57,525 nt of DNA from Sulfurovum sp. (lineage in GTDB: Bacteria > Campylobacterota > Campylobacteria > Campylobacterales > Sulfurovaceae). The stretch lies in the NCBI GenBank assembly GCA_030826885.1, contig JAUUDF010000029.1, forward strand, positions 1-57,525. The letters are read 5' to 3'. The first letter of the stretch is position 1. Every line of letters begins with the position of its first letter. This document shows, piece after piece, positions 1 to 57,525 of the stretch. The position numbers and the translations under genes were made by a program. The notes beneath the pieces were generated by a model. The model was not told the origin of the DNA. It saw only the letters and a list, made by a program, of their open reading frames with translations, and did not search any database.

Positions 1-209
1 CTTGTAAAGGCTGTCACCTTATTCATGGGCACACTCCAACAGCGACAGATATACACTTGTACTTATGCTTCTGTAACTATTTTTATACTAATTATAGCAT
101 AGTCACTGAAACCATCTACGTACCTTGTATTACGAATTTGATGACCGGCACCGCAATATAGTGGTTCAGTCAATTGAGACAGTGCTATGGGTTGAGTAGA
201 AAGTATTGG
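1..209. other. Left edge, no gene recognised
   Basis: This stretch lies downstream of the lipoprotein gene that ends at 210. I found no frame with a start, a ribosome site and a recognisable product, and no convincing terminator hairpin. It is AT-rich and holds several short -10-like sequences, none with a good -35 partner. Confidence 0.4.
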
Positions 210-902
210 TTACATACCTTCCATGGAGTGTGCCATATCTTGAGATCTTTTAGCTGCAGTTTGAGCATCGTCCTGAGCAGTGTCACGGGCATGTTGAGCA
301 TTGTCCTGTACAGTGTCACGAGTATGTTGGGCATTTTCCTGAGCTGTTCCCAATACACTTTGAAGGGTTTGTGTAAGATGTTGTTCTGCTTGAGCCGGGG
401 TGGGTCTGTATATTACCGATGCACTGTCTTGGTAAATTGTCAAATCAGCAGGGTTGAATGCACTTTCTGTTTCAGCTATGGCTGCTTTCTCTTCCTGTGC
501 AATAGTAATGCCATTTTCAGGATTTCCATCACTATCGAGTGACTGTAAAAGTTGTGACATTGCTATTACTTTGGCATTATTAACACCGCTATCACGGGCA
601 ACACCAACCAGGTCCTGGGGGAATACATACTTATCAGAGGGGAGGGAATGGATCTCACCCAGTACAAGCTTACCTATTCTGAAACGTACCTGTGACATAT
701 CTGTACACGTGAAAGATCCATCTGCACCTGTGGTTTTGTTGTAGTTTCCGTCTGCCGTACAATCATAATCTGCATTTGCTACTGTAGAATCAACAAGGTA
801 CCCGGTAGTTGAACTGGCAGTTGAACTACCTCCGCCGCCACCACACCCAACCAGTACCAAAGCAGCAATAGCCGAGCTTATCAAAAGTTTTTTTGTAATC
901 AT
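210..902 (-). CDS. Putative lipoprotein with hendecad coiled-coil tail
   Basis: A 230-residue exported lipoprotein of unknown function. Residues 1-20 form a lipoprotein signal peptide ending in the lipobox LVGC, followed by a Gly/Ser-rich linker. The middle (about 35-150) has a GYLVDS start, a TGADGSF segment, F-x-I-G-x-L-V-L-G and an LLQSLDSDGNP motif; from memory this arrangement recurs at the N-terminus of surface lipoproteins in marine bacteria. The last 50 residues are 11-residue repeats rich in Ala, Gln, Asp and His (for example AQHTRDT, AQHARDT), predicted to be a charged helix. The start is supported by AAAGGA seven bases upstream. It stands alone in its transcription unit; a structural envelope role is an inference. 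Confidence 0.75.
   Translation of the reverse strand: MITKKLLISSAIAALVLVGCGGGGGSSTASSTTGYLVDSTVANADYDCTADGNYNKTTGADGSFTCTDMSQVRFRIGKLVLGEIHSLPSDKYVFPQDLVGVARDSGVNNAKVIAMSQLLQSLDSDGNPENGITIAQEEKAAIAETESAFNPADLTIYQDSASVIYRPTPAQAEQHLTQTLQSVLGTAQENAQHTRDTVQDNAQHARDTAQDDAQTAAKRSQDMAHSMEGM
265..344. repeat. 33-bp tandem repeat inside lipoprotein gene
   Basis: Two full 33-base units (265-297 and 298-330) and a partial third (331-344) share the core cctg-N2-cagtgtcacg. They encode the 11-residue repeats of the lipoprotein tail. Because the unit is a multiple of three, copy-number change would lengthen or shorten the helix without breaking the frame. Confidence 0.8.
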
Positions 903-1082
903 AGTATGTCCTTTCTAATTTGATAGAATCAATACTATATAAAAAGTATTAACTGATTATTAACTAAAGTTCTTAATGTTATTATTTTAGATTATCTATT
1001 TTTGTGCACTTTACTGTATGTTTGTGTCGGGTATAAAAGCCATATATGAAATAGGCTATAATTGTCAAAAAAGGAGTATCGT

Positions 1083-1613
1083 ATGTTGAAAAAAGCTTTG
1101 ATGACCTTGACACTGGGTGCCAGTATGCTGATGGCGGGTAACTTTACACTGAGCAGCAGTGATCTACAAGGACAGTTGACCAAGAAACAGGAGTTTAGTG
1201 GCTTTGGGTGCAGCGGAGAGAATGTCTCGCCGCAGCTGAGCTGGAAGGATGCGCCCAAAGAGACGAAGAGTTTCGCGATCACGATCTATGACCCCGACGC
1301 ACCTACGGGCAGCGGATGGTGGCACTGGGTGGTGGTCAACATCCCGGCAAATGTCACGTCACTGCCTTCTGGTGCATCGGGCAAAGCGATGCCCAAAGGC
1401 GCTGTCGAGGTCGCCAATGACTACGGCACCGTCGGTTTTGGCGGCGCCTGTCCGCCCAAAGGGGACAAGCCGCACCGCTATGTGGTCACGGTCTATGCGC
1501 TGGATGTCCCCAGACTCGATCTCAAGCCCGATACCAACGACCCCGTTGCCGGCTTCATGATCAACGCCCATACCATTGCCAAAGCCTCCATGATCAGCTA
1601 CTATGCTCGCTGA
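1083..1613 (+). CDS. YbhB/YbcL (PEBP) family protein, periplasmic
   Basis: A 176-residue member of the phosphatidylethanolamine-binding / Raf kinase inhibitor-like family (YbhB/YbcL type). Residues 1-19 form a signal peptide ending near LMAG, so the protein is probably periplasmic. Family motifs are intact: DPDAPTGSGWWHW with the conserved Asp, Pro and His of the ligand pocket, then GFGGACPP and GDKPHRY. I chose the ATG at 1083 because AGGAG lies seven bases upstream; an in-frame TTG at 1062 has no such site. The end overlaps the start of the glycosylase gene by 11 bases, so the two are probably cotranscribed. The ligand of bacterial PEBPs is generally unknown. Confidence 0.9.
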   Translation: MLKKALMTLTLGASMLMAGNFTLSSSDLQGQLTKKQEFSGFGCSGENVSPQLSWKDAPKETKSFAITIYDPDAPTGSGWWHWVVVNIPANVTSLPSGASGKAMPKGAVEVANDYGTVGFGGACPPKGDKPHRYVVTVYALDVPRLDLKPDTNDPVAGFMINAHTIAKASMISYYAR

Positions 1614-2286
1614 GGCTATCCTCGACTTCTACTTCTCCCTTCAAAAACCTACCGGTTTGCCGGAGGACATAGAAGTGATTTTCCCTTTTGAAAATACAGA
1701 AACACGGCGGGTGATGGCGCTGTTTTACCGCAAATACTACAGTGATGATCGCTGCCGAACCCTGCTGTTTGGTATCAATCCGGGAAGATTCGGTGCCGGA
1801 CTGACAGGGGTGGGCTTTACCGATCCGATACTCATGGAAGAAAAATGTGGCATCGCCAATGATCTGCCCAAACAGAGTGAACTGAGTGCTCAATTCATCT
1901 GCGAAGTGGTGGATGCCTACGGCGGACCGGATCGCTTTTACGGGGATTTTCTCTTTACGACGGTGCTGCCCTACGGACTGCTCAAAGAGGGCAAAAACTA
2001 CAACTACTATGATGACAAAGAGACACTCTCTTGTTTCGAACCGATCATCATCGAGTCCATCCAAAAGCAGATGGCCTACCCCAATGTTAGCCGTACGATC
2101 GCAACCATCGGGCAGGGGAAGAACCTCGATGTACTTAAAATGCTCAACAAACAGTATAGTTTCTTTGATCATATCGAAGTGTTGCCCCATCCACGCTGGG
2201 TGATGCAGTACCGCCGAAAGCAGAAAGAGCAGTTTGTGCATCAGTATCTGGAAGTTTTGAACCGACTTGTAGAGGAGGTTACATAA
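1603..2286 (+). CDS. SMUG-like uracil-DNA glycosylase family (DUF4918-type)
   Basis: A 227-residue protein of the uracil-DNA glycosylase superfamily, closest by eye to the SMUG2/DUF4918 branch. Motif 1 is GINPGRFG, compare GMNPG in SMUG1, followed by TGVGFTDP, compare TGVPF. Motif 2 near the C-terminus is LPHPRWVMQYRR, where classical SMUG1 has HPS. These are the base-flipping and leaving-group motifs of the fold, so excision of uracil or damaged uracil is likely but not proven. It overlaps the PEBP gene at its start and the HrpB gene, on the other strand, by 8 bases at its end. No terminator separates the convergent pair. Confidence 0.8.
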   Translation: MLAEAILDFYFSLQKPTGLPEDIEVIFPFENTETRRVMALFYRKYYSDDRCRTLLFGINPGRFGAGLTGVGFTDPILMEEKCGIANDLPKQSELSAQFICEVVDAYGGPDRFYGDFLFTTVLPYGLLKEGKNYNYYDDKETLSCFEPIIIESIQKQMAYPNVSRTIATIGQGKNLDVLKMLNKQYSFFDHIEVLPHPRWVMQYRRKQKEQFVHQYLEVLNRLVEEVT

Positions 2287-4762
2287 AGCGTTTGGTTTTT
2301 GATGTTGCCTGTGCTTCAAGCGGATTTTCGGGCCAGTAGTGTTTTTTGTACCTGCCGCGCAGCTCTTTTCGTACTTCGGGGTAGGTGTTGTGCCAGAAGC
2401 TCTCAAGGTCGGTTGTCATCTGCATGGGGCGTGATGCGGGTGAAAGCAGGTGCAGCATGAGGGGCATTTTGCCGTTAAGGACTGTGGGGGTGCGCCGTGT
2501 GCCAAACATCTCCTGTAATCTTACGGCAAGCACAGACTGTGCGGGGTTGCTGTAGTCAATACGTACGGCCGATCCGCTTGCAACGGTGATGGTTTCAGGC
2601 GCAAGCGTGTCAAGCTGCTGAAGCTGTGCATAGCTTAGCTGTCCTGCCAAAACAGCGTACAGGTCAAGTTCTCTGCAGGCTTTGAGGGTACTGATGCCAT
2701 CAAGGTAGGGTGAGAGCCACCTGTCCATGGTTTGTGTCAGTGTCTCTTTGGAAAAATCGGGAAACGTGGCATCGTACAGGTGAAGAAAGTGTGCTCTCTG
2801 CCGGAATTGTGTCGCTTTTTTGTTCCAGTGCAACGCATCGACCCCTAGTGCTTCAAGTTCGTCGAGAAGCACCTCTTTGACTTCAGGATTGTCCGCATTT
2901 TGCAACTGTGTCTCTTTGAGTATGAGTTTGCCAAAACGTGTCACTTTGCGAACTTCGACGCGCTGTTGCTCTTCATTCCATGTGACTCTCTCCTCTGTCG
3001 ATGTTTCAAGATGGGCAAACATATCTTCCCTGTCGAGGGAAATGGCACTGTAGATGCTCGCATTGCTCTGTTTTGCATCGAGTCTTGGCACGACAAGAAA
3101 GGGGGTATTGAATAGTGCATCGTCGTTGTGCAGCTGCGCGCCTTTACCGTTGGAGAGGAGGTAGGTGCCCCGGTTGGTGTGTCGCAGCTGGGCAATGCGG
3201 TCGGGGTAGGCAAATGCAAGGAGTATGCCAAGCTTTTCCGTATTGAGTACGGCAGGCTGCCTCTTTTCAAGCCTGTAGGCATTGGCAAGGAGGTATCGAC
3301 ACAGGCCGATGTCTACATGTTTCTCTGAAATGTGCCGTTTTTGGGCAACGTCATGCAGGGTAATGACACGCTCTTTCAGGTCGGAAGAACGGTAGCCGTT
3401 GCGGTAGATATCTTTTTCAGACACGAGTACAGCAAGGAGTGAGGCTTCATAGCCAAGCCCCATTGCTTTGGCCTTTTGCATCATATGTGCAAGTCTCGGA
3501 TGCACTCCGTAACGGTTTATAGCTTCTCCGTGCGGGGTAATGCGTCCCTTCTCATCGAGCGCACCAAGCTGTTGGAGTAGTGCTTTGGCGTGGCGTATTG
3601 CGCTGGTTGGAGGGGTGTCCATCCATGACAGGTCAGATGGATCATCCGTACCCCACCTTGCAAGTTCAAGGGTAAGCTGGCAGAGGTCGGCAGAGAGAAT
3701 CTCCGGGGTGTCGTGGGGTTGAAGACGTCTGCTTGGGTGCCAGAGATGGTATGCGTTTCCCGGTGCAAGTCTGCCGGCACGTCCCGCTCTTTGTGTCGCG
3801 GCATCTTCGGAAATGAACTGTGTCTCAAGCCTGTCCATTCCGGAGAGAGGGTCAAAGACCGAAATATTCTGCAAGCCCGAATCCACAACGACCGTGATGC
3901 CCTCAATGGTCAGTGACGTTTGTGCGATGTTGGTCGAAAGGACTACTTTTCGCATTCCTTCGGGTGGTGGGGCAATGGCTCTATCCTGCGCTTCCTTGCT
4001 CAGGTTTCCGTAAAGCGGTGCAATATGTACATGCTTTGCTGCCGATGCTTTAAGCAGTCTCTCGACGGCCTTAATCTGGCGGACACCGGGGAGAAAAACC
4101 AGTATGTTGCCTTCTTCTCTTTCAAGCAGGTTCATAACATACCGATGTACCATGGCAGGAAGCGTTTGTAATGTCGGTTGTGGAGTGTTCTCATCGAGGT
4201 AATGGCGCTGCACGTCAAAACTGCGCCCCTGGCTCTCAACAAGGGGTGCGCCGCCTAACAAATCGCACACTGCCGTGGTGTTGAGTGTGGCGGACATAAC
4301 CAGAATTTTAAGATCCTGGCGCAAAATGCTTTGAGACTCCAGTGCCAGTGCCAAAGAGAGATCGGCATGGAGGGAACGTTCATGAAACTCATCGAAAATG
4401 ATCAGTGCCGCTTCTTCAAGTGCCGGATCGTGTTGGAGTTTACGGGTGAGGATACCCTCTGTAACGATGAGGATTTTGGTTCTCTCACTCTGTACCGACT
4501 CCATTTTAATCTGATACCCCACCCGTTCACCGACCTTCTCGCCAAGCATCTGCGCCATGCGGACTGCCGAAGCCCGTACCGCCAGCCGTCTGGGTTCGAG
4601 CATAATGATCTTTCTGCCTTCAAGCCATGGCGCATCTAAAAGCGACAGCGGTACGGCTGTGGTCTTTCCCGCTCCAGGCGGTGCCTGCAGCACGACACGG
4701 CTGTGGGTTTGCAGCACTGTTTGAAGTTCCGGGATAATCTGATGGATGGGAAGTCTTTGCAT
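2279..4762 (-). CDS. hrpB: ATP-dependent helicase HrpB
   Basis: An 827-residue DEAH/RHA-family helicase of the HrpB type. Walker A is GAGKT (30-34), the DExH box is DEFH (124-127), motif III is SAT near 155, and motif VI is QRAGRAGR near 330. A helicase-associated winged-helix region follows, then the long HrpB-specific C-terminal domain. HrpB is widespread and non-essential; its RNA substrate is not established. It is probably cotranscribed with mltG, whose stop lies 53 bases upstream. Length is normal for the family. Confidence 0.95.
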   Translation of the reverse strand: MQRLPIHQIIPELQTVLQTHSRVVLQAPPGAGKTTAVPLSLLDAPWLEGRKIIMLEPRRLAVRASAVRMAQMLGEKVGERVGYQIKMESVQSERTKILIVTEGILTRKLQHDPALEEAALIIFDEFHERSLHADLSLALALESQSILRQDLKILVMSATLNTTAVCDLLGGAPLVESQGRSFDVQRHYLDENTPQPTLQTLPAMVHRYVMNLLEREEGNILVFLPGVRQIKAVERLLKASAAKHVHIAPLYGNLSKEAQDRAIAPPPEGMRKVVLSTNIAQTSLTIEGITVVVDSGLQNISVFDPLSGMDRLETQFISEDAATQRAGRAGRLAPGNAYHLWHPSRRLQPHDTPEILSADLCQLTLELARWGTDDPSDLSWMDTPPTSAIRHAKALLQQLGALDEKGRITPHGEAINRYGVHPRLAHMMQKAKAMGLGYEASLLAVLVSEKDIYRNGYRSSDLKERVITLHDVAQKRHISEKHVDIGLCRYLLANAYRLEKRQPAVLNTEKLGILLAFAYPDRIAQLRHTNRGTYLLSNGKGAQLHNDDALFNTPFLVVPRLDAKQSNASIYSAISLDREDMFAHLETSTEERVTWNEEQQRVEVRKVTRFGKLILKETQLQNADNPEVKEVLLDELEALGVDALHWNKKATQFRQRAHFLHLYDATFPDFSKETLTQTMDRWLSPYLDGISTLKACRELDLYAVLAGQLSYAQLQQLDTLAPETITVASGSAVRIDYSNPAQSVLAVRLQEMFGTRRTPTVLNGKMPLMLHLLSPASRPMQMTTDLESFWHNTYPEVRKELRGRYKKHYWPENPLEAQATSKTKRFM

Positions 4763-4815
4763 GAGGGATTATACACGGTTTAAGATAAAGGTAACTCCAA
4801 TACTTTGAAGGTAAA

Positions 4816-5775
4816 CTATTTCGCTTTTGCCTTGCGAATGTTTTTGCGGTGTGCTTTGAAACTACGGCTGAAGTCATGTGTGCCCTTTTTGTTCTTCATA
4901 AAGTAGAGGTAGTCCGTCTTGGCAGGCGCAACAGCAGCTTTGATGGCACTGAGTGACACACTGCCTACAGGAGAGTCAGGAAGTCCTTTGTGTTTGTAGG
5001 TGTTAAAGGTCGTGTTGTCCTCTCTGATACGTTCCGGGGTAACTTTGAGGTGGGAGTATTTGCCGTAGTTGAGGGTACCGTCCATCTGCAGACGCATATG
5101 CTTTTTCAGACGGTTGTAGATGACTGAAGCAACCAGCGGCATCTCTTTGGTATTGGCAGCCTCTTTCTGGATGATCGAAGCGATGGTGAGGATCTTTTTC
5201 CACTGGTGTGTATTGTAGCTGCCAAAGAGCTTGTTTGAGAGTCTGGCATATTTTTTTTCGGACTCTCTGACAAGAAAGGCGACAAGATGTTTCTCTTTAA
5301 TGCCCACAGGCACGAAATAGGTGTCTGCGTAGATACCCGCTTCAGGGTAGGGTGAGAGCGTATGGTAGTAGTCAAGCAGCTTCTGTTTGTCAAGATGGAG
5401 GGTTTTGGCAAGGTTTTCGAAGAAAATGTCGTTTGTCTCACCGGGTATGAGAGTGACCTTGTGAATGACCGCTTTGGCACTGGTGAGTTTGTGCAGAAAA
5501 TCGACGCGGTTGAGCGTGGTTTTCCCGATGTAAATCCAGCCCTGCTGGGGTTGTCCCATGAGCCTCAGCAGGTAGCGGTCTATAACGGAGAGGTCGTACC
5601 CTTTTTTATGCAGGTGTGCTATAATACTTCCAATTGAGCCCTGAGGGATGTAGAGCGTCTGTGTCGTTTTAACGGGCAGGGTAATATAAAAGGCAAGTGA
5701 GATGATCAAAACCACGGCAATACTTTCTGCCCATGCGATCCATGTCATCCATGTAGCGGTGCGTGATTTTTTCAT
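4816..5775 (-). CDS. mltG: Endolytic murein transglycosylase MltG
   Basis: A YceG/MltG family inner-membrane lytic transglycosylase that cleaves nascent glycan strands within the chain. One membrane helix (about residues 18-35, AVVLIISLAFYI) precedes a periplasmic domain. The catalytic motif ASIIQKEAA carries the family glutamate. ASVIYNRL, LQMDGTLNYG (compare QTDPTV) and LPDSPVGS also match. Three starts are possible: ATG at 5784, 5775 or 5748. The first two overlap the start of the divergent AsmA-like gene. I use 5775, where AAGGA lies 11 bases upstream, but 5748 would remove the overlap. Family assignment is secure, the start is not. Confidence 0.92.
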   Translation of the reverse strand: MKKSRTATWMTWIAWAESIAVVLIISLAFYITLPVKTTQTLYIPQGSIGSIIAHLHKKGYDLSVIDRYLLRLMGQPQQGWIYIGKTTLNRVDFLHKLTSAKAVIHKVTLIPGETNDIFFENLAKTLHLDKQKLLDYYHTLSPYPEAGIYADTYFVPVGIKEKHLVAFLVRESEKKYARLSNKLFGSYNTHQWKKILTIASIIQKEAANTKEMPLVASVIYNRLKKHMRLQMDGTLNYGKYSHLKVTPERIREDNTTFNTYKHKGLPDSPVGSVSLSAIKAAVAPAKTDYLYFMKNKKGTHDFSRSFKAHRKNIRKAKAK

Positions 5776-8473
5776 ACTTCTCATTATCCTTGTTGCGGCA
5801 TCCTATTTTTGGCTGATACACGGTATTAGCATCGACAAACTTACCTTTGGCAGTTATGAGGTAGAGCGATTATACATCAAACTCGATAAAAAGCTGACGT
5901 TGCGTGTGGAGCACGTCAAGATTCCCCGGAGCAAAGCAAAACCATCTTTTGAAAACCTGGACATTGCTTTTAAGAGAATTCGTCATGTGCTGACCTACTT
6001 TGATGTGATTGATGTAAAGAGTGTCGATTTCAAGAATAACAAATATACAGTTTTTTACACTGATGATGTACTTTACATTGCCAATGATGTCTATGAAATT
6101 GCTGGAAATATTGAACGCAAGGGACGAAGACTGATTGCCGATGTATCGATGCTTCGTCTGAAAGATTTCAATACTACACTTTCGGGAAAACTCAGCTATG
6201 ATATTGATACGCATATTTTGGAGACAGGGGGTATGTTTCATACATTCGGTATCGATGGAAACTTCAGGGCACTCAAAGAGAAAAAAACCCTGGTGTATGC
6301 TGCAAACTCCAAACCCTTTACCAATCTGCGCCCGCTGATTGAACGCATCGGTATGCCAAAAGCCATAGAGAGCTGGATCATTGACCGCATCAAGGCCCGC
6401 CAGTATCGGCTTGTATATCTTAAAGGCAAACTGCCAATGGATGAGAGTGACATTGTACGAAAAGTTGCCACAATGAAAGCAAAAGCGCATTTGAAAGATG
6501 TGACAATCACCTTCAATCCGAAGGTTGCACCAGTACACGCAGAAGAGGTGATTCTGACCTACAAAAAAGGCAATCTCTATTTTGCGCTTAAAAATGCCGA
6601 TTGCAAAGGACGGAGTGTTGAAGGTACCACGGTTGTCATTAAACATATTATCGGACCGCAGAAACCTGTTTTGACACTCGATCTGCATGTCGTGGGTCCG
6701 CTCGATATGGAAGTACACGAAATTTTCAAAGCATACGGACTCTACATTCCGTTGTGGCATTCCGGTAAAGAGGACAGGGCGCAAATTATCTTAAAGATAC
6801 CGCTTGTCAAACATGGCGGTAAGATCAAAACAGCAGTAGATGTATTACTCGACAGCGGAAAGGCAGATATTGCTGGTTTTGGGTCGTATGTCAAAGAGGG
6901 AGAAGTCTATTATGAAAATGGCAAAGCGATCCTGAAAAACATAGTGGTTTCTGAGCCATGGTTCAAAGGAAAGGTAGAGGGCAGACTGGATATTCGCAAG
7001 AAAGAGGGTACATTGTTGCTCGATGCCAAACGTGCCATGCTTGGCGATGAAAAGGCACCACTGCTTCAGATAACAGACAAACAGCTTCCTTTAAAGCTCT
7101 CCTATGGCAACATGATTAAAGTCGTGCTCCCTTCTCTGGATGTAACAGTTCAGAAAAAGAAGAATACTCTTACCGTGACACTTCCGAAAATGGAAAAGAT
7201 CGTTCCCTACATCACACGTAATTTTCTGGGGATTACCGGAGGGAACCTCCAGATCGATACCAACGATCTGCAAACATACCGTTTCAGAGGAACACTGAAC
7301 AAGGACATATGTTTTTTCTATGAGAAGAATGATCTCTGCTATACACAAATTCCTGTAAGCGGAACGGTCAATGGCAAAACCGGATATGTGAAACTCAATG
7401 CATTCAACAATCGTCTGGCCTTTGATTCCAAACGTGCTCTCGCACAGCTTAAAAACATTAATATAGACATTAAACTGCTTCTTGAAGAACTAAAACGCTC
7501 ACGCAAACGAAGTCCCCAAAGCCCGCTTGGGAAAAAAAGACTGGTCATTATGGGGAAAAACAGTGAGTTGCGATATGACAAATACCGGCTCATAACAGAC
7601 ACCTATGACATTGAAGTCAAGCCAAACGCTACTATCAAAGCGATCGGCATACATGACGGTGATGTGGTCAAATTTTCGAAAAAAGGGACGAATATTTTTA
7701 TTCAGGCACTTCGTATCAAAGACAAGATGCTTCATCCGCTCATCAATTTTACAGGTCTGAAAGGTGGACGTTATTCTCTTAAAACCGAGGGTGATCCCTC
7801 CAAAAAGATGAAAGGGCGCATACTCATCGAAGGAGGGGTGCTGAGTGACTTCAAGGCATACAGCAATACCCTGGCACTGATCAATACCATCCCCGCACTG
7901 GCGACACTTAGCAGTCCCGGTTTCTCCAGTCAGGGGTTTAAAATAGAGACCGGTGTCATTGAGTATACCTTGACACCCAAACAGATTATTTTCGATTCAA
8001 TCTATCTCAAAGGCAATACGGCAACGGTCGTGGGTAAAGGGACGGTCGCAATTGGGGGAGAAAAAAGACTCAATATCGATCTTGCCATTCAGAGTGTCAG
8101 GGAGTTTGGCAAAGCCGTAGGGAAGATCCCGTTGCTTGGCTATATTCTAATGGGAGAAGACAACAGCATGACAGTGGGTCTAAAGATCACAGGTACACTC
8201 GACAATCCGAAGGCCAACACCTCTGTTGCCGAAGATATTCTGACCCTTCCGTTACGCATTATCAAGCGTACGATCACGGCACCGGCACATATGGGGACAC
8301 AGAAACGGACAGCACCCGATATTCCCGATGCAAACAAAAAAACTGAGCCTGCCAAAAAGGTACAGCCCGGCAGTCTGCCGAGGGGAGGGCAGTCAGATGC
8401 TGTCTCTGAGGAAGTGAAAAAATCTACTCGTTCCGAAGTACCTTCAGCGGATCGGTCTGGGCAGCTTTTTTAG
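5759..8473 (+). CDS. AsmA/YhdP-like envelope protein (DUF3971 type)
   Basis: About 904 residues. A single N-terminal membrane helix (DFFILLIILVAASYFWLIHG) is followed by a very long beta-rich periplasmic region typical of the AsmA/YhdP/TamB bridge proteins, which carry phospholipid to the outer membrane in Gram-negatives. The AsmA-like C-terminal part is visible around 680-820: a GGRYSLKTEG region, TGVIEYTLTP, GKGTVAIGG and PLLGYILMGED. The tail is charged and low in complexity. The start is uncertain: GTG at 5759 gives a short tail before the helix, while ATG at 5702 would overlap mltG by about 70-80 bases. The 3' end runs 50 bases into the opposite-strand permease gene. Confidence 0.85.
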   Translation: MRDFFILLIILVAASYFWLIHGISIDKLTFGSYEVERLYIKLDKKLTLRVEHVKIPRSKAKPSFENLDIAFKRIRHVLTYFDVIDVKSVDFKNNKYTVFYTDDVLYIANDVYEIAGNIERKGRRLIADVSMLRLKDFNTTLSGKLSYDIDTHILETGGMFHTFGIDGNFRALKEKKTLVYAANSKPFTNLRPLIERIGMPKAIESWIIDRIKARQYRLVYLKGKLPMDESDIVRKVATMKAKAHLKDVTITFNPKVAPVHAEEVILTYKKGNLYFALKNADCKGRSVEGTTVVIKHIIGPQKPVLTLDLHVVGPLDMEVHEIFKAYGLYIPLWHSGKEDRAQIILKIPLVKHGGKIKTAVDVLLDSGKADIAGFGSYVKEGEVYYENGKAILKNIVVSEPWFKGKVEGRLDIRKKEGTLLLDAKRAMLGDEKAPLLQITDKQLPLKLSYGNMIKVVLPSLDVTVQKKKNTLTVTLPKMEKIVPYITRNFLGITGGNLQIDTNDLQTYRFRGTLNKDICFFYEKNDLCYTQIPVSGTVNGKTGYVKLNAFNNRLAFDSKRALAQLKNINIDIKLLLEELKRSRKRSPQSPLGKKRLVIMGKNSELRYDKYRLITDTYDIEVKPNATIKAIGIHDGDVVKFSKKGTNIFIQALRIKDKMLHPLINFTGLKGGRYSLKTEGDPSKKMKGRILIEGGVLSDFKAYSNTLALINTIPALATLSSPGFSSQGFKIETGVIEYTLTPKQIIFDSIYLKGNTATVVGKGTVAIGGEKRLNIDLAIQSVREFGKAVGKIPLLGYILMGEDNSMTVGLKITGTLDNPKANTSVAEDILTLPLRIIKRTITAPAHMGTQKRTAPDIPDANKKTEPAKKVQPGSLPRGGQSDAVSEEVKKSTRSEVPSADRSGQLF

Positions 8474-9644
8474 CCGGGTAGCGGGCAGAGAGCAAAATAA
8501 TAATTGCGGTACCGAGAATAATAAGACCAAAGTCACTGAGGGTCAGATCGACTGGCAGTCTTGAGGTACCATAGACATCTTCGGGTACAGAAATAATATC
8601 AAAAGTCTTTAACAGCCAGATGCCCAGAGCGCCAAGCAGTGTACCTGCAACGATGCCCGCACTGCCTATAATCACACCGAGTTTGAAGAAAATGGTTTTT
8701 ATCTCTTTCTGTGTTGCGCCGAGTGTACGCATGAGCGCAATCTCGCTTCGACGGCTCATGACTGTCATCAGCAGTGAGGAGACGATGTTGAGCGAAGCGA
8801 CAAGAATAATCAGCAAGAGAACAAGGAAAAGGGCTTTCTTCTCCATCTCCATGGCGGCAAAGAAGTTGCCGTTTTGCTGCCACCACCCTTCAATGATGGT
8901 ATTCTCGGGAAGCACTTTGCGTATCTTTTCTATCATTCCTCTGGGATCTTCAGTATAGATGTGCAGACCGTCATAGCTTTGCGGTTTGCGTTTGAGCAGC
9001 TTTTCAAACGCTTCAAGGGTGGTATAGATGATCGCTTTGTCATAGGCTTTGAGGCCGGAGTGGAATGTGCCGTCGACGACAAACCGTTTTTGCAGCGGCA
9101 TGGTGCCAAAACCTATGGCCTGCTGTTCGGAAAAGTAAAGCGTTATCTTGCGTCCTTTGGGTGCATCCATTTCGAAAGAGAGGGCATCTCCGATGATCGC
9201 TTTGAATTTGGTTGGACTCCTGCTCTCTTTCGCAGCTTCCCTGAATACCGGGTTCATGGCACTCTCTTTGGCAAAATCGACACCATAGAGCAGTGAACCC
9301 TGTACGGCACCCGCATTCCGGGTAATGACCTGCGTAGAGTAGTATGGACTGAATTTCAGTGCGGGAAACTGTGCATGCAGGGTTTCGATGAGTGTTTCGT
9401 TGACAGCATCTTCGCGCATAGGCAGTACCGTAAGCGGATAGTTCATGACAAAGAGACGTTTTTTGAACTCCTTTTGGGTTCCGTTCATAATGCCCATGGC
9501 GATCATGAGGACCATAACTCCTGCTGCAATACCGAGAAATGCGAGCATGCCGGAAATAAAGATAAAGGGATTTTCTCTGTCATATTTGAGGTAGTGACGA
9601 ATGATACGTCTGATAAAGCGATGGTTGGATGGAGTGCTGTTCAT
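8424..9644 (-). CDS. LolC/LolE-type lipoprotein-releasing ABC permease
   Basis: A 406-residue FtsX/MacB-fold permease. One N-terminal helix (FIFISGMLAFLGIAAGVMV) is followed by a periplasmic domain (about 50-260) and three C-terminal helices. The cytoplasmic coupling segment SRRSEIALMRTLGAT and the ending ARYPAKKAAQTDPLKVLRNE are hallmarks of LolC/LolE. It is expected to release lipoproteins from the inner membrane to LolA, which is encoded just beyond secA. No LolD ATPase is in the window. Start: the ATG at 9644 gives the usual basic N-terminus; an upstream ATG at 9674 adds ten unlike residues. It lies 90 bases downstream of secA on the same strand. Confidence 0.9.
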   Translation of the reverse strand: MNSTPSNHRFIRRIIRHYLKYDRENPFIFISGMLAFLGIAAGVMVLMIAMGIMNGTQKEFKKRLFVMNYPLTVLPMREDAVNETLIETLHAQFPALKFSPYYSTQVITRNAGAVQGSLLYGVDFAKESAMNPVFREAAKESRSPTKFKAIIGDALSFEMDAPKGRKITLYFSEQQAIGFGTMPLQKRFVVDGTFHSGLKAYDKAIIYTTLEAFEKLLKRKPQSYDGLHIYTEDPRGMIEKIRKVLPENTIIEGWWQQNGNFFAAMEMEKKALFLVLLLIILVASLNIVSSLLMTVMSRRSEIALMRTLGATQKEIKTIFFKLGVIIGSAGIVAGTLLGALGIWLLKTFDIISVPEDVYGTSRLPVDLTLSDFGLIILGTAIIILLSARYPAKKAAQTDPLKVLRNE

Positions 9645-9734
9645 ACTGTTTTCGCTCGGTTTATGGTGCGGCACATTGGCATGTCCGCTGTGTAAGCGTA
9701 CATTGCATCCGTGTGCCGACAGGGGTGCAGGACA

Positions 9735-12389
9735 TTATGCCTTTTGAGATGACAACACCCCTTTTTTAGGGCCGCTCTGTCCGCAGCAGTTTTTGTATTT
9801 TTTGCCGGAACCACATGGACACGGATCGTTTCGTTTGGGTTTTTTTGTCCCGGTGATAGGCTCAAGTTTGCTGCTGTCCTCTGCAATGGTCCCCTCTTCG
9901 AAGGACTGGTTGAGTACCGCATCGGCAGTGTCACTCTCAAGCTCTTCACGTATCTGCTCTACGGCAGCCTCTTCCTCTTCAGGACTCGAGAAGTCGAACT
10001 GCACCAGATGCAGTGTCTTGACCGCTTCGAACTTGATGCGCTGTACGAGGTCGGTAAAGAGTTTGAAGCTGTCCTGTTTGTATTCGGTAAGTGGGTCTTT
10101 CTGGTTGTATCCGCGAAGTCCGATACCGGTTTTGAGTACATCCATCTCATAGAGGTGGTCTCTCCACTGCGGATCGAGTACCTGCAGATAGATGATACGT
10201 TCGATCTCTTTACGCTGTTCGGGGTCGAGTACGCTCATTTTCTCTTCGTAGAGGTTCTCCATCATGCTCAGAACCATGTTGGCTATTTCATTCGCCTCTT
10301 TCCCTTTGAAGTCATCAGGGTTGACGTTGACAAGCAGTTCTTCTCTAATGAGTGCAGCAAGTCTTTCAATGTCGTAGTCCTCTTCCGGCATACCGTCAAT
10401 GATGCCGGCTTCGGCAAGCAGATGCTGTACATACTCTTCACGATTCTCTTTGATCTTTGCTTCAATATCGAACTTGGGGTCAAGCAACTGGTTTCTAAAG
10501 GCGTAAATGACTTTCCTTTGATGGTTGGCGACGTCATCATACTCAAGAATGTGTTTACGCGCTTCATAGTGCTGGTTCTCGACTTTTTTCTGTGCCTTTT
10601 CGACCGAACGTGTCACAATTTTGGAATCGATGTACTCTCCCTCTTCAACACCCAGACGGTTCATAATATTGCGTATCTTCTCTCCGCCGAAGATACGCAG
10701 CAGATTGTCATCGAGACTGAGGTAGAACTGGCTCTCTCCCGGATCACCCTGACGACCGGAACGTCCTCTGAGCTGGTTGTCGATACGGCGTGATTCATGT
10801 CTCTCCGTACCCAGAATCGCCAATCCGCCAAGTTCGCGTACTTCATCGTCTATTTTGATGTCGACCCCACGTCCGGCCATGTTGGTTGCGACAGTAACGG
10901 CACCTTTCTGCCCTGCGTTTTTAATGATTTCGGCTTCCTGAAAGTGGTTTTTTGCATTAAGGACATTGTGGGGGATCTTCTCTTTTTTCAGACGCTCATG
11001 AATCATTTCGGATTTCTCGATGGAAGCGGTACCGATGAGGACGGGTTGACCCTTCTCGTGGTATTCTTTGACTTTGCGTACAACCGCATCGAGTTTTTCT
11101 TTTTCGGTGTTGTAGATAAGGTCGTTCTTGTCCACTCTGCGTACCGGTACATTCGTCGGTATGGAGATGACATCGAGTCCGTATATCTGGGAAAATTCGG
11201 TCGCTTCGGTCTGTGCAGTACCGGTCATACCGGCAAGCTTGTCATAGAGTCTGAAGTAGTTCTGGTAGGTGATCTCCGCAAGGGTTTGTGACTCTTCCTG
11301 GATTTCGACACCCTCTTTGGCTTCGAGAGCCTGATGGAGTCCTTCGGAGAAGCGTCTCCCTTCGCTGAGTCTGCCGGTAAATTCATCTACAATGACAATC
11401 TCGCCGTCCTGCACCACGTAGTCGACATCTTTTTCAAAAAGATAGTGTGCCTTGAGTGCCTGATCGAGATGATGTGAGAGCGCGGCATTTTCAAGGGAGT
11501 AGAGGTTGCCTACCTCGAAGAGATCCTGCGCTTTTTGCAGTCCCTGTTCGGTCATAACGATGGTACGGTTCTTCTCATCGACGATAAAGTCACCGGTCAT
11601 TACTTTGTCTTCGCCCGGTTTGGCGGGAAGTTCCTCGCCTTTTTCCATCTGTTTGGCAATTTCGTTGGCTTTGGCATAGTGATTGTGGTCGCGCTGTGTC
11701 GGGCCTGAAATGATCAGCGGTGTTCTCGCTTCATCGATGAGAATGGAGTCGACCTCGTCGACAATGGCATAGTTGTGCTCACGCTGTACCTTCTCTTCGA
11801 GACGAACTTTCATGTTGTCGCGCAGATAGTCGAAACCGTACTCATTGTTGGTACCGTAGGTGATATCGGCATCGTACTGTGCTTTTCGCTCCTGCTCTTC
11901 GAAAATGTCTGCGGTGATGCACCCGACACTGTAGCCGAGGAATTTGTAGAGCACTCCCATCTCTTCGGAGTCACGTTTGGCAAGGTAGTCGTTGACGGTA
12001 ACGACATGTACCCCTTTGCCTGTCATGGCATTGAGTACCACGGCGAGAGTGGCGACGAGGGTTTTCCCTTCACCGGTCTTCATCTCGGCGATGTTGCCGT
12101 CATGCAGTACCATACCTCCGACCATCTGTACATCGTAGTGACGCATACCAAGCGTTCGTTTGCTCGCTTCACGGGTAATGGCAAAGGAGTCATAAAGAAC
12201 GTCGTCGAGGGTTTTCTCTCCGCTGTTGACCTGCTCTTTAAGTGCATTGAATGCAGCCTGGAGCTCCTCATCACTCATCGGTTTATAGGTGCTTTCAAGT
12301 GCATTGATCTTTTGCACTCTTTTCATATAGTTTTTGACAATACGGTCGTTTTGTGTACCGACCACTTTTTGGAACAGACTCTTGATCAT
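9735..12389 (-). CDS. secA: Protein translocase motor SecA
   Basis: An 884-residue preprotein translocase ATPase. It has Walker [10 protein letters not shown] near residue 105, the [15 protein letters not shown] segment (motif II), the TGTAQTEA region, and [12 protein letters not shown] plus [11 protein letters not shown] from the second motor domain. The C-terminus is the SEC-C zinc motif [14 protein letters not shown], which binds SecB and phospholipid in homologs. Length is normal for the family. A GAAGA-type ribosome site directly precedes ATG 12389. The downstream partner is the LolC/E permease, and lolA is divergent; this neighbourhood matches my memory of Campylobacter. Confidence 0.98.
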
Positions 12390-12567
12390 TCTTCTCTTGC
12401 CTCATGTTAAATTCCGATTATTCTATCCAAAAAGTGATTAATCCTCCGTTAGGCTTGCTGTGCCGCAATTGTTACACATTTTTATGTGATGATTCCTCAA
12501 CCCGTTTCAAGTACGGATAGGGTATATTATTATGATATGTATTTGTCATTTCGCAAGGAATAGAATT

Positions 12568-13092
12568 ATGAAAATGGGATTTGTATTCTTGTTGCTCGGC
12601 TGTGTTGTGTATGCTGCGGGTATTACGCTGCCGGAACATTTTGGTGCACATTTTTCACAGACGGTTACCAACCCCCAGAACAAGGTCATACATTACAGCG
12701 GAAAGGTACTGTTTTCCGACAAGAGACATTTGAAATGGATCTATCTGAAACCGACTCGAAAAGAGGTGTGTACTGACGGCAAAGAAGTACTGGTGGTCGA
12801 CCACGACCTGGAACAGACCTCGGCATACCGCATTGAAAAAGGCTTTGACCTGGCTCATATAATCGCTCAAGCGAAACCCTATAAACCGCACATTTACGTG
12901 ACTGAATATGCCGGGAGACAGTATACCCTGAAAGTGGATGAAAAAGGTAGGCTGCAGAGTGTGGCATACTATGACGACCTTGATAACAAAGTACAGATAC
13001 TCTTTACCCGTATGCGGTATGGAAAGGGAAGTCTACCCCCTGAACAGATGCGATGCAACTACCCTGCCGGCTACGATATGATACGAGGATGA
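12568..13092 (+). CDS. lolA: LolA-like outer-membrane lipoprotein carrier
   Basis: A 174-residue secreted periplasmic protein. A short signal peptide (MKMGFVFLLLGCVVYAAG) precedes a LolA half-barrel. FSQTVTNPQNKVIHYSGKV, KWIYLKPTRKEVCTDGK and VLVVDHDLEQTSAYRI match the typical order: strand-rich N-terminus, W-x-Y/L-x-x-P, then D-x-x-L-x-Q. It would carry lipoproteins released by the LolC/E permease to the outer membrane. I chose ATG 12568, with AAGGAA seven bases upstream, over an in-frame upstream ATG at 12532. Sequence divergence is normal for epsilonproteobacterial LolA. Confidence 0.85.
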   Translation: MKMGFVFLLLGCVVYAAGITLPEHFGAHFSQTVTNPQNKVIHYSGKVLFSDKRHLKWIYLKPTRKEVCTDGKEVLVVDHDLEQTSAYRIEKGFDLAHIIAQAKPYKPHIYVTEYAGRQYTLKVDEKGRLQSVAYYDDLDNKVQILFTRMRYGKGSLPPEQMRCNYPAGYDMIRG

Positions 13093-13096
13093 ACGG

Positions 13097-13654
13097 ATGA
13101 ACGAACTCATACAGAAAATCAGCAGTGATCCGCTTTTGATGCTCAGTGCGGCGGTAGGGGTGGTTGTCATCCTTTTTGTGGTACTGGTGGTAATTATTGC
13201 CGCTATGCGCATTAAAACCTATAAAGACCGATATATCAATACTGCATTGGAGAACAGGACGCAAAAAGAGCGCATCGATACACTTGAATATGAACTGAAG
13301 CGTTACCAGATGGACAATGCGCAGCAGGCACAGCTGCTTAAGCAGTTCGATGAAACCAAAAAGCGCCTTGCCGAGACAACTGATACGCTTGCTGCTGTAC
13401 GCAAGGAGCTTGGAGAGACACAAAATCTGCTTGCGCGTACAAAAGCACAGCTTGAAAGCACAGAGGCAATGCATGCCGCTCTCAAAGAGGAACACGTACA
13501 CCTCAAAGAGCGTCTGGATAATCTGCATGAGGATAATAACAAGCTTCGTGTCAACAATGCACGTTTGCTGATGAAACTCGAAACAGGTGAACAGCTTGCG
13601 GCACATATGAAACAGCGAAGAGGAACCGGTATGTCAGAAGAAGAGGATAAATAG
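13097..13654 (+). CDS. Single-pass membrane coiled-coil protein
   Basis: 185 residues of unknown function. Residues 14-37 form one strong membrane helix (AVGVVVILFVVLVVIIAAM). From about residue 45 to 170 the chain is a continuous heptad-rich coiled coil with almost no Pro or Gly, and the last residues are charged. It starts four bases after the lolA stop, so it is translationally close to lolA, and it may have an envelope scaffolding role. That role is inferred from architecture and neighbourhood only. Confidence 0.75.
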   Translation: MNELIQKISSDPLLMLSAAVGVVVILFVVLVVIIAAMRIKTYKDRYINTALENRTQKERIDTLEYELKRYQMDNAQQAQLLKQFDETKKRLAETTDTLAAVRKELGETQNLLARTKAQLESTEAMHAALKEEHVHLKERLDNLHEDNNKLRVNNARLLMKLETGEQLAAHMKQRRGTGMSEEEDK

Positions 13655-13758
13655 TGTTACTTTTTTTTTATGCAGGGAGTTTTGTTGTTTTTTAAATTGT
13701 ATCTTATGATAAAATGCACAGTGCATGTTAGACACTTTCCAGAATATGAAGGGTTTTA

Positions 13759-16068
13759 ATGGAAACATCAGTGAAGTTCAATAACAGATTAGAATATGAC
13801 ACAATGGGTTTTCTTTACCTTTCACTTCCTATACAGCTGATAGGGCAGCTTTTAGGTGCTTTTTTATTGAGTGCAATGGAATTCACTGTAGTCGATACGG
13901 AAACAGTTGGTGTTTGGCTTCTGTTGAATATTGTGATGTTTCTGTATCGTTTTTACCATTATCAGCTTTTCAAAAAAGTACCTGAAACAGAAAAACATCG
14001 TCATGTGACACTCTGGCTGCACCGTTACTATACGAATGTCTTGATCAGCGGTATTATATGGGGAAGCAGCGCCTTTTTATTATTCCCTGATAAAGCGCTG
14101 CTAAATCAATTTATTCTTTTATTGTTCTTATTTGCCATCGGATTTACCTCAATGGGGGTTTTGGCAACAAAAAAGGATTTGCTGCTTGCATATGTTTCTG
14201 TAATGTATGGTCCTATACTGTGGCGTCTTTTTAGCATAGGGGATAATTTTTATACCCTGCTTGGGTATGCCATCATGGCATTGGTGCTCATTATGCTGTT
14301 AATCTCAAACTACTATGGAAAAACCATTGAAAAAGCATTGATTGAAAAACTCTATTTTGTAGATTTGAAAACCTCGCATGAAAAACTCAAAGAGCGCTTC
14401 TTTTCTCTTTTTGATCGTGCACCGGTCGGAATTTATTATTATGATGATGCAATGCGTATTGAAGATGTCAATCAATCATTCTTGACTATGAATAAACTGC
14501 ATGACAAAAAAGAATTTGTAGGTGTTTCGTTGAATGATATAGTTGAGAGCAGTAATTTTATAGACGTTCATCAAAAAGTTTTTGACGGAAAGACCGGGCA
14601 CTATAAAGGTCCCTTTGAGTTGCAGCACATGAAGGATTATCATAACACCCTTTATGTCGACATCTCAACTGTACCTATGTTCAACAATAACCATGAAATA
14701 GCCGGAGGTGTGACGATTGTAAACGATATTACTGCGGAAGTTACGGCAAAAGAGAAAATATTGCGCAATGCCTATTTTGATCTTTTGACCAATATTCCCA
14801 ATCGTACGTTTTTGCTGGACAAACTTCAAACGATTATTGATTCCAAAAAAATTACACACAATTATGCCGCACTACTTTTTTTGGACATCAATAACTTTAA
14901 GAAAATCAACAATACGTACGGTCATGATATTGGAGACAAGGTCATAAAGAAAGTCGTATACCGGATAGATGAAGTGTTGGGAGGGAAAGAGACATTTGCA
15001 AGAGTCGGTGGTGACAAATTCGTTATTTTAATATCCAGAGTGGGTAAGACGGAAGAAGAATCAAAGCAATATGTTTTGGAATATGTGGACAAACTACATC
15101 AAACATTTTCGAATGCATTAGATGTTTTTGGAAAGGCACATTATATAAGTTTTTCTGTGGGGTCAGTGATTTTCAGTCAAACAGATGACAGTGCTTTTGA
15201 TATTTTCAAAAAGTCTGAAACTGCGATGTATGAAGCAAAGGTCTCCTCCAACAACCGTGTGCAGTTTTATGAAAATAAAATGAGTGATAAGATCACCGAG
15301 GAGTTATTGCTTGAAAACGGCATACCCCGGGCAGCGAGGAATGATGAATTCACAATCTATTATCAACCGCAACTTGACGTGGAAACAGGGAAAATCATTG
15401 GTGCTGAAGCATTAATACGGTGGAATCATCCTGAAAAAGGTCTTGTGATGCCAACGGAGTTCATACCGCTTGCCGAAGAGAGTGGAAAAATTATTCAAAT
15501 TGGAGACTGGGTATTTAAAAAAGTATTCAAGGATGCACATGAGATTATAGAGGGAATGAATGGTTTTCCTTTAAAGCATATTGCTATCAATGTCAGCACG
15601 GTTCATTTTATGGATCCGCATTTTATTGAAAACCTGTTGCTGCTTGTTCAGGAATATAATGTTGACCCTCACTGGTTTGAATTGGAAATTACCGAAAGCG
15701 GTATTATGAGAAATATTCATGATGCTGCTGAGAAGATACGGAAATTAAAAAGTTTCGGTTTTACTTTTTCTATTGATGATTTTGGTACAGGACATTCATC
15801 ACTTGCCTACTTGAAAGAACTTCCTGTAGATGTGATCAAAATAGATCAGTCGTTTATTAGGCAGATGAATGCAGATGATGAAAAACTTGTTGAGGTTATT
15901 GCATCTATTGGTAAAAAGTTTAATATGGATGTTCTGGCTGAAGGGGTAGAAACGGAAAGTGCGTTACGTTATCTTAAAACAATAAAGTGTAATACATATC
16001 AGGGATTTTACTCGTATGAACCCCTGATTTTCGATGAGTTTGTCTCCATTGCCAAGAGTGCCGGATAA
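13759..16068 (+). CDS. Membrane PAS-GGDEF-EAL c-di-GMP protein with GGDKF site
   Basis: 769 residues. About five to six membrane helices (20-195) lead into a PAS domain (about 210-330), a GGDEF domain (about 335-500) and an EAL domain (about 515-765). The cyclase signature is GGDKF (417-421), where the catalytic Glu is replaced by Lys, so cyclase activity is doubtful. The EAL domain looks active: EAL at 550-552, NVST, ELEITESG, DDFGTGHSS, KIDQSF and EGVET all retain metal and substrate residues. The likely role is c-di-GMP hydrolysis, controlled by the PAS and perhaps the GGDEF domain. Its bases are visibly more AT-rich than its neighbours. AAGGG precedes the ATG. Confidence 0.93.
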   Translation: METSVKFNNRLEYDTMGFLYLSLPIQLIGQLLGAFLLSAMEFTVVDTETVGVWLLLNIVMFLYRFYHYQLFKKVPETEKHRHVTLWLHRYYTNVLISGIIWGSSAFLLFPDKALLNQFILLLFLFAIGFTSMGVLATKKDLLLAYVSVMYGPILWRLFSIGDNFYTLLGYAIMALVLIMLLISNYYGKTIEKALIEKLYFVDLKTSHEKLKERFFSLFDRAPVGIYYYDDAMRIEDVNQSFLTMNKLHDKKEFVGVSLNDIVESSNFIDVHQKVFDGKTGHYKGPFELQHMKDYHNTLYVDISTVPMFNNNHEIAGGVTIVNDITAEVTAKEKILRNAYFDLLTNIPNRTFLLDKLQTIIDSKKITHNYAALLFLDINNFKKINNTYGHDIGDKVIKKVVYRIDEVLGGKETFARVGGDKFVILISRVGKTEEESKQYVLEYVDKLHQTFSNALDVFGKAHYISFSVGSVIFSQTDDSAFDIFKKSETAMYEAKVSSNNRVQFYENKMSDKITEELLLENGIPRAARNDEFTIYYQPQLDVETGKIIGAEALIRWNHPEKGLVMPTEFIPLAEESGKIIQIGDWVFKKVFKDAHEIIEGMNGFPLKHIAINVSTVHFMDPHFIENLLLLVQEYNVDPHWFELEITESGIMRNIHDAAEKIRKLKSFGFTFSIDDFGTGHSSLAYLKELPVDVIKIDQSFIRQMNADDEKLVEVIASIGKKFNMDVLAEGVETESALRYLKTIKCNTYQGFYSYEPLIFDEFVSIAKSAG

Positions 16069-16119
16069 TTAAAGTGATTTGGTGTAAACTTCGGGTAAAA
16101 ATCACCCAAGGAAACCGAA

Positions 16120-16479
16120 ATGGCAGAAAAAATTACTATTTGGCACAACCCCCGATGCAGTAAATCACGGAATACAGCAAAGCTGCTGGAAGAGAAAGGC
16201 ATAGAAGCAGAAATTGTCAAATATCTTGATACCCCGCCAAGCAAAGAGGAGATAAAAGAAGTCCTCAAGATGCTCGGTATCTCTGCAAGAGAGCTTATGC
16301 GTACAAAAGAAGCGATATACAAAGAGCTTGGGCTCAAGGATGTTGAAGACGAAGAGAAGCTCATTGAGGCAATGGCACAATATCCAAAGCTGATAGAAAG
16401 ACCTATCGTCATCAAAGACGGCAAAGCGGCGATAGGCAGACCGATAGAGAAGGTCGTTGCGCTGCTTGAGGGCAAATAG
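16120..16479 (+). CDS. ArsC/Spx family arsenate reductase-like protein
   Basis: 119 residues with a thioredoxin-like fold of the glutaredoxin-coupled ArsC family (YffB/ArsC). The redox cysteine is Cys13 in NPRCSKS, and ERPIVI with a GRP near residue 105 supplies the Arg residues that bind arsenate in ArsC. No ars operon genes are nearby, so a true arsenate role is uncertain; several family members have other or unknown functions. The ribosome site AAGGAAA lies six to seven bases before the ATG. Confidence 0.88.
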   Translation: MAEKITIWHNPRCSKSRNTAKLLEEKGIEAEIVKYLDTPPSKEEIKEVLKMLGISARELMRTKEAIYKELGLKDVEDEEKLIEAMAQYPKLIERPIVIKDGKAAIGRPIEKVVALLEGK

Positions 16480-16507
16480 TACTTTGTCTGAAACATAGCT
16501 CTCTACA

Positions 16508-16537
16508 GTGGAGGTTGTCGAGAGACAGCATCTCCAC
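16508..16537. other. Stem-loop between arsC and ABC-F gene
   Basis: GTGGAG (16508-16513) pairs exactly with CTCCAC (16532-16537), and an inner TTGTC/GACAG pair closes a GAGA loop. There is no T run after it, so it is at best a weak terminator or an mRNA-end stabiliser. Confidence 0.4.
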
Positions 16538-16612
16538 GTTCTACATTCAATACATTATGTTAAAATGCCACCCATAAAATTGTTCATACAATCTAAATAA
16601 AAGGAGACTGTT

Positions 16613-18208
16613 ATGCTCAGTACAGTCAATCTGACACAGCGCTACGGAAAGAGAGTCCTTTTCGACAAGATCAATATTACCCTCGACGTAGGCAAACGTT
16701 ACGGACTCATCGGTGCCAACGGAGCAGGGAAGTCCACTTTCATGAAGATCCTTGCCGGTGAAATTGAACCAAGCGAAGGAGAAGTGCAGCTTCAGCCCGG
16801 GCTCAAACTCGGTATGCTCAGCCAGAACCAGTATGCATTTGAGGACTTTACCCTTAAAGATGCCGTCCTTTACGGAAACAAGAAACTCTACGATGCCCAG
16901 AAAGAGAAAGAGAAGCTCTACATGGAAGGTGACTTTGAGAGTGATGAAGTCAACAACCGTCTGGCGGAATTGGAGATGATCTGTGCCGATGAGGACCCAA
17001 CCTACGAGAGTGATGTCAAAATAGAAAAACTGCTCACAACACTCGGATTTCCCGTAGAGCAGCACAACGACCTGATGAGTTCACTCACCGGCGGGGACAA
17101 GTTCAAAATTCTTTTGGCTCAGGTGCTTTTCCTCAAGCCTGACGTTCTTCTGCTTGACGAGCCTACCAATAACCTCGACATGGAGACCATTGCCTGGCTC
17201 GAAGAGGAACTAAAGCGCCATGAGGGTACGCTACTTGTTATCTCACACGACAGACACTTTCTCAATGGTGTCGTGACACATATTCTTGATCTTGACTTCC
17301 AGAACATACGTGAGTTTACCGGTAACTACGACGAGTGGTACATTGCCGCAAACCTCATTGCCAAGCAGGCTGAGGCAGACAGAAACAAGGCGCTCAAAGA
17401 GAAAGAGGAGCTTGAGAAGTTCATTGCCCGTTTCTCCGCCAACGCCTCCAAAGCCAAGCAGGCAACCTCACGACAGAAACAGCTTGACAAGCTCGATGTG
17501 GGGGAGATAAAACTCTCCTCACGTCGTGACCCTTCCATTATGTTCCGTCCGCACCGTGAAATAGGCAATGAAGTGCTTGAAGTCAAGGGTATCTCCAAAA
17601 GCTACGGCGATGAGAAGGTGCTCGAAAACATTACCTTCAAGGTCAACAAAGGCGACAAGATCGCGCTTATCGGATCGAACGGGGTAGGGAAGACCACGCT
17701 GCTGGAGATTCTTATGGGCAATCTCGAAGCGGATAGCGGCAGTTTCAATTGGGGGCAGACCGTGACTACCAGCTATTTCCCGCAAAATACCACCGATGTG
17801 GTAACCGGTGATGTCGAACTGCCGCAGTGGATACAGGGGTTCGATGCCAAGTGGCATATTGATGACATAAGAAAGACACTCGGACGTATGCTCTTTAGCG
17901 GAGAGGAGCAGAAGAAAAAAGTCGATGCCTGTTCAGGGGGTGAGAAGCACCGTGTTATGATGAGTAAAATGATGATGGACAGCGCCAATTTCCTTGTCAT
18001 GGATGAGCCGAACAACCATCTCGACCTCGAAGCGATCGTCGCACTTGGCGAGGCACTGCACCGTTACGAGGGTGGTGCGATTGTGGTCTCACATGACCGT
18101 GAGCTCATCGATGCCTTTGCCAATCGCATCATTAAACTCAATGATGACGGAACAGTGACTGATTTTGAAGGCAACTATGAGGAGTTTGTGGAGAAGTATG
18201 GAAAGTAA
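16613..18208 (+). CDS. ABC-F family ATPase, YbiT type
   Basis: A 531-residue soluble ABC-F protein with two nucleotide-binding domains and no membrane segment. The first domain has GANGAGKST, a variant signature SLTGGDK and LLLDEPTNNLD. The second has GSNGVGKTT, CSGGEKHRV and LVMDEPNNHLD. The linker (about 240-310) is a charged helical pair rich in Lys and Glu, as in translation factors that bind the ribosomal E site. Overall order and the MLSTVNLTQRYGKR start match YbiT. The ribosome site AAAGGAGA precedes the ATG. Tandem hairpins follow the stop. Confidence 0.93.
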   Translation: MLSTVNLTQRYGKRVLFDKINITLDVGKRYGLIGANGAGKSTFMKILAGEIEPSEGEVQLQPGLKLGMLSQNQYAFEDFTLKDAVLYGNKKLYDAQKEKEKLYMEGDFESDEVNNRLAELEMICADEDPTYESDVKIEKLLTTLGFPVEQHNDLMSSLTGGDKFKILLAQVLFLKPDVLLLDEPTNNLDMETIAWLEEELKRHEGTLLVISHDRHFLNGVVTHILDLDFQNIREFTGNYDEWYIAANLIAKQAEADRNKALKEKEELEKFIARFSANASKAKQATSRQKQLDKLDVGEIKLSSRRDPSIMFRPHREIGNEVLEVKGISKSYGDEKVLENITFKVNKGDKIALIGSNGVGKTTLLEILMGNLEADSGSFNWGQTVTTSYFPQNTTDVVTGDVELPQWIQGFDAKWHIDDIRKTLGRMLFSGEEQKKKVDACSGGEKHRVMMSKMMMDSANFLVMDEPNNHLDLEAIVALGEALHRYEGGAIVVSHDRELIDAFANRIIKLNDDGTVTDFEGNYEEFVEKYGK

Positions 18209-18257
18209 AACAGGCAGAGCCTGTTTTAAGAAAAGAGGTTAAGGAGCCTTCCTTAAC
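18207..18257. terminator. Two tandem perfect hairpins between convergent genes
   Basis: Hairpin 1 pairs AAAACAGGC (18207-18215) with GCCTGTTTT (18219-18227) around an AGA loop, and starts inside the ybiT-like stop codon. Because the arms begin with A and end with T runs, it works as an intrinsic terminator in either direction. Hairpin 2 pairs GTTAAGGA (18238-18245) with TCCTTAAC (18250-18257) around GCCT. Together they separate the ABC-F gene from convergent yebC. Confidence 0.8.
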
Positions 18258-18268
18258 ACGCAGGTGTC

Positions 18269-19009
18269 TTAATTGATGTTGGTGTAGACGTTCTGTACGT
18301 CGTCATCCTCTTCGAGTTTTTCAATGAGGGCTTCTATCTCTTCGAGTTTCTCTTCATCAAGGTCAACCGGCGTATTTGCAATGTACTCAAGCGTTGATTT
18401 TTTCGGTTCGATGCCTCTCTCCTCAAACGCTTTGCTCAGTTCCCCAAAGGATGTATAGTCACCGTAAATTCTCAAAATCGGTTTATCATCGCCGTTCTCC
18501 TGCGGTTCTACATCTTCTTCAATCTCTTCCAGACCGTAGTCGATAAGGTCGAGCTCAAGCTCTTCTACATCCATGTCATCGGTTTTGTCAATGACAAAAA
18601 CAGCCTTGCGTGTAAACATAAAGTTGAGTGACCCAGATGTAAGCATCTCGGCGTTGTTACGGTTGAGAATCGCCTTGACATTGGCTACCGTACGCGTACC
18701 GTTATCGGTCGCACACTCGACGATCATCTGTACGCCGTAAGGGGCTTTGACATCGTAAGTGATCTCTTTGATGTCCGCGGCATCTTTGTTGAATGCACGC
18801 TTGATCGCCGCATCGATGTTGTCTTTTGGCATATTCTGCGCTTTTGCATTGAGGATTGCCGTGCGCAGTTTGGCATTCATTTCAGGGTCGGGACTGCCGC
18901 CCTCCTTGGCTGCCATAGTGATCATTTTTCCCAGTTTCGGGAACAGACGGGACATGGTACCCCATCGTTTCATTTTTGCCGCTTTACGGTATTCGAACGC
19001 TCTACCCAT
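18269..19009 (-). CDS. yebC: YebC/PmpR family protein
   Basis: A 246-residue YebC-type protein. It is annotated historically as a DNA-binding regulator, but recent work on YebC relatives points to a role in translation of hard-to-translate motifs. It opens with the family signature [12 protein letters not shown], then [10 protein letters not shown] and [14 protein letters not shown]; the C-terminal two-thirds is acidic. The start at 19009 follows GGAGAAACCT; the upstream ATG at 19021 lies within that ribosome site. A TATAAT sits at 19044-19039 on this strand. The gene is divergent from selO. Confidence 0.95.
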
Positions 19010-19117
19010 AGGTTTCTCCATATGAAATAATTGTGCGTATTATACTCCCAATATGATTAAGCAACGATGCAGTGTTCATAAAACCGGCTTTAAGTAACCT
19101 ACCGATAGTATGTGTGT

Positions 19118-20554
19118 ATGAAGCTTAATGAACTAAAACTGACCAATCCCTACCTTGCATTGCCGCAGGAGTGTCATGACCCTGTCAGTCCGTCACCGTT
19201 GAATGAACCGTTTCTCATTCATGCGAATGAACCGATGGCAAAAGAGCTCGGTTTGGACACCGATGCGCTCTATACGGACGATTTTGTCGCATTTGTCAAC
19301 GGAGAATACCGCCCCGAAGGAAGTGAACCCTTTGCCATGTGCTATGCGGGGCATCAGTTTGGACACTTTGTACCCAGACTCGGTGACGGCCGTGCGGTGA
19401 ATATTGGGACGCTCACCGGATGGCATCTGCAGCTCAAAGGTGCGGGGGTAACGAAATATTCCCGTTCGGGAGACGGCCGTGCCGTGCTGCGTTCCTCCAT
19501 CCGTGAATACCTGATGAGTGAATCCATGCATGGACTGGGCATACCTACAACAAGGGCGCTGGCGATCATCGGTTCGAACCACTCCGTCTACAGGCAGGAG
19601 TGGGAGAAGGGGGCTATTGTGCTTCGGCTCTCACCCAGTTGGGTACGTTTCGGTACCTTTGAATATTTTGCGCACAAAAAGCGCCATAAAGAGCTTGAAG
19701 CCTTGGCAGAGTATGCCATTGCCGAGAGCTATCCGCACTTGAACGGAGAAAAAGAGAAGTACCTGATGTTTTTTGCGGAAGTGGTCTCGCGTACTGCAAG
19801 ACTCATTGCACAGTGGCAGGCAGTGGGGTTTAACCATGGTGTCATGAACACAGACAATATGTCCATTCACGGCTTGACGATAGACTATGGCCCCTACGCT
19901 TTTTTGGATGTTTATGACCGCAATAACATCTGCAACCATACCGATGCCTACGGACGCTACAGTTTCGGCAATCAGCCAAATGTGGCAGAGTGGAATCTGC
20001 GTGCACTGATGCAGGCACTCTCCCCCCTCTTACCCCTTGAGAAGATGGAAGCTGTTGTTGCAGGCTACGGCAGAGAGTATGCCGATGAGTATGTGTCGCT
20101 GATGTGTCAAAAACTGGGGCTTGAGCGTGTCGAAGAGGGTGACATTGACCTGGTACGTCATCTGCTTGGTGCACTGCAGGGGCTTAACGTTGACTATACA
20201 CTCTTTTTCAGAACCCTCAGCCGTTATGACGGCAACCGCAAGCCCATACTGGCACTGGGACTCTACCACACCCCCATGAACGACTGGCTCGATAGCTATG
20301 ATGAGTGTCTGAAAAGAAATGAAGGTACCCAGCAGGAGCGACACGATGCGATGCTGCAGACCAACCCAAAATATGTGCTTAAAAACTACATGCTCCAGGA
20401 AGCCATCGATGCTGCCGAAGAGGGTAGCTACAAACTTGTTGACGACCTCTTCCGTATTGCACACGATCCGTTTGCCGAACATCCGGAATTTGCACACTGG
20501 GCGGGTGAGACGCCGGAAGTCTACAGAAATCAGAAGTTGAGTTGTTCCTCCTAA
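19118..20554 (+). CDS. selO: Protein adenylyltransferase SelO
   Basis: A 478-residue SelO/YdiU pseudokinase that transfers AMP from ATP to Ser, Thr or Tyr of target proteins. Seen here: YAGHQFGHFVPRLGDGRA near the N-terminus, KGAGVTKYSRSGDGRAVLRS with the nucleotide-binding residues, then HGVMNTDNMS with the catalytic Asn/Asp and IDYGPYAF with the metal-binding Asp. The C-terminus ends KLSCSS, keeping the Cys that is selenocysteine in animal homologs and takes part in redox control in bacteria. ATG 19118 is preferred over the upstream in-frame GTG at 19112. Normal length. Confidence 0.95.
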   Translation: MKLNELKLTNPYLALPQECHDPVSPSPLNEPFLIHANEPMAKELGLDTDALYTDDFVAFVNGEYRPEGSEPFAMCYAGHQFGHFVPRLGDGRAVNIGTLTGWHLQLKGAGVTKYSRSGDGRAVLRSSIREYLMSESMHGLGIPTTRALAIIGSNHSVYRQEWEKGAIVLRLSPSWVRFGTFEYFAHKKRHKELEALAEYAIAESYPHLNGEKEKYLMFFAEVVSRTARLIAQWQAVGFNHGVMNTDNMSIHGLTIDYGPYAFLDVYDRNNICNHTDAYGRYSFGNQPNVAEWNLRALMQALSPLLPLEKMEAVVAGYGREYADEYVSLMCQKLGLERVEEGDIDLVRHLLGALQGLNVDYTLFFRTLSRYDGNRKPILALGLYHTPMNDWLDSYDECLKRNEGTQQERHDAMLQTNPKYVLKNYMLQEAIDAAEEGSYKLVDDLFRIAHDPFAEHPEFAHWAGETPEVYRNQKLSCSS

Positions 20555-20642
20555 AGGCAACCTTACACTGTATAGTATGAAGTTATTGTTTTAAGTTTGG
20601 ACTCCTTATAATTGAGAAAGCAATAGATTCAGGAGGTTACAG

Positions 20643-20972
20643 ATGTACTACCTTTCTTCCATAGATATGTGCAACAGTGCAGAGCTTGAGAGTGAACTGC
20701 GCCATTTTTTCAGCCGTATTCACCACATTAAACGGCAGTTGCAGCAACAGCGTGTTTCGGAACATCTCAACCGCATACAGCGCTACCGATGCAAGCAGAA
20801 TATTCTTGATTTGGAGCGTGTCGAGCGTGATTTTCATGCGCTTTCCCATCGTGATGACGTTTATCATCTCTACCGTAAGCTGCACCGCTATGTCAAGCTG
20901 GACAACCAGAGGCTTATGGAGACCTTCGGGCGGGAGACACTCAATCGCTGCTCAATGTTCATTGCGCTATAA
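20643..20972 (+). CDS. Small Arg/His-rich helical protein, unknown
   Basis: 109 residues, very basic, with no signal peptide or membrane helix. It has many Arg, His, Gln and Tyr residues and a predicted long helix (about 15-95), for example RHFFSRIHHIKRQLQQQR. I do not recognise the family. It has an unusually strong ribosome site, AGGAGG, seven bases before the ATG, so it is probably well translated. It lies between selO and a thioredoxin-like gene, all on the same strand. Confidence 0.7.
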   Translation: MYYLSSIDMCNSAELESELRHFFSRIHHIKRQLQQQRVSEHLNRIQRYRCKQNILDLERVERDFHALSHRDDVYHLYRKLHRYVKLDNQRLMETFGRETLNRCSMFIAL

Positions 20973-20998
20973 TACGATTCAAAAAAGGAAGCCGCAGA

Positions 20999-21316
20999 AT
21001 GACACTTGAAGCACTGCAACAGATCATCAGAGAAGAAGTAGGGGTTCTGCTCTATTTTTCGGGGGAGAACTGCAACGTCTGCCATGCGCTCAGACCCAAG
21101 TTCAAGGAGTTGTTTGAGAGTGAGTTTCCGCTCATCAGACAGATCTATCTCGATGCCCATGAAAATCCGGAGATCTCTGCGCATTTTCAGGTATTTTCCG
21201 TACCGACGATGATCGTCTTTCTTGACGGACGCGAATTCATTCGTGAAGGCAGGGCAGTGAGTCTGCACCAAATGGCACAACAGCTTCAGAGACCCTACAG
21301 CATGATGACACAATAG
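20999..21316 (+). CDS. Thioredoxin-like protein (CNVC active site)
   Basis: A 105-residue thioredoxin-fold protein. The redox pair is Cys25 and Cys28 in GENCNVCHAL, and the cis-proline loop is FSVPTMIVFL. There is no signal peptide, so it is cytoplasmic. It begins 27 bases after the small Arg-rich gene, probably in one transcript. The CNVC dipeptide differs from CGPC of classical thioredoxin, so a specialised role is possible. Confidence 0.88.
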   Translation: MTLEALQQIIREEVGVLLYFSGENCNVCHALRPKFKELFESEFPLIRQIYLDAHENPEISAHFQVFSVPTMIVFLDGREFIREGRAVSLHQMAQQLQRPYSMMTQ

Positions 21317-21507
21317 TGTTATACTAAATGTATTCTATTAAACAGAATAGAGAGCATTTTGGCTACAATATTATGTTAACCAAAAAAACTCTTTTTTGCA
21401 AAAAATCCTCATAAAGCCCTCTAAAATCGATTTTAAGCCCTTTTTGGGCGTTTATTAACAAACTTTTCGCTAAAATCCTTTAACTTTGCAAATATAAAAG
21501 GAAAAGC

Positions 21508-24042
21508 ATGGCTGATTTGTTTGAAGACGGTCAACATACCGAAGAGGTATTGATAGAGGAGAGTATTAAGTCGAGTTATCTCGACTACTCCATGAGTGTC
21601 ATCATCGGTAGGGCACTGCCCGATGCCAGAGACGGGCTTAAGCCTGTACACAGACGTATCTTGTATGCGATGAACGATCTGAACCTTTCACATCGTGCAC
21701 CGTACAAGAAGTCGGCGCGTATCGTCGGGGATGTTATCGGTAAGTACCACCCGCATGGTGATACAGCAGTCTATGATGCACTTGTACGTATGGCGCAGGA
21801 TTTTTCGATGCAGGCACCCCTTGTCGATGGTCAGGGTAACTTTGGTTCCATAGACGGTGACAACGCTGCGGCAATGCGTTATACCGAAGCACGTATGACC
21901 AAGATCGCAGAGGAGCTGCTGAGTGACATAGAAAAAGACACAGTCGATTTCGTGCCCAACTACGACGACTCGATGGTGGAACCCGATGTCCTGCCGTCAC
22001 GTGTACCGAACCTGCTGCTGAACGGTTCAAGCGGTATTGCCGTGGGTATGGCAACGAACATCCCGCCGCACCGCCTGAATGAACTGGTCGATGCGCTTGT
22101 ATTGCGCATTGACAATCCCGATGTGACGGTTGAAGATCTGATGAAGGTCGTACAGGGCCCTGATTTCCCGACAGGGGGTATCATTTTCGGACGCAAGGGG
22201 ATTACCGATGCCTATACGACAGGACGCGGACGTATCAAGGTGCGTGCGAAGACGCATATTGAGCAGAAGGGTAACAAAGAAATCATCATCATTGACGAAC
22301 TGCCTTTCCAGGTAAACAAAGCCAGACTCATTGAAAATATCGCTCAGTTGGTACGTGACAAGCAGATAGAAGGCATCAGTGAAATTCGTGACGAGTCCGA
22401 CCGTGAAGGTATCCGTGTGGTACTTGAACTCAAGCGTGACGCGATGAGTGAGATCGTACTGAACAACCTCTTCAAGAGTACACAGATGCAGGTGACCTTC
22501 GGTATTATCATGCTGGCTATCAACAACAAAGAGCCCAAAGTCTTCAACCTGCTTGAACTCTTCGACCTTTTCCTCAACCACCGAAAGACGGTTGTCATCC
22601 GTCGTACCATTTTTGAACTCGAAAAAGCCAGAGCCAGAGCGCACATACTCGAAGGGTTGAAGATCGCGGTAGACAACATTGACGAGGTTATCAAAATCAT
22701 CCGCTCCTCTTCGGATGATGACGATGCAAAAGCCAACCTGATGGAGCGTTTCAAACTCTCCGAAATTCAGGCGAATGCCATTTTGCAGATGCGTCTGCGT
22801 CGTCTGACCGGTCTTGAGATAGAAAAGATCGAAAACGAACTGGCGGAACTGTTGAAAAAAATCGAAGAGCTTGAAGGCATACTGAAGTCTGAAGCGAAAA
22901 TCAATGCTATTATCCGTGAGGAGCTGGTAGAGATCGGTGAAAAGTATGCCGCGCCAAGACGTACGGAGATCGTCGATGACTACGATGACATCGATATTGA
23001 AGATCTCATTCCAAACGAGCCGATGGTTGTGACCATTACCCACAGAGGTTACATCAAGCGTGTACCGGTCAAGCAGTATGAGAAGCAGCACAGAGGCGGC
23101 AAAGGTAAAACGGCTGTAACCACCTATGAAGATGACTTCATAGAAAGCTTCTTTACCTCCAATACACACGATACGCTGATGTTCGTTACCGACAGAGGAC
23201 AGCTCTACTGGCTCAAGGTCTACCGCATTCCGGAAGGTTCACGTACTGCCAAAGGAAAGGCGGTGGTCAACCTGATCAACCTGCAGCCTGACGAGAAGAT
23301 CATGGCGATCATTCCGACGACTGACTTTGATGAGAGCAAGTCACTGGTCTTCTTTACCAAAAACGGTATCGTCAAGCGTACGAACCTCTCCGAATACTCC
23401 AATATCCGAAGCAGCGGTGTCCGTGCGATCAACCTTGATGAGGGTGATGAGATCGTCGAAGCGAAGATTGTCGATCCAGATACACAGTGGCTCTTTGTGG
23501 CGACCAAGAAGGGGCTCTGTATCCGCTTCAAGGTTGAGGATGCCAGAGAGATCGGTCGTGTCTCACGCGGTGTGACAGCGATCAAGTTCAAGATAGACGG
23601 AGACTATGTCTGCGGAGCAACGACGATCAAGTCCGAGGAGGATGAACTGCTGATGCTCTCGGAAAAAGGTCTGGGCAAACGTACGACTGCGGCAGAGTAC
23701 CGCGAGCAGAACCGTGCGGGCAAGGGGGTTATCTCCATGAAGCTCACTCCTAAAACCGGTGATGTCGTCGGTGTTGTGCTGGTTGAAGAGGACAAAGACC
23801 TCATGTGTCTGACCAGTGTGGGCAAAATGATCCGTGTCGATATGGAGCAGATTAGAAAAGCGGGACGTAATACCTCCGGTGTGAAAGTGGTTTCTGTAGA
23901 GAAAAAAGATATTGTAGTAAGTATGGCGAAATGTCAGAAAGAAGAGAAACCCGACGAAGAGAACGAGAATGATGAGACAGCTGAGCAAAACGGCGAAGCT
24001 GATACACCTGTATCAAATACATTAGATTTAGGATTGGAATAA
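21508..24042 (+). CDS. gyrA: DNA gyrase subunit A
   Basis: The 844-residue A subunit of DNA gyrase. The catalytic tyrosine is in AMRYTEARM, the quinolone region reads [19 protein letters not shown], and [15 protein letters not shown] follows. The C-terminal wrapping domain keeps a GyrA-box variant, QHRGGKG, and ends in an acidic tail. Thr in the quinolone region where E. coli has Ser is, as I recall, wild type in Campylobacter. Ribosome site AAAGGAAAAG precedes the ATG. A 191-base leader upstream contains an AT-rich 6-bp dyad (21331-21336 with 21344-21349). It heads the gyrA-asd-yqhA-hemE-radical SAM run. Confidence 0.99.
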
Positions 24043-25079
24043 TGAAAAAGTATAACGTAGCAGTCGTCGGGGCGTCCGGCGCAGTGGGAGAAGAACTTTT
24101 CAGGGTTCTTGAAGAGGTGAATTTTCCTATTGGAGACCTGCTTCCTCTTGCAAGCAAGAACAGTGTAGGCATCGAGGTGGAGTGTCAGGGTAAAAAGTAC
24201 AAAATCGAAGAGTTGACCGAGACCGTCTTTGACGGGCGTGATATTGACATTGCCTTTTTCAGTGCGGGTGGCAGCATCTCGGCGCACTATGCCAAATATG
24301 CGGTTGAAGCAGGTGCCGTTGTCATCGATAATACGTCACACTTCAGAATGGACCCTGACGTACCGCTGGTTGTACCGGAGGTTAACCCTGAAGATATTGA
24401 GCTCTGGGAAGATACAGGCATTATCGCCAATCCCAACTGTTCGACCATTCAGATGGTACAGCTGCTCAAGCCGCTCGATGACCTTTACGGTATTAAACGT
24501 GTCGATGTGAGTACCTATCAGGCAGTTTCCGGTGCAGGGAAAAAAGGGATGGAAGAGCTGGTAATGCAAATGAAAGACTTCTTCGCCTTCAAACTTGACG
24601 AGACTGAAATTGAGGCATTCAGCCATCAGATAGCCCTCAATGTCATTCCGCAGATAGACAAGCCCATGGAGAACGGCTATACCAAAGAAGAGATGAAAAT
24701 GGTCAATGAGACCAACAAAATCATGCACAGTGATATTGCCGTTTCTGCTACCTGTGTGCGTGTACCGGTGCTGCGATCACACTCCGAGTCCATTACAGTG
24801 ACGTTTAAAGAGGGAGTGGATGTCAGCGTAAGTGAAGCACGTGAAGCGCTGGAGAACTTTGAAAATGTCAAGGTCATTGACGATCTGGAAAAAGGCGAAT
24901 ACCCGATGCCGATTATCTCTACCGATACGGACTATACCTATGTCGGGCGTATCAGAAAAGATATTTTTGCCGAGAACATTCTGCATATGTGGGGCGTGGC
25001 TGACCAGGTAAGAGTCGGTGCGGCGACCAATGCCGTACGTATTGCACAGAAATGGATTGCACTACAGGAGGATGTATGA
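24042..25079 (+). CDS. asd: Aspartate-semialdehyde dehydrogenase
   Basis: 345 residues. Reduces aspartyl phosphate to aspartate semialdehyde for lysine/diaminopimelate, threonine and methionine. The NADP loop is GASGAVGEE, the catalytic Cys lies in NPNCSTIQ (near 131), and TYQAVSGAGKKG, with EAFSHQIALNVIPQID downstream, is typical. The ATG shares a base with the gyrA stop (TAATG), so the two are translationally coupled. The 3' end overlaps the YqhA-family start by four bases. Confidence 0.98.
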   Translation: MKKYNVAVVGASGAVGEELFRVLEEVNFPIGDLLPLASKNSVGIEVECQGKKYKIEELTETVFDGRDIDIAFFSAGGSISAHYAKYAVEAGAVVIDNTSHFRMDPDVPLVVPEVNPEDIELWEDTGIIANPNCSTIQMVQLLKPLDDLYGIKRVDVSTYQAVSGAGKKGMEELVMQMKDFFAFKLDETEIEAFSHQIALNVIPQIDKPMENGYTKEEMKMVNETNKIMHSDIAVSATCVRVPVLRSHSESITVTFKEGVDVSVSEAREALENFENVKVIDDLEKGEYPMPIISTDTDYTYVGRIRKDIFAENILHMWGVADQVRVGAATNAVRIAQKWIALQEDV

Positions 25080-25642
25080 CACAGGAACAACGCGATGAAC
25101 TCTATGCCAAAGACATGGAGAACAACAGCTGGATAGAAAATGCCTTTGAAGGTGCATTGTGGAGTACGCGTTTTTTTGTACTTCTGGCGGTTATTTTCAG
25201 TATGATCGGCGGTATTGCGCTCTTTATTGTTGCCAGTGTCGATGTCTGGCATGTGGCAGTGATGGTTTTTAATAACTATTTTGGTCACGGTGAGCATTTG
25301 TCTAACTTTCATGAGGCGATCGTTGCAGAACTCATCGGTGCGGTCGATCTTTATCTGATTGCCATTGTGCTTTTCATTTTCGGTTTTGGTCTGTATGAGC
25401 TTTTCATTTCGCAGATCGATGTTGCGAAGAAGAGTGCGGCGTCAAAGATTCTTGAAATTCATTCACTCGACGAACTCAAGGACAAGCTGGCAAAGGTGAT
25501 CATCATGGTACTGATCGTCGGCTTTTTCAAGCGTGCGATGAATACGACCTATTCCGAGCCAGTTGAGATGCTTTACCTCTCAGCTGCCATTCTAGGACTG
25601 GCATTGGCGTTCTATTTTATGCATAAGGGAGACAATCACTGA
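25076..25642 (+). CDS. YqhA family inner-membrane protein
   Basis: A 188-residue UPF0114/YqhA protein with four membrane helices (about 20-50, 80-105, 133-150 and 160-180). Function is unknown. I chose ATG 25076, which overlaps the asd stop as ATGA and has AGGAGG a few bases upstream; an in-frame upstream ATG at 25052 lies inside asd. Its stop shares a base with the hemE start, so it is translationally coupled on both sides. Confidence 0.92.
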
Positions 25643-26682
25643 TGTCAAAGATTTTCGTAGATGCCTGTAAGGGAAAAGAGACTCCGTACACACCGGTATG
25701 GATGATGAGACAGGCGGGGCGTTATCTGCCTGAGTATATGAAGGTACGTGCAGAAGCGGGGAACTTCCTCAACCTCTGCCACGACCCTGAAAAAGCGTGC
25801 GAAGTGACGCTGCAGCCTGTCGATATCGTCGGTGTGGATGCGGCGATTTTGTTCAGTGATATTCTGGTGATCCCGGATGAGATGGGTATGGATCTGAGCT
25901 TTGTCAAAGGAGAGGGGCCGAAGTTTTCCGATCCGATCCGAAGTCAGGCTGATCTCGACAGGCTCATTGGCGGTGAGGAAGCCGCAAGTAAGCTGACCTA
26001 TGTCTATGATACAATCAAGCTGATCAAAGAGCGTCTGGCCGAGGACAAAGCACTCATCGGCTTCACTGGTGCACCATGGACGCTGGCGACCTATATGATC
26101 GAAGGACAGGGGACAAAAACGTATAACATCTGTAAAAAGATGATGTACTCCGAGCCTGAACTCCTGCACAATATCCTTGCCAAAGTGACAGAGGTCGTCA
26201 AGCTCTACATGGAGAAGCAGATCGAAGCGGGTGTTGATGTGGTACAGATTTTCGACAGCTGGGCGTCAGCGATCGAGCCGAGCAAGTATGATGAGTTTAG
26301 CTGGAAGTATATGGTCGAGATAGCAGACTATCTCAAGTCCAAGTACCCTGATATACCCATCATCATGTTCCCCAAGGGCATCCCTGCTTTCATCGAGCGC
26401 GGACTGGTCTATGGTAACTTTGATGTCTTTGGCGTGGATTGGGGAACACCCATGGCACTGGCCAAAGAGAAACTCGGAGACAAGTACGTCCTGCAGGGTA
26501 ACATGGAGCCCTGCCGTCTCTACTCCAAAGAGGCGACGACCGAATGTGTCGAGGCATTGCAGGAGATCATGGGCGGCAAACGCCACATCTTTAATCTCGG
26601 ACACGGTATCCTGCCGGATGTCCCGGTAGAGAATGCAAAGCATTTTGTGAGTGAGTGTCACAGAGTCAGCGGTAAAAAGTAA
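25642..26682 (+). CDS. hemE: Uroporphyrinogen decarboxylase
   Basis: 346 residues. Decarboxylates the four acetate side chains of uroporphyrinogen III to give coproporphyrinogen III in heme synthesis. The signature [15 protein letters not shown] is complete, with the two substrate-binding Arg residues. [16 protein letters not shown] and the catalytic Asp region [14 protein letters not shown] are present, and [14 protein letters not shown] ends the family pattern. Coupled to the YqhA-family gene upstream and directly abutting the radical SAM gene downstream. Confidence 0.98.
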
Positions 26683-27597
26683 ATGTCAGATATCATCTTC
26701 GGTCCCATTCATTCTCGCCGTTTTGGCAAATCTCTCGGGGTCGATCTGAGTCCGGGGAAAAAGCAGTGTAATTTCGACTGTCTCTACTGTGAGCTTGATC
26801 CTGCCAAAACGATGGCGAAACAGGATGAAGTATTGCCTGTAGAGACGATTGTGAATGCGGTAAAAAAGGGTCTGGAGGAGCATGGAGACATCGATGTACT
26901 GACCATCACTGCCAATGGTGAGCCGACCCTCTATTCACACCTGAGTGAACTCATGGATGAGATCAATAAAATCAAGGGCAATGTCAAAACCCTCATTCTC
27001 TCCAATGCCGCAACCATCGATGATGTCAAAGTGCAGGATGCGCTGATGAAGTTTGACGAAGTGAAGCTCTCGCTTGACTGTGCCACACAGAAGTGTCTGC
27101 GCAAGCTTGACCGTTCGCATGAAGGGATTGATGTCGAGCACATTAAAGAAGGGATGCTGACGTTTAAAAAGCGTTACAGGGGAATGCTGGTTATCGAAGT
27201 ACTGATTGTCAAGAGTCTCAATGACCGTCCTGAAGAGATAGAGGCACTGAATGCTTTTTTGGCGAAGCTGCATCCCACACGCATTGACATTGGCACCATT
27301 GACCGGCCGCCGGCATTTGATGTAAAACCGGTAAGCTATGAGGAACTGCTGCATATTGCCCACCAGTTCGATGCCTCACTGCCCATTTACATCGCATCAC
27401 GTAAAAAGGCTGAAATTGCACCATCATTTTATGATAAAGAGGAGATTCTGCATACCCTCGAAAAGCGTCCGTTGACACAGGAAGATGTGGAAGCATTGAT
27501 GGATGAGAAGAGTCAAAACCTGTTCAATACACTTGTGAAATCGGGAAAAATAACGACCGTCAATACAAATGGGGTTGTTTTTTACAAAAAAGCCTGA
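26683..27597 (+). CDS. Radical SAM protein (COG0731 type)
   Basis: 304 residues. The iron-sulfur motif C-x3-C-x2-C is CNFDCLYC near residue 30, preceded by FGPIHSRRFGKSLGVDLSPG. GEPTLYS matches the radical-SAM GGE-type motif, and the C-terminal part (about 215-300) looks like a small winged-helix or helical extension. The substrate is unknown; COG0731 members are usually annotated as Fe-S oxidoreductases, and TYW1-like roles have been suggested. The ATG follows the hemE stop directly. The last codons form the left arm of a terminator-like hairpin. Confidence 0.88.
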   Translation: MSDIIFGPIHSRRFGKSLGVDLSPGKKQCNFDCLYCELDPAKTMAKQDEVLPVETIVNAVKKGLEEHGDIDVLTITANGEPTLYSHLSELMDEINKIKGNVKTLILSNAATIDDVKVQDALMKFDEVKLSLDCATQKCLRKLDRSHEGIDVEHIKEGMLTFKKRYRGMLVIEVLIVKSLNDRPEEIEALNAFLAKLHPTRIDIGTIDRPPAFDVKPVSYEELLHIAHQFDASLPIYIASRKKAEIAPSFYDKEEILHTLEKRPLTQEDVEALMDEKSQNLFNTLVKSGKITTVNTNGVVFYKKA

Positions 27598-27624
27598 AAA
27601 AACCTTGACTTTAAAGGGCTTTTT
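27587..27624 (+). terminator. Terminator-like hairpin overlapping tRNA-Asn promoter
   Basis: AAAAAGCC (27587-27594) is the exact complement of GGCTTTTT (27617-27624) with a 22-base loop. The right arm supplies the T run. It spans the radical SAM stop codon and lies between the -35 and -10 boxes of the tRNA-Asn promoter, so one short stretch serves both roles. The long loop makes strength uncertain. Confidence 0.45.
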
Positions 27625-27633
27625 CTCTATAAT
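27605..27633 (+). promoter_or_regulatory. Sigma-70 promoter of tRNA-Asn
   Basis: TTGACT (27605-27610) and TATAAT (27628-27633) are separated by 17 bases, a near-consensus housekeeping promoter. The tRNA begins 25 bases after the -10 box. It gives tRNA-Asn its own transcription independent of the hemE operon. Confidence 0.85.
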
Positions 27634-27657
27634 CCCATTCACAAATTTATTAACTGT

Positions 27658-27732
27658 TCCGGCATAGCTCAGCGGTAGAGTAGATGACTGTTAATCATTT
27701 GGTCCCAGGTTCGAATCCTGGTGCCGGAGCCA
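27658..27732 (+). tRNA. tRNA-Asn (GTT)
   Basis: 75 bases including an encoded CCA. The acceptor arms TCCGGCA and TGCCGGA pair, the D arm reads GCTCAGCGGTAGAGT, the anticodon loop is CTGTTAA with GTT, and the T arm holds GGTTCGAATCC. Discriminator is G. All arms pair well. Confidence 0.97.
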
Positions 27733-27810
27733 CTTTATTTTCTCCTAAAATTCCCACTTTCATAATTATAAAAACGCTATAATCCCCTTACAGTAAACAG
27801 AAGGACTATA

Positions 27811-28827
27811 ATGACTATTTTAGTAACCGGCGGGGCAGGCTACATTGGGTCGCATACCTGTGTACTGCTGCTTGAAGCAGGCTATGATGTAATTGTGTTT
27901 GACAATTTCAGCAATGCCTCCAAAGAGAGTATCGTACGTGTCGAAGAGATTACCGGCAGGAGTGTGAATCTGGTTGAAGGCGACATTCGAAACAGGAGTG
28001 ATCTTGAATCGGTATTTAGTACGCAAAGCATAGATGCGGTCATCCACTTTGCCGGTTTGAAGGCAGTAGGGGAGTCGGTAAAACAGCCGCTGCGCTACTA
28101 CGAGAACAATGTCGGCGGGACAGTTACGCTCTGTGAAGTGATGGCAGAATACGGCTGCAAGCGTATTGTGTTCAGTTCTTCGGCTACGGTATATGGTGAT
28201 CCGCACACAACCCCCATCAAAGAGGATTTCCCCCTCTCGGCCACCAACCCCTATGGCAGGAGCAAACTCTTTGTAGAGGAGATTTTGCGTGACCTCTATG
28301 TCTCGGACAATGCATGGAAAATTGTCCTGCTGCGTTACTTTAATCCGGTGGGTGCACATATTTCCGGCCGTATTGGAGAGGACCCCAACGGCATTCCGAA
28401 CAATTTGATGCCGTTTATTTCACAGACGGCAGTGGGTAAGCGTGAAAAACTTTCGGTTTTCGGCAATGACTACGACACACATGACGGTACCGGTGTACGG
28501 GATTACATCCATGTGGTCGATTTGGCATACGGGCATCTGAAGGCACTGGAAAAGATTGGTGACATCTCAGACGTATTGACGGTCAACCTTGGCACAGGGA
28601 AAGGCTATTCGGTACTCGATATGGTCAAAGCGTTCGAAAAAGCTTCAGGCAGGAAGGTACCTTACGAAATAGCACCCCGCAGAAGCGGAGACATCGCCAC
28701 CTGTTATGCCGACCCCTCCTATGCGAAAGAGATACTTGGATGGGAAGCGAAAAAAGGCATAGATGAAATGTGTGAAGATGCATGGCGCTGGCAGCGTATG
28801 AACCCTGACGGATACAGCGGTTGCTGA
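27811..28827 (+). CDS. galE: UDP-glucose 4-epimerase
   Basis: A 338-residue short-chain dehydrogenase-fold epimerase that interconverts UDP-glucose and UDP-galactose for surface polysaccharide. NAD loop TGGAGYIG (6-13), SSSATVYGDP with the catalytic Ser, the YGRSK Tyr-Lys pair near 150, and RYFNPVGAH match GalE. Close relatives can also act on N-acetyl forms. A TATAAT at 27778-27783 and ribosome site AGAAGGA precede the start. The L,D-transpeptidase starts three bases after the stop. Confidence 0.95.
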   Translation: MTILVTGGAGYIGSHTCVLLLEAGYDVIVFDNFSNASKESIVRVEEITGRSVNLVEGDIRNRSDLESVFSTQSIDAVIHFAGLKAVGESVKQPLRYYENNVGGTVTLCEVMAEYGCKRIVFSSSATVYGDPHTTPIKEDFPLSATNPYGRSKLFVEEILRDLYVSDNAWKIVLLRYFNPVGAHISGRIGEDPNGIPNNLMPFISQTAVGKREKLSVFGNDYDTHDGTGVRDYIHVVDLAYGHLKALEKIGDISDVLTVNLGTGKGYSVLDMVKAFEKASGRKVPYEIAPRRSGDIATCYADPSYAKEILGWEAKKGIDEMCEDAWRWQRMNPDGYSGC

Positions 28828-28830
28828 AAG

Positions 28831-29334
28831 ATGAGAAGGCATATTGTACGTTTGCTCTTTATAGTGATGCTTGCGGCACCATACCTGTATGCCGGCAAAA
28901 ATATTGTTATTGATCTTTCCGCACAAAGAGCCTACGCGTATGAGGATGATACACTGGTTTTTGAAGGGCGTATCTCTTCCGGAATGAAAGGAAGAGAGAC
29001 ACCTGTGGGAGAGTACCGTATTTTGGAAAAAGAGCGGATGTATATCTCCAACAGGTGGCCCAAACCAAACGGCGGTGCAAAGATGCCCTACATGTTGCGT
29101 ATGACCTATGACGGTATTGCAATGCATCTTGGCTATGTGTCGAATTATCCTGCTTCACACGGATGTATACGTTTGAAAAACGGTTTTGCCCAGCGTATGT
29201 ACCGCTGGGCGGAAACAGGCACGCCTGTACGCATTGAAGGGGATACGCGGGAGTATCTGAAAAAACATCAAAAAAGAGCCAGCCGTTACGATATACGAGA
29301 GGATGACTATGCCATCATCGATTTTCATGACTAA
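28831..29334 (+). CDS. L,D-transpeptidase (YkuD family), exported
   Basis: 167 residues. A signal peptide (LLFIVMLAAPYLYAG) precedes a YkuD catalytic domain. The active-site motif is ASHGCIRLKNG, with the catalytic Cys and conserved His, Gly and Arg, and AMHLGY supplies the second His. It probably makes 3-3 peptidoglycan crosslinks or links proteins to the wall. It follows galE by three bases, and its stop overlaps the stop of the convergent cysteine-rich gene by four bases. Confidence 0.92.
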   Translation: MRRHIVRLLFIVMLAAPYLYAGKNIVIDLSAQRAYAYEDDTLVFEGRISSGMKGRETPVGEYRILEKERMYISNRWPKPNGGAKMPYMLRMTYDGIAMHLGYVSNYPASHGCIRLKNGFAQRMYRWAETGTPVRIEGDTREYLKKHQKRASRYDIREDDYAIIDFHD

Positions 29335-29753
29335 ACGGTTGTCACCTTCTTCATAATGTCAAACCAGTCTCGTTTGAAATGCTTTCTGATATAGGCTTCA
29401 TGATGAGGCACTGTACAGCCTGAGCAGTTTTGGTGTATGGCATCCTCCCCGACAAACTGCGCACCCTCTTTCGAGTCGATGGCACAAAAACTCTTAAGCA
29501 GTTTGCCTTCTTTTTGCTCAATACCTGCATCGTTAAAGCGAAAATTGGGGCAGGCACAGAGATAGCAGTTAAGATTCTCCATATCGTGACACTTTTTGTT
29601 CTGTGCGTAAAGCGGGCAGAAATCGGGTTCATGCTGCACCATATTTTCATAGCGAAAATACACTATCACCTCTTCGTCGCTTAGGTGTGTCAGTTTGGTC
29701 ATTATTGCGGCATGTTTTTGCCCGTGTGTCTCGAACCACTCCCTGTAGGTCAC
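29331..29753 (-). CDS. Cysteine-rich probable metal-binding protein
   Basis: 140 residues, cytoplasmic, with eight cysteines concentrated in the second half. FCPLY, KKCHDM and NCYLCACPNF form a first cluster (about 47-69). A single FCAID cysteine follows (near 89), and QNCSGCTVPHH closes the set (near 109-112). The C-P-L-Y...C-Y-L-C-x-C-P pattern resembles the 'cysteine-rich small domain' (zinc-finger-like) family; a metal or Fe-S site is likely. It is the last gene of an operon with a BtuB-like receptor and a membrane protein, and overlaps the latter by four bases. Function unknown. Confidence 0.75.
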   Translation of the reverse strand: MTYREWFETHGQKHAAIMTKLTHLSDEEVIVYFRYENMVQHEPDFCPLYAQNKKCHDMENLNCYLCACPNFRFNDAGIEQKEGKLLKSFCAIDSKEGAQFVGEDAIHQNCSGCTVPHHEAYIRKHFKRDWFDIMKKVTTV

Positions 29754-30319
29754 GCTTTCTCCTTCTTAAAACTCTTGAAAATGAGCACAATTACGATGCA
29801 CTCGATGGCTATGAGCAGGTAGTGCAGATCGTACACCTGTGCCTGGTTGTCTGTAATACCAATATACTCCGCAGCCTTGTAGTACACATAAGAGAGTCCC
29901 ATGCCAAAAAGATAGCCAAGCTGCTTTGCAGTGTCAAGTTTGGTCAGCAAAGTATCGGTTTTTAGCAGCAGTGTCTCTGCTCTTAGCAGGTAGGAGCCAA
30001 AAACAAAGGTGACCTGGTAGCCGATATAGAGAATGAGTGCAGTCTGGTAGGTGTAGGGGTGCAGAAGAAAAAAGAGCATGACAGAGAGTATGACCATCTC
30101 AACAAACAGTGAGATACGAAAGAACCAGAGGGTGTTGAGAATGCTGTGGTAGAAACGTGCGATGATGAGAATGCCCAGTGCAAGGAAAATGCCCCCCAGC
30201 GAATAGATAGACGGCTCCAGCGGCCGGTAGAGTACGAAGATGATGCCGACACTCAGCCCAAGAAAGAGCGAGTTGGCAAACTTGTACCGAATGAACTGTT
30301 CGGGGACGATTTTGAGCAT
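29750..30319 (-). CDS. Six-helix membrane protein in receptor operon
   Basis: 189 residues with about six membrane helices (13-30, 36-54, 64-86, 90-110, 130-147, 162-180) and a basic C-terminus. The size and topology are those of half an MFS transporter or of small vitamin permeases. It lies 19 bases after the BtuB-like gene and overlaps the cysteine-rich gene by four bases, so it is probably the inner-membrane partner of the receptor. BtuM, a cobalamin permease of similar size, is one candidate family, but I see only one Cys (near the C-terminus) and no clear BtuM signature. Confidence 0.7.
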   Translation of the reverse strand: MLKIVPEQFIRYKFANSLFLGLSVGIIFVLYRPLEPSIYSLGGIFLALGILIIARFYHSILNTLWFFRISLFVEMVILSVMLFFLLHPYTYQTALILYIGYQVTFVFGSYLLRAETLLLKTDTLLTKLDTAKQLGYLFGMGLSYVYYKAAEYIGITDNQAQVYDLHYLLIAIECIVIVLIFKSFKKEKA

Positions 30320-30337
30320 ACGCTCTCCTTGCGAGTG

Positions 30338-32200
30338 TTAAATCTTGCCGCGCACACCGACATAAAAGGCTCTTGGACTGCTGGCATAGCCGTAGACACT
30401 CTGATAGTATTTGTCACCAATGTTCTCGATTTTGCCATAAACCTGAATGTTGTCGGTCAGCTGATAGTCCGCAGTCATATTAAAGAGTGCATATTTACCT
30501 GTCTGTTCACCCTGTTTGTCGGCTCTGTCGTACCGCTCACCGATATACTGAACGTCCGCACCTATATGCAGTTTATCGAAACCGTAGTAGTCGAGCGCGA
30601 GATTGAACGTATCTTTTGCTCGGCGTGCAAGGGCTTTTCCTTCATGGTTTTCTGCCTTGAAGAGATGGGTATAGTTGGTTGTAAGGAGGGTGTTTTTGTA
30701 GACCTCTTTCTGGTATGCCACCTCAAGACCGTCAATGTTGGAGGTCCCTGATACATTGGCATACCCACCCCCGATCCAGTTTCCGTCAGCATCGTAGTTG
30801 CTGACATAGTCTATCATGTCGTCTATCTGGTTGTTGAAGTAGGTGACTTTAAAGTCTTTGTAGGCAAGGGTGACATCGTAACTCTTGGTACTTTCAGGGC
30901 TAAGGTCGGTGTTGCCGCTGAAGGGGTCAAAAAGTTGATACATGGTCGGTACATTGTAGGCGGTACCGTAGTTGAATGAACTCACCAGGCCTTTGATGTG
31001 GCTGTGAATGTGTTTAAGACCGATCTTTCCGGTGGTTTTGCTTTTGAAATCACTGTAGTTGTCGTAGCGCAGGGACTCTGTCAGGATGGTTGTGCCGCCC
31101 AGCATACCTTCAAATATGTTGCTGTTGGTTGCAAATACACCGGTAGAGTCGTAGCTTCTGTCGATATCGTTTTCATGACTGTACTCTTTTCTGTCCACAC
31201 CGACAAGAATGAAATCTTTTGTACGGTAGCCAAATTTGCTGTTGATGCCGTATTCATCGATTTTCCCGTCATAGTGTTGACCGAATGTCGCATCGGGGTA
31301 GGTACGGCTGAAGTCGGAACGCTGTGCATAGAGGTTGAGTGTTTCGATGCTGTCGGTGTGGGAGAAGTTGGCCTTGGTGAAGGTGTAGGTGCTTTTAAAA
31401 CCGTATTTACCGTTTGGATCGTAATTGAACAGATTATTGTCATACGGGTCCGCATCGCCCTCTCCCTCAATGCGTGTATGACTTAAAGAGAGTCTGTTGT
31501 CCGCGTTGAAGTTAACGCCTGCCTGAATATTGAGCGTTTTGTTTTTGTACGGATCATCTTCGAATGCGTCAATATCCTCTCCATAGGGAGCTACGGCAGT
31601 AAATCCATCTGTGTCGACAATATTGTAAGAGGCTTTGAGATAGTATTTTTCGGTCGCATGTGAAAGTGTCGCACCGTATTTCCATGTACCAAAGCTGCCG
31701 CCCTCAAGATGTGCAGAAGCATGGGTGCCGGCAGCCGCCTTTTTGGTGATGATGTTGATGACACCCGCACTGGCATCGGCTCCCCAGATACCGGACTGTG
31801 CCCCCTTGACTACTTCGATCTGGGCGATGTCGTCGACCATCAGGTCTGCCCACGGTGCACCGCTGAGTGACGTCGGGTCGTTGTAGCGTACCCCGTCGAT
31901 AAGCACGAGTGTATGGCTGCTGTCCATACCGCGCAGGAAGAGAGATGTGTTTTGCCCGGGACCGCCGTTGCTGACTGTTGAAACACCCGCAATGTAGCCA
32001 AGTGCCTGTGCAACGGTAGTGTAGCCGCGTGCTTCAATGTCCGCTGCCGTGATGACATCGACATTGGATGTAACGTCGTCGAGTTTCTGTGCTGTCTGTG
32101 TCGGTGTGGTAACGACGATCTCACCGAGATCTTCTGCTGCGTATGTGCGGGTCGCAATAAGTGCAGCCGCAATGAGGCTGAAGTGTATGGTTTTGTTCAT
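30338..32200 (-). CDS. TonB-dependent receptor, BtuB-like
   Basis: 620 residues. Signal peptide MNKTIHFSLIAAALIATRTYA, then a TonB-box-like EDLGEIVVTTPT, a plug domain (about 35-150), and a 22-strand barrel ending in the aromatic-rich segment FYVGVRGKI. The plug has SSHTLVLIDGVRYND and GAQSGIWGADASAGVINIITKK; both closely resemble E. coli BtuB, so cobalamin or another corrinoid is the best guess, without proof. I chose the ATG at 32200, which has AAGGA upstream and a clean signal peptide; an upstream in-frame start would add 24 unlike residues. No B12 riboswitch is visible upstream. First gene of a three-gene operon. Confidence 0.9.
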   Translation of the reverse strand: MNKTIHFSLIAAALIATRTYAAEDLGEIVVTTPTQTAQKLDDVTSNVDVITAADIEARGYTTVAQALGYIAGVSTVSNGGPGQNTSLFLRGMDSSHTLVLIDGVRYNDPTSLSGAPWADLMVDDIAQIEVVKGAQSGIWGADASAGVINIITKKAAAGTHASAHLEGGSFGTWKYGATLSHATEKYYLKASYNIVDTDGFTAVAPYGEDIDAFEDDPYKNKTLNIQAGVNFNADNRLSLSHTRIEGEGDADPYDNNLFNYDPNGKYGFKSTYTFTKANFSHTDSIETLNLYAQRSDFSRTYPDATFGQHYDGKIDEYGINSKFGYRTKDFILVGVDRKEYSHENDIDRSYDSTGVFATNSNIFEGMLGGTTILTESLRYDNYSDFKSKTTGKIGLKHIHSHIKGLVSSFNYGTAYNVPTMYQLFDPFSGNTDLSPESTKSYDVTLAYKDFKVTYFNNQIDDMIDYVSNYDADGNWIGGGYANVSGTSNIDGLEVAYQKEVYKNTLLTTNYTHLFKAENHEGKALARRAKDTFNLALDYYGFDKLHIGADVQYIGERYDRADKQGEQTGKYALFNMTADYQLTDNIQVYGKIENIGDKYYQSVYGYASSPRAFYVGVRGKI

Positions 32201-32287
32201 AGTAATCCTTTGTAAATGTATTGTATTCTCCTCTGTTGTGGGCAGAGAAAGGTATGGTTTGTATTTAATCAAATGTAAGAGTAAGTA

Positions 32288-32443
32288 TTAAAGTGGCGGT
32301 GCTGTTTTGTGTGGCAGGGGGGAGTAGGGTTGTTTGTGGTACTGGTAACTGCTGTCGAGACGGCAGAGTTTGTGCAGTGTCGAGTACATCGCTATGACTG
32401 CAAGGGAAAAGTACCGTCTGGTATGGCCGCGTAAGTGTTTCAT
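32288..32443 (-). CDS. Possible 51-residue small protein upstream of receptor
   Basis: An uninterrupted ATG-to-TAA frame of 51 codons, basic and Tyr/His-rich, with a short hydrophobic stretch near YFSLAVIAMY and a Pro-rich end (SPLPHKTAPPL). It sits in the gap between the divergent dapD and the BtuB-like gene, in the same orientation as the latter. I see no good ribosome site. It could be a small membrane-associated protein, a leader peptide, or chance. Confidence 0.3.
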   Translation of the reverse strand: MKHLRGHTRRYFSLAVIAMYSTLHKLCRLDSSYQYHKQPYSPLPHKTAPPL

Positions 32444-32521
32444 GCGCGGATTTTACACTATTTTAAATAAATCCGAGTATAATCCACTACTTTAATTTTG
32501 ATAATATTCAGGAGCACTTTC

Positions 32522-33715
32522 ATGGCAATAGAGACATTGACAACAACAGACGAATTTAAACAACTCGTAGCGGAAACAACCGCCCAGGAGGGCTACAGAG
32601 AGCCGCTGGCATTTGGTATTGCAAGAGTGGACAGAGGGCAGAAGAATGCGGACAAAGTGCTGCAGGCAAGTTTCCCTCTTGTTAACTGGAAAGAGAATTT
32701 CGGTTCGGCAGCAGTATTCATCAGAGCATTGCAGGAAGCCAAATGTGCGGTAGATTTCAGTGGCAGTGAATTCGTTGCGACACTCAATGACAACTTCGTT
32801 GCCAACGCAATGGCGGCATTTGCACCGTACGCTGCGGAAGCGACTGGTGATGCGCACAAAAACGTACAGGTGATCAAGACCCTTGCGACTATGGAAGATA
32901 TCGGCAAAGACTACCGCATTGTATTTCTTTTTGAAGATGACGCACCGCAGAGCGTGGAAGCGGTTTACCTGAAACTTTATGCACTTTCACTCAGAAAAGC
33001 GGAACTTAGAAAAATCAATCTTAACGGTGCATTCGGTATCCTCAGTAATGTGGCATGGGTGGGTAACAAACCGTATGAACTCGAATGGCTCAGAGAGAAT
33101 GAAATTGAGATGAAACTCAATGGTACCTACCCTGCGGTAGACTCTGTAGACAAATTCCCACGCTTCCTGCAGCACATCATACCAGATGACAATACACGGA
33201 TTCTCGATGCCTCCAAAGTACGTATGGGAGCGCAGCTTGCAGCAGGTACAACGGTTATGCCGGGGGCAAGTTACATTAACTTCAATGCTGGTACCCTTGG
33301 GCCTGTCATGGTTGAAGGGCGTATTTCATCGTCCGCGATCGTCGGAAGCGGTTCGGATGTCGGTGGAGGTGCAAGTATTCTCGGCGTACTCAGCGGTACG
33401 GACGGCAACCCAATCAGCATTGGAGAGAATACCCTGCTTGGGGCGAACTCCGTTACCGGTCTGCCTCTTGGAGACGGCTGTATTGTCGATGCGGGTCTGA
33501 CAATATTGGCAGGTACAAAGGTAAAGATCGCTCCCGAAGAGCTTGAGAAGATCAAAGCGGCAAATCCCGAGGCGAAACTGGAGAACAAAACCACCTTCAA
33601 GGGTGAGGAGCTGCAAGGACTTAACGGTATTCACTACAGACAGGATTCGACAACCGGTGAGATCATCGCGCGCAGAAGTACAAGAGAGGTGAAGCTCAAT
33701 GAGGAACTTCACTGA
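32522..33715 (+). CDS. dapD: Tetrahydrodipicolinate N-succinyltransferase
   Basis: A 397-residue DapD of the long epsilonproteobacterial/actinobacterial type. It succinylates tetrahydrodipicolinate on the way to diaminopimelate and lysine. The left-handed beta-helix of hexapeptide repeats is visible from about 235 to 345 (VRMGAQLAAGTTVMPGAS, GPVMVEGRISSSAIVG, VGGGASILG). The ATG at 32522 follows CAGGAGC; upstream in-frame codons (from TTG 32498) are discarded. Asd, which makes the precursor, is elsewhere in the window. Confidence 0.95.
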   Translation: MAIETLTTTDEFKQLVAETTAQEGYREPLAFGIARVDRGQKNADKVLQASFPLVNWKENFGSAAVFIRALQEAKCAVDFSGSEFVATLNDNFVANAMAAFAPYAAEATGDAHKNVQVIKTLATMEDIGKDYRIVFLFEDDAPQSVEAVYLKLYALSLRKAELRKINLNGAFGILSNVAWVGNKPYELEWLRENEIEMKLNGTYPAVDSVDKFPRFLQHIIPDDNTRILDASKVRMGAQLAAGTTVMPGASYINFNAGTLGPVMVEGRISSSAIVGSGSDVGGGASILGVLSGTDGNPISIGENTLLGANSVTGLPLGDGCIVDAGLTILAGTKVKIAPEELEKIKAANPEAKLENKTTFKGEELQGLNGIHYRQDSTTGEIIARRSTREVKLNEELH

Positions 33716-33732
33716 CTAGTGGAGAAATATAG

Positions 33733-33972
33733 ATGAATAATGATGATAAAACGCTTCTCAAGCAGGTAACACTGCTTGGCATTCTGAATAGAAAGCCAGA
33801 CGAGTCACTCGATGATATTATGCATATGCTGGTTCATACCGGTATGTATACACTCAAAGAAGCGAAAAAAATTTTTAAAGAGCTCAAGAGTGAGAAATAT
33901 CTGCATGAGGGTCATCTGACCCTCAAAGGGATGACCGAGGCCAAAGCGGCAGAGGCGATGTTCAAACAATGA
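33733..33972 (+). CDS. Small paralogous protein A (winged-helix-like)
   Basis: 79 residues of unknown function, rich in Lys, Glu and Leu, predicted to be helical. Conserved blocks are LLKQVTLLGIL, ETG-like HTGMY, EAKKIFKELKSE and AEAMFKQ at the C-terminus. It pairs with the next gene as a tandem duplication: by hand alignment about half of the positions are identical. The helix-turn-helix-like core followed by a LTLKG hairpin would suit a nucleic-acid-binding wing, but this is a guess. Follows dapD by 17 bases. Confidence 0.75.
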   Translation: MNNDDKTLLKQVTLLGILNRKPDESLDDIMHMLVHTGMYTLKEAKKIFKELKSEKYLHEGHLTLKGMTEAKAAEAMFKQ

Positions 33973-34211
33973 ATGCCGAAGATAAAAAACTGCTCAAACG
34001 GGTAACACTGCTCGGTCTATTGAAAAAGCAAAAAGGCGATTCTCTCGAAGAGGTGATCGATTCACTGGTCGCCACAGGAAGCTACAGCCCTGCCGAAGCC
34101 ACAAAGCTGATAAAGGAGCTTAAGAGCGAAGGACTCATCAATAAGATGGGAAACCTGACGATGAAGGGACAAAAGTTTGCCAAAGAGGCAGAAGCGATGT
34201 TCAAGCAGTAA
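33969..34211 (+). CDS. Small paralogous protein B (winged-helix-like)
   Basis: 80 residues, tandem paralog of the preceding gene and overlapping it by four bases (ATGA). Shared features: MN-x2-DK start, LLKRVTLLGLL, VATGSYSPAEA, IKELKSEG, a LTMKG hairpin and the identical ending AEAMFKQ. The two proteins may form a heterodimer or reflect a recent duplication. No known function recognised. It precedes the S4-domain gene by 36 bases. Confidence 0.78.
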   Translation: MNAEDKKLLKRVTLLGLLKKQKGDSLEEVIDSLVATGSYSPAEATKLIKELKSEGLINKMGNLTMKGQKFAKEAEAMFKQ

Positions 34212-34247
34212 GTCTGTGTGAGTGAATGTGTAACAGCGAAAGGGAAA

Positions 34248-34496
34248 ATGATGCGTGTAGACAAATGGCTTTCGGCGGTGAATGTGGTCAAACGCCGTAC
34301 CATTGCGACCGATATGCTTAAAAGCGGTGTCGTTTTTGTCAACGGAATGAAGGCAAAAGCATCCAAAGATGTGAAGGTGGGAGACAAAATTACGATAGAA
34401 TACCTTAAGGGACCAAAATCCTACGAGGTATTGCAGATACCCCAGACCAAGACCATTCCCAAAAGCCAGAAAGAGGCATATGTCAAAGAGCTGTGA
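34248..34496 (+). CDS. S4 domain RNA-binding protein (HslR/YlmH-like)
   Basis: 82 residues made of a single S4 RNA-binding domain: MRVDKWLSAVNVVKRRTIAT, MLKSGVVFVNGMKAKASKDVK and VGDKITIEY are the family blocks. Members such as HslR bind stalled ribosomal subunits or other structured RNA. I chose ATG 34248 behind AAAGGGAAA; a GTG at 34218 would add ten residues. A second in-frame ATG lies three bases on (34251). It is in the dapD-trpD run. Confidence 0.88.
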   Translation: MMRVDKWLSAVNVVKRRTIATDMLKSGVVFVNGMKAKASKDVKVGDKITIEYLKGPKSYEVLQIPQTKTIPKSQKEAYVKEL

Positions 34497-34550
34497 TACG
34501 CTGTAAGAGTGTTGTGCGCTTGTGATAGCCCTTAAGAGTGGAGACGAAAG

Positions 34551-35537
34551 ATGAATATAAAACAACAATTTGAAAAACTGTTCAATAACGAACTCAGTGA
34601 GGAAGAGGCACGCAGACTGCTTGTAGAACTATATGAAAAAGGCGAAAGCGGTGCAGACATTGCCGCAGCCGCACAGGTAATGCGTGAACATTCCGTCAAA
34701 CTCCCATTGAGTGAAGCGCTCAGAGAGAGAGCCATCGATGTGGTCGGTACAGGCGGAGACAAGAGCGGATCGTTCAATATTTCGACCACTGTGTCTCTGC
34801 TGCTGGCTTCTGCCGGATGTGTGGTCGCCAAACACGGCAACCGTTCCATTACATCAAATTCCGGCTCAGCCGATGTGCTTGAAGTACTGGGGATCAATCT
34901 CGATCTGAGTGTGGAAAATCAGGTAAAGATGCTTGAAGAGACAGGATTCTGTTTTATTTTCGCGATGAACCACCATCCGGCAATGAAGCACATTATGCCC
35001 ATACGAAAGTCCATTGCACACCGTACCATTTTTAATATTTTGGGACCTCTTACCAACCCGGCAGGTGCACGTAAATACCTGCTTGGGGTGTTTGACCCCT
35101 CTTTCATCAGACGTATGGCCGAGGCGCTGGTGGCACTTGATGCCAAACGTGCATTTGTAGTCAGCAGCCATGATGGGATGGATGAGATTTCACTGGCGAC
35201 GACAACGGCATTTGCCTATGTTGAGAACGGCCGAATCAGCGAGGGAGAGATTGACCCCGAAACACACGGTTTCAAAAAAGCCCCCAAAGAAGCGATTCTG
35301 GGCGGTGATGCGACGCTCAATGCCGAGATCACCAGAGATATATTTTATGGTATAGAGATGGGTCCAAAGCGTGACATTGTCCTGCTCAATGCGGCCTATG
35401 CGCTCTTTGCCGACGGCAGCGTACGTGATATCAAAGAGGGCATCGAGAAGGCTGCTAATGCCATAGACAGTGGCAGGGCATCGGCACACCTTGAGAAAAT
35501 TGTCGAAGTAAGCCAGCAGCTTGCAAGTACCTGTTAG
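34551..35537 (+). CDS. trpD: Anthranilate phosphoribosyltransferase
   Basis: 328 residues. Joins anthranilate to PRPP in tryptophan synthesis. GTGGDKSGSFNIST is the PRPP-binding glycine loop, KHGNRSITSNSGSADVLEVLG matches TrpD, and HHPAMKHIMPIRKSI and GPLTNPAG are family motifs. No other trp genes are in the window, so the pathway is split on this chromosome. tsaE follows after 19 bases. Confidence 0.95.
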   Translation: MNIKQQFEKLFNNELSEEEARRLLVELYEKGESGADIAAAAQVMREHSVKLPLSEALRERAIDVVGTGGDKSGSFNISTTVSLLLASAGCVVAKHGNRSITSNSGSADVLEVLGINLDLSVENQVKMLEETGFCFIFAMNHHPAMKHIMPIRKSIAHRTIFNILGPLTNPAGARKYLLGVFDPSFIRRMAEALVALDAKRAFVVSSHDGMDEISLATTTAFAYVENGRISEGEIDPETHGFKKAPKEAILGGDATLNAEITRDIFYGIEMGPKRDIVLLNAAYALFADGSVRDIKEGIEKAANAIDSGRASAHLEKIVEVSQQLASTC

Positions 35538-35556
35538 GCTGAAACGAGAGAAGGGT

Positions 35557-35964
35557 ATGGAAATAGAAGCGTCACTGGACTCACTGCATAACGTTGTTGC
35601 GTATCTTCAGGATACGCTGCCCGAGGATGCAATTATTTTTTTGCATGGTGACCTTGCCGCAGGCAAAACAACCCTCACACAGGCAGTCGCAAAAGCCAGG
35701 GGGGTCGAGGGTGAGGTTACGTCACCGACTTTTTCGATCCAGCACTGTTACGGCAAGGGACTCTACCACTACGATCTCTACCGTCTGGAGCATGAAGAGT
35801 TTATGCAGATGGGGCTTTTTGAAGAGTTTGAAAAGCCGGGTTGGCATTTTGTAGAGTGGGGCAGTGAGAGCCTGAAAGCATTTTTGGAAGAGGTTGGCTA
35901 CGATGTATGGACAGTCGAGATAGAGCCCAACAAAGAGAGCAGAACGTACAGGATAGAGAACTGA
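35557..35964 (+). CDS. tsaE: tRNA t6A biosynthesis ATPase TsaE
   Basis: 135 residues. A P-loop NTPase that regenerates the TsaB/TsaD complex in making N6-threonylcarbamoyladenosine on tRNA. The Walker A loop is HGDLAAGKTTLTQ, and GEVTSPTFSIQ plus YHYDLYRLEH are family hallmarks; WHFVEWGSE closes it. ATG 35557 follows GAGAAGG; an upstream ATG at 35521 lies inside trpD. Its stop shares bases with the lptB start (TGATG). Confidence 0.95.
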   Translation: MEIEASLDSLHNVVAYLQDTLPEDAIIFLHGDLAAGKTTLTQAVAKARGVEGEVTSPTFSIQHCYGKGLYHYDLYRLEHEEFMQMGLFEEFEKPGWHFVEWGSESLKAFLEEVGYDVWTVEIEPNKESRTYRIEN

Positions 35965-36686
35965 TGCATATACTCAAAGCACGCAAACTTGCAAAAACCA
36001 TTAAAAAAACACAGATCGTACACGATATTACATTGAAAGTCGAGAGCCGGGAGATCGTCGGTCTGCTTGGCCCTAACGGTGCGGGTAAGACCACCTCCTT
36101 CTATATGGTATGCGGTCTTACCGGAGTGACCAGCGGCTATGTGTTTCTTGACGGAGAAGATATTACGACACTGCCGCTTAGCAAGCGTGCGAAACTGGGC
36201 ATCGGGTATCTGCCTCAGGAGTCGAGTATTTTCAAGGACCTGACGGTAGAGGAAAATCTGCTTATTGCCGGTGAAGCACTCAAACTCGACAGGGAGACTA
36301 TTCGTACACGTATTGAAAAACTCCTCGAAGTCTTTAACATAGAGCCGATCAGAAACCGTATCGGTATTCGTCTGAGCGGGGGAGAGAGACGGCGTGTTGA
36401 GATTGCCCGTGCACTGATGGGGAATCCTAAATTTTTACTCCTTGACGAACCCTTTGCCGGGGTCGACCCGATTGCGGTACTGGATATTCAGAATATTATC
36501 AAGCAGCTGGTTGAGTACGATATGGGGATTCTCATTACCGACCACAATGTCCGTGAGACACTAGGCATTTGTGACCGTGCCTACGTGATGCGAAGCGGTG
36601 AGATGCTGGCCTCTGGTACGAGCGAAGAGATCGCCAATGACGAAAATGTCCGTAAGCACTACCTCGGAGAGCACTTTACGTTTTGA
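35964..36686 (+). CDS. lptB: LPS export ABC ATPase LptB
   Basis: 240 residues. ATPase of the LptBFG complex that pulls lipopolysaccharide from the inner membrane. Walker A GPNGAGKTTSF, LGIGYLPQESSIFKDLTVEEN (Q-loop region), LSGGERRRVEIARAL signature and LLLDEPFAGVDPIAV Walker B are all intact, and the EHFTF-type C-terminus fits. It overlaps the tsaE stop by one base. An in-frame upstream ATG at 35907 lies within tsaE and is rejected. rpoN, often next to lptB, is not here. Confidence 0.95.
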   Translation: MHILKARKLAKTIKKTQIVHDITLKVESREIVGLLGPNGAGKTTSFYMVCGLTGVTSGYVFLDGEDITTLPLSKRAKLGIGYLPQESSIFKDLTVEENLLIAGEALKLDRETIRTRIEKLLEVFNIEPIRNRIGIRLSGGERRRVEIARALMGNPKFLLLDEPFAGVDPIAVLDIQNIIKQLVEYDMGILITDHNVRETLGICDRAYVMRSGEMLASGTSEEIANDENVRKHYLGEHFTF

Positions 36687-36691
36687 TACGC

Positions 36692-37060
36692 TTATAGTTC
36701 TTTGAGTAGAGATTCATCTACCGATTCACTGTACTCTGGCTGCAGTGTCTCCTGCGCGATCCATCCAAGATAGTCAGGGTGTGCTTCGCTCCAGACATTC
36801 ATATGCAGTTCGGGTACCTCATAGGTATGTAATCTTTCAATAACTTCAGCGACCTTTTCATAAAGATTGACTGTCGTTTTGATCTCCAGACGGAACTCTT
36901 TGGAGGTGATGATCTTTCCTTTCCACCGGTAGGCACTTTCAATGTCACTGCGCTGGATGCAGGCGGCAAGCTCCTCCTGAAGCAGTGTCTGTGTGATCAG
37001 ATCGGCATTTTCCATGGTGTCTGTGGTCGTTGTGATCATACAGTAGTCAGATGCGTTCAT
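36692..37060 (-). CDS. cutA: CutA divalent-cation tolerance family protein
   Basis: 122 residues with the CutA trimeric alpha/beta fold: MENADLITQTLLQEELAACIQ, YRWKGKIITSKEFRLEIKTT and TYEVPELHMNVW are its consecutive family blocks. The function is debated (metal tolerance, nucleotide signalling). The start at 37060 is where similarity begins; the upstream ATG at 37099 lies in the phosphatase gene, and the two still overlap by 14 bases. Confidence 0.92.
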   Translation of the reverse strand: MNASDYCMITTTTDTMENADLITQTLLQEELAACIQRSDIESAYRWKGKIITSKEFRLEIKTTVNLYEKVAEVIERLHTYEVPELHMNVWSEAHPDYLGWIAQETLQPEYSESVDESLLKEL

Positions 37061-37502
37061 GTGCTGCCTTTTCGAGAAAATCTTCCACGGAACGTTCAAT
37101 CATCGCATAGACTTTCTCAAAGCCTTCAAAGTTGGGGAAGTAGTAGGGGTCGGGTACATCTTCCCCGTTAAAATCGCCGTAATCTCCAAGCAGATGGACA
37201 TTCTGAAATCCTTTTGCTTCCAGGTCAGACAGATTTTGTCTGTCAAGCGCGATAATATAGTCGAAACGGTGCTGGTCATCAGGGTGTACGGGTCTGGCGC
37301 GCTGCAGTGAAATGTCAATGTCGTGACGTTTTGCCACCTCGATAGAATCGCTGCAGGGCGCTTCTCCTTCATGCCAGTTGCTCGTACCAGCAGAATCAGC
37401 TTCAAACGGGTATTGTTTTTGTGCAATGTGTGCAGTGGCAATTCCTTCTGCAAGGGGACTTCTGCATATGTTACCCAGGCAGACAAACAGTATCCGTTTC
37501 AT
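37047..37502 (-). CDS. Low-molecular-weight protein-tyrosine phosphatase
   Basis: 151 residues. The signature loop CLGNICRS places the nucleophile at Cys8 and Arg at 14, and DVPDPYY supplies the general-acid Asp plus the two Tyr of the family. In bacteria such enzymes often control exopolysaccharide kinases, but no BY-kinase is nearby. Overlaps cutA, implying cotranscription. Full length. Confidence 0.94.
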   Translation of the reverse strand: MKRILFVCLGNICRSPLAEGIATAHIAQKQYPFEADSAGTSNWHEGEAPCSDSIEVAKRHDIDISLQRARPVHPDDQHRFDYIIALDRQNLSDLEAKGFQNVHLLGDYGDFNGEDVPDPYYFPNFEGFEKVYAMIERSVEDFLEKAAHERI

Positions 37503-37570
37503 GTTTGCACGTTCCTTTCAGATATTGTATAGATATTTTAGTATAATTATTCCTAAAAAGGAGAGTGTTG

Positions 37571-38170
37571 ATGTTTGAAGTAACCGAATACATAGGCATT
37601 GTGGCATTTGCAGTCTCCGGTTTTTTTGTGGCAGTGCGAAGCGGGCTGGACTTTTTGGGGGTGCTTATATCGGTTTTTCTGACAGCATTTGGCGGAGGGA
37701 TCATCCGTGATGTCATTGCAGGTCGTACACCCTATGTCTTTGCGCACGATCTTCCGGCATTGATTATTGTGGTGGTGACGGTGCTGCTGATTGTGTTGCG
37801 TTTTCACAAACGTGACACCATTGAAAACCGTCCCTACTTCATATTGAGTGATTCCATTGGGCTGGTTTCGTTCAGTATTACCGGTGCGATGATCGCGATG
37901 GAGTCTCAACTCAGCCTGACCGGTGTGCTGGCACTGGCATTTGCAACAGCTGTCGGCGGCGGGATCACCCGTGATGTGATCATCAACGAGGTACCGTTTG
38001 TGTTTAAAACGGGCTTTTACGGTACCGTTTCACTGCTTGTCGCTGCCGTACTCTATTTGCTTGAACGAACGGCAGGTCTCTCCGCCTATATTCTGATGGT
38101 AATTTTAGTGAGCGGTGTAGTACTCAGAATGGTTGCCTACTACAGGAAGTGGTCAATACCGCTTATTTAA
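37571..38170 (+). CDS. TRIC/YicG-family trimeric cation channel
   Basis: A 199-residue inner-membrane protein of the UPF0126/TRIC family, with about seven helices in two related halves. Each half holds the glycine-kink motif: FGGGIIRDVIAGRTPYVF and VGGGITRDVIINEVPFVF. Homologs form trimeric potassium-selective channels; transport in this bacterium is inferred. ATG 37571 follows AAGGAGAG by seven bases. Its stop overlaps the stop of the convergent diguanylate cyclase by four bases (TTAA). Confidence 0.92.
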   Translation: MFEVTEYIGIVAFAVSGFFVAVRSGLDFLGVLISVFLTAFGGGIIRDVIAGRTPYVFAHDLPALIIVVVTVLLIVLRFHKRDTIENRPYFILSDSIGLVSFSITGAMIAMESQLSLTGVLALAFATAVGGGITRDVIINEVPFVFKTGFYGTVSLLVAAVLYLLERTAGLSAYILMVILVSGVVLRMVAYYRKWSIPLI

Positions 38171-39279
38171 TTGGCATTATAAATCACGATTTGGTTACGA
38201 CCTCTTGCTTTAGCTTTGTAAAGAGCCTTGTCTGCACTCTCATAAATTGCATTAAAATTATGTTCTGCTTTTTGCAAAATATATGCACCAACTGAGCATG
38301 TAAGATACTGGGATACCGGACTATTTCTATTTTCAATATGCATGTTATAGATAGACTCCTGCAACTTTTTTAGCTTATTCTCGATTGCTTCACGTTCTTT
38401 GTCAATAATTATTCCTGAAAATTCGTCGCCCCCCAGACGAAAAGCATATTTTGAATTCTTTTTAATCAGGGCAGCCGTTTTTGTCAGTATTTCATCACCT
38501 TTTTGATGACCGTAGGTATCGTTATAGTCTTTGAAATAATCAATATCCAGTACAAAATATGCAAAGTATTCATTAGTATGATATATTTTATGTAACTCTC
38601 CGCAAAAGCTTTCTCTCAGTGAACGACGGTTGTAAAGTTTTGTCAATGGATCGATTAAAGAGAGTTCCTCGAAATACTGTAGTTTCAATTTTTCTTTTTT
38701 ACGAAGTTCTTCGATTTTCTCATATGTTTTTTCATTATTGTGTGCGATAGTATATATTGCATAAAGCATGATAAATTGAGAAATTGCATAACGTATATAG
38801 CTTGGAATGTTCCATGAAGTATCTAGCCATGTATTAATCCCCTGATAGGTAATTATAAGGTTAAGGAGGATAAAAACTATGGAAAGATAAAGTCCCCTGC
38901 GTGCACCAAGAGTGATCAAACTAAACGGTATGAAAAAGTAGCTCCATATTAAGCTAAGGTCTTGACCATGTGCAAAAAAATTTATAGCGAGAAAAACGAT
39001 AAAAAATAGCCCGTTTCCAAAATTGGCTACCTGACGGTAGTTGTATTGTTTTCGGAGTGTAACAAACATATAGAGTGTCGGGAAGAAGAGAGAGATGTCA
39101 ATGATGACAAACTTAATATCTGCTCCCAATAATATATTGACAAATAGTAATATGACAGTTGTGAGTAGAGTAATAAAAAAAAATGCATTGAGAATAAGCA
39201 CTTTTGTATAAATTGGATCATACTCCTTAGTATCATATGATGCAAATATAAGTTCTTTCAGTTTAGGTTGTATGGACAA
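38167..39279 (-). CDS. Membrane diguanylate cyclase (GGDEF)
   Basis: 370 residues. About six membrane helices in the first 185 residues lead to a coiled linker and a GGDEF domain (about 205-365). The active site is RLGGDEFSGII, and DPLTKLYNRRSL begins the domain. Metal and substrate residues look intact, so c-di-GMP synthesis is likely. I see no RxxD inhibitory site upstream of GGDEF. The only start is a TTG at 39279 with a weak ribosome site, so expression may be low or the start wrong. It is more AT-rich than its neighbours. Confidence 0.9.
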   Translation of the reverse strand: MSIQPKLKELIFASYDTKEYDPIYTKVLILNAFFFITLLTTVILLFVNILLGADIKFVIIDISLFFPTLYMFVTLRKQYNYRQVANFGNGLFFIVFLAINFFAHGQDLSLIWSYFFIPFSLITLGARRGLYLSIVFILLNLIITYQGINTWLDTSWNIPSYIRYAISQFIMLYAIYTIAHNNEKTYEKIEELRKKEKLKLQYFEELSLIDPLTKLYNRRSLRESFCGELHKIYHTNEYFAYFVLDIDYFKDYNDTYGHQKGDEILTKTAALIKKNSKYAFRLGGDEFSGIIIDKEREAIENKLKKLQESIYNMHIENRNSPVSQYLTCSVGAYILQKAEHNFNAIYESADKALYKAKARGRNQIVIYNAN

Positions 39280-39357
39280 AATTAGCTACTCTTTATATGT
39301 TTAATGGGATAAATATTGGAATTCTACCAGTTAAATATATATTAAAAACAACAAAAA

Positions 39358-40062
39358 TTAATAAATTGCATATGTATACCACAAGTTTAAAAATTTTCTC
39401 CGTTCATATACTCTGCTACCCAGCGCAAACTTGTATGGCATATAGCTCTGACCGAGGTTCCAGAATGCAAAACCGTTTTCTTTAAGATAGTGCGCGAGCA
39501 AAACGAGTTGGGCAGTTCCGTAGTTTCTGTAATGTTTCTCTCTGCTGCTAAAACCGCTGAGACTGGTGTAGGTGTCTCCTATGATGTACCCGATTTCTCC
39601 GGCAATGTATGCTCCATCCTCCTCTATGTGGCTTTCAATGAGATGAAAGTCTTCGTGCATCTTCTGTGTCTGTAGCAGCATTGCCTCATAGCGTGGAGTG
39701 AGCCAGCACCGTTTGTGATGGCTACGTATTTTCTTAATGACCGGGGAAATGTCGGTACTGATTTTTAGCTGCAGTTGTTTCTTGCGTAACAGTTTTCTGA
39801 CTTTTGTACTGGTATGCAGGTTTTCAAAATGAAGTACCGCATAGGAGAACTGGATTTCGGGAAGCAGCAGTTCTTTTCCCTCGTAGGTATCTGTTACTGC
39901 AATAAAGCCCGCTTGAGCTTGGGCAATGTAGAACTTGGGAGAGAAGTCTTCACTCCAGTAGTAGTTTTGCTGCATATTTGGGTATATTTTTGTCATGAGA
40001 GTATGTGTGTCAGTCACGTCGCTGTAGGTGATAGGATAGATGCCAAGTTGCCTGTCTTTCAC
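39358..40062 (-). CDS. Divergent Aat-like (leucyl/phenylalanyl transferase) protein
   Basis: 234 residues. The order of motifs is that of bacterial leucyl/phenylalanyl-tRNA-protein transferase: YYWSEDFSPKFYIAQAQAGF (compare the W-S-P-D-P / F-P-W-Y part), LHTSTKVRKLLRKKQLQLKI (compare LH.SR.LRR.LR), WLTPRYEAMLL (compare WI...M..AY), IAGEIGYIIG-x-TYTSLSGFSSRE (compare GGLYGVALGR-x-FFGESMFS) and FWNLGQ (compare DCQ). It is therefore a GNAT-fold aminoacyl transferase relative, but the key loops differ, so the substrate is open. GTG start with AGGAT five bases upstream. It lies behind rlmH, divergent from it. Confidence 0.7.
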   Translation of the reverse strand: MKDRQLGIYPITYSDVTDTHTLMTKIYPNMQQNYYWSEDFSPKFYIAQAQAGFIAVTDTYEGKELLLPEIQFSYAVLHFENLHTSTKVRKLLRKKQLQLKISTDISPVIKKIRSHHKRCWLTPRYEAMLLQTQKMHEDFHLIESHIEEDGAYIAGEIGYIIGDTYTSLSGFSSREKHYRNYGTAQLVLLAHYLKENGFAFWNLGQSYMPYKFALGSRVYERRKFLNLWYTYAIY

Positions 40063-40117
40063 GGATAATCCTAATGGTGTTTCGATACAATAACATTATT
40101 TTACCAAAGGCAGTCTA

Positions 40118-40579
40118 ATGAATATAAATGTCATCATCGTGGATAAAAAAGGCAAAGACCAGCTTTATGCTCCCCTGATAGAACATTATAAAAAAATAGC
40201 CAAATCCTTTGCCAAAGTAGAAGTCATCGAAGTCTTTGACAAAGAGATCGCCAGGGCACATGACATATCTGCCGAGTTGGCACAGCGTTCCTATACAAAA
40301 GCACTCTCCAAATATCTTTCCGGGGGCATGAATGTTGCACTTGACCCGTCTGCGAAAGAGGTAGACAGTTTCGATTTTGCAAAACTGCTTAAGGATAGAA
40401 GTGTCGTGAACTTCTATATTGGCGGCGCCTACGGCTTTGAGAGCGATTTTTTGCGTCAATGTAATATTGCCGTATCATTTGGTAAAATAACGCTTTCACA
40501 TAAGTTGGTGAAAGTTGTACTGCTCGAACAGATCTTTCGGGGTTTGAGTATTAACAATAATCATCCATATCACAAATAG
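40118..40579 (+). CDS. rlmH: 23S rRNA pseudouridine-1915 N3-methyltransferase
   Basis: A 153-residue SPOUT methyltransferase acting on helix 69 of 23S rRNA. FYIGGAYGFESDFL is the SAM-knot glycine loop, ISFGKITLSHKL-like SFGKITLSHKLVKVVLLEQI matches the C-terminal trefoil, and the length is typical. Ribosome site AAAGG precedes the ATG. It starts the rlmH-dksA-like-helical-dus run. Confidence 0.96.
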   Translation: MNINVIIVDKKGKDQLYAPLIEHYKKIAKSFAKVEVIEVFDKEIARAHDISAELAQRSYTKALSKYLSGGMNVALDPSAKEVDSFDFAKLLKDRSVVNFYIGGAYGFESDFLRQCNIAVSFGKITLSHKLVKVVLLEQIFRGLSINNNHPYHK

Positions 40580-40590
40580 GAAGAAGATAG

Positions 40591-40947
40591 ATGTTGACTG
40601 AAAAAGAGTTGGAGATGTTCAAAAACAGACTGCTTGACAGACGGGCACAGATCGAAAAGAATCTTGCGGGTACTTCCCTGGAGTTGAAAGAGATGAGGGA
40701 TCTTGAGCTCAACGATGAAGGAGATTTTGCAGCGGCTTCGGCTGAATCGGTTGTGGACAGTGCCATTTTGCGGCAACAGCGCAAGGAGTTAGCTGAAATT
40801 GATCTCGCATTGGGTAAAATAAAGAACGGTACTTACGGAATATGCGAGATGTGTGAAGAACCCATAGGAAGAGCACGTCTTGAGGTCAAGAACTTTGCAC
40901 GTTTTTGCATAACCTGTAGGGAGATCAACGAAAAAGAAGAACAGTAG
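40591..40947 (+). CDS. DksA/TraR family zinc-finger protein
   Basis: 118 residues. A helical N-terminal part (about 1-75) is followed by a four-Cys zinc finger, CEMCEEPIGRARLEVKNFAR with FCITC (near 87-111). This is the DksA/TraR pattern that binds in the RNA polymerase secondary channel. An ELNDEGDFAAAS segment in the coiled-coil tip keeps the acidic D-x-x-D/A region expected of active DksA. Starts 11 bases after rlmH. Confidence 0.93.
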   Translation: MLTEKELEMFKNRLLDRRAQIEKNLAGTSLELKEMRDLELNDEGDFAAASAESVVDSAILRQQRKELAEIDLALGKIKNGTYGICEMCEEPIGRARLEVKNFARFCITCREINEKEEQ

Positions 40948-40971
40948 ACTGTTAATAATAAGGGGAAGCGA

Positions 40972-42009
40972 ATGAGACTGGGGCTGTACATTTTTGCTGC
41001 ATTGACACTGATGGGAATTATAGGCGCGATAGTGCATATGATTAACCCAAACAATTTTCTCATTGAAGTAATGGGGATCAATTTCAACTTCCCTGTTGCG
41101 GTGTGGGTCATACTGCCTATGGCATTGCTGCTGCTTTTTACGGTTATACATATGTTCTACTACGGGATGAAAGGTTATTTCAAGGAGAAAAAGTGGGAGC
41201 GCGATGCCGGAACGCTCGAAGATGCTCTCTACTGGTCTCTTGTGAATGAACCCAAAGAGCAGAAATATATGATCGACGATATTAAAAAGTCGGCGGTACT
41301 GCTTGGCAAGTCCAACCTGAGTGTCATCGACAGTGTGGAAGGACTCAGTGACAGACTGACCAAGATCGTCAATATTCTCAACAAAATCAAAAACGGCGAA
41401 TATGTCGACCTGAAAGAGAACAAGCTTGCAAAAGTGTTCAATGAAGGTAATCCCCATCTTATCAGAAACCGTCTGAACCGACTGGAGCATGATAGCGAGT
41501 TTGTAGAAGAGGTCATGAAATCCTCATCCAAATACTCTGAACCGGTACGCAAACATGCACTTGAGATTTTTGCACGTAAAGAGAGCTTCTACAAAGCAAG
41601 AAAGTATGCGAAAATATTCGACGTGGAGAACTTCTTTGTGATGCTCAATCGTCTGGATGAGGAAGAGGATCATACACTGACAGCCGAGATACTTAATGAC
41701 TTTGTAGAATCATTGAAGCTAAAGTGTGCCGACTTCGTACGTATTGCAAAAATTACGAAGAAGCACTTCAGCCCCGATGAGAACCTGGCACTTTTCAAGT
41801 CGTATCAGAAAGAGAATTCCAAAGCGCAGAATGCCTATTTGTACCTTCTCTTTGAATATGAACTGCTCGATGAGATAGAAAAATACCTCGATGAGCAGGA
41901 AGAGCATGAGTTCATGAAGTTCAGAGCACTGCTTGAACTTAAAAAGCAGAACAAAGGGTTCAAACTTGAAGACCTGATCGATGCGGAGTCGATCTGCAAA
42001 AATGCCTAA
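40972..42009 (+). CDS. Two-helix membrane protein with long helical domain
   Basis: 345 residues. Two membrane helices (about 5-27 and 40-65) are followed by about 280 cytoplasmic residues, almost all alpha-helical and acidic, probably an alpha-solenoid of repeats: SEPVRKHALEIFARKESFYK, LTAEILNDFVESLKLK and AYLYLLFEYELLDE. I know of similar genes next to dusB in other Campylobacterota but no assigned function. The ATG follows GGGGAAG. The dus gene starts immediately after its stop. Confidence 0.8.
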   Translation: MRLGLYIFAALTLMGIIGAIVHMINPNNFLIEVMGINFNFPVAVWVILPMALLLLFTVIHMFYYGMKGYFKEKKWERDAGTLEDALYWSLVNEPKEQKYMIDDIKKSAVLLGKSNLSVIDSVEGLSDRLTKIVNILNKIKNGEYVDLKENKLAKVFNEGNPHLIRNRLNRLEHDSEFVEEVMKSSSKYSEPVRKHALEIFARKESFYKARKYAKIFDVENFFVMLNRLDEEEDHTLTAEILNDFVESLKLKCADFVRIAKITKKHFSPDENLALFKSYQKENSKAQNAYLYLLFEYELLDEIEKYLDEQEEHEFMKFRALLELKKQNKGFKLEDLIDAESICKNA

Positions 42010-42972
42010 GTGCCTATGGCAAAGATCGATTTTTCCACACCTCTCTACGCTTTGGCCCCGCTTGCGGGCTTTACCGATCTTCCCTTCCGTTCCGTTGTCA
42101 AAAAATTCGGTGTCGATCTGACGGTATCGGAGATGATCAGCTCCAACGCACTGGTGCACAAGAGCAAAAAGACCCATAGAATGCTTGAGAAGGCGGCATC
42201 TGAAGAGCCTTACAGTGTACAGATCGCGGGAAGTGACCTTGAGGTCATTCGCAAGGCGGTTGAGATTATCAACGACAAAGAGGGTGTCAGTGCCATTGAC
42301 CTGAACTGCGGCTGTCCCGCGCCCAAGGTCGTGAACAACCTTCAGGGCAGTTCTCTGCTGACCGATCTGGTGCAGATGGGCAGGGTAATCGAGACGATCA
42401 AACGCTATTCGAACAAACCCTACACCAGTGTCAAAATGCGTTTGGGGTTTAACGAAAAGAACCATGTCGAGATCGCCAAGGTCGCCCAGAGTGCCGGTGC
42501 GGATTTCATTGCAGTTCACGGGCGTACCAGAGCGGGAAGGTACAAGGCGGCGGTCGACTACGATGCCATTAGGCAAATCAAGGAAGTAGTCAATATTCCC
42601 GTCATTGCCAACGGTGACATCGACTCTCCCCAAAAGGCACGATGGGTACTTGACTATACCGGGGCAGACGGTATCATGATAGGCCGTGCGGCCGTGGGCA
42701 AACCGTGGATTTTCCAGCAGATCAAAGAAGGGATGGAAGAGGTCAGCCCGGAGCTGATAAGGGAAGTGGTACTCGAGCATTTCGACCAGATGGTCGCCTA
42801 CTACGACAGGTACGGCGCGATCATGTTCCGAAAGAACCTGCACTCCTACTCCAAAGCGGGCTATCAGGGGGCTTCTGCTTTTAGAGATACCATAAACCGT
42901 CTTGAAGATCCCAAAGAGATGCGTGAAGTCATCGACAGCTTCTTTTCGCAGCCTTTTTTGCATGCACATTGA
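42010..42972 (+). CDS. dusB: tRNA-dihydrouridine synthase (Dus family)
   Basis: 320 residues. An FMN-dependent TIM-barrel enzyme that reduces uridine in tRNA D loops. The catalytic Cys is in NCGCPAPKV, with VHGRTRAGRY and MIGRAAVGKPWIF the FMN-phosphate region. Sequence order fits DusB best, but DusA/C cannot be excluded. The start may be GTG 42010 (abutting the upstream stop) or ATG 42016. No DUF or double-stranded-RNA-binding fusion is present. Confidence 0.9.
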   Translation: MPMAKIDFSTPLYALAPLAGFTDLPFRSVVKKFGVDLTVSEMISSNALVHKSKKTHRMLEKAASEEPYSVQIAGSDLEVIRKAVEIINDKEGVSAIDLNCGCPAPKVVNNLQGSSLLTDLVQMGRVIETIKRYSNKPYTSVKMRLGFNEKNHVEIAKVAQSAGADFIAVHGRTRAGRYKAAVDYDAIRQIKEVVNIPVIANGDIDSPQKARWVLDYTGADGIMIGRAAVGKPWIFQQIKEGMEEVSPELIREVVLEHFDQMVAYYDRYGAIMFRKNLHSYSKAGYQGASAFRDTINRLEDPKEMREVIDSFFSQPFLHAH

Positions 42973-43007
42973 TATGCATTTATGTTTCTCTCACAGTTCA
43001 TGTATCT

Positions 43008-43679
43008 TTAGTCTTTTGTCGAGGTCATGCCGGCGCTGAGCCAGTCCTGCATGCCTCCTCTGTACCACTTTATCTTTTCGGGCGGATAGGCTATTTCAAT
43101 GAGAGCGAATATCATGCTCGGTGACTGGCTGCACCATGGGCCGTTGCAAAAGAGTACCAGTGTTTTGGCATGGTCGAAATTGTACTCGCCATCCTTGTTT
43201 TTAGTCACGCCCAGGTGTTTGAGGGCATATTCGAAGTGAAATTCGTAGTCGTCACGGTACTTGAAGTAGCGAAAGGGCATATTGATGGCACCCGGTATGG
43301 TGCGGTAGTCATACCACTCCTCGTTCCTGCTGTCAATAAGCAGTAGATTGGGGTTGTGCTGCATCTCTTTGAGCGTTGCAATCACCTCCAGCTCTCCGTA
43401 GGTTTCAATGTCGTGATCGAGTGTCATCGGCAGTAGCCGACCCTTGGTATGGACAAAAGTGGATTTGCAGGATTCTGGTACCTTTTTGCTTGCATAATGC
43501 TCCGTCCATAGCATCTGGTTGTTGATGGGAATATGCTTGTACTCTTCGGGGATGATCCGCTTGACACTGTATGTTTTGTTGCCTATTTTGACGGTCACAC
43601 CGTCACGTTCAATATCTGAGGCACAAAGAGAAGTAGCGGCAATGCACAGCAACAGTGTACATGTAGTACGTAGTATCAT
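43008..43679 (-). CDS. Exported rhodanese-domain protein
   Basis: 223 residues. A signal peptide (ILRTTCTLLLCIAATSLCA) is followed by a rhodanese fold. The active loop is LFCNGPWCSQS, with two cysteines in place of the usual C-x4-R/S loop; the trailing YRGGMQDWLSAG is typical for rhodaneses. LLIDSRNEEWYDYRTIPGAI supplies the CH2A-type Asp-Arg start. A periplasmic sulfur-transfer role fits a sulfur-oxidising bacterium but is inferred. A good GGAGGAAA ribosome site precedes the ATG. Confidence 0.9.
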   Translation of the reverse strand: MILRTTCTLLLCIAATSLCASDIERDGVTVKIGNKTYSVKRIIPEEYKHIPINNQMLWTEHYASKKVPESCKSTFVHTKGRLLPMTLDHDIETYGELEVIATLKEMQHNPNLLLIDSRNEEWYDYRTIPGAINMPFRYFKYRDDYEFHFEYALKHLGVTKNKDGEYNFDHAKTLVLFCNGPWCSQSPSMIFALIEIAYPPEKIKWYRGGMQDWLSAGMTSTKD

Positions 43680-43775
43680 AATTTTTCCTCCGCATCATGT
43701 TTGGATGTTTCATATTACCGTGTGAAGCGTGTAGTGTGTGTGTAGCAGCTGCACAGGGCATGAAAGGTGTGCAGG

Positions 43776-43801
43776 GTGTCATTTACAAGAATAAATGTAA
43801 A
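43776..43801 (+). repeat. Left terminal inverted repeat of cassette
   Basis: GTGTCATTTACAAGAA then TAAATGTAAA. The inner part is itself a dyad: CATTTACA (43780-43787) and TGTAAATG (43796-43803) around an 8-base spacer. Confidence 0.7.
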
Positions 43802-43912
43802 TGCTGAATTAAATGAGTGGAATGATCCCACTACAATAGGCACAAAGTTATTCGGTTAATGGTATATTTCTTCTGTCCTTGTTGGATGGCTAGTTTTATT
43901 GTACCTCTCTAT

Positions 43913-44125
43913 TTATCTACTTTCTTTAAATATTTTATAAGCTAAATATATGCCAATAATACTGTATAAAACATTATCAAAATCCATACGCAGTACAGTA
44001 GAAGCGATAGCTTTGTAGTAGTTGGGGTGTTCTTTGATATTGATATCTGTAACGGTAACAAACTCAAAAGGTTCATTGGGGAACCTCGAAAAGAACTCGA
44101 GGATTTCTGGTTTTTCTTTTGCCAA
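43913..44125 (-). CDS. Small protein of the cassette, unknown
   Basis: A 70-residue frame with a TTG start; GAGGAT lies six bases upstream (44137-44132), just inside the right inverted repeat. It has an acidic N-terminal half (EFFSRFPNEPFEF), a middle IKEHPNYYKAIA, and a hydrophobic C-terminal helix (VLYSIIGIYLAYKIF) that may bind the membrane. I recognise no family. The good ribosome site and even composition suggest a real gene. Confidence 0.5.
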   Translation of the reverse strand: MAKEKPEILEFFSRFPNEPFEFVTVTDINIKEHPNYYKAIASTVLRMDFDNVLYSIIGIYLAYKIFKESR

Positions 44126-44139
44126 TTTTGTATCCTCTG

Positions 44140-44185
44140 TTTACATTTGTTCTTGTCGAGTGAAGTTTGTTCTTGTAAATGACAC
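44140..44185 (-). repeat. Right terminal inverted repeat of cassette, expanded
   Basis: Read on the minus strand it starts GTGTCATTTACAAGAA, as the left end does. It then has 20 extra bases flanked by the 11-base direct repeat ACAAGAACAAA, and ends AAATGTAAA as the left end does. Only one position differs (C for T) outside the 20-base insertion. Confidence 0.65.
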
Positions 44186-44196
44186 AGGGTATCTTC

Positions 44197-45780
44197 CTAC
44201 ACGTCGTGTGCGACTTTGTAGGTAGGATCATCCTCTTCATAGGTACAGAAGGGACCGGCAATATGCAGCATCTTCTTACAGTCCTCGGAGAGATGGCGCA
44301 GGGTCAGTTTTTTGCCTGCTTTTCGGTATTTTTCAGTCAGTGCATCGATCGCTTCGGCACCGGAGGAGTCCATGACTCTGGCATTTTTGAAGTCGATGAC
44401 CACCTCATTTGGATCTTCATTGACATTGAACTGTTCGTTGAACGAGGTAACCGATCCGAAAAAGAGCGGACCGTCCAGTTCGTATATTTTCCTATTTCCT
44501 TCCATTTTGGTGCGACTGAAGATTTTGGCATGCTTCCACGCAAAGACCAGTGCTGAGATGATAATACCGGCAATAACGGCTACCGCAAGGTCGGCAAAAA
44601 TGGTGATGATAGTGACGGTAATGAGTACGAATGCGTCCGATTTTGGCATATGTTTCAGGCGCTTTACCGATGAGAACTCAAAGGTACCGATGCTCACCAT
44701 AAACATAATTCCTACCAGTACTGCAATGGGGATGGCGGAGATGACATTGGAGAAGCTCACAACGAGCGTAATAAGTAAAATGGCCGCGGTAAAGGAGGAG
44801 AGCCTGCCCAGACCGCCGGAGGTGAAGTTGATAACAGACTGACCGATCATGGCACACCCAGCCATACCGCCAAAGAGTCCGGAAGCGGTATTGCCGATAC
44901 CCAGTGCGACACACTCTTTGTTGCCAGAGCCGCGCTTGCCACCCATCTCATCGAGTACCGAAAGGGTCAGCAGCGATTCGATGAGACCTACGAGTGCGAC
45001 AATGACTGCAGTGGAGAGAATGACCGTCAAAGATTCCCAGCTTGTAAGCAGATGCCAGTCGGGCAGGACAAAGTGGGGCAGGGAGACATGGGAGAGGTCA
45101 GCCATATCGCCGACGGTTTTGGTGTCGATGTGTCCGAAGTAGACGATGAGTGTAATGACAACAATCGCCACAAGACCTGCAGGTACAGCCTTGGAGAGCT
45201 TTGGCAGGTATTGCATGGTCAGCATTGTCGCGGCAATGATGATGTACATGACGTAGTTTTCACGAAAAGAAGCTTTGATGATCTCTATCCACGAATGGTA
45301 CTGCTCCATATGTGCAGGGGCAAGAAAGGGCAGCTGAGCCAATGCGATGACAATGGCAAGCCCGTTGACAAAACCAAAGAGGGCGGGTTGAGGTACGAGA
45401 CGAATGAATTTCCCCATTTTGAATAGACCGATGGCGATCTGGATGAGTCCTGCTATGATGGAGACAATGAGAATGTAGTGCAGCACCATTATGGAAAGTC
45501 CCTCGGCATCGAGGCTGGGGTAGTGCTGTCTGACCCACAGTCCGAGTGAAACGAACACCACGGCTACCGAGCCGGTCGCACCGGAGATCATACCCGGTTT
45601 ACCGCCAAGCAGAGAGGTGACAAGCCCAATGATAAATGCCGCATAGAGACCCACTACCGGAGAGACGCCGGCAATGAAAGAGAAAGCGATGGCTTCGGGA
45701 ACCAGTGCCACGGCAACCAGCGCACCTGAGAGGATGTCGTTCTTAATATTCTGTTTGGAGTAGCGTCGTATCTCTACCAC
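44197..45780 (-). CDS. SulP family anion transporter with STAS domain
   Basis: 527 residues. SulP/SLC26 membrane domain (about 1-400, around 12-14 helices), then a STAS domain (about 420-515). ALVPEAIAFSFIAGVSPVVGLYAAF, GMISGATGSVAVVF and GSGNKECVALGIGN match the family; the STAS part has RVMDSSGAEAI. Substrate may be sulfate, bicarbonate or another anion. GTG start at 45780 with AAGGATTT seven bases upstream; an 8-bp hairpin sits directly before that ribosome site. Its stop lies 12 bases beyond the inverted-repeat cassette. Confidence 0.93.
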   Translation of the reverse strand: MVEIRRYSKQNIKNDILSGALVAVALVPEAIAFSFIAGVSPVVGLYAAFIIGLVTSLLGGKPGMISGATGSVAVVFVSLGLWVRQHYPSLDAEGLSIMVLHYILIVSIIAGLIQIAIGLFKMGKFIRLVPQPALFGFVNGLAIVIALAQLPFLAPAHMEQYHSWIEIIKASFRENYVMYIIIAATMLTMQYLPKLSKAVPAGLVAIVVITLIVYFGHIDTKTVGDMADLSHVSLPHFVLPDWHLLTSWESLTVILSTAVIVALVGLIESLLTLSVLDEMGGKRGSGNKECVALGIGNTASGLFGGMAGCAMIGQSVINFTSGGLGRLSSFTAAILLITLVVSFSNVISAIPIAVLVGIMFMVSIGTFEFSSVKRLKHMPKSDAFVLITVTIITIFADLAVAVIAGIIISALVFAWKHAKIFSRTKMEGNRKIYELDGPLFFGSVTSFNEQFNVNEDPNEVVIDFKNARVMDSSGAEAIDALTEKYRKAGKKLTLRHLSEDCKKMLHIAGPFCTYEEDDPTYKVAHDV

Positions 45781-45790
45781 ATAAAATCCT

Positions 45791-45816
45791 TGCTAAAAAA
45801 GTGTGGCATTTTAGCA
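45791..45816 (-). promoter_or_regulatory. Hairpin before the SulP ribosome site
   Basis: TGCTAAAA (45791-45798) is the exact complement of TTTTAGCA (45809-45816) around a 10-base loop. On the coding strand the hairpin ends just before AAGGATTTT, so it could shield or expose the ribosome site, or act as an operator. It is AT-rich and short. Confidence 0.35.
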
Positions 45817-45864
45817 TAAAAAGAAAAGATTGCAGGTTAGAAAGAGTGAAGTGATAGCGTTTCT

Positions 45865-46932
45865 TTAGAGTGTAATACCCAACCCCGGTACATCCGCCAG
45901 CACGATGCGACTCTCATCAAAGGTAATCTCCGTCTTTGCAGGATGCGAGGCAAGCAGTGAGACGGCATCGAGGTCTATTATGGTTACAGTGTCTGCTCTG
46001 GCAGACGCCACATGTACCCCCGCCGCTACGCTAATGGGTCCTTCGAGCATACAGCCTATCATGCATTTGGTATTGTAGCCGGCACAGAGATCGGCCAGTG
46101 CCAGTGCCTGTGAGATACCGCCGGTTTTTGCCAGCTTGATGTTGATGTAATCGACGGCATTGGCCTCAAGCAGTCGTTGGGCATCTTTAAGTGAAAAGAC
46201 AGACTCGTCTGCAAGTACGGGGGTCTGCACATGTGCTTTGATGTAGGCAAGCCCTTCTATATCATCGGCTGCGACCGGCTGCTCAATGAACTCGGCAATG
46301 ATGCCTTGCTGTTCAATACGTTCGAGAAGTTTGACACACTCTGCGGCGGACCACCCCTGGTTGGCATCGAGACGGAGTGTGACCGACGGGGGAACTGCCT
46401 GTGCGATGGCTTCGATGCGCCGGGCATCTTTTTCCCACGATTGGCCGATTTTGATTTTGAGTGTATTGTACCCTGACGAGACGGCATGGAGGCTGTCTGC
46501 AACCATTTTCTCCGTCTCGTTCATACTGATGGTAATATCGGTAGTAAAAGCTGTTTTGCTGCCACCGAGCATTTGGTAGAGAGGCTGCTGTCTCTGTTTT
46601 GAGTGGAGGTCGTAAAGGGCGATCTCAAGAGCCGATTTTGCCGTGCTATTCTTAACTATGGTCGTATGTACGATATGCAGCAGTGTTTCAAAATCATCTA
46701 TATCCCTGCCAATGAGATGCGGGGCAATAAAGTCGATGGCTGCATGCATGGAACCCAGTGTTTCACCTGTAATCTGCGGTGTGGGAGCCCCCTCGCCGTA
46801 GCCGAGTGTGCCATCGTCACATTCAATGATCACTACAAGGTCCTCAAGGGCATCGACCCTGCGCAGAGAGGTTACAAACGGCCTTTTGAGCGGTGCGGTG
46901 AAGCGCTGTGTATGAATGGAGACGATTTTCAT
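45865..46932 (-). CDS. Enolase-superfamily dipeptide epimerase (L-Ala-D/L-Glu type)
   Basis: 355 residues. A muconate-lactonizing/mandelate-racemase-fold enzyme. The catalytic Lys pair is KIKIG in YNTLKIKIGQSW, the first metal Asp is in RLDANQGW, EFIEQPV holds the metal Glu, and LADESV, with IKLAKTGG downstream, completes the site. The pattern is that of YcjG/YkfB-like L-Ala-D/L-Glu epimerases, which recycle murein peptides; other dipeptides are possible. The start overlaps the upstream small gene by four bases. Confidence 0.9.
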   Translation of the reverse strand: MKIVSIHTQRFTAPLKRPFVTSLRRVDALEDLVVIIECDDGTLGYGEGAPTPQITGETLGSMHAAIDFIAPHLIGRDIDDFETLLHIVHTTIVKNSTAKSALEIALYDLHSKQRQQPLYQMLGGSKTAFTTDITISMNETEKMVADSLHAVSSGYNTLKIKIGQSWEKDARRIEAIAQAVPPSVTLRLDANQGWSAAECVKLLERIEQQGIIAEFIEQPVAADDIEGLAYIKAHVQTPVLADESVFSLKDAQRLLEANAVDYINIKLAKTGGISQALALADLCAGYNTKCMIGCMLEGPISVAAGVHVASARADTVTIIDLDAVSLLASHPAKTEITFDESRIVLADVPGLGITL

Positions 46933-47162
46933 ATGTTCGCTTCAGCCTCCCATGCTTCGATTTGACGTAGTTTTTGTGCCAATGCTTTGATCTGGGTTGC
47001 CAGTTGCTCCCGCTCCTCTTTTATCAATCCTTCCTCTACATCGTTATCGGCATACTCCAATGCATGCAGGAGGGCTTTGCGTTTTGTAAGAAGTTTCTCT
47101 TTTTGTGCTGCATATTCCGCTTTTTTGTCGATTTCCTGGCGTTGTTGCTCTGTCAGTGTCAT
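46929..47162 (-). CDS. Small coiled-coil protein upstream of epimerase
   Basis: 77 residues, almost wholly Lys, Glu, Gln, Ala and Leu, forming one long predicted coiled coil (KKAEYAAQKEKLLTKRKALL, EREQLATQIKALAQKL). No membrane segment and no recognised family. It overlaps the epimerase start by four bases (ATGA-type), so the pair is cotranscribed. Its role is unknown. Confidence 0.7.
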   Translation of the reverse strand: MTLTEQQRQEIDKKAEYAAQKEKLLTKRKALLHALEYADNDVEEGLIKEEREQLATQIKALAQKLRQIEAWEAEANI

Positions 47163-47266
47163 TTGACATTTCCTTGCTACTTCTGTAAGATAGTGTGAAT
47201 GGATTGTATCACAATTTTTACACAGTTATGCATTATAGTTGGGTACTGAAGAATGGAGGCAAAGCT

Positions 47267-47761
47267 ATGAAACGTACTTTAAAACATTTTGCCGCAGCGG
47301 GGGCACTGGTCTCCGCACTGCTTTTGAGCGGCTGTACGCCCGAACAGCAGGCATTTGCAACAGGTGCAGCGGTAGGCGGTGTTGCCGGTGCGGCACTGGC
47401 ATCGTATGATCATCCTTATTATTACAACCGTCCATACTATTATTATGGCGGCAGGTACTATTATGGCGGTTATTATCGCAATGGATACTACATCTATCAT
47501 GGGCACCGTTACTATGGAGGACACTATTACCATAACGGATACCGTTACTATAACGGGCGCCGCTACCGTGCATATCCCGGACGTTACGGCTACTACCGGA
47601 ATGCGAATGAATACAGACGCTATACGAACAGAACGACTGTACGCAATACCACACGAACGACATATCGCAACGGATCAACGTACAACACGGCACGAAGCAC
47701 CTACCGTAGCAGCCATGTTTCACGAAATGTGAGCAGACCTGTAGTCAGGAGACGGTATTAG
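47267..47761 (+). CDS. Tyr/Gly-rich lipoprotein with glycine-zipper start
   Basis: 164 residues. Lipoprotein signal MKRTLKHFAAAGALVSALLLSGC (Cys23), then ATGAAVGGVAGAALA, a glycine-zipper helix. From about residue 50 to 110 the chain is a repeat of Tyr, Gly, His and Arg (YYYGGRYYYGGYYR, GHRYYGGHYY). The end is Thr/Arg/Ser-rich and strongly basic. Such proteins sit in the outer membrane or periplasm; the Tyr-rich region may bind metal or interact with sugar. ATG 47267 with GAGGCAAAG before it; an upstream frame extension to 47195 lacks a ribosome site. Confidence 0.78.
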   Translation: MKRTLKHFAAAGALVSALLLSGCTPEQQAFATGAAVGGVAGAALASYDHPYYYNRPYYYYGGRYYYGGYYRNGYYIYHGHRYYGGHYYHNGYRYYNGRRYRAYPGRYGYYRNANEYRRYTNRTTVRNTTRTTYRNGSTYNTARSTYRSSHVSRNVSRPVVRRRY

Positions 47762-47775
47762 ATTGCACAGGGGGG

Positions 47776-48939
47776 CTATCCTCCTATTATCTCCAGTATC
47801 TTTCCTACTCCCAAACCGCCGAATGTCCCTACAATGTATCCCAGCATGGCCATGAGTACCCCTATGGGGATGAGTGCACGAGAGTAGGCAGAGGCAAGAA
47901 TGGGAGCCGATGCTACTCCGCCGATGTTTGCCAGCGAGGCTACGCCCAAAGAGAAAAGATCAAGCCTGAACAGTTTGGCAAAAAGAACCATAATGAGCAG
48001 GTGAACAGTCAAAATGACAAACCCCGCAAGAATGTACAGAGGAGCCTCAGTCAGCTCCGAAAAGTTCGCTCGTGATGCGATGAGCGCAACGATGAAGTAG
48101 AGCATGGCCGTACCAAGCTGCGCCGAACCGCCCATTTTGCCAAGGGGGGTCATGGCACCTAAGATACCTGCAAGGGTAGCAAGAATGACCGTCCATGTCG
48201 TATGGCTGAGAAAGTCGGTTGTAGGCAGCAAACCGCCGAGGTAGTTGGAAAATGCCGAGACAGCAAATGAAGCGGCAAGGAGGATGAAAAGGCTTTTGAA
48301 GTCGATATTGCCTCTGTTGGCATCGTTGAGAGCAAGTTTTGCACCCACTTCATCGATGAGGGACGTATCTGCACCGCTCCAGTGGTTAAAACGTCTGGCA
48401 AATGGTACGAGTGCCAGCAATACCATGACCCAGACGGCATAGTCGATGGAGTCGATGAATAGTGCATAGCCCATGGCACTGTCAGGTACGTGCAATGCTC
48501 CCTGAATGGCGACCATATTGCCCGTACCGCCCATCCACGACCCTGCCAGTGCCGCAAAGGGTTTCCATGCATCCGGGCTTAAATGGCCGTGAAAGAGAAA
48601 GAACATGCCTGCAAAGCCAATGGCGATGCTTAGTGATGCAAGCAGAAAGGTCATCAGCATTTTGGGGCCGAGTTTGATGATCTGGCGCATATCGGCACTC
48701 AGAAGCATTAAAAAGATCATTGCTGGAAGCAGCGTATTTTTAAGAGCTTTGTAGGTGGCGGTAATGTCGGGTGTTTTATGCCAGAGTCCCAGTGTGGAGA
48801 GGAGCATGACGACAAAGTAGAGAATGACAATGGAGGGAAGGTAGTCAAAGAGTCTGTAGGCGCCTCTTTTTTCGGTATAGACAATCACCGAAGCGATCAG
48901 TGCAAGAGTGGCGACATAGGCTAAACCGGATGTGATCAT
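47776..48939 (-). CDS. DUF819 family membrane protein (YjcL-like)
   Basis: A 387-residue inner-membrane protein with about ten helices. Blocks FAALAGSWMGGTGNMVAIQG, DYAVWVMVLLALVPF, and, near the C-terminus, SLGVASLANIGGVASAPILASAYSRALIPIGV belong to DUF819, a family of unknown function with a transporter-like fold. The start is ATG 48939; the ICMT-like gene lies 18 bases downstream of the stop side of the reading order, that is on the same strand upstream. Confidence 0.88.
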   Translation of the reverse strand: MITSGLAYVATLALIASVIVYTEKRGAYRLFDYLPSIVILYFVVMLLSTLGLWHKTPDITATYKALKNTLLPAMIFLMLLSADMRQIIKLGPKMLMTFLLASLSIAIGFAGMFFLFHGHLSPDAWKPFAALAGSWMGGTGNMVAIQGALHVPDSAMGYALFIDSIDYAVWVMVLLALVPFARRFNHWSGADTSLIDEVGAKLALNDANRGNIDFKSLFILLAASFAVSAFSNYLGGLLPTTDFLSHTTWTVILATLAGILGAMTPLGKMGGSAQLGTAMLYFIVALIASRANFSELTEAPLYILAGFVILTVHLLIMVLFAKLFRLDLFSLGVASLANIGGVASAPILASAYSRALIPIGVLMAMLGYIVGTFGGLGVGKILEIIGG

Positions 48940-48957
48940 ACTGTCATGTCCTTATTG

Positions 48958-49398
48958 CTATAAAATATAGGGTATGAAACTGCGAGTCTCTTTTTTGTAG
49001 GTTTCGTAACAGGGATCATGCTGTATCCAGAGCTTCTCTTCACGGTATGCTTTGAGGTAGAGTACCGTGATGAGTGCAACCCACATGAGAAATGTAATGA
49101 TATCAGGACGAAAAAAGAACACCCCCAGCATCATGAGCAATACGGAGGTATACATAGGGTGTCTTATGTAGCGGTAGATCCCTTCGGTGACAAGCGTGCA
49201 TCCCTCTTTGAGTTCGGGAACAATGTTGAAGTTGCCCGGTCTGTTATGTGTAATCGCCCAGAGACCCAAAAGTATGCCAGAGAGCAATATGACAACTCCC
49301 GGTAAATTGAAATGAAGGTCAAAAAGAGCATAGAGTGTCATTGCGCCAATGATACCAAACTGCAGTGCAACCAAAAGACGCGGATAGACTTGGCTCAT
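48958..49398 (-). CDS. Isoprenylcysteine methyltransferase-like membrane protein
   Basis: 146 residues with about four helices. ITHNRPGNFNIVPE and GIYRYIRHPMYTSVLLM, then EEKLWIQHDPCYETYKKETRSFIP, are the motifs of the ICMT/PEMT methyltransferase family; the R-H-P-M-Y and E-E segments bind SAM in the eukaryotic enzymes. The lipid or small-molecule substrate in bacteria is generally unknown. Its start overlaps the patatin stop by four bases, so the patatin, this gene and DUF819 may be one transcript. Confidence 0.88.
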   Translation of the reverse strand: MSQVYPRLLVALQFGIIGAMTLYALFDLHFNLPGVVILLSGILLGLWAITHNRPGNFNIVPELKEGCTLVTEGIYRYIRHPMYTSVLLMMLGVFFFRPDIITFLMWVALITVLYLKAYREEKLWIQHDPCYETYKKETRSFIPYIL

Positions 49399-50177
49399 AA
49401 TAATCCCAACCCTCTGGCACGAATGGCTTCATATTTGTGGAACTGGTAAGTGTTGAAGTCTTTCGTTACAGGTTCAATGAGCCGTATAGTTTTTCCGGTA
49501 TGCCCGAGTATGCACCGGCTCTGGTTATAGATGATCAGCCGCATGGAGCGTTCGAACATCTCCAGTACATTGTGTGTTTTGAAGAAGTTGTCGGGCAGGG
49601 CTTTTTCGAAGGAGTGCTCACCGAGTACATCGACAGCGAGTAGATGCCGGTGGCTTGCTTCGGAAATGCCGAGGTTTTCACACAAAAATCCGTCTCCGTA
49701 CACTTCACCTTCTATGGTATGCTCTTCAAACACACCGGGTATTGCCATTGTAGCAAGCACGGCATCTTTGATGCAGACATCATCTTCCCGGCTGAAGACC
49801 CGTTTGTGGCCGGTTTTAAGATTGGTGGTGATGAGTTTGAGGGGTATAGCGGTCTCACACATTTTGTGTGTACCGAAAATTTCCTCGAATATCGCGGCGA
49901 TTTTGTCATTGTCAACAATGGCATTGCCGCTAAGGGAAAACTTGATCCAGTTGGAGACTTTGACAAAAGAGCTTATCTTCTCATAAATCTCGGCTTCAGA
50001 CATTCCGATGCTCAAACACGCACCAATAATCCCACCCATACTGGTACCGACGATCTCCGAAGGTCTAAGAGCCTGTGCTTCCATGTCATGCAGCACACCA
50101 AGATGGGCTATGCCCAGTGCGCCGCCGCCTGAAAGTACCAGTGTAAAGGGATGATGCTTGAGTATGTCGGTATTCAT
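49395..50177 (-). CDS. Patatin-like phospholipase
   Basis: 260 residues. The oxyanion motif is SGGGALGIAHLGVL (16-29), the nucleophile is Ser46 in GTSMGG, and the Asp of the dyad is in EVYGDGFLCEN near 165. It is a cytoplasmic RssA/YjjU-type lipid acyl hydrolase. ATG 50177 is preferred because an upstream in-frame start (50216) puts 13 residues of unlike sequence before the conserved opening. It is followed by the ICMT-like enzyme, so a lipid-related operon is plausible. Confidence 0.92.
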   Translation of the reverse strand: MNTDILKHHPFTLVLSGGGALGIAHLGVLHDMEAQALRPSEIVGTSMGGIIGACLSIGMSEAEIYEKISSFVKVSNWIKFSLSGNAIVDNDKIAAIFEEIFGTHKMCETAIPLKLITTNLKTGHKRVFSREDDVCIKDAVLATMAIPGVFEEHTIEGEVYGDGFLCENLGISEASHRHLLAVDVLGEHSFEKALPDNFFKTHNVLEMFERSMRLIIYNQSRCILGHTGKTIRLIEPVTKDFNTYQFHKYEAIRARGLGLL

Positions 50178-50216
50178 GGGAGTATTATAGCGTAAGAGGG
50201 TAAAAGGCAGAGTCAA

Positions 50217-50420
50217 CTATTTTCTGTGTTCGCGTTTGTAAAGCCATCCGCCTATGGTGAATGCACCAAAGCCCAAAAAAAGAATGGGAAGATACCAAAA
50301 AACAACGGACTGGTCATCTTTGCCAAGTACTGTCCAGACTTCATAGACATAGCCAGCAGCAAGGAGAATGCCAACAAGAAGAAAACAGATGGCGGCACAC
50401 AAAATAATATAGTGTTTCAT
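50217..50420 (-). CDS. Two-helix small membrane protein
   Basis: 67 residues with two membrane helices (about 5-25 and 40-60), a short loop and a basic C-terminus (YKREHRK). No family recognised. GGGATT lies four to eight bases before the ATG, and TATAAT is found at 50454-50449, upstream of this gene. It precedes patatin by 39 bases. Confidence 0.65.
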   Translation of the reverse strand: MKHYIILCAAICFLLVGILLAAGYVYEVWTVLGKDDQSVVFWYLPILFLGFGAFTIGGWLYKREHRK

Positions 50421-50502
50421 AGCAATCCCATGAATATATAGGTGGTCTATTATAAAATATTTTTTAAAAATTGGATTTAATGAAAAGAAATGTGGTAGAA
50501 TT

Positions 50503-50579
<77 letters not shown>

Positions 50580-50613
50580 ACAGTTAAGAAGTGTTTTGAA
50601 CCGAAGTCCAAAA

Positions 50614-50688
50614 TGGATGGGGTAGAGGGATTCGAACCCCCGAATGACTGGACCAAAACCAGTTGCCTTACCGCTTGGCTATACCCCA
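50614..50688 (-). tRNA. tRNA-Gln (TTG)
   Basis: 75 bases with encoded CCA. Acceptor arms TGGGGTA and TACCCCA pair; the anticodon loop in CTGGTTTTGGTCCAG carries TTG. The T arm is GGGTTCGAATCCC. First gene of a two-tRNA unit. Confidence 0.96.
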
Positions 50689-50720
50689 ATCGGATAAGCT
50701 TCATTGCTTATGTGGACGGC

Positions 50721-50749
50721 ATTATAGCACCAAAAGCATTAGTTGTCAA
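50721..50749 (-). promoter_or_regulatory. Consensus sigma-70 promoter of tRNA-Gln/fMet unit
   Basis: On the minus strand TTGACA (50749-50744) and TATAAT (50726-50721) are 17 bases apart: a perfect match to the housekeeping consensus. The tRNA-Gln 5' end is 32 bases downstream of the -10 box. Confidence 0.92.
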
Positions 50750-50877
50750 GAGGTTCTTTAAAAAAATCTAAAATTTGTTTAGAGATACCTTTTATATTGT
50801 TTTAAGACCCCTCCAAATTGCCACCTCCTGGTAAAACCTTTCATACTCAATATTTTTACCAGTTTTGCTACAAAGTC

Positions 50878-51329
50878 TTACGCCAGCCAATCAAATATCT
50901 TCAACACAAGATACTCTGCAAGTAGAATACCCACTACCACTACAATGAATGCAAACATTCCGTGGTGTGGACCGGCAAATACGATGGCATCGCCAAAAAG
51001 GAATTGAAGCACCCAGAGCATGACCAGTTTTGAGCCAAAAAGTATGACCCATGTAGAGAGAATGTGAATGAGCTTTTTGTCGAGACTTTCACGTGATTTC
51101 AGGTAGGCTGAGAGTTAGTGTTCAAGTGAAATGGTAAATTTGAGCAGTACCTGCAGGGTAAAAGCAATGAGCAGGGAGATGCTAAATGAGTTGATGGTGA
51201 CCCTGTCCCAGTATTGGCAAAGAAGTTCAAAACTGTCAGGTCGACCAGGGTCCATGTCAGGTATTTGAAGAATATCTGCTGTTTTCTGCTTAAAGACTGC
51301 TCAAAGCGGTTGGTGGTGGTTTGGCTCAT
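50878..51329 (-). pseudogene. Decayed gene for a small membrane protein
   Basis: A coding sequence with two lesions. ATG 51329 opens a frame (MSQTTTNRFEQSLSRKQQIF) that shifts near 51211-51220, where one base seems lost; the continuing frame (YWDRVTINSFSISLLIAFTL) meets an in-frame TAA at 51117-51115 and then runs on open (LSAYLKSRESLDKKLI, FGDAIVFAGPHHGMFAF) to TAA at 50880-50878. The total of 452 bases is one short of a multiple of three. The repaired protein would be about 150 residues with three to four membrane helices. The uninterrupted pieces suggest recent loss. Confidence 0.8.
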
Positions 51330-51584
51330 GGTTATCCTTGGTTTTAAAATAGAGGGTATTGTAGAGTCAGCCCCATAAAAATTCACTGAATGTACTATGC
51401 TGCAATTCAGGTTGTGTTTTGTGATTTGGTTTGTGCAGACCGATAAATGAGTATCATACAAACGAAGGTTTTGACACCGATAATAAAGTATGGTAATTCT
51501 TTGTTAATAAAATAAGAATATAATATTCCATATATATAATTACCTTTTTTCTTTGCAGAAGAGCAGTCCTACGAAAGAAAGAAT
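51330..51584. other. Upstream region of CAP gene, promoter only
   Basis: No gene seen. It is AT-rich and includes TATAAT at 51519-51524, facing the CAP gene, without a clear -35 at the usual distance. A 120-codon frame that extends across it on the minus strand (to 51461) is the start of the broken gene, not an independent one. Confidence 0.4.
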
Positions 51585-53204
51585 ATGAGAATAGACAGAA
51601 CACTGGCAGCAGTTGTAATCATAACCTCTGTGGGATGGAGTGATGCTGCACTCGACTATGTGAACCATTTTCGCCAGCAGGCCGGACTGCCTGCCTTTAC
51701 GTCACAGTCAAACCTCTATCAGGCTGCACAGGCGCACAGTCACTATATGAAACTCAACAATGTTGCAGGACATACTGAAGAGAGCAGCAAAGACGGGTAT
51801 ACGGGTGATCATCCTTGGGACAGGGTGATTGCTACAGGGTATTACAGTACAGCTATGAGTGAAAATGTCGCAGCCGGCAAGTCTACGGTAGAGCATGCAA
51901 TTGACTCTCTTTTCTCTGCCATCTATCACCGTTTTGGTTTTTTGAACCCTGCAAACGATGAAATAGGCATTGGAGCAGAGGGGATTTTCTATACATTCGA
52001 TATGGGAAACACAAAGAAGAATGACCTTTGTCAAAACGGTACATACAGCAGCGGAAGCTATGTGTACAATGTCTGTAAAGACGCAGACAAGAAAATAGCA
52101 CTTGATGACTGGAACGCTGCAGAGGATGACCTTAAGGCACAATCGGGAGAGCTTGTTTTGTGGCCGCCTCCTGCGGGAAGTGATGTGCTGCCCGCATTTT
52201 ACAGTGAATCTCCCGATCCGCTTCCTGACGATGCTGTAAGCGGCTACCCCGTAAGTGTGCAGTTCAATGACCACTATTACAGTACGGCTCCGACAATATC
52301 GTCATTCACTGTGGCAGAAGCCAAAAGCGGCAGCGAACTGCCGATTATTACACAGATGGACAAAGACAATGATCCGAACGATGAGTTCAGCGCATACCAG
52401 TATGCATTGTTTCCGCAGAATCGTTTGGAGTGGGGAACGACATATACGGTTTCATTGAGTTATGATGACGGAAGCGGACAGCAGGACTTAAGTTGGTGTT
52501 TTGCTACCCGTTCGCTTGCATCGCAGGCAGAGCGTTTTTACCGCATTGAGAACAACAGTGATCTGAGTGTGAGTGTCATTTCCCGCAAAACCTATGCTGT
52601 CTATGTCGTGCCTGCCGACAGCAATGATGTGTTGGGCGGGTGTAGTAGTGTGGGCTATACCTCAGGCAATGAGCCTGACATCTCCTACGTTGATGGGAAC
52701 ACTTTTCTCATTACTCTTCAGGGAGAGAATAATGATTATGCCGAGCTGACATTCAACAATGGTCAAAAGATAAAGTTTGTCATTGACAATAATGATACGG
52801 CAGAGCCACCGGCGGCGAAAACATGTCCCGATACTGGCAACACAGACAGCGACGGTGACGGTCTGATAGATCTTATAGATGTAGATGATGACAACGATGG
52901 CGTTGTCGATACGAAAGATGCCTTTCCGCTTGATCCTTCCGAAAGTGTCGATACCGATCATGACGGCATAGGAAACAATGCAGATACAGATGATGACAAT
53001 GACGGCATTTTGGATACAGTAGAGATGCAGTATGGACTGAACCCGTTTAATTCGTCCGATGCCCACGCCGATGCGGACGGGGACGGGTTTGACAATGCCA
53101 TGGAGATTAGTGTAGGCACCGACATACATGACGCAGCTTCCCATCCGAAATGGACACTGGTCGTGACAGGAGATGACCTGATGATTCCCGTACCGGTAAA
53201 GTAG
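51585..53204 (+). CDS. Secreted CAP-domain protein with calcium-binding TSP3 repeats
   Basis: 539 residues. A signal peptide (about 1-22) is followed by a CAP/SCP domain (about 25-150: YVNHFRQQAGLPAF, AQAHSHYMKLNN, GHTEESSKDGYTGDHP, SENVAAG, HRFGFLNP with the family His and Glu). The middle (about 200-400) is beta-rich. The end (about 410-520) has three to four thrombospondin type-3-like repeats, D-x-D-x-D-G-x-x-D (DSDGDGLIDLID, DVDDDNDGVVDT, DTDHDGIGNNAD, DADGDGFDNA), each a calcium site. Known CAP proteins are secreted and often adhesive. The ribosome site is weak. Confidence 0.9.
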   Translation: MRIDRTLAAVVIITSVGWSDAALDYVNHFRQQAGLPAFTSQSNLYQAAQAHSHYMKLNNVAGHTEESSKDGYTGDHPWDRVIATGYYSTAMSENVAAGKSTVEHAIDSLFSAIYHRFGFLNPANDEIGIGAEGIFYTFDMGNTKKNDLCQNGTYSSGSYVYNVCKDADKKIALDDWNAAEDDLKAQSGELVLWPPPAGSDVLPAFYSESPDPLPDDAVSGYPVSVQFNDHYYSTAPTISSFTVAEAKSGSELPIITQMDKDNDPNDEFSAYQYALFPQNRLEWGTTYTVSLSYDDGSGQQDLSWCFATRSLASQAERFYRIENNSDLSVSVISRKTYAVYVVPADSNDVLGGCSSVGYTSGNEPDISYVDGNTFLITLQGENNDYAELTFNNGQKIKFVIDNNDTAEPPAAKTCPDTGNTDSDGDGLIDLIDVDDDNDGVVDTKDAFPLDPSESVDTDHDGIGNNADTDDDNDGILDTVEMQYGLNPFNSSDAHADADGDGFDNAMEISVGTDIHDAASHPKWTLVVTGDDLMIPVPVK

Positions 53205-53237
53205 CCGCTGCAAAGAGTGTGCAGGGAAGTTGCCGGA

Positions 53238-55106
53238 CTACCAGCTTCCGCCACCGCCCCCGCCGCCGCCACCGCCACTGAAGCCCCCGCCGCCGCCAAA
53301 GCCTGTTCCCGCACTGCCTTGTGAAGAGGGAGGTGTGGCACTCTGCTGCATGGTCCTATCGAACCTGTCAAGATTGTTGATGTTCCCACTGTACCACACT
53401 GGTGTGTCGACCTGCAGCAGGTTGTAGAATTTCAGCCAGTGGTCTGTATGGCCAAAGAGCATGGCATAGGGGAGCATTTTGTCAAGATAGAGCGGATCGA
53501 GGGCAAGTCTTCGCCTGATCTCGTCTTCCTTGACACGCTTGACGAATCTTTCGAGACCAAGAAGATGTTTTTGTGCATAAGCACCTTTTTGGGTCATTTC
53601 GCCCACTTTCTGGTAAAAATAGAAGACTACTGCCAGCAGAAGAAAAGTGACACCCAGCGGTCCAAAAAGTAGTGACAGTGGGCCGTTTGGATCCTCTTTG
53701 AAAAAAATGTAGAGAGGGAAAGAGCCTGCAACAGCAAAAACCGCTCCCTGCAGTTTACCTACCCACGATTTTTGTGTCAGTATTATCTGTAGACCTACTC
53801 CTCCAAAGGCGATAGGGAAGATGAGCAACATCACGTCTTCGCCCCGCTCCTGATAGATCTGATAGAAGGTCAGCAGAATGACAGGCGAGAGAAGCAGCAG
53901 GTATTTTAGCAGATAACGCAGCCTTGTTTTTTTTGGGTTTTCACGCATATAGCCTTCCTGAACCGCCCAGTTGTACAGGTTGTCGTTGATGTAGGCAAAC
54001 CCTTCACGCAGTCTGTTGGCGATGCTCTCGGAGCCTTTTTCGAGTTTAAAAACACGACTGTTTGGGAAAAGTACCGCATCGAGCAGGTAGCGCTGGTTGT
54101 TATTGAGTGATTCAGCGCTTTTGTCTGTACGCATGAGGATGGGGTCACTTTTTTGTGTGGGCTGCTCAATGGTAATGTAGCCCAGTTGTGCAAGTTCTAT
54201 CACTGCTGCGGCGAAGTCCTTGGTATCTGCCTTTTTGTCAAGAAGCAGCCCCGATTGCAAAACACTCAATCCTTTGGGCGGCAGGTACTTGACCGCAACG
54301 GCACGTTTGTCTTCGAAACCGAGGTAGCTGCCAAGGTCTTTGAAAAAGTAAAAGAGATATCCAAGGAGTGCAAGGAATGGCCACTGCGTTTTAAGACGGT
54401 CAAGCAGTGAAGGGGTCATGTTGGCTTCACCCGACTGCTCAAGCAGCTTGCGTTCGAACGCAAGTTCAACAGTCAGCCCTTCATGGGGTGCGAGCATACC
54501 GCTTTTTACCTCCAGGTGATGAGTAGAGCGCCATGCTGTAGTCGCCTTTGTATCGGTAGCGCCGTAGTATCCGCTAAACGTGGAGAGTGAAACATTGTTT
54601 TGTGATAGTACCTCGGGAAGGTATATGTGGGCAGTGACCCCGGCAATGGGGATACTCCAGCCGGTACCGACAAGGTTCCAGCGCAGGGCATCATGCTCTG
54701 GGTTTTGTGCAGCAGGCAGTATGCCGTTGGTGACACGATAGGCTATGGTGTAAGTGTGTCTGCCTGTGACATACTCTGCGGCATTCCCCAGATAGAGCCG
54801 TATGACCTTGCCGGCTGCTTTGGAACGGTAGGTCTCTTCTCTCAGTGTTACGGGGGTACCGTCCATGGAAGCGGTGAAGCCGGTAATGTCGAGATCTTTT
54901 ACGATACCGTTGTATTTTACCTGATAGGGAATATCCCGAAAAATGCCGTGACGGTTAAAGGTTCCAAAATCATAGTCGATTGTTTCTGTCACCTTAAACT
55001 GACCGCTGTGTTCGAGGGTAATGTTCACGTCATAGTGGTGTATCTGCTCACCCGCATAGAGAAAGCCAAAGAGGGCTGTAATGAGCCAGAGATGCAGCAC
55101 TCTCAC
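53238..55106 (-). CDS. DUF2207 membrane protein with Gly-rich tail
   Basis: 622 residues. Signal or anchor helix (VLHLWLITALFGFLYAG), a beta-rich DUF2207 periplasmic domain (about 25-240: YDVNITLEHSGQFKVTETID, GIFRDIPYQV), then four to five membrane helices (about 250-270, 400-470), a cytoplasmic region, and a C-terminal tail of nearly pure glycine ending GGGGSW. Function unknown. I chose GTG 55106, with AGAGG upstream and ten bases after the LemA stop; a start at 55214 would overlap LemA by 98 bases and lack the signal. Family pairs with LemA in many bacteria. Confidence 0.85.
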   Translation of the reverse strand: MRVLHLWLITALFGFLYAGEQIHHYDVNITLEHSGQFKVTETIDYDFGTFNRHGIFRDIPYQVKYNGIVKDLDITGFTASMDGTPVTLREETYRSKAAGKVIRLYLGNAAEYVTGRHTYTIAYRVTNGILPAAQNPEHDALRWNLVGTGWSIPIAGVTAHIYLPEVLSQNNVSLSTFSGYYGATDTKATTAWRSTHHLEVKSGMLAPHEGLTVELAFERKLLEQSGEANMTPSLLDRLKTQWPFLALLGYLFYFFKDLGSYLGFEDKRAVAVKYLPPKGLSVLQSGLLLDKKADTKDFAAAVIELAQLGYITIEQPTQKSDPILMRTDKSAESLNNNQRYLLDAVLFPNSRVFKLEKGSESIANRLREGFAYINDNLYNWAVQEGYMRENPKKTRLRYLLKYLLLLSPVILLTFYQIYQERGEDVMLLIFPIAFGGVGLQIILTQKSWVGKLQGAVFAVAGSFPLYIFFKEDPNGPLSLLFGPLGVTFLLLAVVFYFYQKVGEMTQKGAYAQKHLLGLERFVKRVKEDEIRRRLALDPLYLDKMLPYAMLFGHTDHWLKFYNLLQVDTPVWYSGNINNLDRFDRTMQQSATPPSSQGSAGTGFGGGGGFSGGGGGGGGGGSW

Positions 55107-55116
55107 AACTGCCTCT

Positions 55117-55680
55117 TTAAAATGAGATTTTGGGCATCTCTTTGACCGCTTCGGACTCTTTCTCATCGAGTTCAAAGTAGTCACGTTTGGTGAAGTTGAA
55201 TTTTTGGGCAACAAAGAGATCGGGGAATGACTCTATTTTAGCATTATAGTCACGCACAATGGCATTGTAGTATCGGCGAGCATTCTGGATGGCCTCTTCA
55301 AGGTTGCTCAGTTCCTCCTGAAGCTTGAGGAAGTTTGTGTTGGCTTTGAGGTCGGGGTAGGCTTCGGCAAGCGCAAAGAGCTTGCCCAGTGCACCTGAGA
55401 GCATGTTGGCAGCTTCTGCCTTCTCTTCGACACTGTGGGCACTCAGTCCCTTTTGGCGTGCGGCAATGACTTTTTCGAGCGTTTCACCTTCATACTCTTT
55501 GTAGCCTTTAACCGTTTCTACCAGTGCAGGAATGAGGTCGTAACGACGTTTAAGCTGTACATCAATGTCGGACCATGCCGCATCGATGCCGGCACGCAGA
55601 GAAACAAGCTTGTTGTAAATGGCGACGAGATAGAGGGCAACGCCAAGCAGTATGAGTAGTACAATATTTCCGAAACTCAT
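55117..55680 (-). CDS. lemA: LemA family membrane protein
   Basis: 187 residues. One N-terminal membrane helix (NIVLLILLGVALYLVAIYNKL), then a helical domain with the family blocks LRAGIDAAWSDIDVQLKRRYDLIPALVETVKGYKEYE, written here in parts (LRAGIDAAW, IDVQLKRRYDLIPALVE), AYPDLKANTNF, ELSNLEEAIQNARRYYNAIV and FPDLFVAQKFNF. Its topology is inside the periplasm with an anchored N-terminus. Function is unknown. It is cotranscribed with the DUF2207 gene. TATAAT at 55713-55708 and AAAGGATG precede it. Confidence 0.93.
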   Translation of the reverse strand: MSFGNIVLLILLGVALYLVAIYNKLVSLRAGIDAAWSDIDVQLKRRYDLIPALVETVKGYKEYEGETLEKVIAARQKGLSAHSVEEKAEAANMLSGALGKLFALAEAYPDLKANTNFLKLQEELSNLEEAIQNARRYYNAIVRDYNAKIESFPDLFVAQKFNFTKRDYFELDEKESEAVKEMPKISF

Positions 55681-55707
55681 GTTACATCCTTTTTTATGGG
55701 CTTTTTT

Positions 55708-55713
55708 ATTATA
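55708..55713 (-). promoter_or_regulatory. -10 box of lemA-DUF2207 operon
   Basis: TATAAT on the minus strand (55713-55708), 28 bases upstream of the lemA start. No good -35 is seen at 16-18 bases. The region is shared with the divergent 5'-nucleotidase gene. Confidence 0.45.
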
Positions 55714-55759
55714 GCACGTTATACTTACCGAAAAAGAAAATCTATGGAAAGGTTCATTG

Positions 55760-56653
55760 ATGGCCTATGATCTTAAAAACAAACTTGTCATTGCAATCTC
55801 GTCACGGGCGCTGTTTGATCTTGAGGCGGAGAATGCACTCTTTGAAAAGCAGGGACTCGAGAAGTACTACCGTTATCAGATTGCCAACGAGAACAGAGTG
55901 CTCAAGCGGGGTGCGGCATTTGGGTTTGTGAGGAATATTTTACGGATTAACCGCCATTTTGACGACAAACTCATCGAGGTGATCGTACTCTCACGTAACA
56001 ATGCCGCAACGGGGCTTCGCATACGCAACTCCATAGAGAAGTACGGACTCGACATTGAGCGTGCCGGATGGACGGCGGGCACACCCATCTCCAACTATCT
56101 TAACGCTTTTGATGTCGACCTGTTCCTCTCGGCACACGAAGAAGATGTACAGCAGGCCATCAATGCCGGGATTGCCGCGGCACGGATTATTCCCAAGAAG
56201 TATAAGAAGCGTAAAAAACGCAAGGATGTACGCATAGCCTTTGACGGCGATGCCGTACTTTTTTCGGACGAGTCGGAGAATATCTATCAGAAAAAAGGAC
56301 TGGACGCCTTTTTGAAGCATGAGCGCAAAAATGCCAAAAAGCCGCTGCCAAAAGGGCCGTTTGCCAAACTGCTTAAAGTGATTTCACATATTCAGCGGGA
56401 GTTTCCAATGGAGCAGTCACCCATTAAAACCGCACTTATTACCGCTCGCGACTTTTCTACCTTTGAACGGGTTATCCGTACCTTCGATGCCTGGGATGTA
56501 CGGGTCGATGAGGCATTCTTCCTCGGCGGTGTGGAGAAGCGCAGGGTGGTACGCTCTTTTGATGCTGACATCTTCTTCGATGATCAGGATGTGCATCTTG
56601 ACAAGACTGTAAAATGTACGCCTTCTGCAAAAGTTCCTTATGTTAAAAAATAA
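55760..56653 (+). CDS. 5'-nucleotidase (cytosolic NT5C1/cN-I-like)
   Basis: 297 residues. It matches the cytosolic 5'-nucleotidase I family: LVIAISSRALFDLEAEN, VLSRNNAATGLRIRNSIEKYGL, ERAGWTAG, DLFLSAHEEDVQQAINAG and RIAFDGDAVLFSDE with the Asp pair of the HAD-like core. Family members dephosphorylate AMP or dNMPs. The ATG at 55760 follows the weak AAAGG; an in-frame TTG at 55757 is an alternative. Divergent from lemA. Confidence 0.88.
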   Translation: MAYDLKNKLVIAISSRALFDLEAENALFEKQGLEKYYRYQIANENRVLKRGAAFGFVRNILRINRHFDDKLIEVIVLSRNNAATGLRIRNSIEKYGLDIERAGWTAGTPISNYLNAFDVDLFLSAHEEDVQQAINAGIAAARIIPKKYKKRKKRKDVRIAFDGDAVLFSDESENIYQKKGLDAFLKHERKNAKKPLPKGPFAKLLKVISHIQREFPMEQSPIKTALITARDFSTFERVIRTFDAWDVRVDEAFFLGGVEKRRVVRSFDADIFFDDQDVHLDKTVKCTPSAKVPYVKK

Positions 56654-56729
56654 TTTTAAATTATTAATTAAAAGAAAAATACGTTATTATATTGACAGAA
56701 ACTTTCAAAACATAATCTTAAGGAAACCG

Positions 56730-57116
56730 ATGCTGAGTATCACCCTCGATAAAGAAAAAGCGATCGTTACACTTGAACCTGAAGGGGCGTTAAGTGAGGC
56801 CGATTTTGACACGGCAGTCAGAGTCATTGATCCTTTCATAGAAACACATGGAAGGCTTACCGGGCTTATTATCGCAACCGAAGCCTTTCCGGGATGGAAG
56901 GACTTCGCAGCATTGAGTGAACATCTACGCTTCATCCGTAACCATCACAAGAAAGTCAAGCGTCTGGCATTTGTAACCGATTCTTCCATCGGGGATATTG
57001 CCGAGAAAATCGGGTCACATTTTGTTGATGCGGAGATAAAACACTTTCCATACGACCAGCGCAGTGAAGCACGCGCATGGATTCTCGAAGCGGAAAAAAG
57101 TAAAAAACGCAGCTGA
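56730..57116 (+). CDS. SpoIIAA-like (STAS-fold) protein
   Basis: 128 residues of the SpoIIAA-like family (PF11964 as I recall), a STAS-fold protein of unknown role. LEPEGALSEADFDTAVRVID, RLTGLIIATEAFPGWKDF and KRLAFVTDSSIGDIAEKIG are the family blocks; the C-terminus is basic. ATG 56730 follows AAGGAAACCG; the upstream frame extension (from 56640) encodes an unlike basic stretch. Convergent with the HicA-like gene; the two stops are one base apart. Confidence 0.85.
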   Translation: MLSITLDKEKAIVTLEPEGALSEADFDTAVRVIDPFIETHGRLTGLIIATEAFPGWKDFAALSEHLRFIRNHHKKVKRLAFVTDSSIGDIAEKIGSHFVDAEIKHFPYDQRSEARAWILEAEKSKKRS

Positions 57117-57117
57117 G

Positions 57118-57381
57118 TTACGCTACGTTGTCTGGCGTAAGACCAATCTCTTCAAGCCAGTGTCTAAGCAGTACAACTTCCTCTTTGGGGAGATGGTTAC
57201 CGTGTGGCAGTGGCAGAACGAATTCCTTATCTTCATAGAAGAGCTTCGCTTTGTGCTTTTTGGTCAGATCTACCTCTACCCCGTAATGTTCGAGTGCCGA
57301 TATCAGTTTTTTGACATCGATATTCGCTGATGTCGGGTGTTCGAATACTCTTTCAATTTTTGCTTTGTGTGCATGACTCAT
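57118..57381 (-). CDS. Small HicA-fold-like protein
   Basis: 87 residues. The order is short helix, a strand-helix block (NIDVKKLISALEHYGVEVDL), a strand pair (AKLFYEDKEFVLPLPHG) then a final helix (KEEVVLLRHWLEEIGL). This resembles a double-stranded-RNA-binding, HicA-like fold with the His in PHGNH. I know similar proteins annotated as HicA-family toxins, usually without an adjacent HicB; none is seen here. Whether it is toxic is unknown. Confidence 0.65.
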   Translation of the reverse strand: MSHAHKAKIERVFEHPTSANIDVKKLISALEHYGVEVDLTKKHKAKLFYEDKEFVLPLPHGNHLPKEEVVLLRHWLEEIGLTPDNVA

Positions 57382-57445
57382 CTTTGCATCCTTTGTGTTT
57401 GGTCTGCAGTATTATAGCAGGAAAATACGATATACGAATGTGACT

Positions 57446-57525
57446 TTAGTCGCATTCACATCCGCGTTTTGCATAAAAGGCTTTTCTAAACGCTTCAAAA
57501 CGGTTTTCGAGGATGGCCTCTCTCA
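57446..57525 (-). CDS. tgt: 3' end of probable tRNA-guanine transglycosylase
   Basis: Only the last 26 codons are inside the window. The C-terminus, with REAILENRFEAFRKAFY then AKRGCECD before the stop, resembles the tail of queuine tRNA-ribosyltransferase (Tgt). The gene continues past 57525. The zinc site and catalytic residues lie outside, so the identity is a probable call from the tail alone. Confidence 0.5.
   Translation of the reverse strand, partial: REAILENRFEAFRKAFYAKRGCECD

Follow-up and report, generated by a model that had tools for sequence, protein, structure and literature searches.

A 408-bp cassette of Sulfurovum sp. as the probable non-autonomous remains of a Tn7-like, TnsE-encoding transposon

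Introduction

Miniature derivatives of transposons include MITEs and the Tn3-derived TIMEs. Tn7, the prototype of the Tn7-like transposons, encodes TnsABCDE, produces a 5-bp target duplication and has asymmetric ends with repeated TnsB sites; the sections of PMC11406308 that deal with these features also describe target immunity for Tn7 and give 5'-TGT/ACA-3' termini as a rule of Tn7-like elements. In the Tn6022-like members of this family, as outlined in parts of PMC10293859, tnsE lies close to the left end and remote from the core genes. The string "Campylobact" is absent from the main text of PMC10293859 and from that of the large survey PMC8649781. Our literature search found no paper joining "Tn7-like" with argJ or mnmG, and three in which it occurs with dprA; among the papers listed for Tn7-like transposons and Campylobacterota names, none contained "Tn7-like transposons".

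Here we analyse a short cassette in a 57,525-nucleotide stretch of Sulfurovum sp. DNA (assembly GCA_030826885.1, contig JAUUDF010000029.1), the whole of which is called the window. A preliminary description made from the letters alone had presented it as 410 bp between terminal inverted repeats, either a MITE-like element with cargo, moved by an enzyme encoded elsewhere, or a gene under paired operators. We conclude that the cassette is very probably the non-autonomous remains of a Tn7-like, TnsE-encoding transposon that inserted after a SulP gene and later lost its interior. The enzyme family that belongs to its ends can be named as TnsA/TnsB/TnsC of Tn7-like elements, and the cassette is a decayed new example of an already known kind.

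Results

Position, edges and target duplication

The cassette occupies positions 43777-44184 of the window (408 bp), between genes for a rhodanese-like protein and a SulP-family transporter. The features of the region are:

43008..43679, minus strand: neighbouring gene for a rhodanese-like protein (Pfam Rhodanese)
43772..43776, no strand: left copy of the CAGGG target duplication (from the sequence)
43777..43818, plus strand: tnsA-side type transposon end, TGTCATTTACAAGAATAAATGTAAATG..., with a single probable TnsB site, at position 9 (assigned by comparing the end layouts of five full elements and four mini-elements)
43816..43866, plus strand: remnant of about 50 bp from the left end of a presumably IS3-like insertion sequence (match to genome G030)
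43867..44005, no strand: AT-rich interior, into which the unrelated 3' part of the 70-codon ORF falls (no matches except short ones in AT-rich DNA)
43913..44125, minus strand: chimeric ORF of 70 codons, a tnsE start joined to unrelated DNA (ORF list and protein matches)
44006..44125, minus strand: truncated tnsE gene, 5' 40 codons with a TTG start (tblastn and residue comparison)
44126..44184, minus strand: tnsE-side type end, with probable TnsB sites at 9 and 29 from the edge, then the tnsE ribosome-binding region (end-layout comparison)
44185..44189, no strand: right copy of the CAGGG target duplication (from the sequence)
44197..45780, minus strand: neighbouring gene for a SulP-family transporter with a STAS domain (Pfam Sulfate_transp and STAS)

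The termini read TGT at 43777 and ACA at 44184, which is typical of Tn7-like transposons if not universal among them, and CAGGG on both sides gives the 5-bp target-site duplication of that family. Measured from the SulP stop codon, the tnsE-side edge is 12 bp downstream. The perfect 16-base inverted repeat first reported was found (arms 43776-43791 and 44170-44185); it consists of a 15-bp terminal repeat plus one outermost G/C belonging to the duplication copies, and the true edges are the TGT and ACA just inside the limits that had been drawn from it. The AGG that had been taken for a 3-bp target duplication is the middle of CAGGG, and an element with a 3-bp duplication was dropped as a candidate, the edges and the relatives both giving 5 bp: all 12 paired elements examined (5 mini, 7 full) have an exact 5-bp duplication at their outermost ends.

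This repeat is the only perfect 15-mer inverted repeat in the window with arms at most 2 kb apart (being 16 long, it is scored twice in the count). Twenty first-order Markov random windows contained on average 0.2 such 15-mer repeats, and none of the 20 had a flush 5-bp duplication beside one; together with its being the sole such repeat in the window, this indicates more than chance. The interior is AT-rich, as first noted, with a GC fraction of 0.326 against 0.468 for the window.

Layout of the transposon ends

The ends were compared with those of full elements in Sulfurimonas sp. BM502, in locus L090, in genome G405 (both elements) and in G465; ends of the dprA type lay outside this comparison. 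All 5 full elements show a single 17-bp site on the tnsA side, at position 9; on the tnsE side there are two, at 9 and 29 in four elements and at 9 and 30 in G465. The cassette has a site at 9 on the tnsA side and sites at 9 and 29 on the tnsE side, with 2 to 3 mismatches per site, and its tnsE-side end thus has the two repeats of about 17 bp, 20 bp apart, of intact relatives. Judged by their position and repetition, these 17-bp end sites are probable TnsB sites, and the asymmetric ends with repeated putative TnsB sites that characterise Tn7-like elements are present here in the layout of the full relatives. The earlier extension of the repeat to 26 bases is borne out insofar as a second pairing does exist through the inner copy; the "20-base insertion" in the right arm that it called for is how a tnsE-side end is natively built, its two sites being at positions 9 and 29. 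The departure from the Sulfurimonas consensus speaks against the proposed origin, the cassette ends having these 2 to 3 mismatches per site and TGTAAA where the consensus has TGTTAC.

When 3 mismatches at most were allowed, a 26-bp end pattern was found in only three of the 78 genomes searched in the genus: the one with the window, G027 and G037. In the latter two the ends stand alone (L046:5692-5716 in G027; L045:9650-9675 in G037); they share the TGTAAA type of the cassette and resemble the window end for about 15 bp further inward. No partner end was found in the stretches fetched around them, and they are a point against the proposed origin.

Interior of the cassette

The minus-strand ORF of 70 codons is present as reported, with a ribosome-binding region just inside one repeat; what was read as a cargo protein is the start of tnsE, cut short and continued by unrelated sequence. 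By tblastn it is 77.5% identical to Sulfurimonas BM502 TnsE over residues 1-40, and residue by residue the identity is 30/39 before the break and 2/30 after it. The end and tnsE together (178 bp) are about 80% identical to intact elements. A database search with the ORF, which took only proteins of similar length, gave 10 matches, itself included, in which the conserved part is the first ~40 residues and the similarity stops near residue 40; full TnsE proteins came from a separate search. NCBIfam gave no match for the 70-codon ORF, for protein P0002 or for part of the STE_24 protein. The ORF is probably not a functional gene, and the cassette probably encodes no working protein.

The earlier statement that no transposase lies inside agrees with our reading, since tnsA, tnsB and tnsC are absent, all ORFs being too short and the one that was read being the tnsE fragment. 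As for a target selector (TniQ/TnsD or TnsE), the cassette retains 40 tnsE codons only.

The ~50-bp piece at 43816-43866 has two matches of 88% identity in G030, a further genome of the genus, and one of these precedes a truncated ORF with an HTH_Tnp_1 domain; from this domain and the end letters we take the piece to be the left end of an IS3-like element. In the cassette it is a nested fragment only, and the cassette's own ends are left unexplained by IS3, so the G030 match was rejected as their source. The ~138 bp between this piece and tnsE gave short matches only, a point against the proposed origin. Searching plasmids with the cassette returned 22 records, all short weak matches, the best with an E value of 1.

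Full-size relatives

Intact relatives are 14-21 kb long where measured; some follow argJ, others interrupt dprA or an flhF-like gene. In Sulfurimonas sp. BM502 an end like that of the cassette stands 1 bp past the stop codon of argJ; tnsE and cargo come next, and tniQ, tnsC, tnsB and tnsA lie towards the far end, pointing inward. This element is 14,547 bp long with ATAAA on both sides. The element in L090 (Helicobacteraceae bacterium) resembles it (16,811 bp, ATAAT). Sulfurimonas denitrificans DSM 1251 (G405) has two full elements of 17.6 kb each, the one at argJ with the duplication TTTAT, and G465 has a full element of 14.2 kb at argJ (ACTAA). Elements inside dprA were found in Sulfurovum sp. 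STE_24 (CGGGC; ends on two contigs) and in G263 (about 20.5 kb, ATACT). The duplications in G405, G465, STE_24 and G263 were read by eye from the flanks.

With the Tn6022-like transposons, as far as these are set out in PMC10293859, the full relatives share TGT/ACA ends, the 5-bp duplication and a TnsE encoded remotely, opposite the end that has TnsA/B/C and TniQ, and a Tn6022 end primer in that paper terminates in TGTAAATGAC, letters identical to the end here. They differ in their sites: where that source has comM, the elements here use argJ or dprA, and distant kin probably mnmG. The cassette differs further in having no core genes. Prototype Tn7, by the relevant parts of PMC11406308, agrees in its 5-bp duplication and in asymmetric ends with repeated TnsB sites, and differs from the elements here, which have fewer putative sites per end (one and two) and tnsE alone at the opposite end. 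No glmS site was seen here, a further difference from Tn7; the fold of the TnsE C-terminus is shared with it.

A TnsE match was found in 27 of 398 genomes (an even draw of the order), the window's own fragment included. The TnsE C-terminal domain was recognised in the parent gene of the fragment, the BM502 protein having a Pfam score of 21.6, under the curated cut-off of 26.7, which counts against the proposed origin. PDB sequence searches with the TnsE protein and with an alignment gave no credible relative; a fold comparison did give one, as a re-alignment of Foldseek's best 1000 chains and not as an independent search.

Several further observations concern the sites of these elements. The second full element of G405 (L094, L187) interrupts a gene that its translation suggests to be flhF-like, with GTATG on both sides. 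Two elements inside dprA (L044:7696-10248 with L092:13459; L100:1439-3914 with L205:4158) each bear a full dprA homologue of their own directly after tnsE, as if supplying a replacement for the broken gene; three others beside a cut dprA (L096, L097, L098) have no such copy within the ~1.5 kb of flank fetched. More distant TnsE genes lie just past an mnmG (gidA)-like 3' end (L105, L106, L107, L108, L109, L111, L114, L123), and mnmG, a name read from the translation, is probably a third attachment site. Back-to-back ends with 5 bp between them occur at three places (L186:7999-8005; L198:1190-1196; L188:232-284), which suggests repeated insertion at one spot beside another end.

Mini-elements in Sulfurimonas

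The end pattern matched at least once in 32 of the 135 Sulfurimonas genomes searched, and eight had facing pairs on one contig, bounding full elements in G405, G465, G476 and G565 and mini-elements in G280, G437, G504 and G545 (G476 and G565 coincide with L089 and L090 in contig numbers and coordinates and were counted once). The remaining matches are single, back-to-back or unpaired, several of them at three mismatches and perhaps due to chance. The four mini-elements, of 901, 1014, 1284 and 1543 bp, lie beside argJ with matching 5-bp duplications. By tblastn their tnsE is cut at about 128, 51, 120 and 51 codons respectively, against 40 in the window; two of them, both cut at about 51 codons, thus break tnsE at about the same place.

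The 1,284-bp mini-element (L184) is 97% identical to the L090 element over 420 bp and 90% over 805 bp, lacks 15.6 kb relative to it and has ATATT, read by eye, common to the joint. Its origin by a clean deletion within a full element of known type is well supported. Its tnsE-side end is tandemly duplicated over 79 bp (L184:2074-2153), the outer of the two copies pairing with a matching duplication and the inner not; in L090 one chance inner pair of ends was seen. Small genes occur within mini-elements, namely an AAA ATPase gene (L185), for which PADLOC, run on five proteins, gave its only matches, all weak, and a gene for a DUF5677 protein (L184). In the 1,014-bp mini-element a HicA/HicB toxin-antitoxin pair lies between the transposon ends (L110:809-1415).

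The census took in paired ends and omitted L190, L194, L195 and L200 (truncated tnsE, one end), L201 (no end) and other single ends; since only ends with a partner were counted, 5 mini against 7 full elements is not a frequency.

Copy number and empty sites

The genome that carries the cassette is available as a 1.65-Mb draft with 89% completeness. It holds one copy, and the other 99 genomes searched gave no match of the cassette's length, so that copies at several loci, which had been put forward as a test of mobility, were not seen. No match to TnsB was found in the own genome; the same query gave matches in 17/175 genomes of the family, strong ones (E < 1e-100) in 7, and therefore works as a probe. 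Since the draft is 89% complete, a helper or a second copy could be missing from it.

The rhodanese gene was matched in 65/78 genomes, and 30 loci were fetched, 29 besides the own one. SulP is also on the stretch in 15/29, and the other 14 were dropped from the gap count. In 14/15 Sulfurovum loci with both genes the gap between them is 55-172 bp, an approximate length taken as the distance between the end of the SulP alignment and the start of the rhodanese alignment. Nucleotide alignment of the gap between species is not possible, so the evidence for an empty site is its length alone. At the remaining locus (L141, Sulfurovum) the gap is 810 bp, with no recognisable Tn7-like ends. When the 29 rhodanese loci were scanned for ends and as many as 6 mismatches were tolerated, a single isolated match (L147) and no pair came up. 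The same repeats standing between these genes in relatives, which had been named as the observation that would speak against mobility, is thus not what the loci show, and the short gaps together with the lack of an end pair make the insertion private to the own genome among the loci seen.

Discussion

We propose that the parent was of the Tn7-like kind which, in Campylobacterota, has tnsE alone at one end. Such a transposon would have inserted 12 bp downstream of SulP and duplicated CAGGG, as the exact 5-bp duplication and the TGT/ACA edges suggest. Later a deletion would have removed its interior, taking tnsA, tnsB, tnsC, tniQ and the cargo with it and leaving 40 codons of tnsE; an IS3-like element, presumably inserted in the interior beforehand, would have been cut down to a fragment. 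What remains, 408 bp without genes, is two ends in which the probable TnsB sites are arranged as in native ends; alone it is inert. If a matching TnsABC were supplied in the cell, excision and movement might be possible in principle. No full parent of the window element was found, and its deletion is therefore read from analogy with the 1,284-bp mini-element. The SulP site is not among the recurrent attachment sites, which counts against this origin.

That an already shrunken transposon was moved to SulP in trans by TnsABC with TnsE or TniQ, in the manner of a MITE, is the main alternative, though an unlikely one. The cassette keeps the sites seen at full-element ends, its duplication is exact although the site differs from the usual argJ, and mini-elements recur (5 against 7 full, short ones being easier to see whole on broken contigs). 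Against such an arrival stand the single copy in the own genome and the lack of an equal-length match in the other 99, the failure to find TnsB in the own genome, and the position of the best-documented mini-element, L184, at the usual argJ, where it looks like a deletion in place; the other three Sulfurimonas mini-elements are likewise at argJ. The S. denitrificans full element in the flhF-like gene, outside argJ, can be cited for arrival at an unusual site, but it equally supports full-size insertion at SulP, and because of it the unusual site favours neither deletion nor arrival of a mini-element. A broader proposal, that Campylobacterota harbour a recurrent mini-Tn7-like class (0.4-1.5 kb, with both ends, 5-bp duplications, no tns core genes and sometimes small cargo such as HicAB or an AAA ATPase) whose members are moved in trans by full relatives, and that the window copy came in this way to a site outside the usual attachment gene, seems to us doubtful to the same degree. 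The MITE-like anatomy first suggested is real, in that the cassette is short and has both terminal inverted repeats, a duplication and no transposase; the cargo and the length of the duplication were misread. It differs from MITEs in being a single copy in an 89% complete draft where these have dispersed copies, and in its Tn7-like parent family; its own movement in trans is hypothetical.

It is very improbable that the kept ends serve the host, as remnants that might repel new Tn7-like insertions through target immunity of the kind described for Tn7 in the part of PMC11406308 cited above. Both ends are retained in all 5 mini-elements, as follows from the way these were found, but at argJ in G405 and G465 the full element stands 5 bp from a second end that is probably older, so that second end did not block insertion.

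A native, regulated host gene of 70 codons between paired operators, as suggested by the ribosome-binding region and ORF just inside one repeat, is scarcely credible, because ends of the same kind bound 14-21 kb transposons with 5-bp duplications in relatives, the conserved part of the ORF is the ~40-residue start of tnsE, and no such end pair occurs in 29 loci around the rhodanese gene.

With the deletion of a Tn7-like transposon as the preferred reading, an odd 410-bp repeat becomes the insertion scar of a named transposon family. Tn7-like elements of Campylobacterota have repeatedly shrunk to forms without transposition genes, and surveys starting from such genes would miss these forms. The full elements of S. 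denitrificans offer a natural system for asking whether movement occurs in trans and what a stand-alone TnsE contributes.
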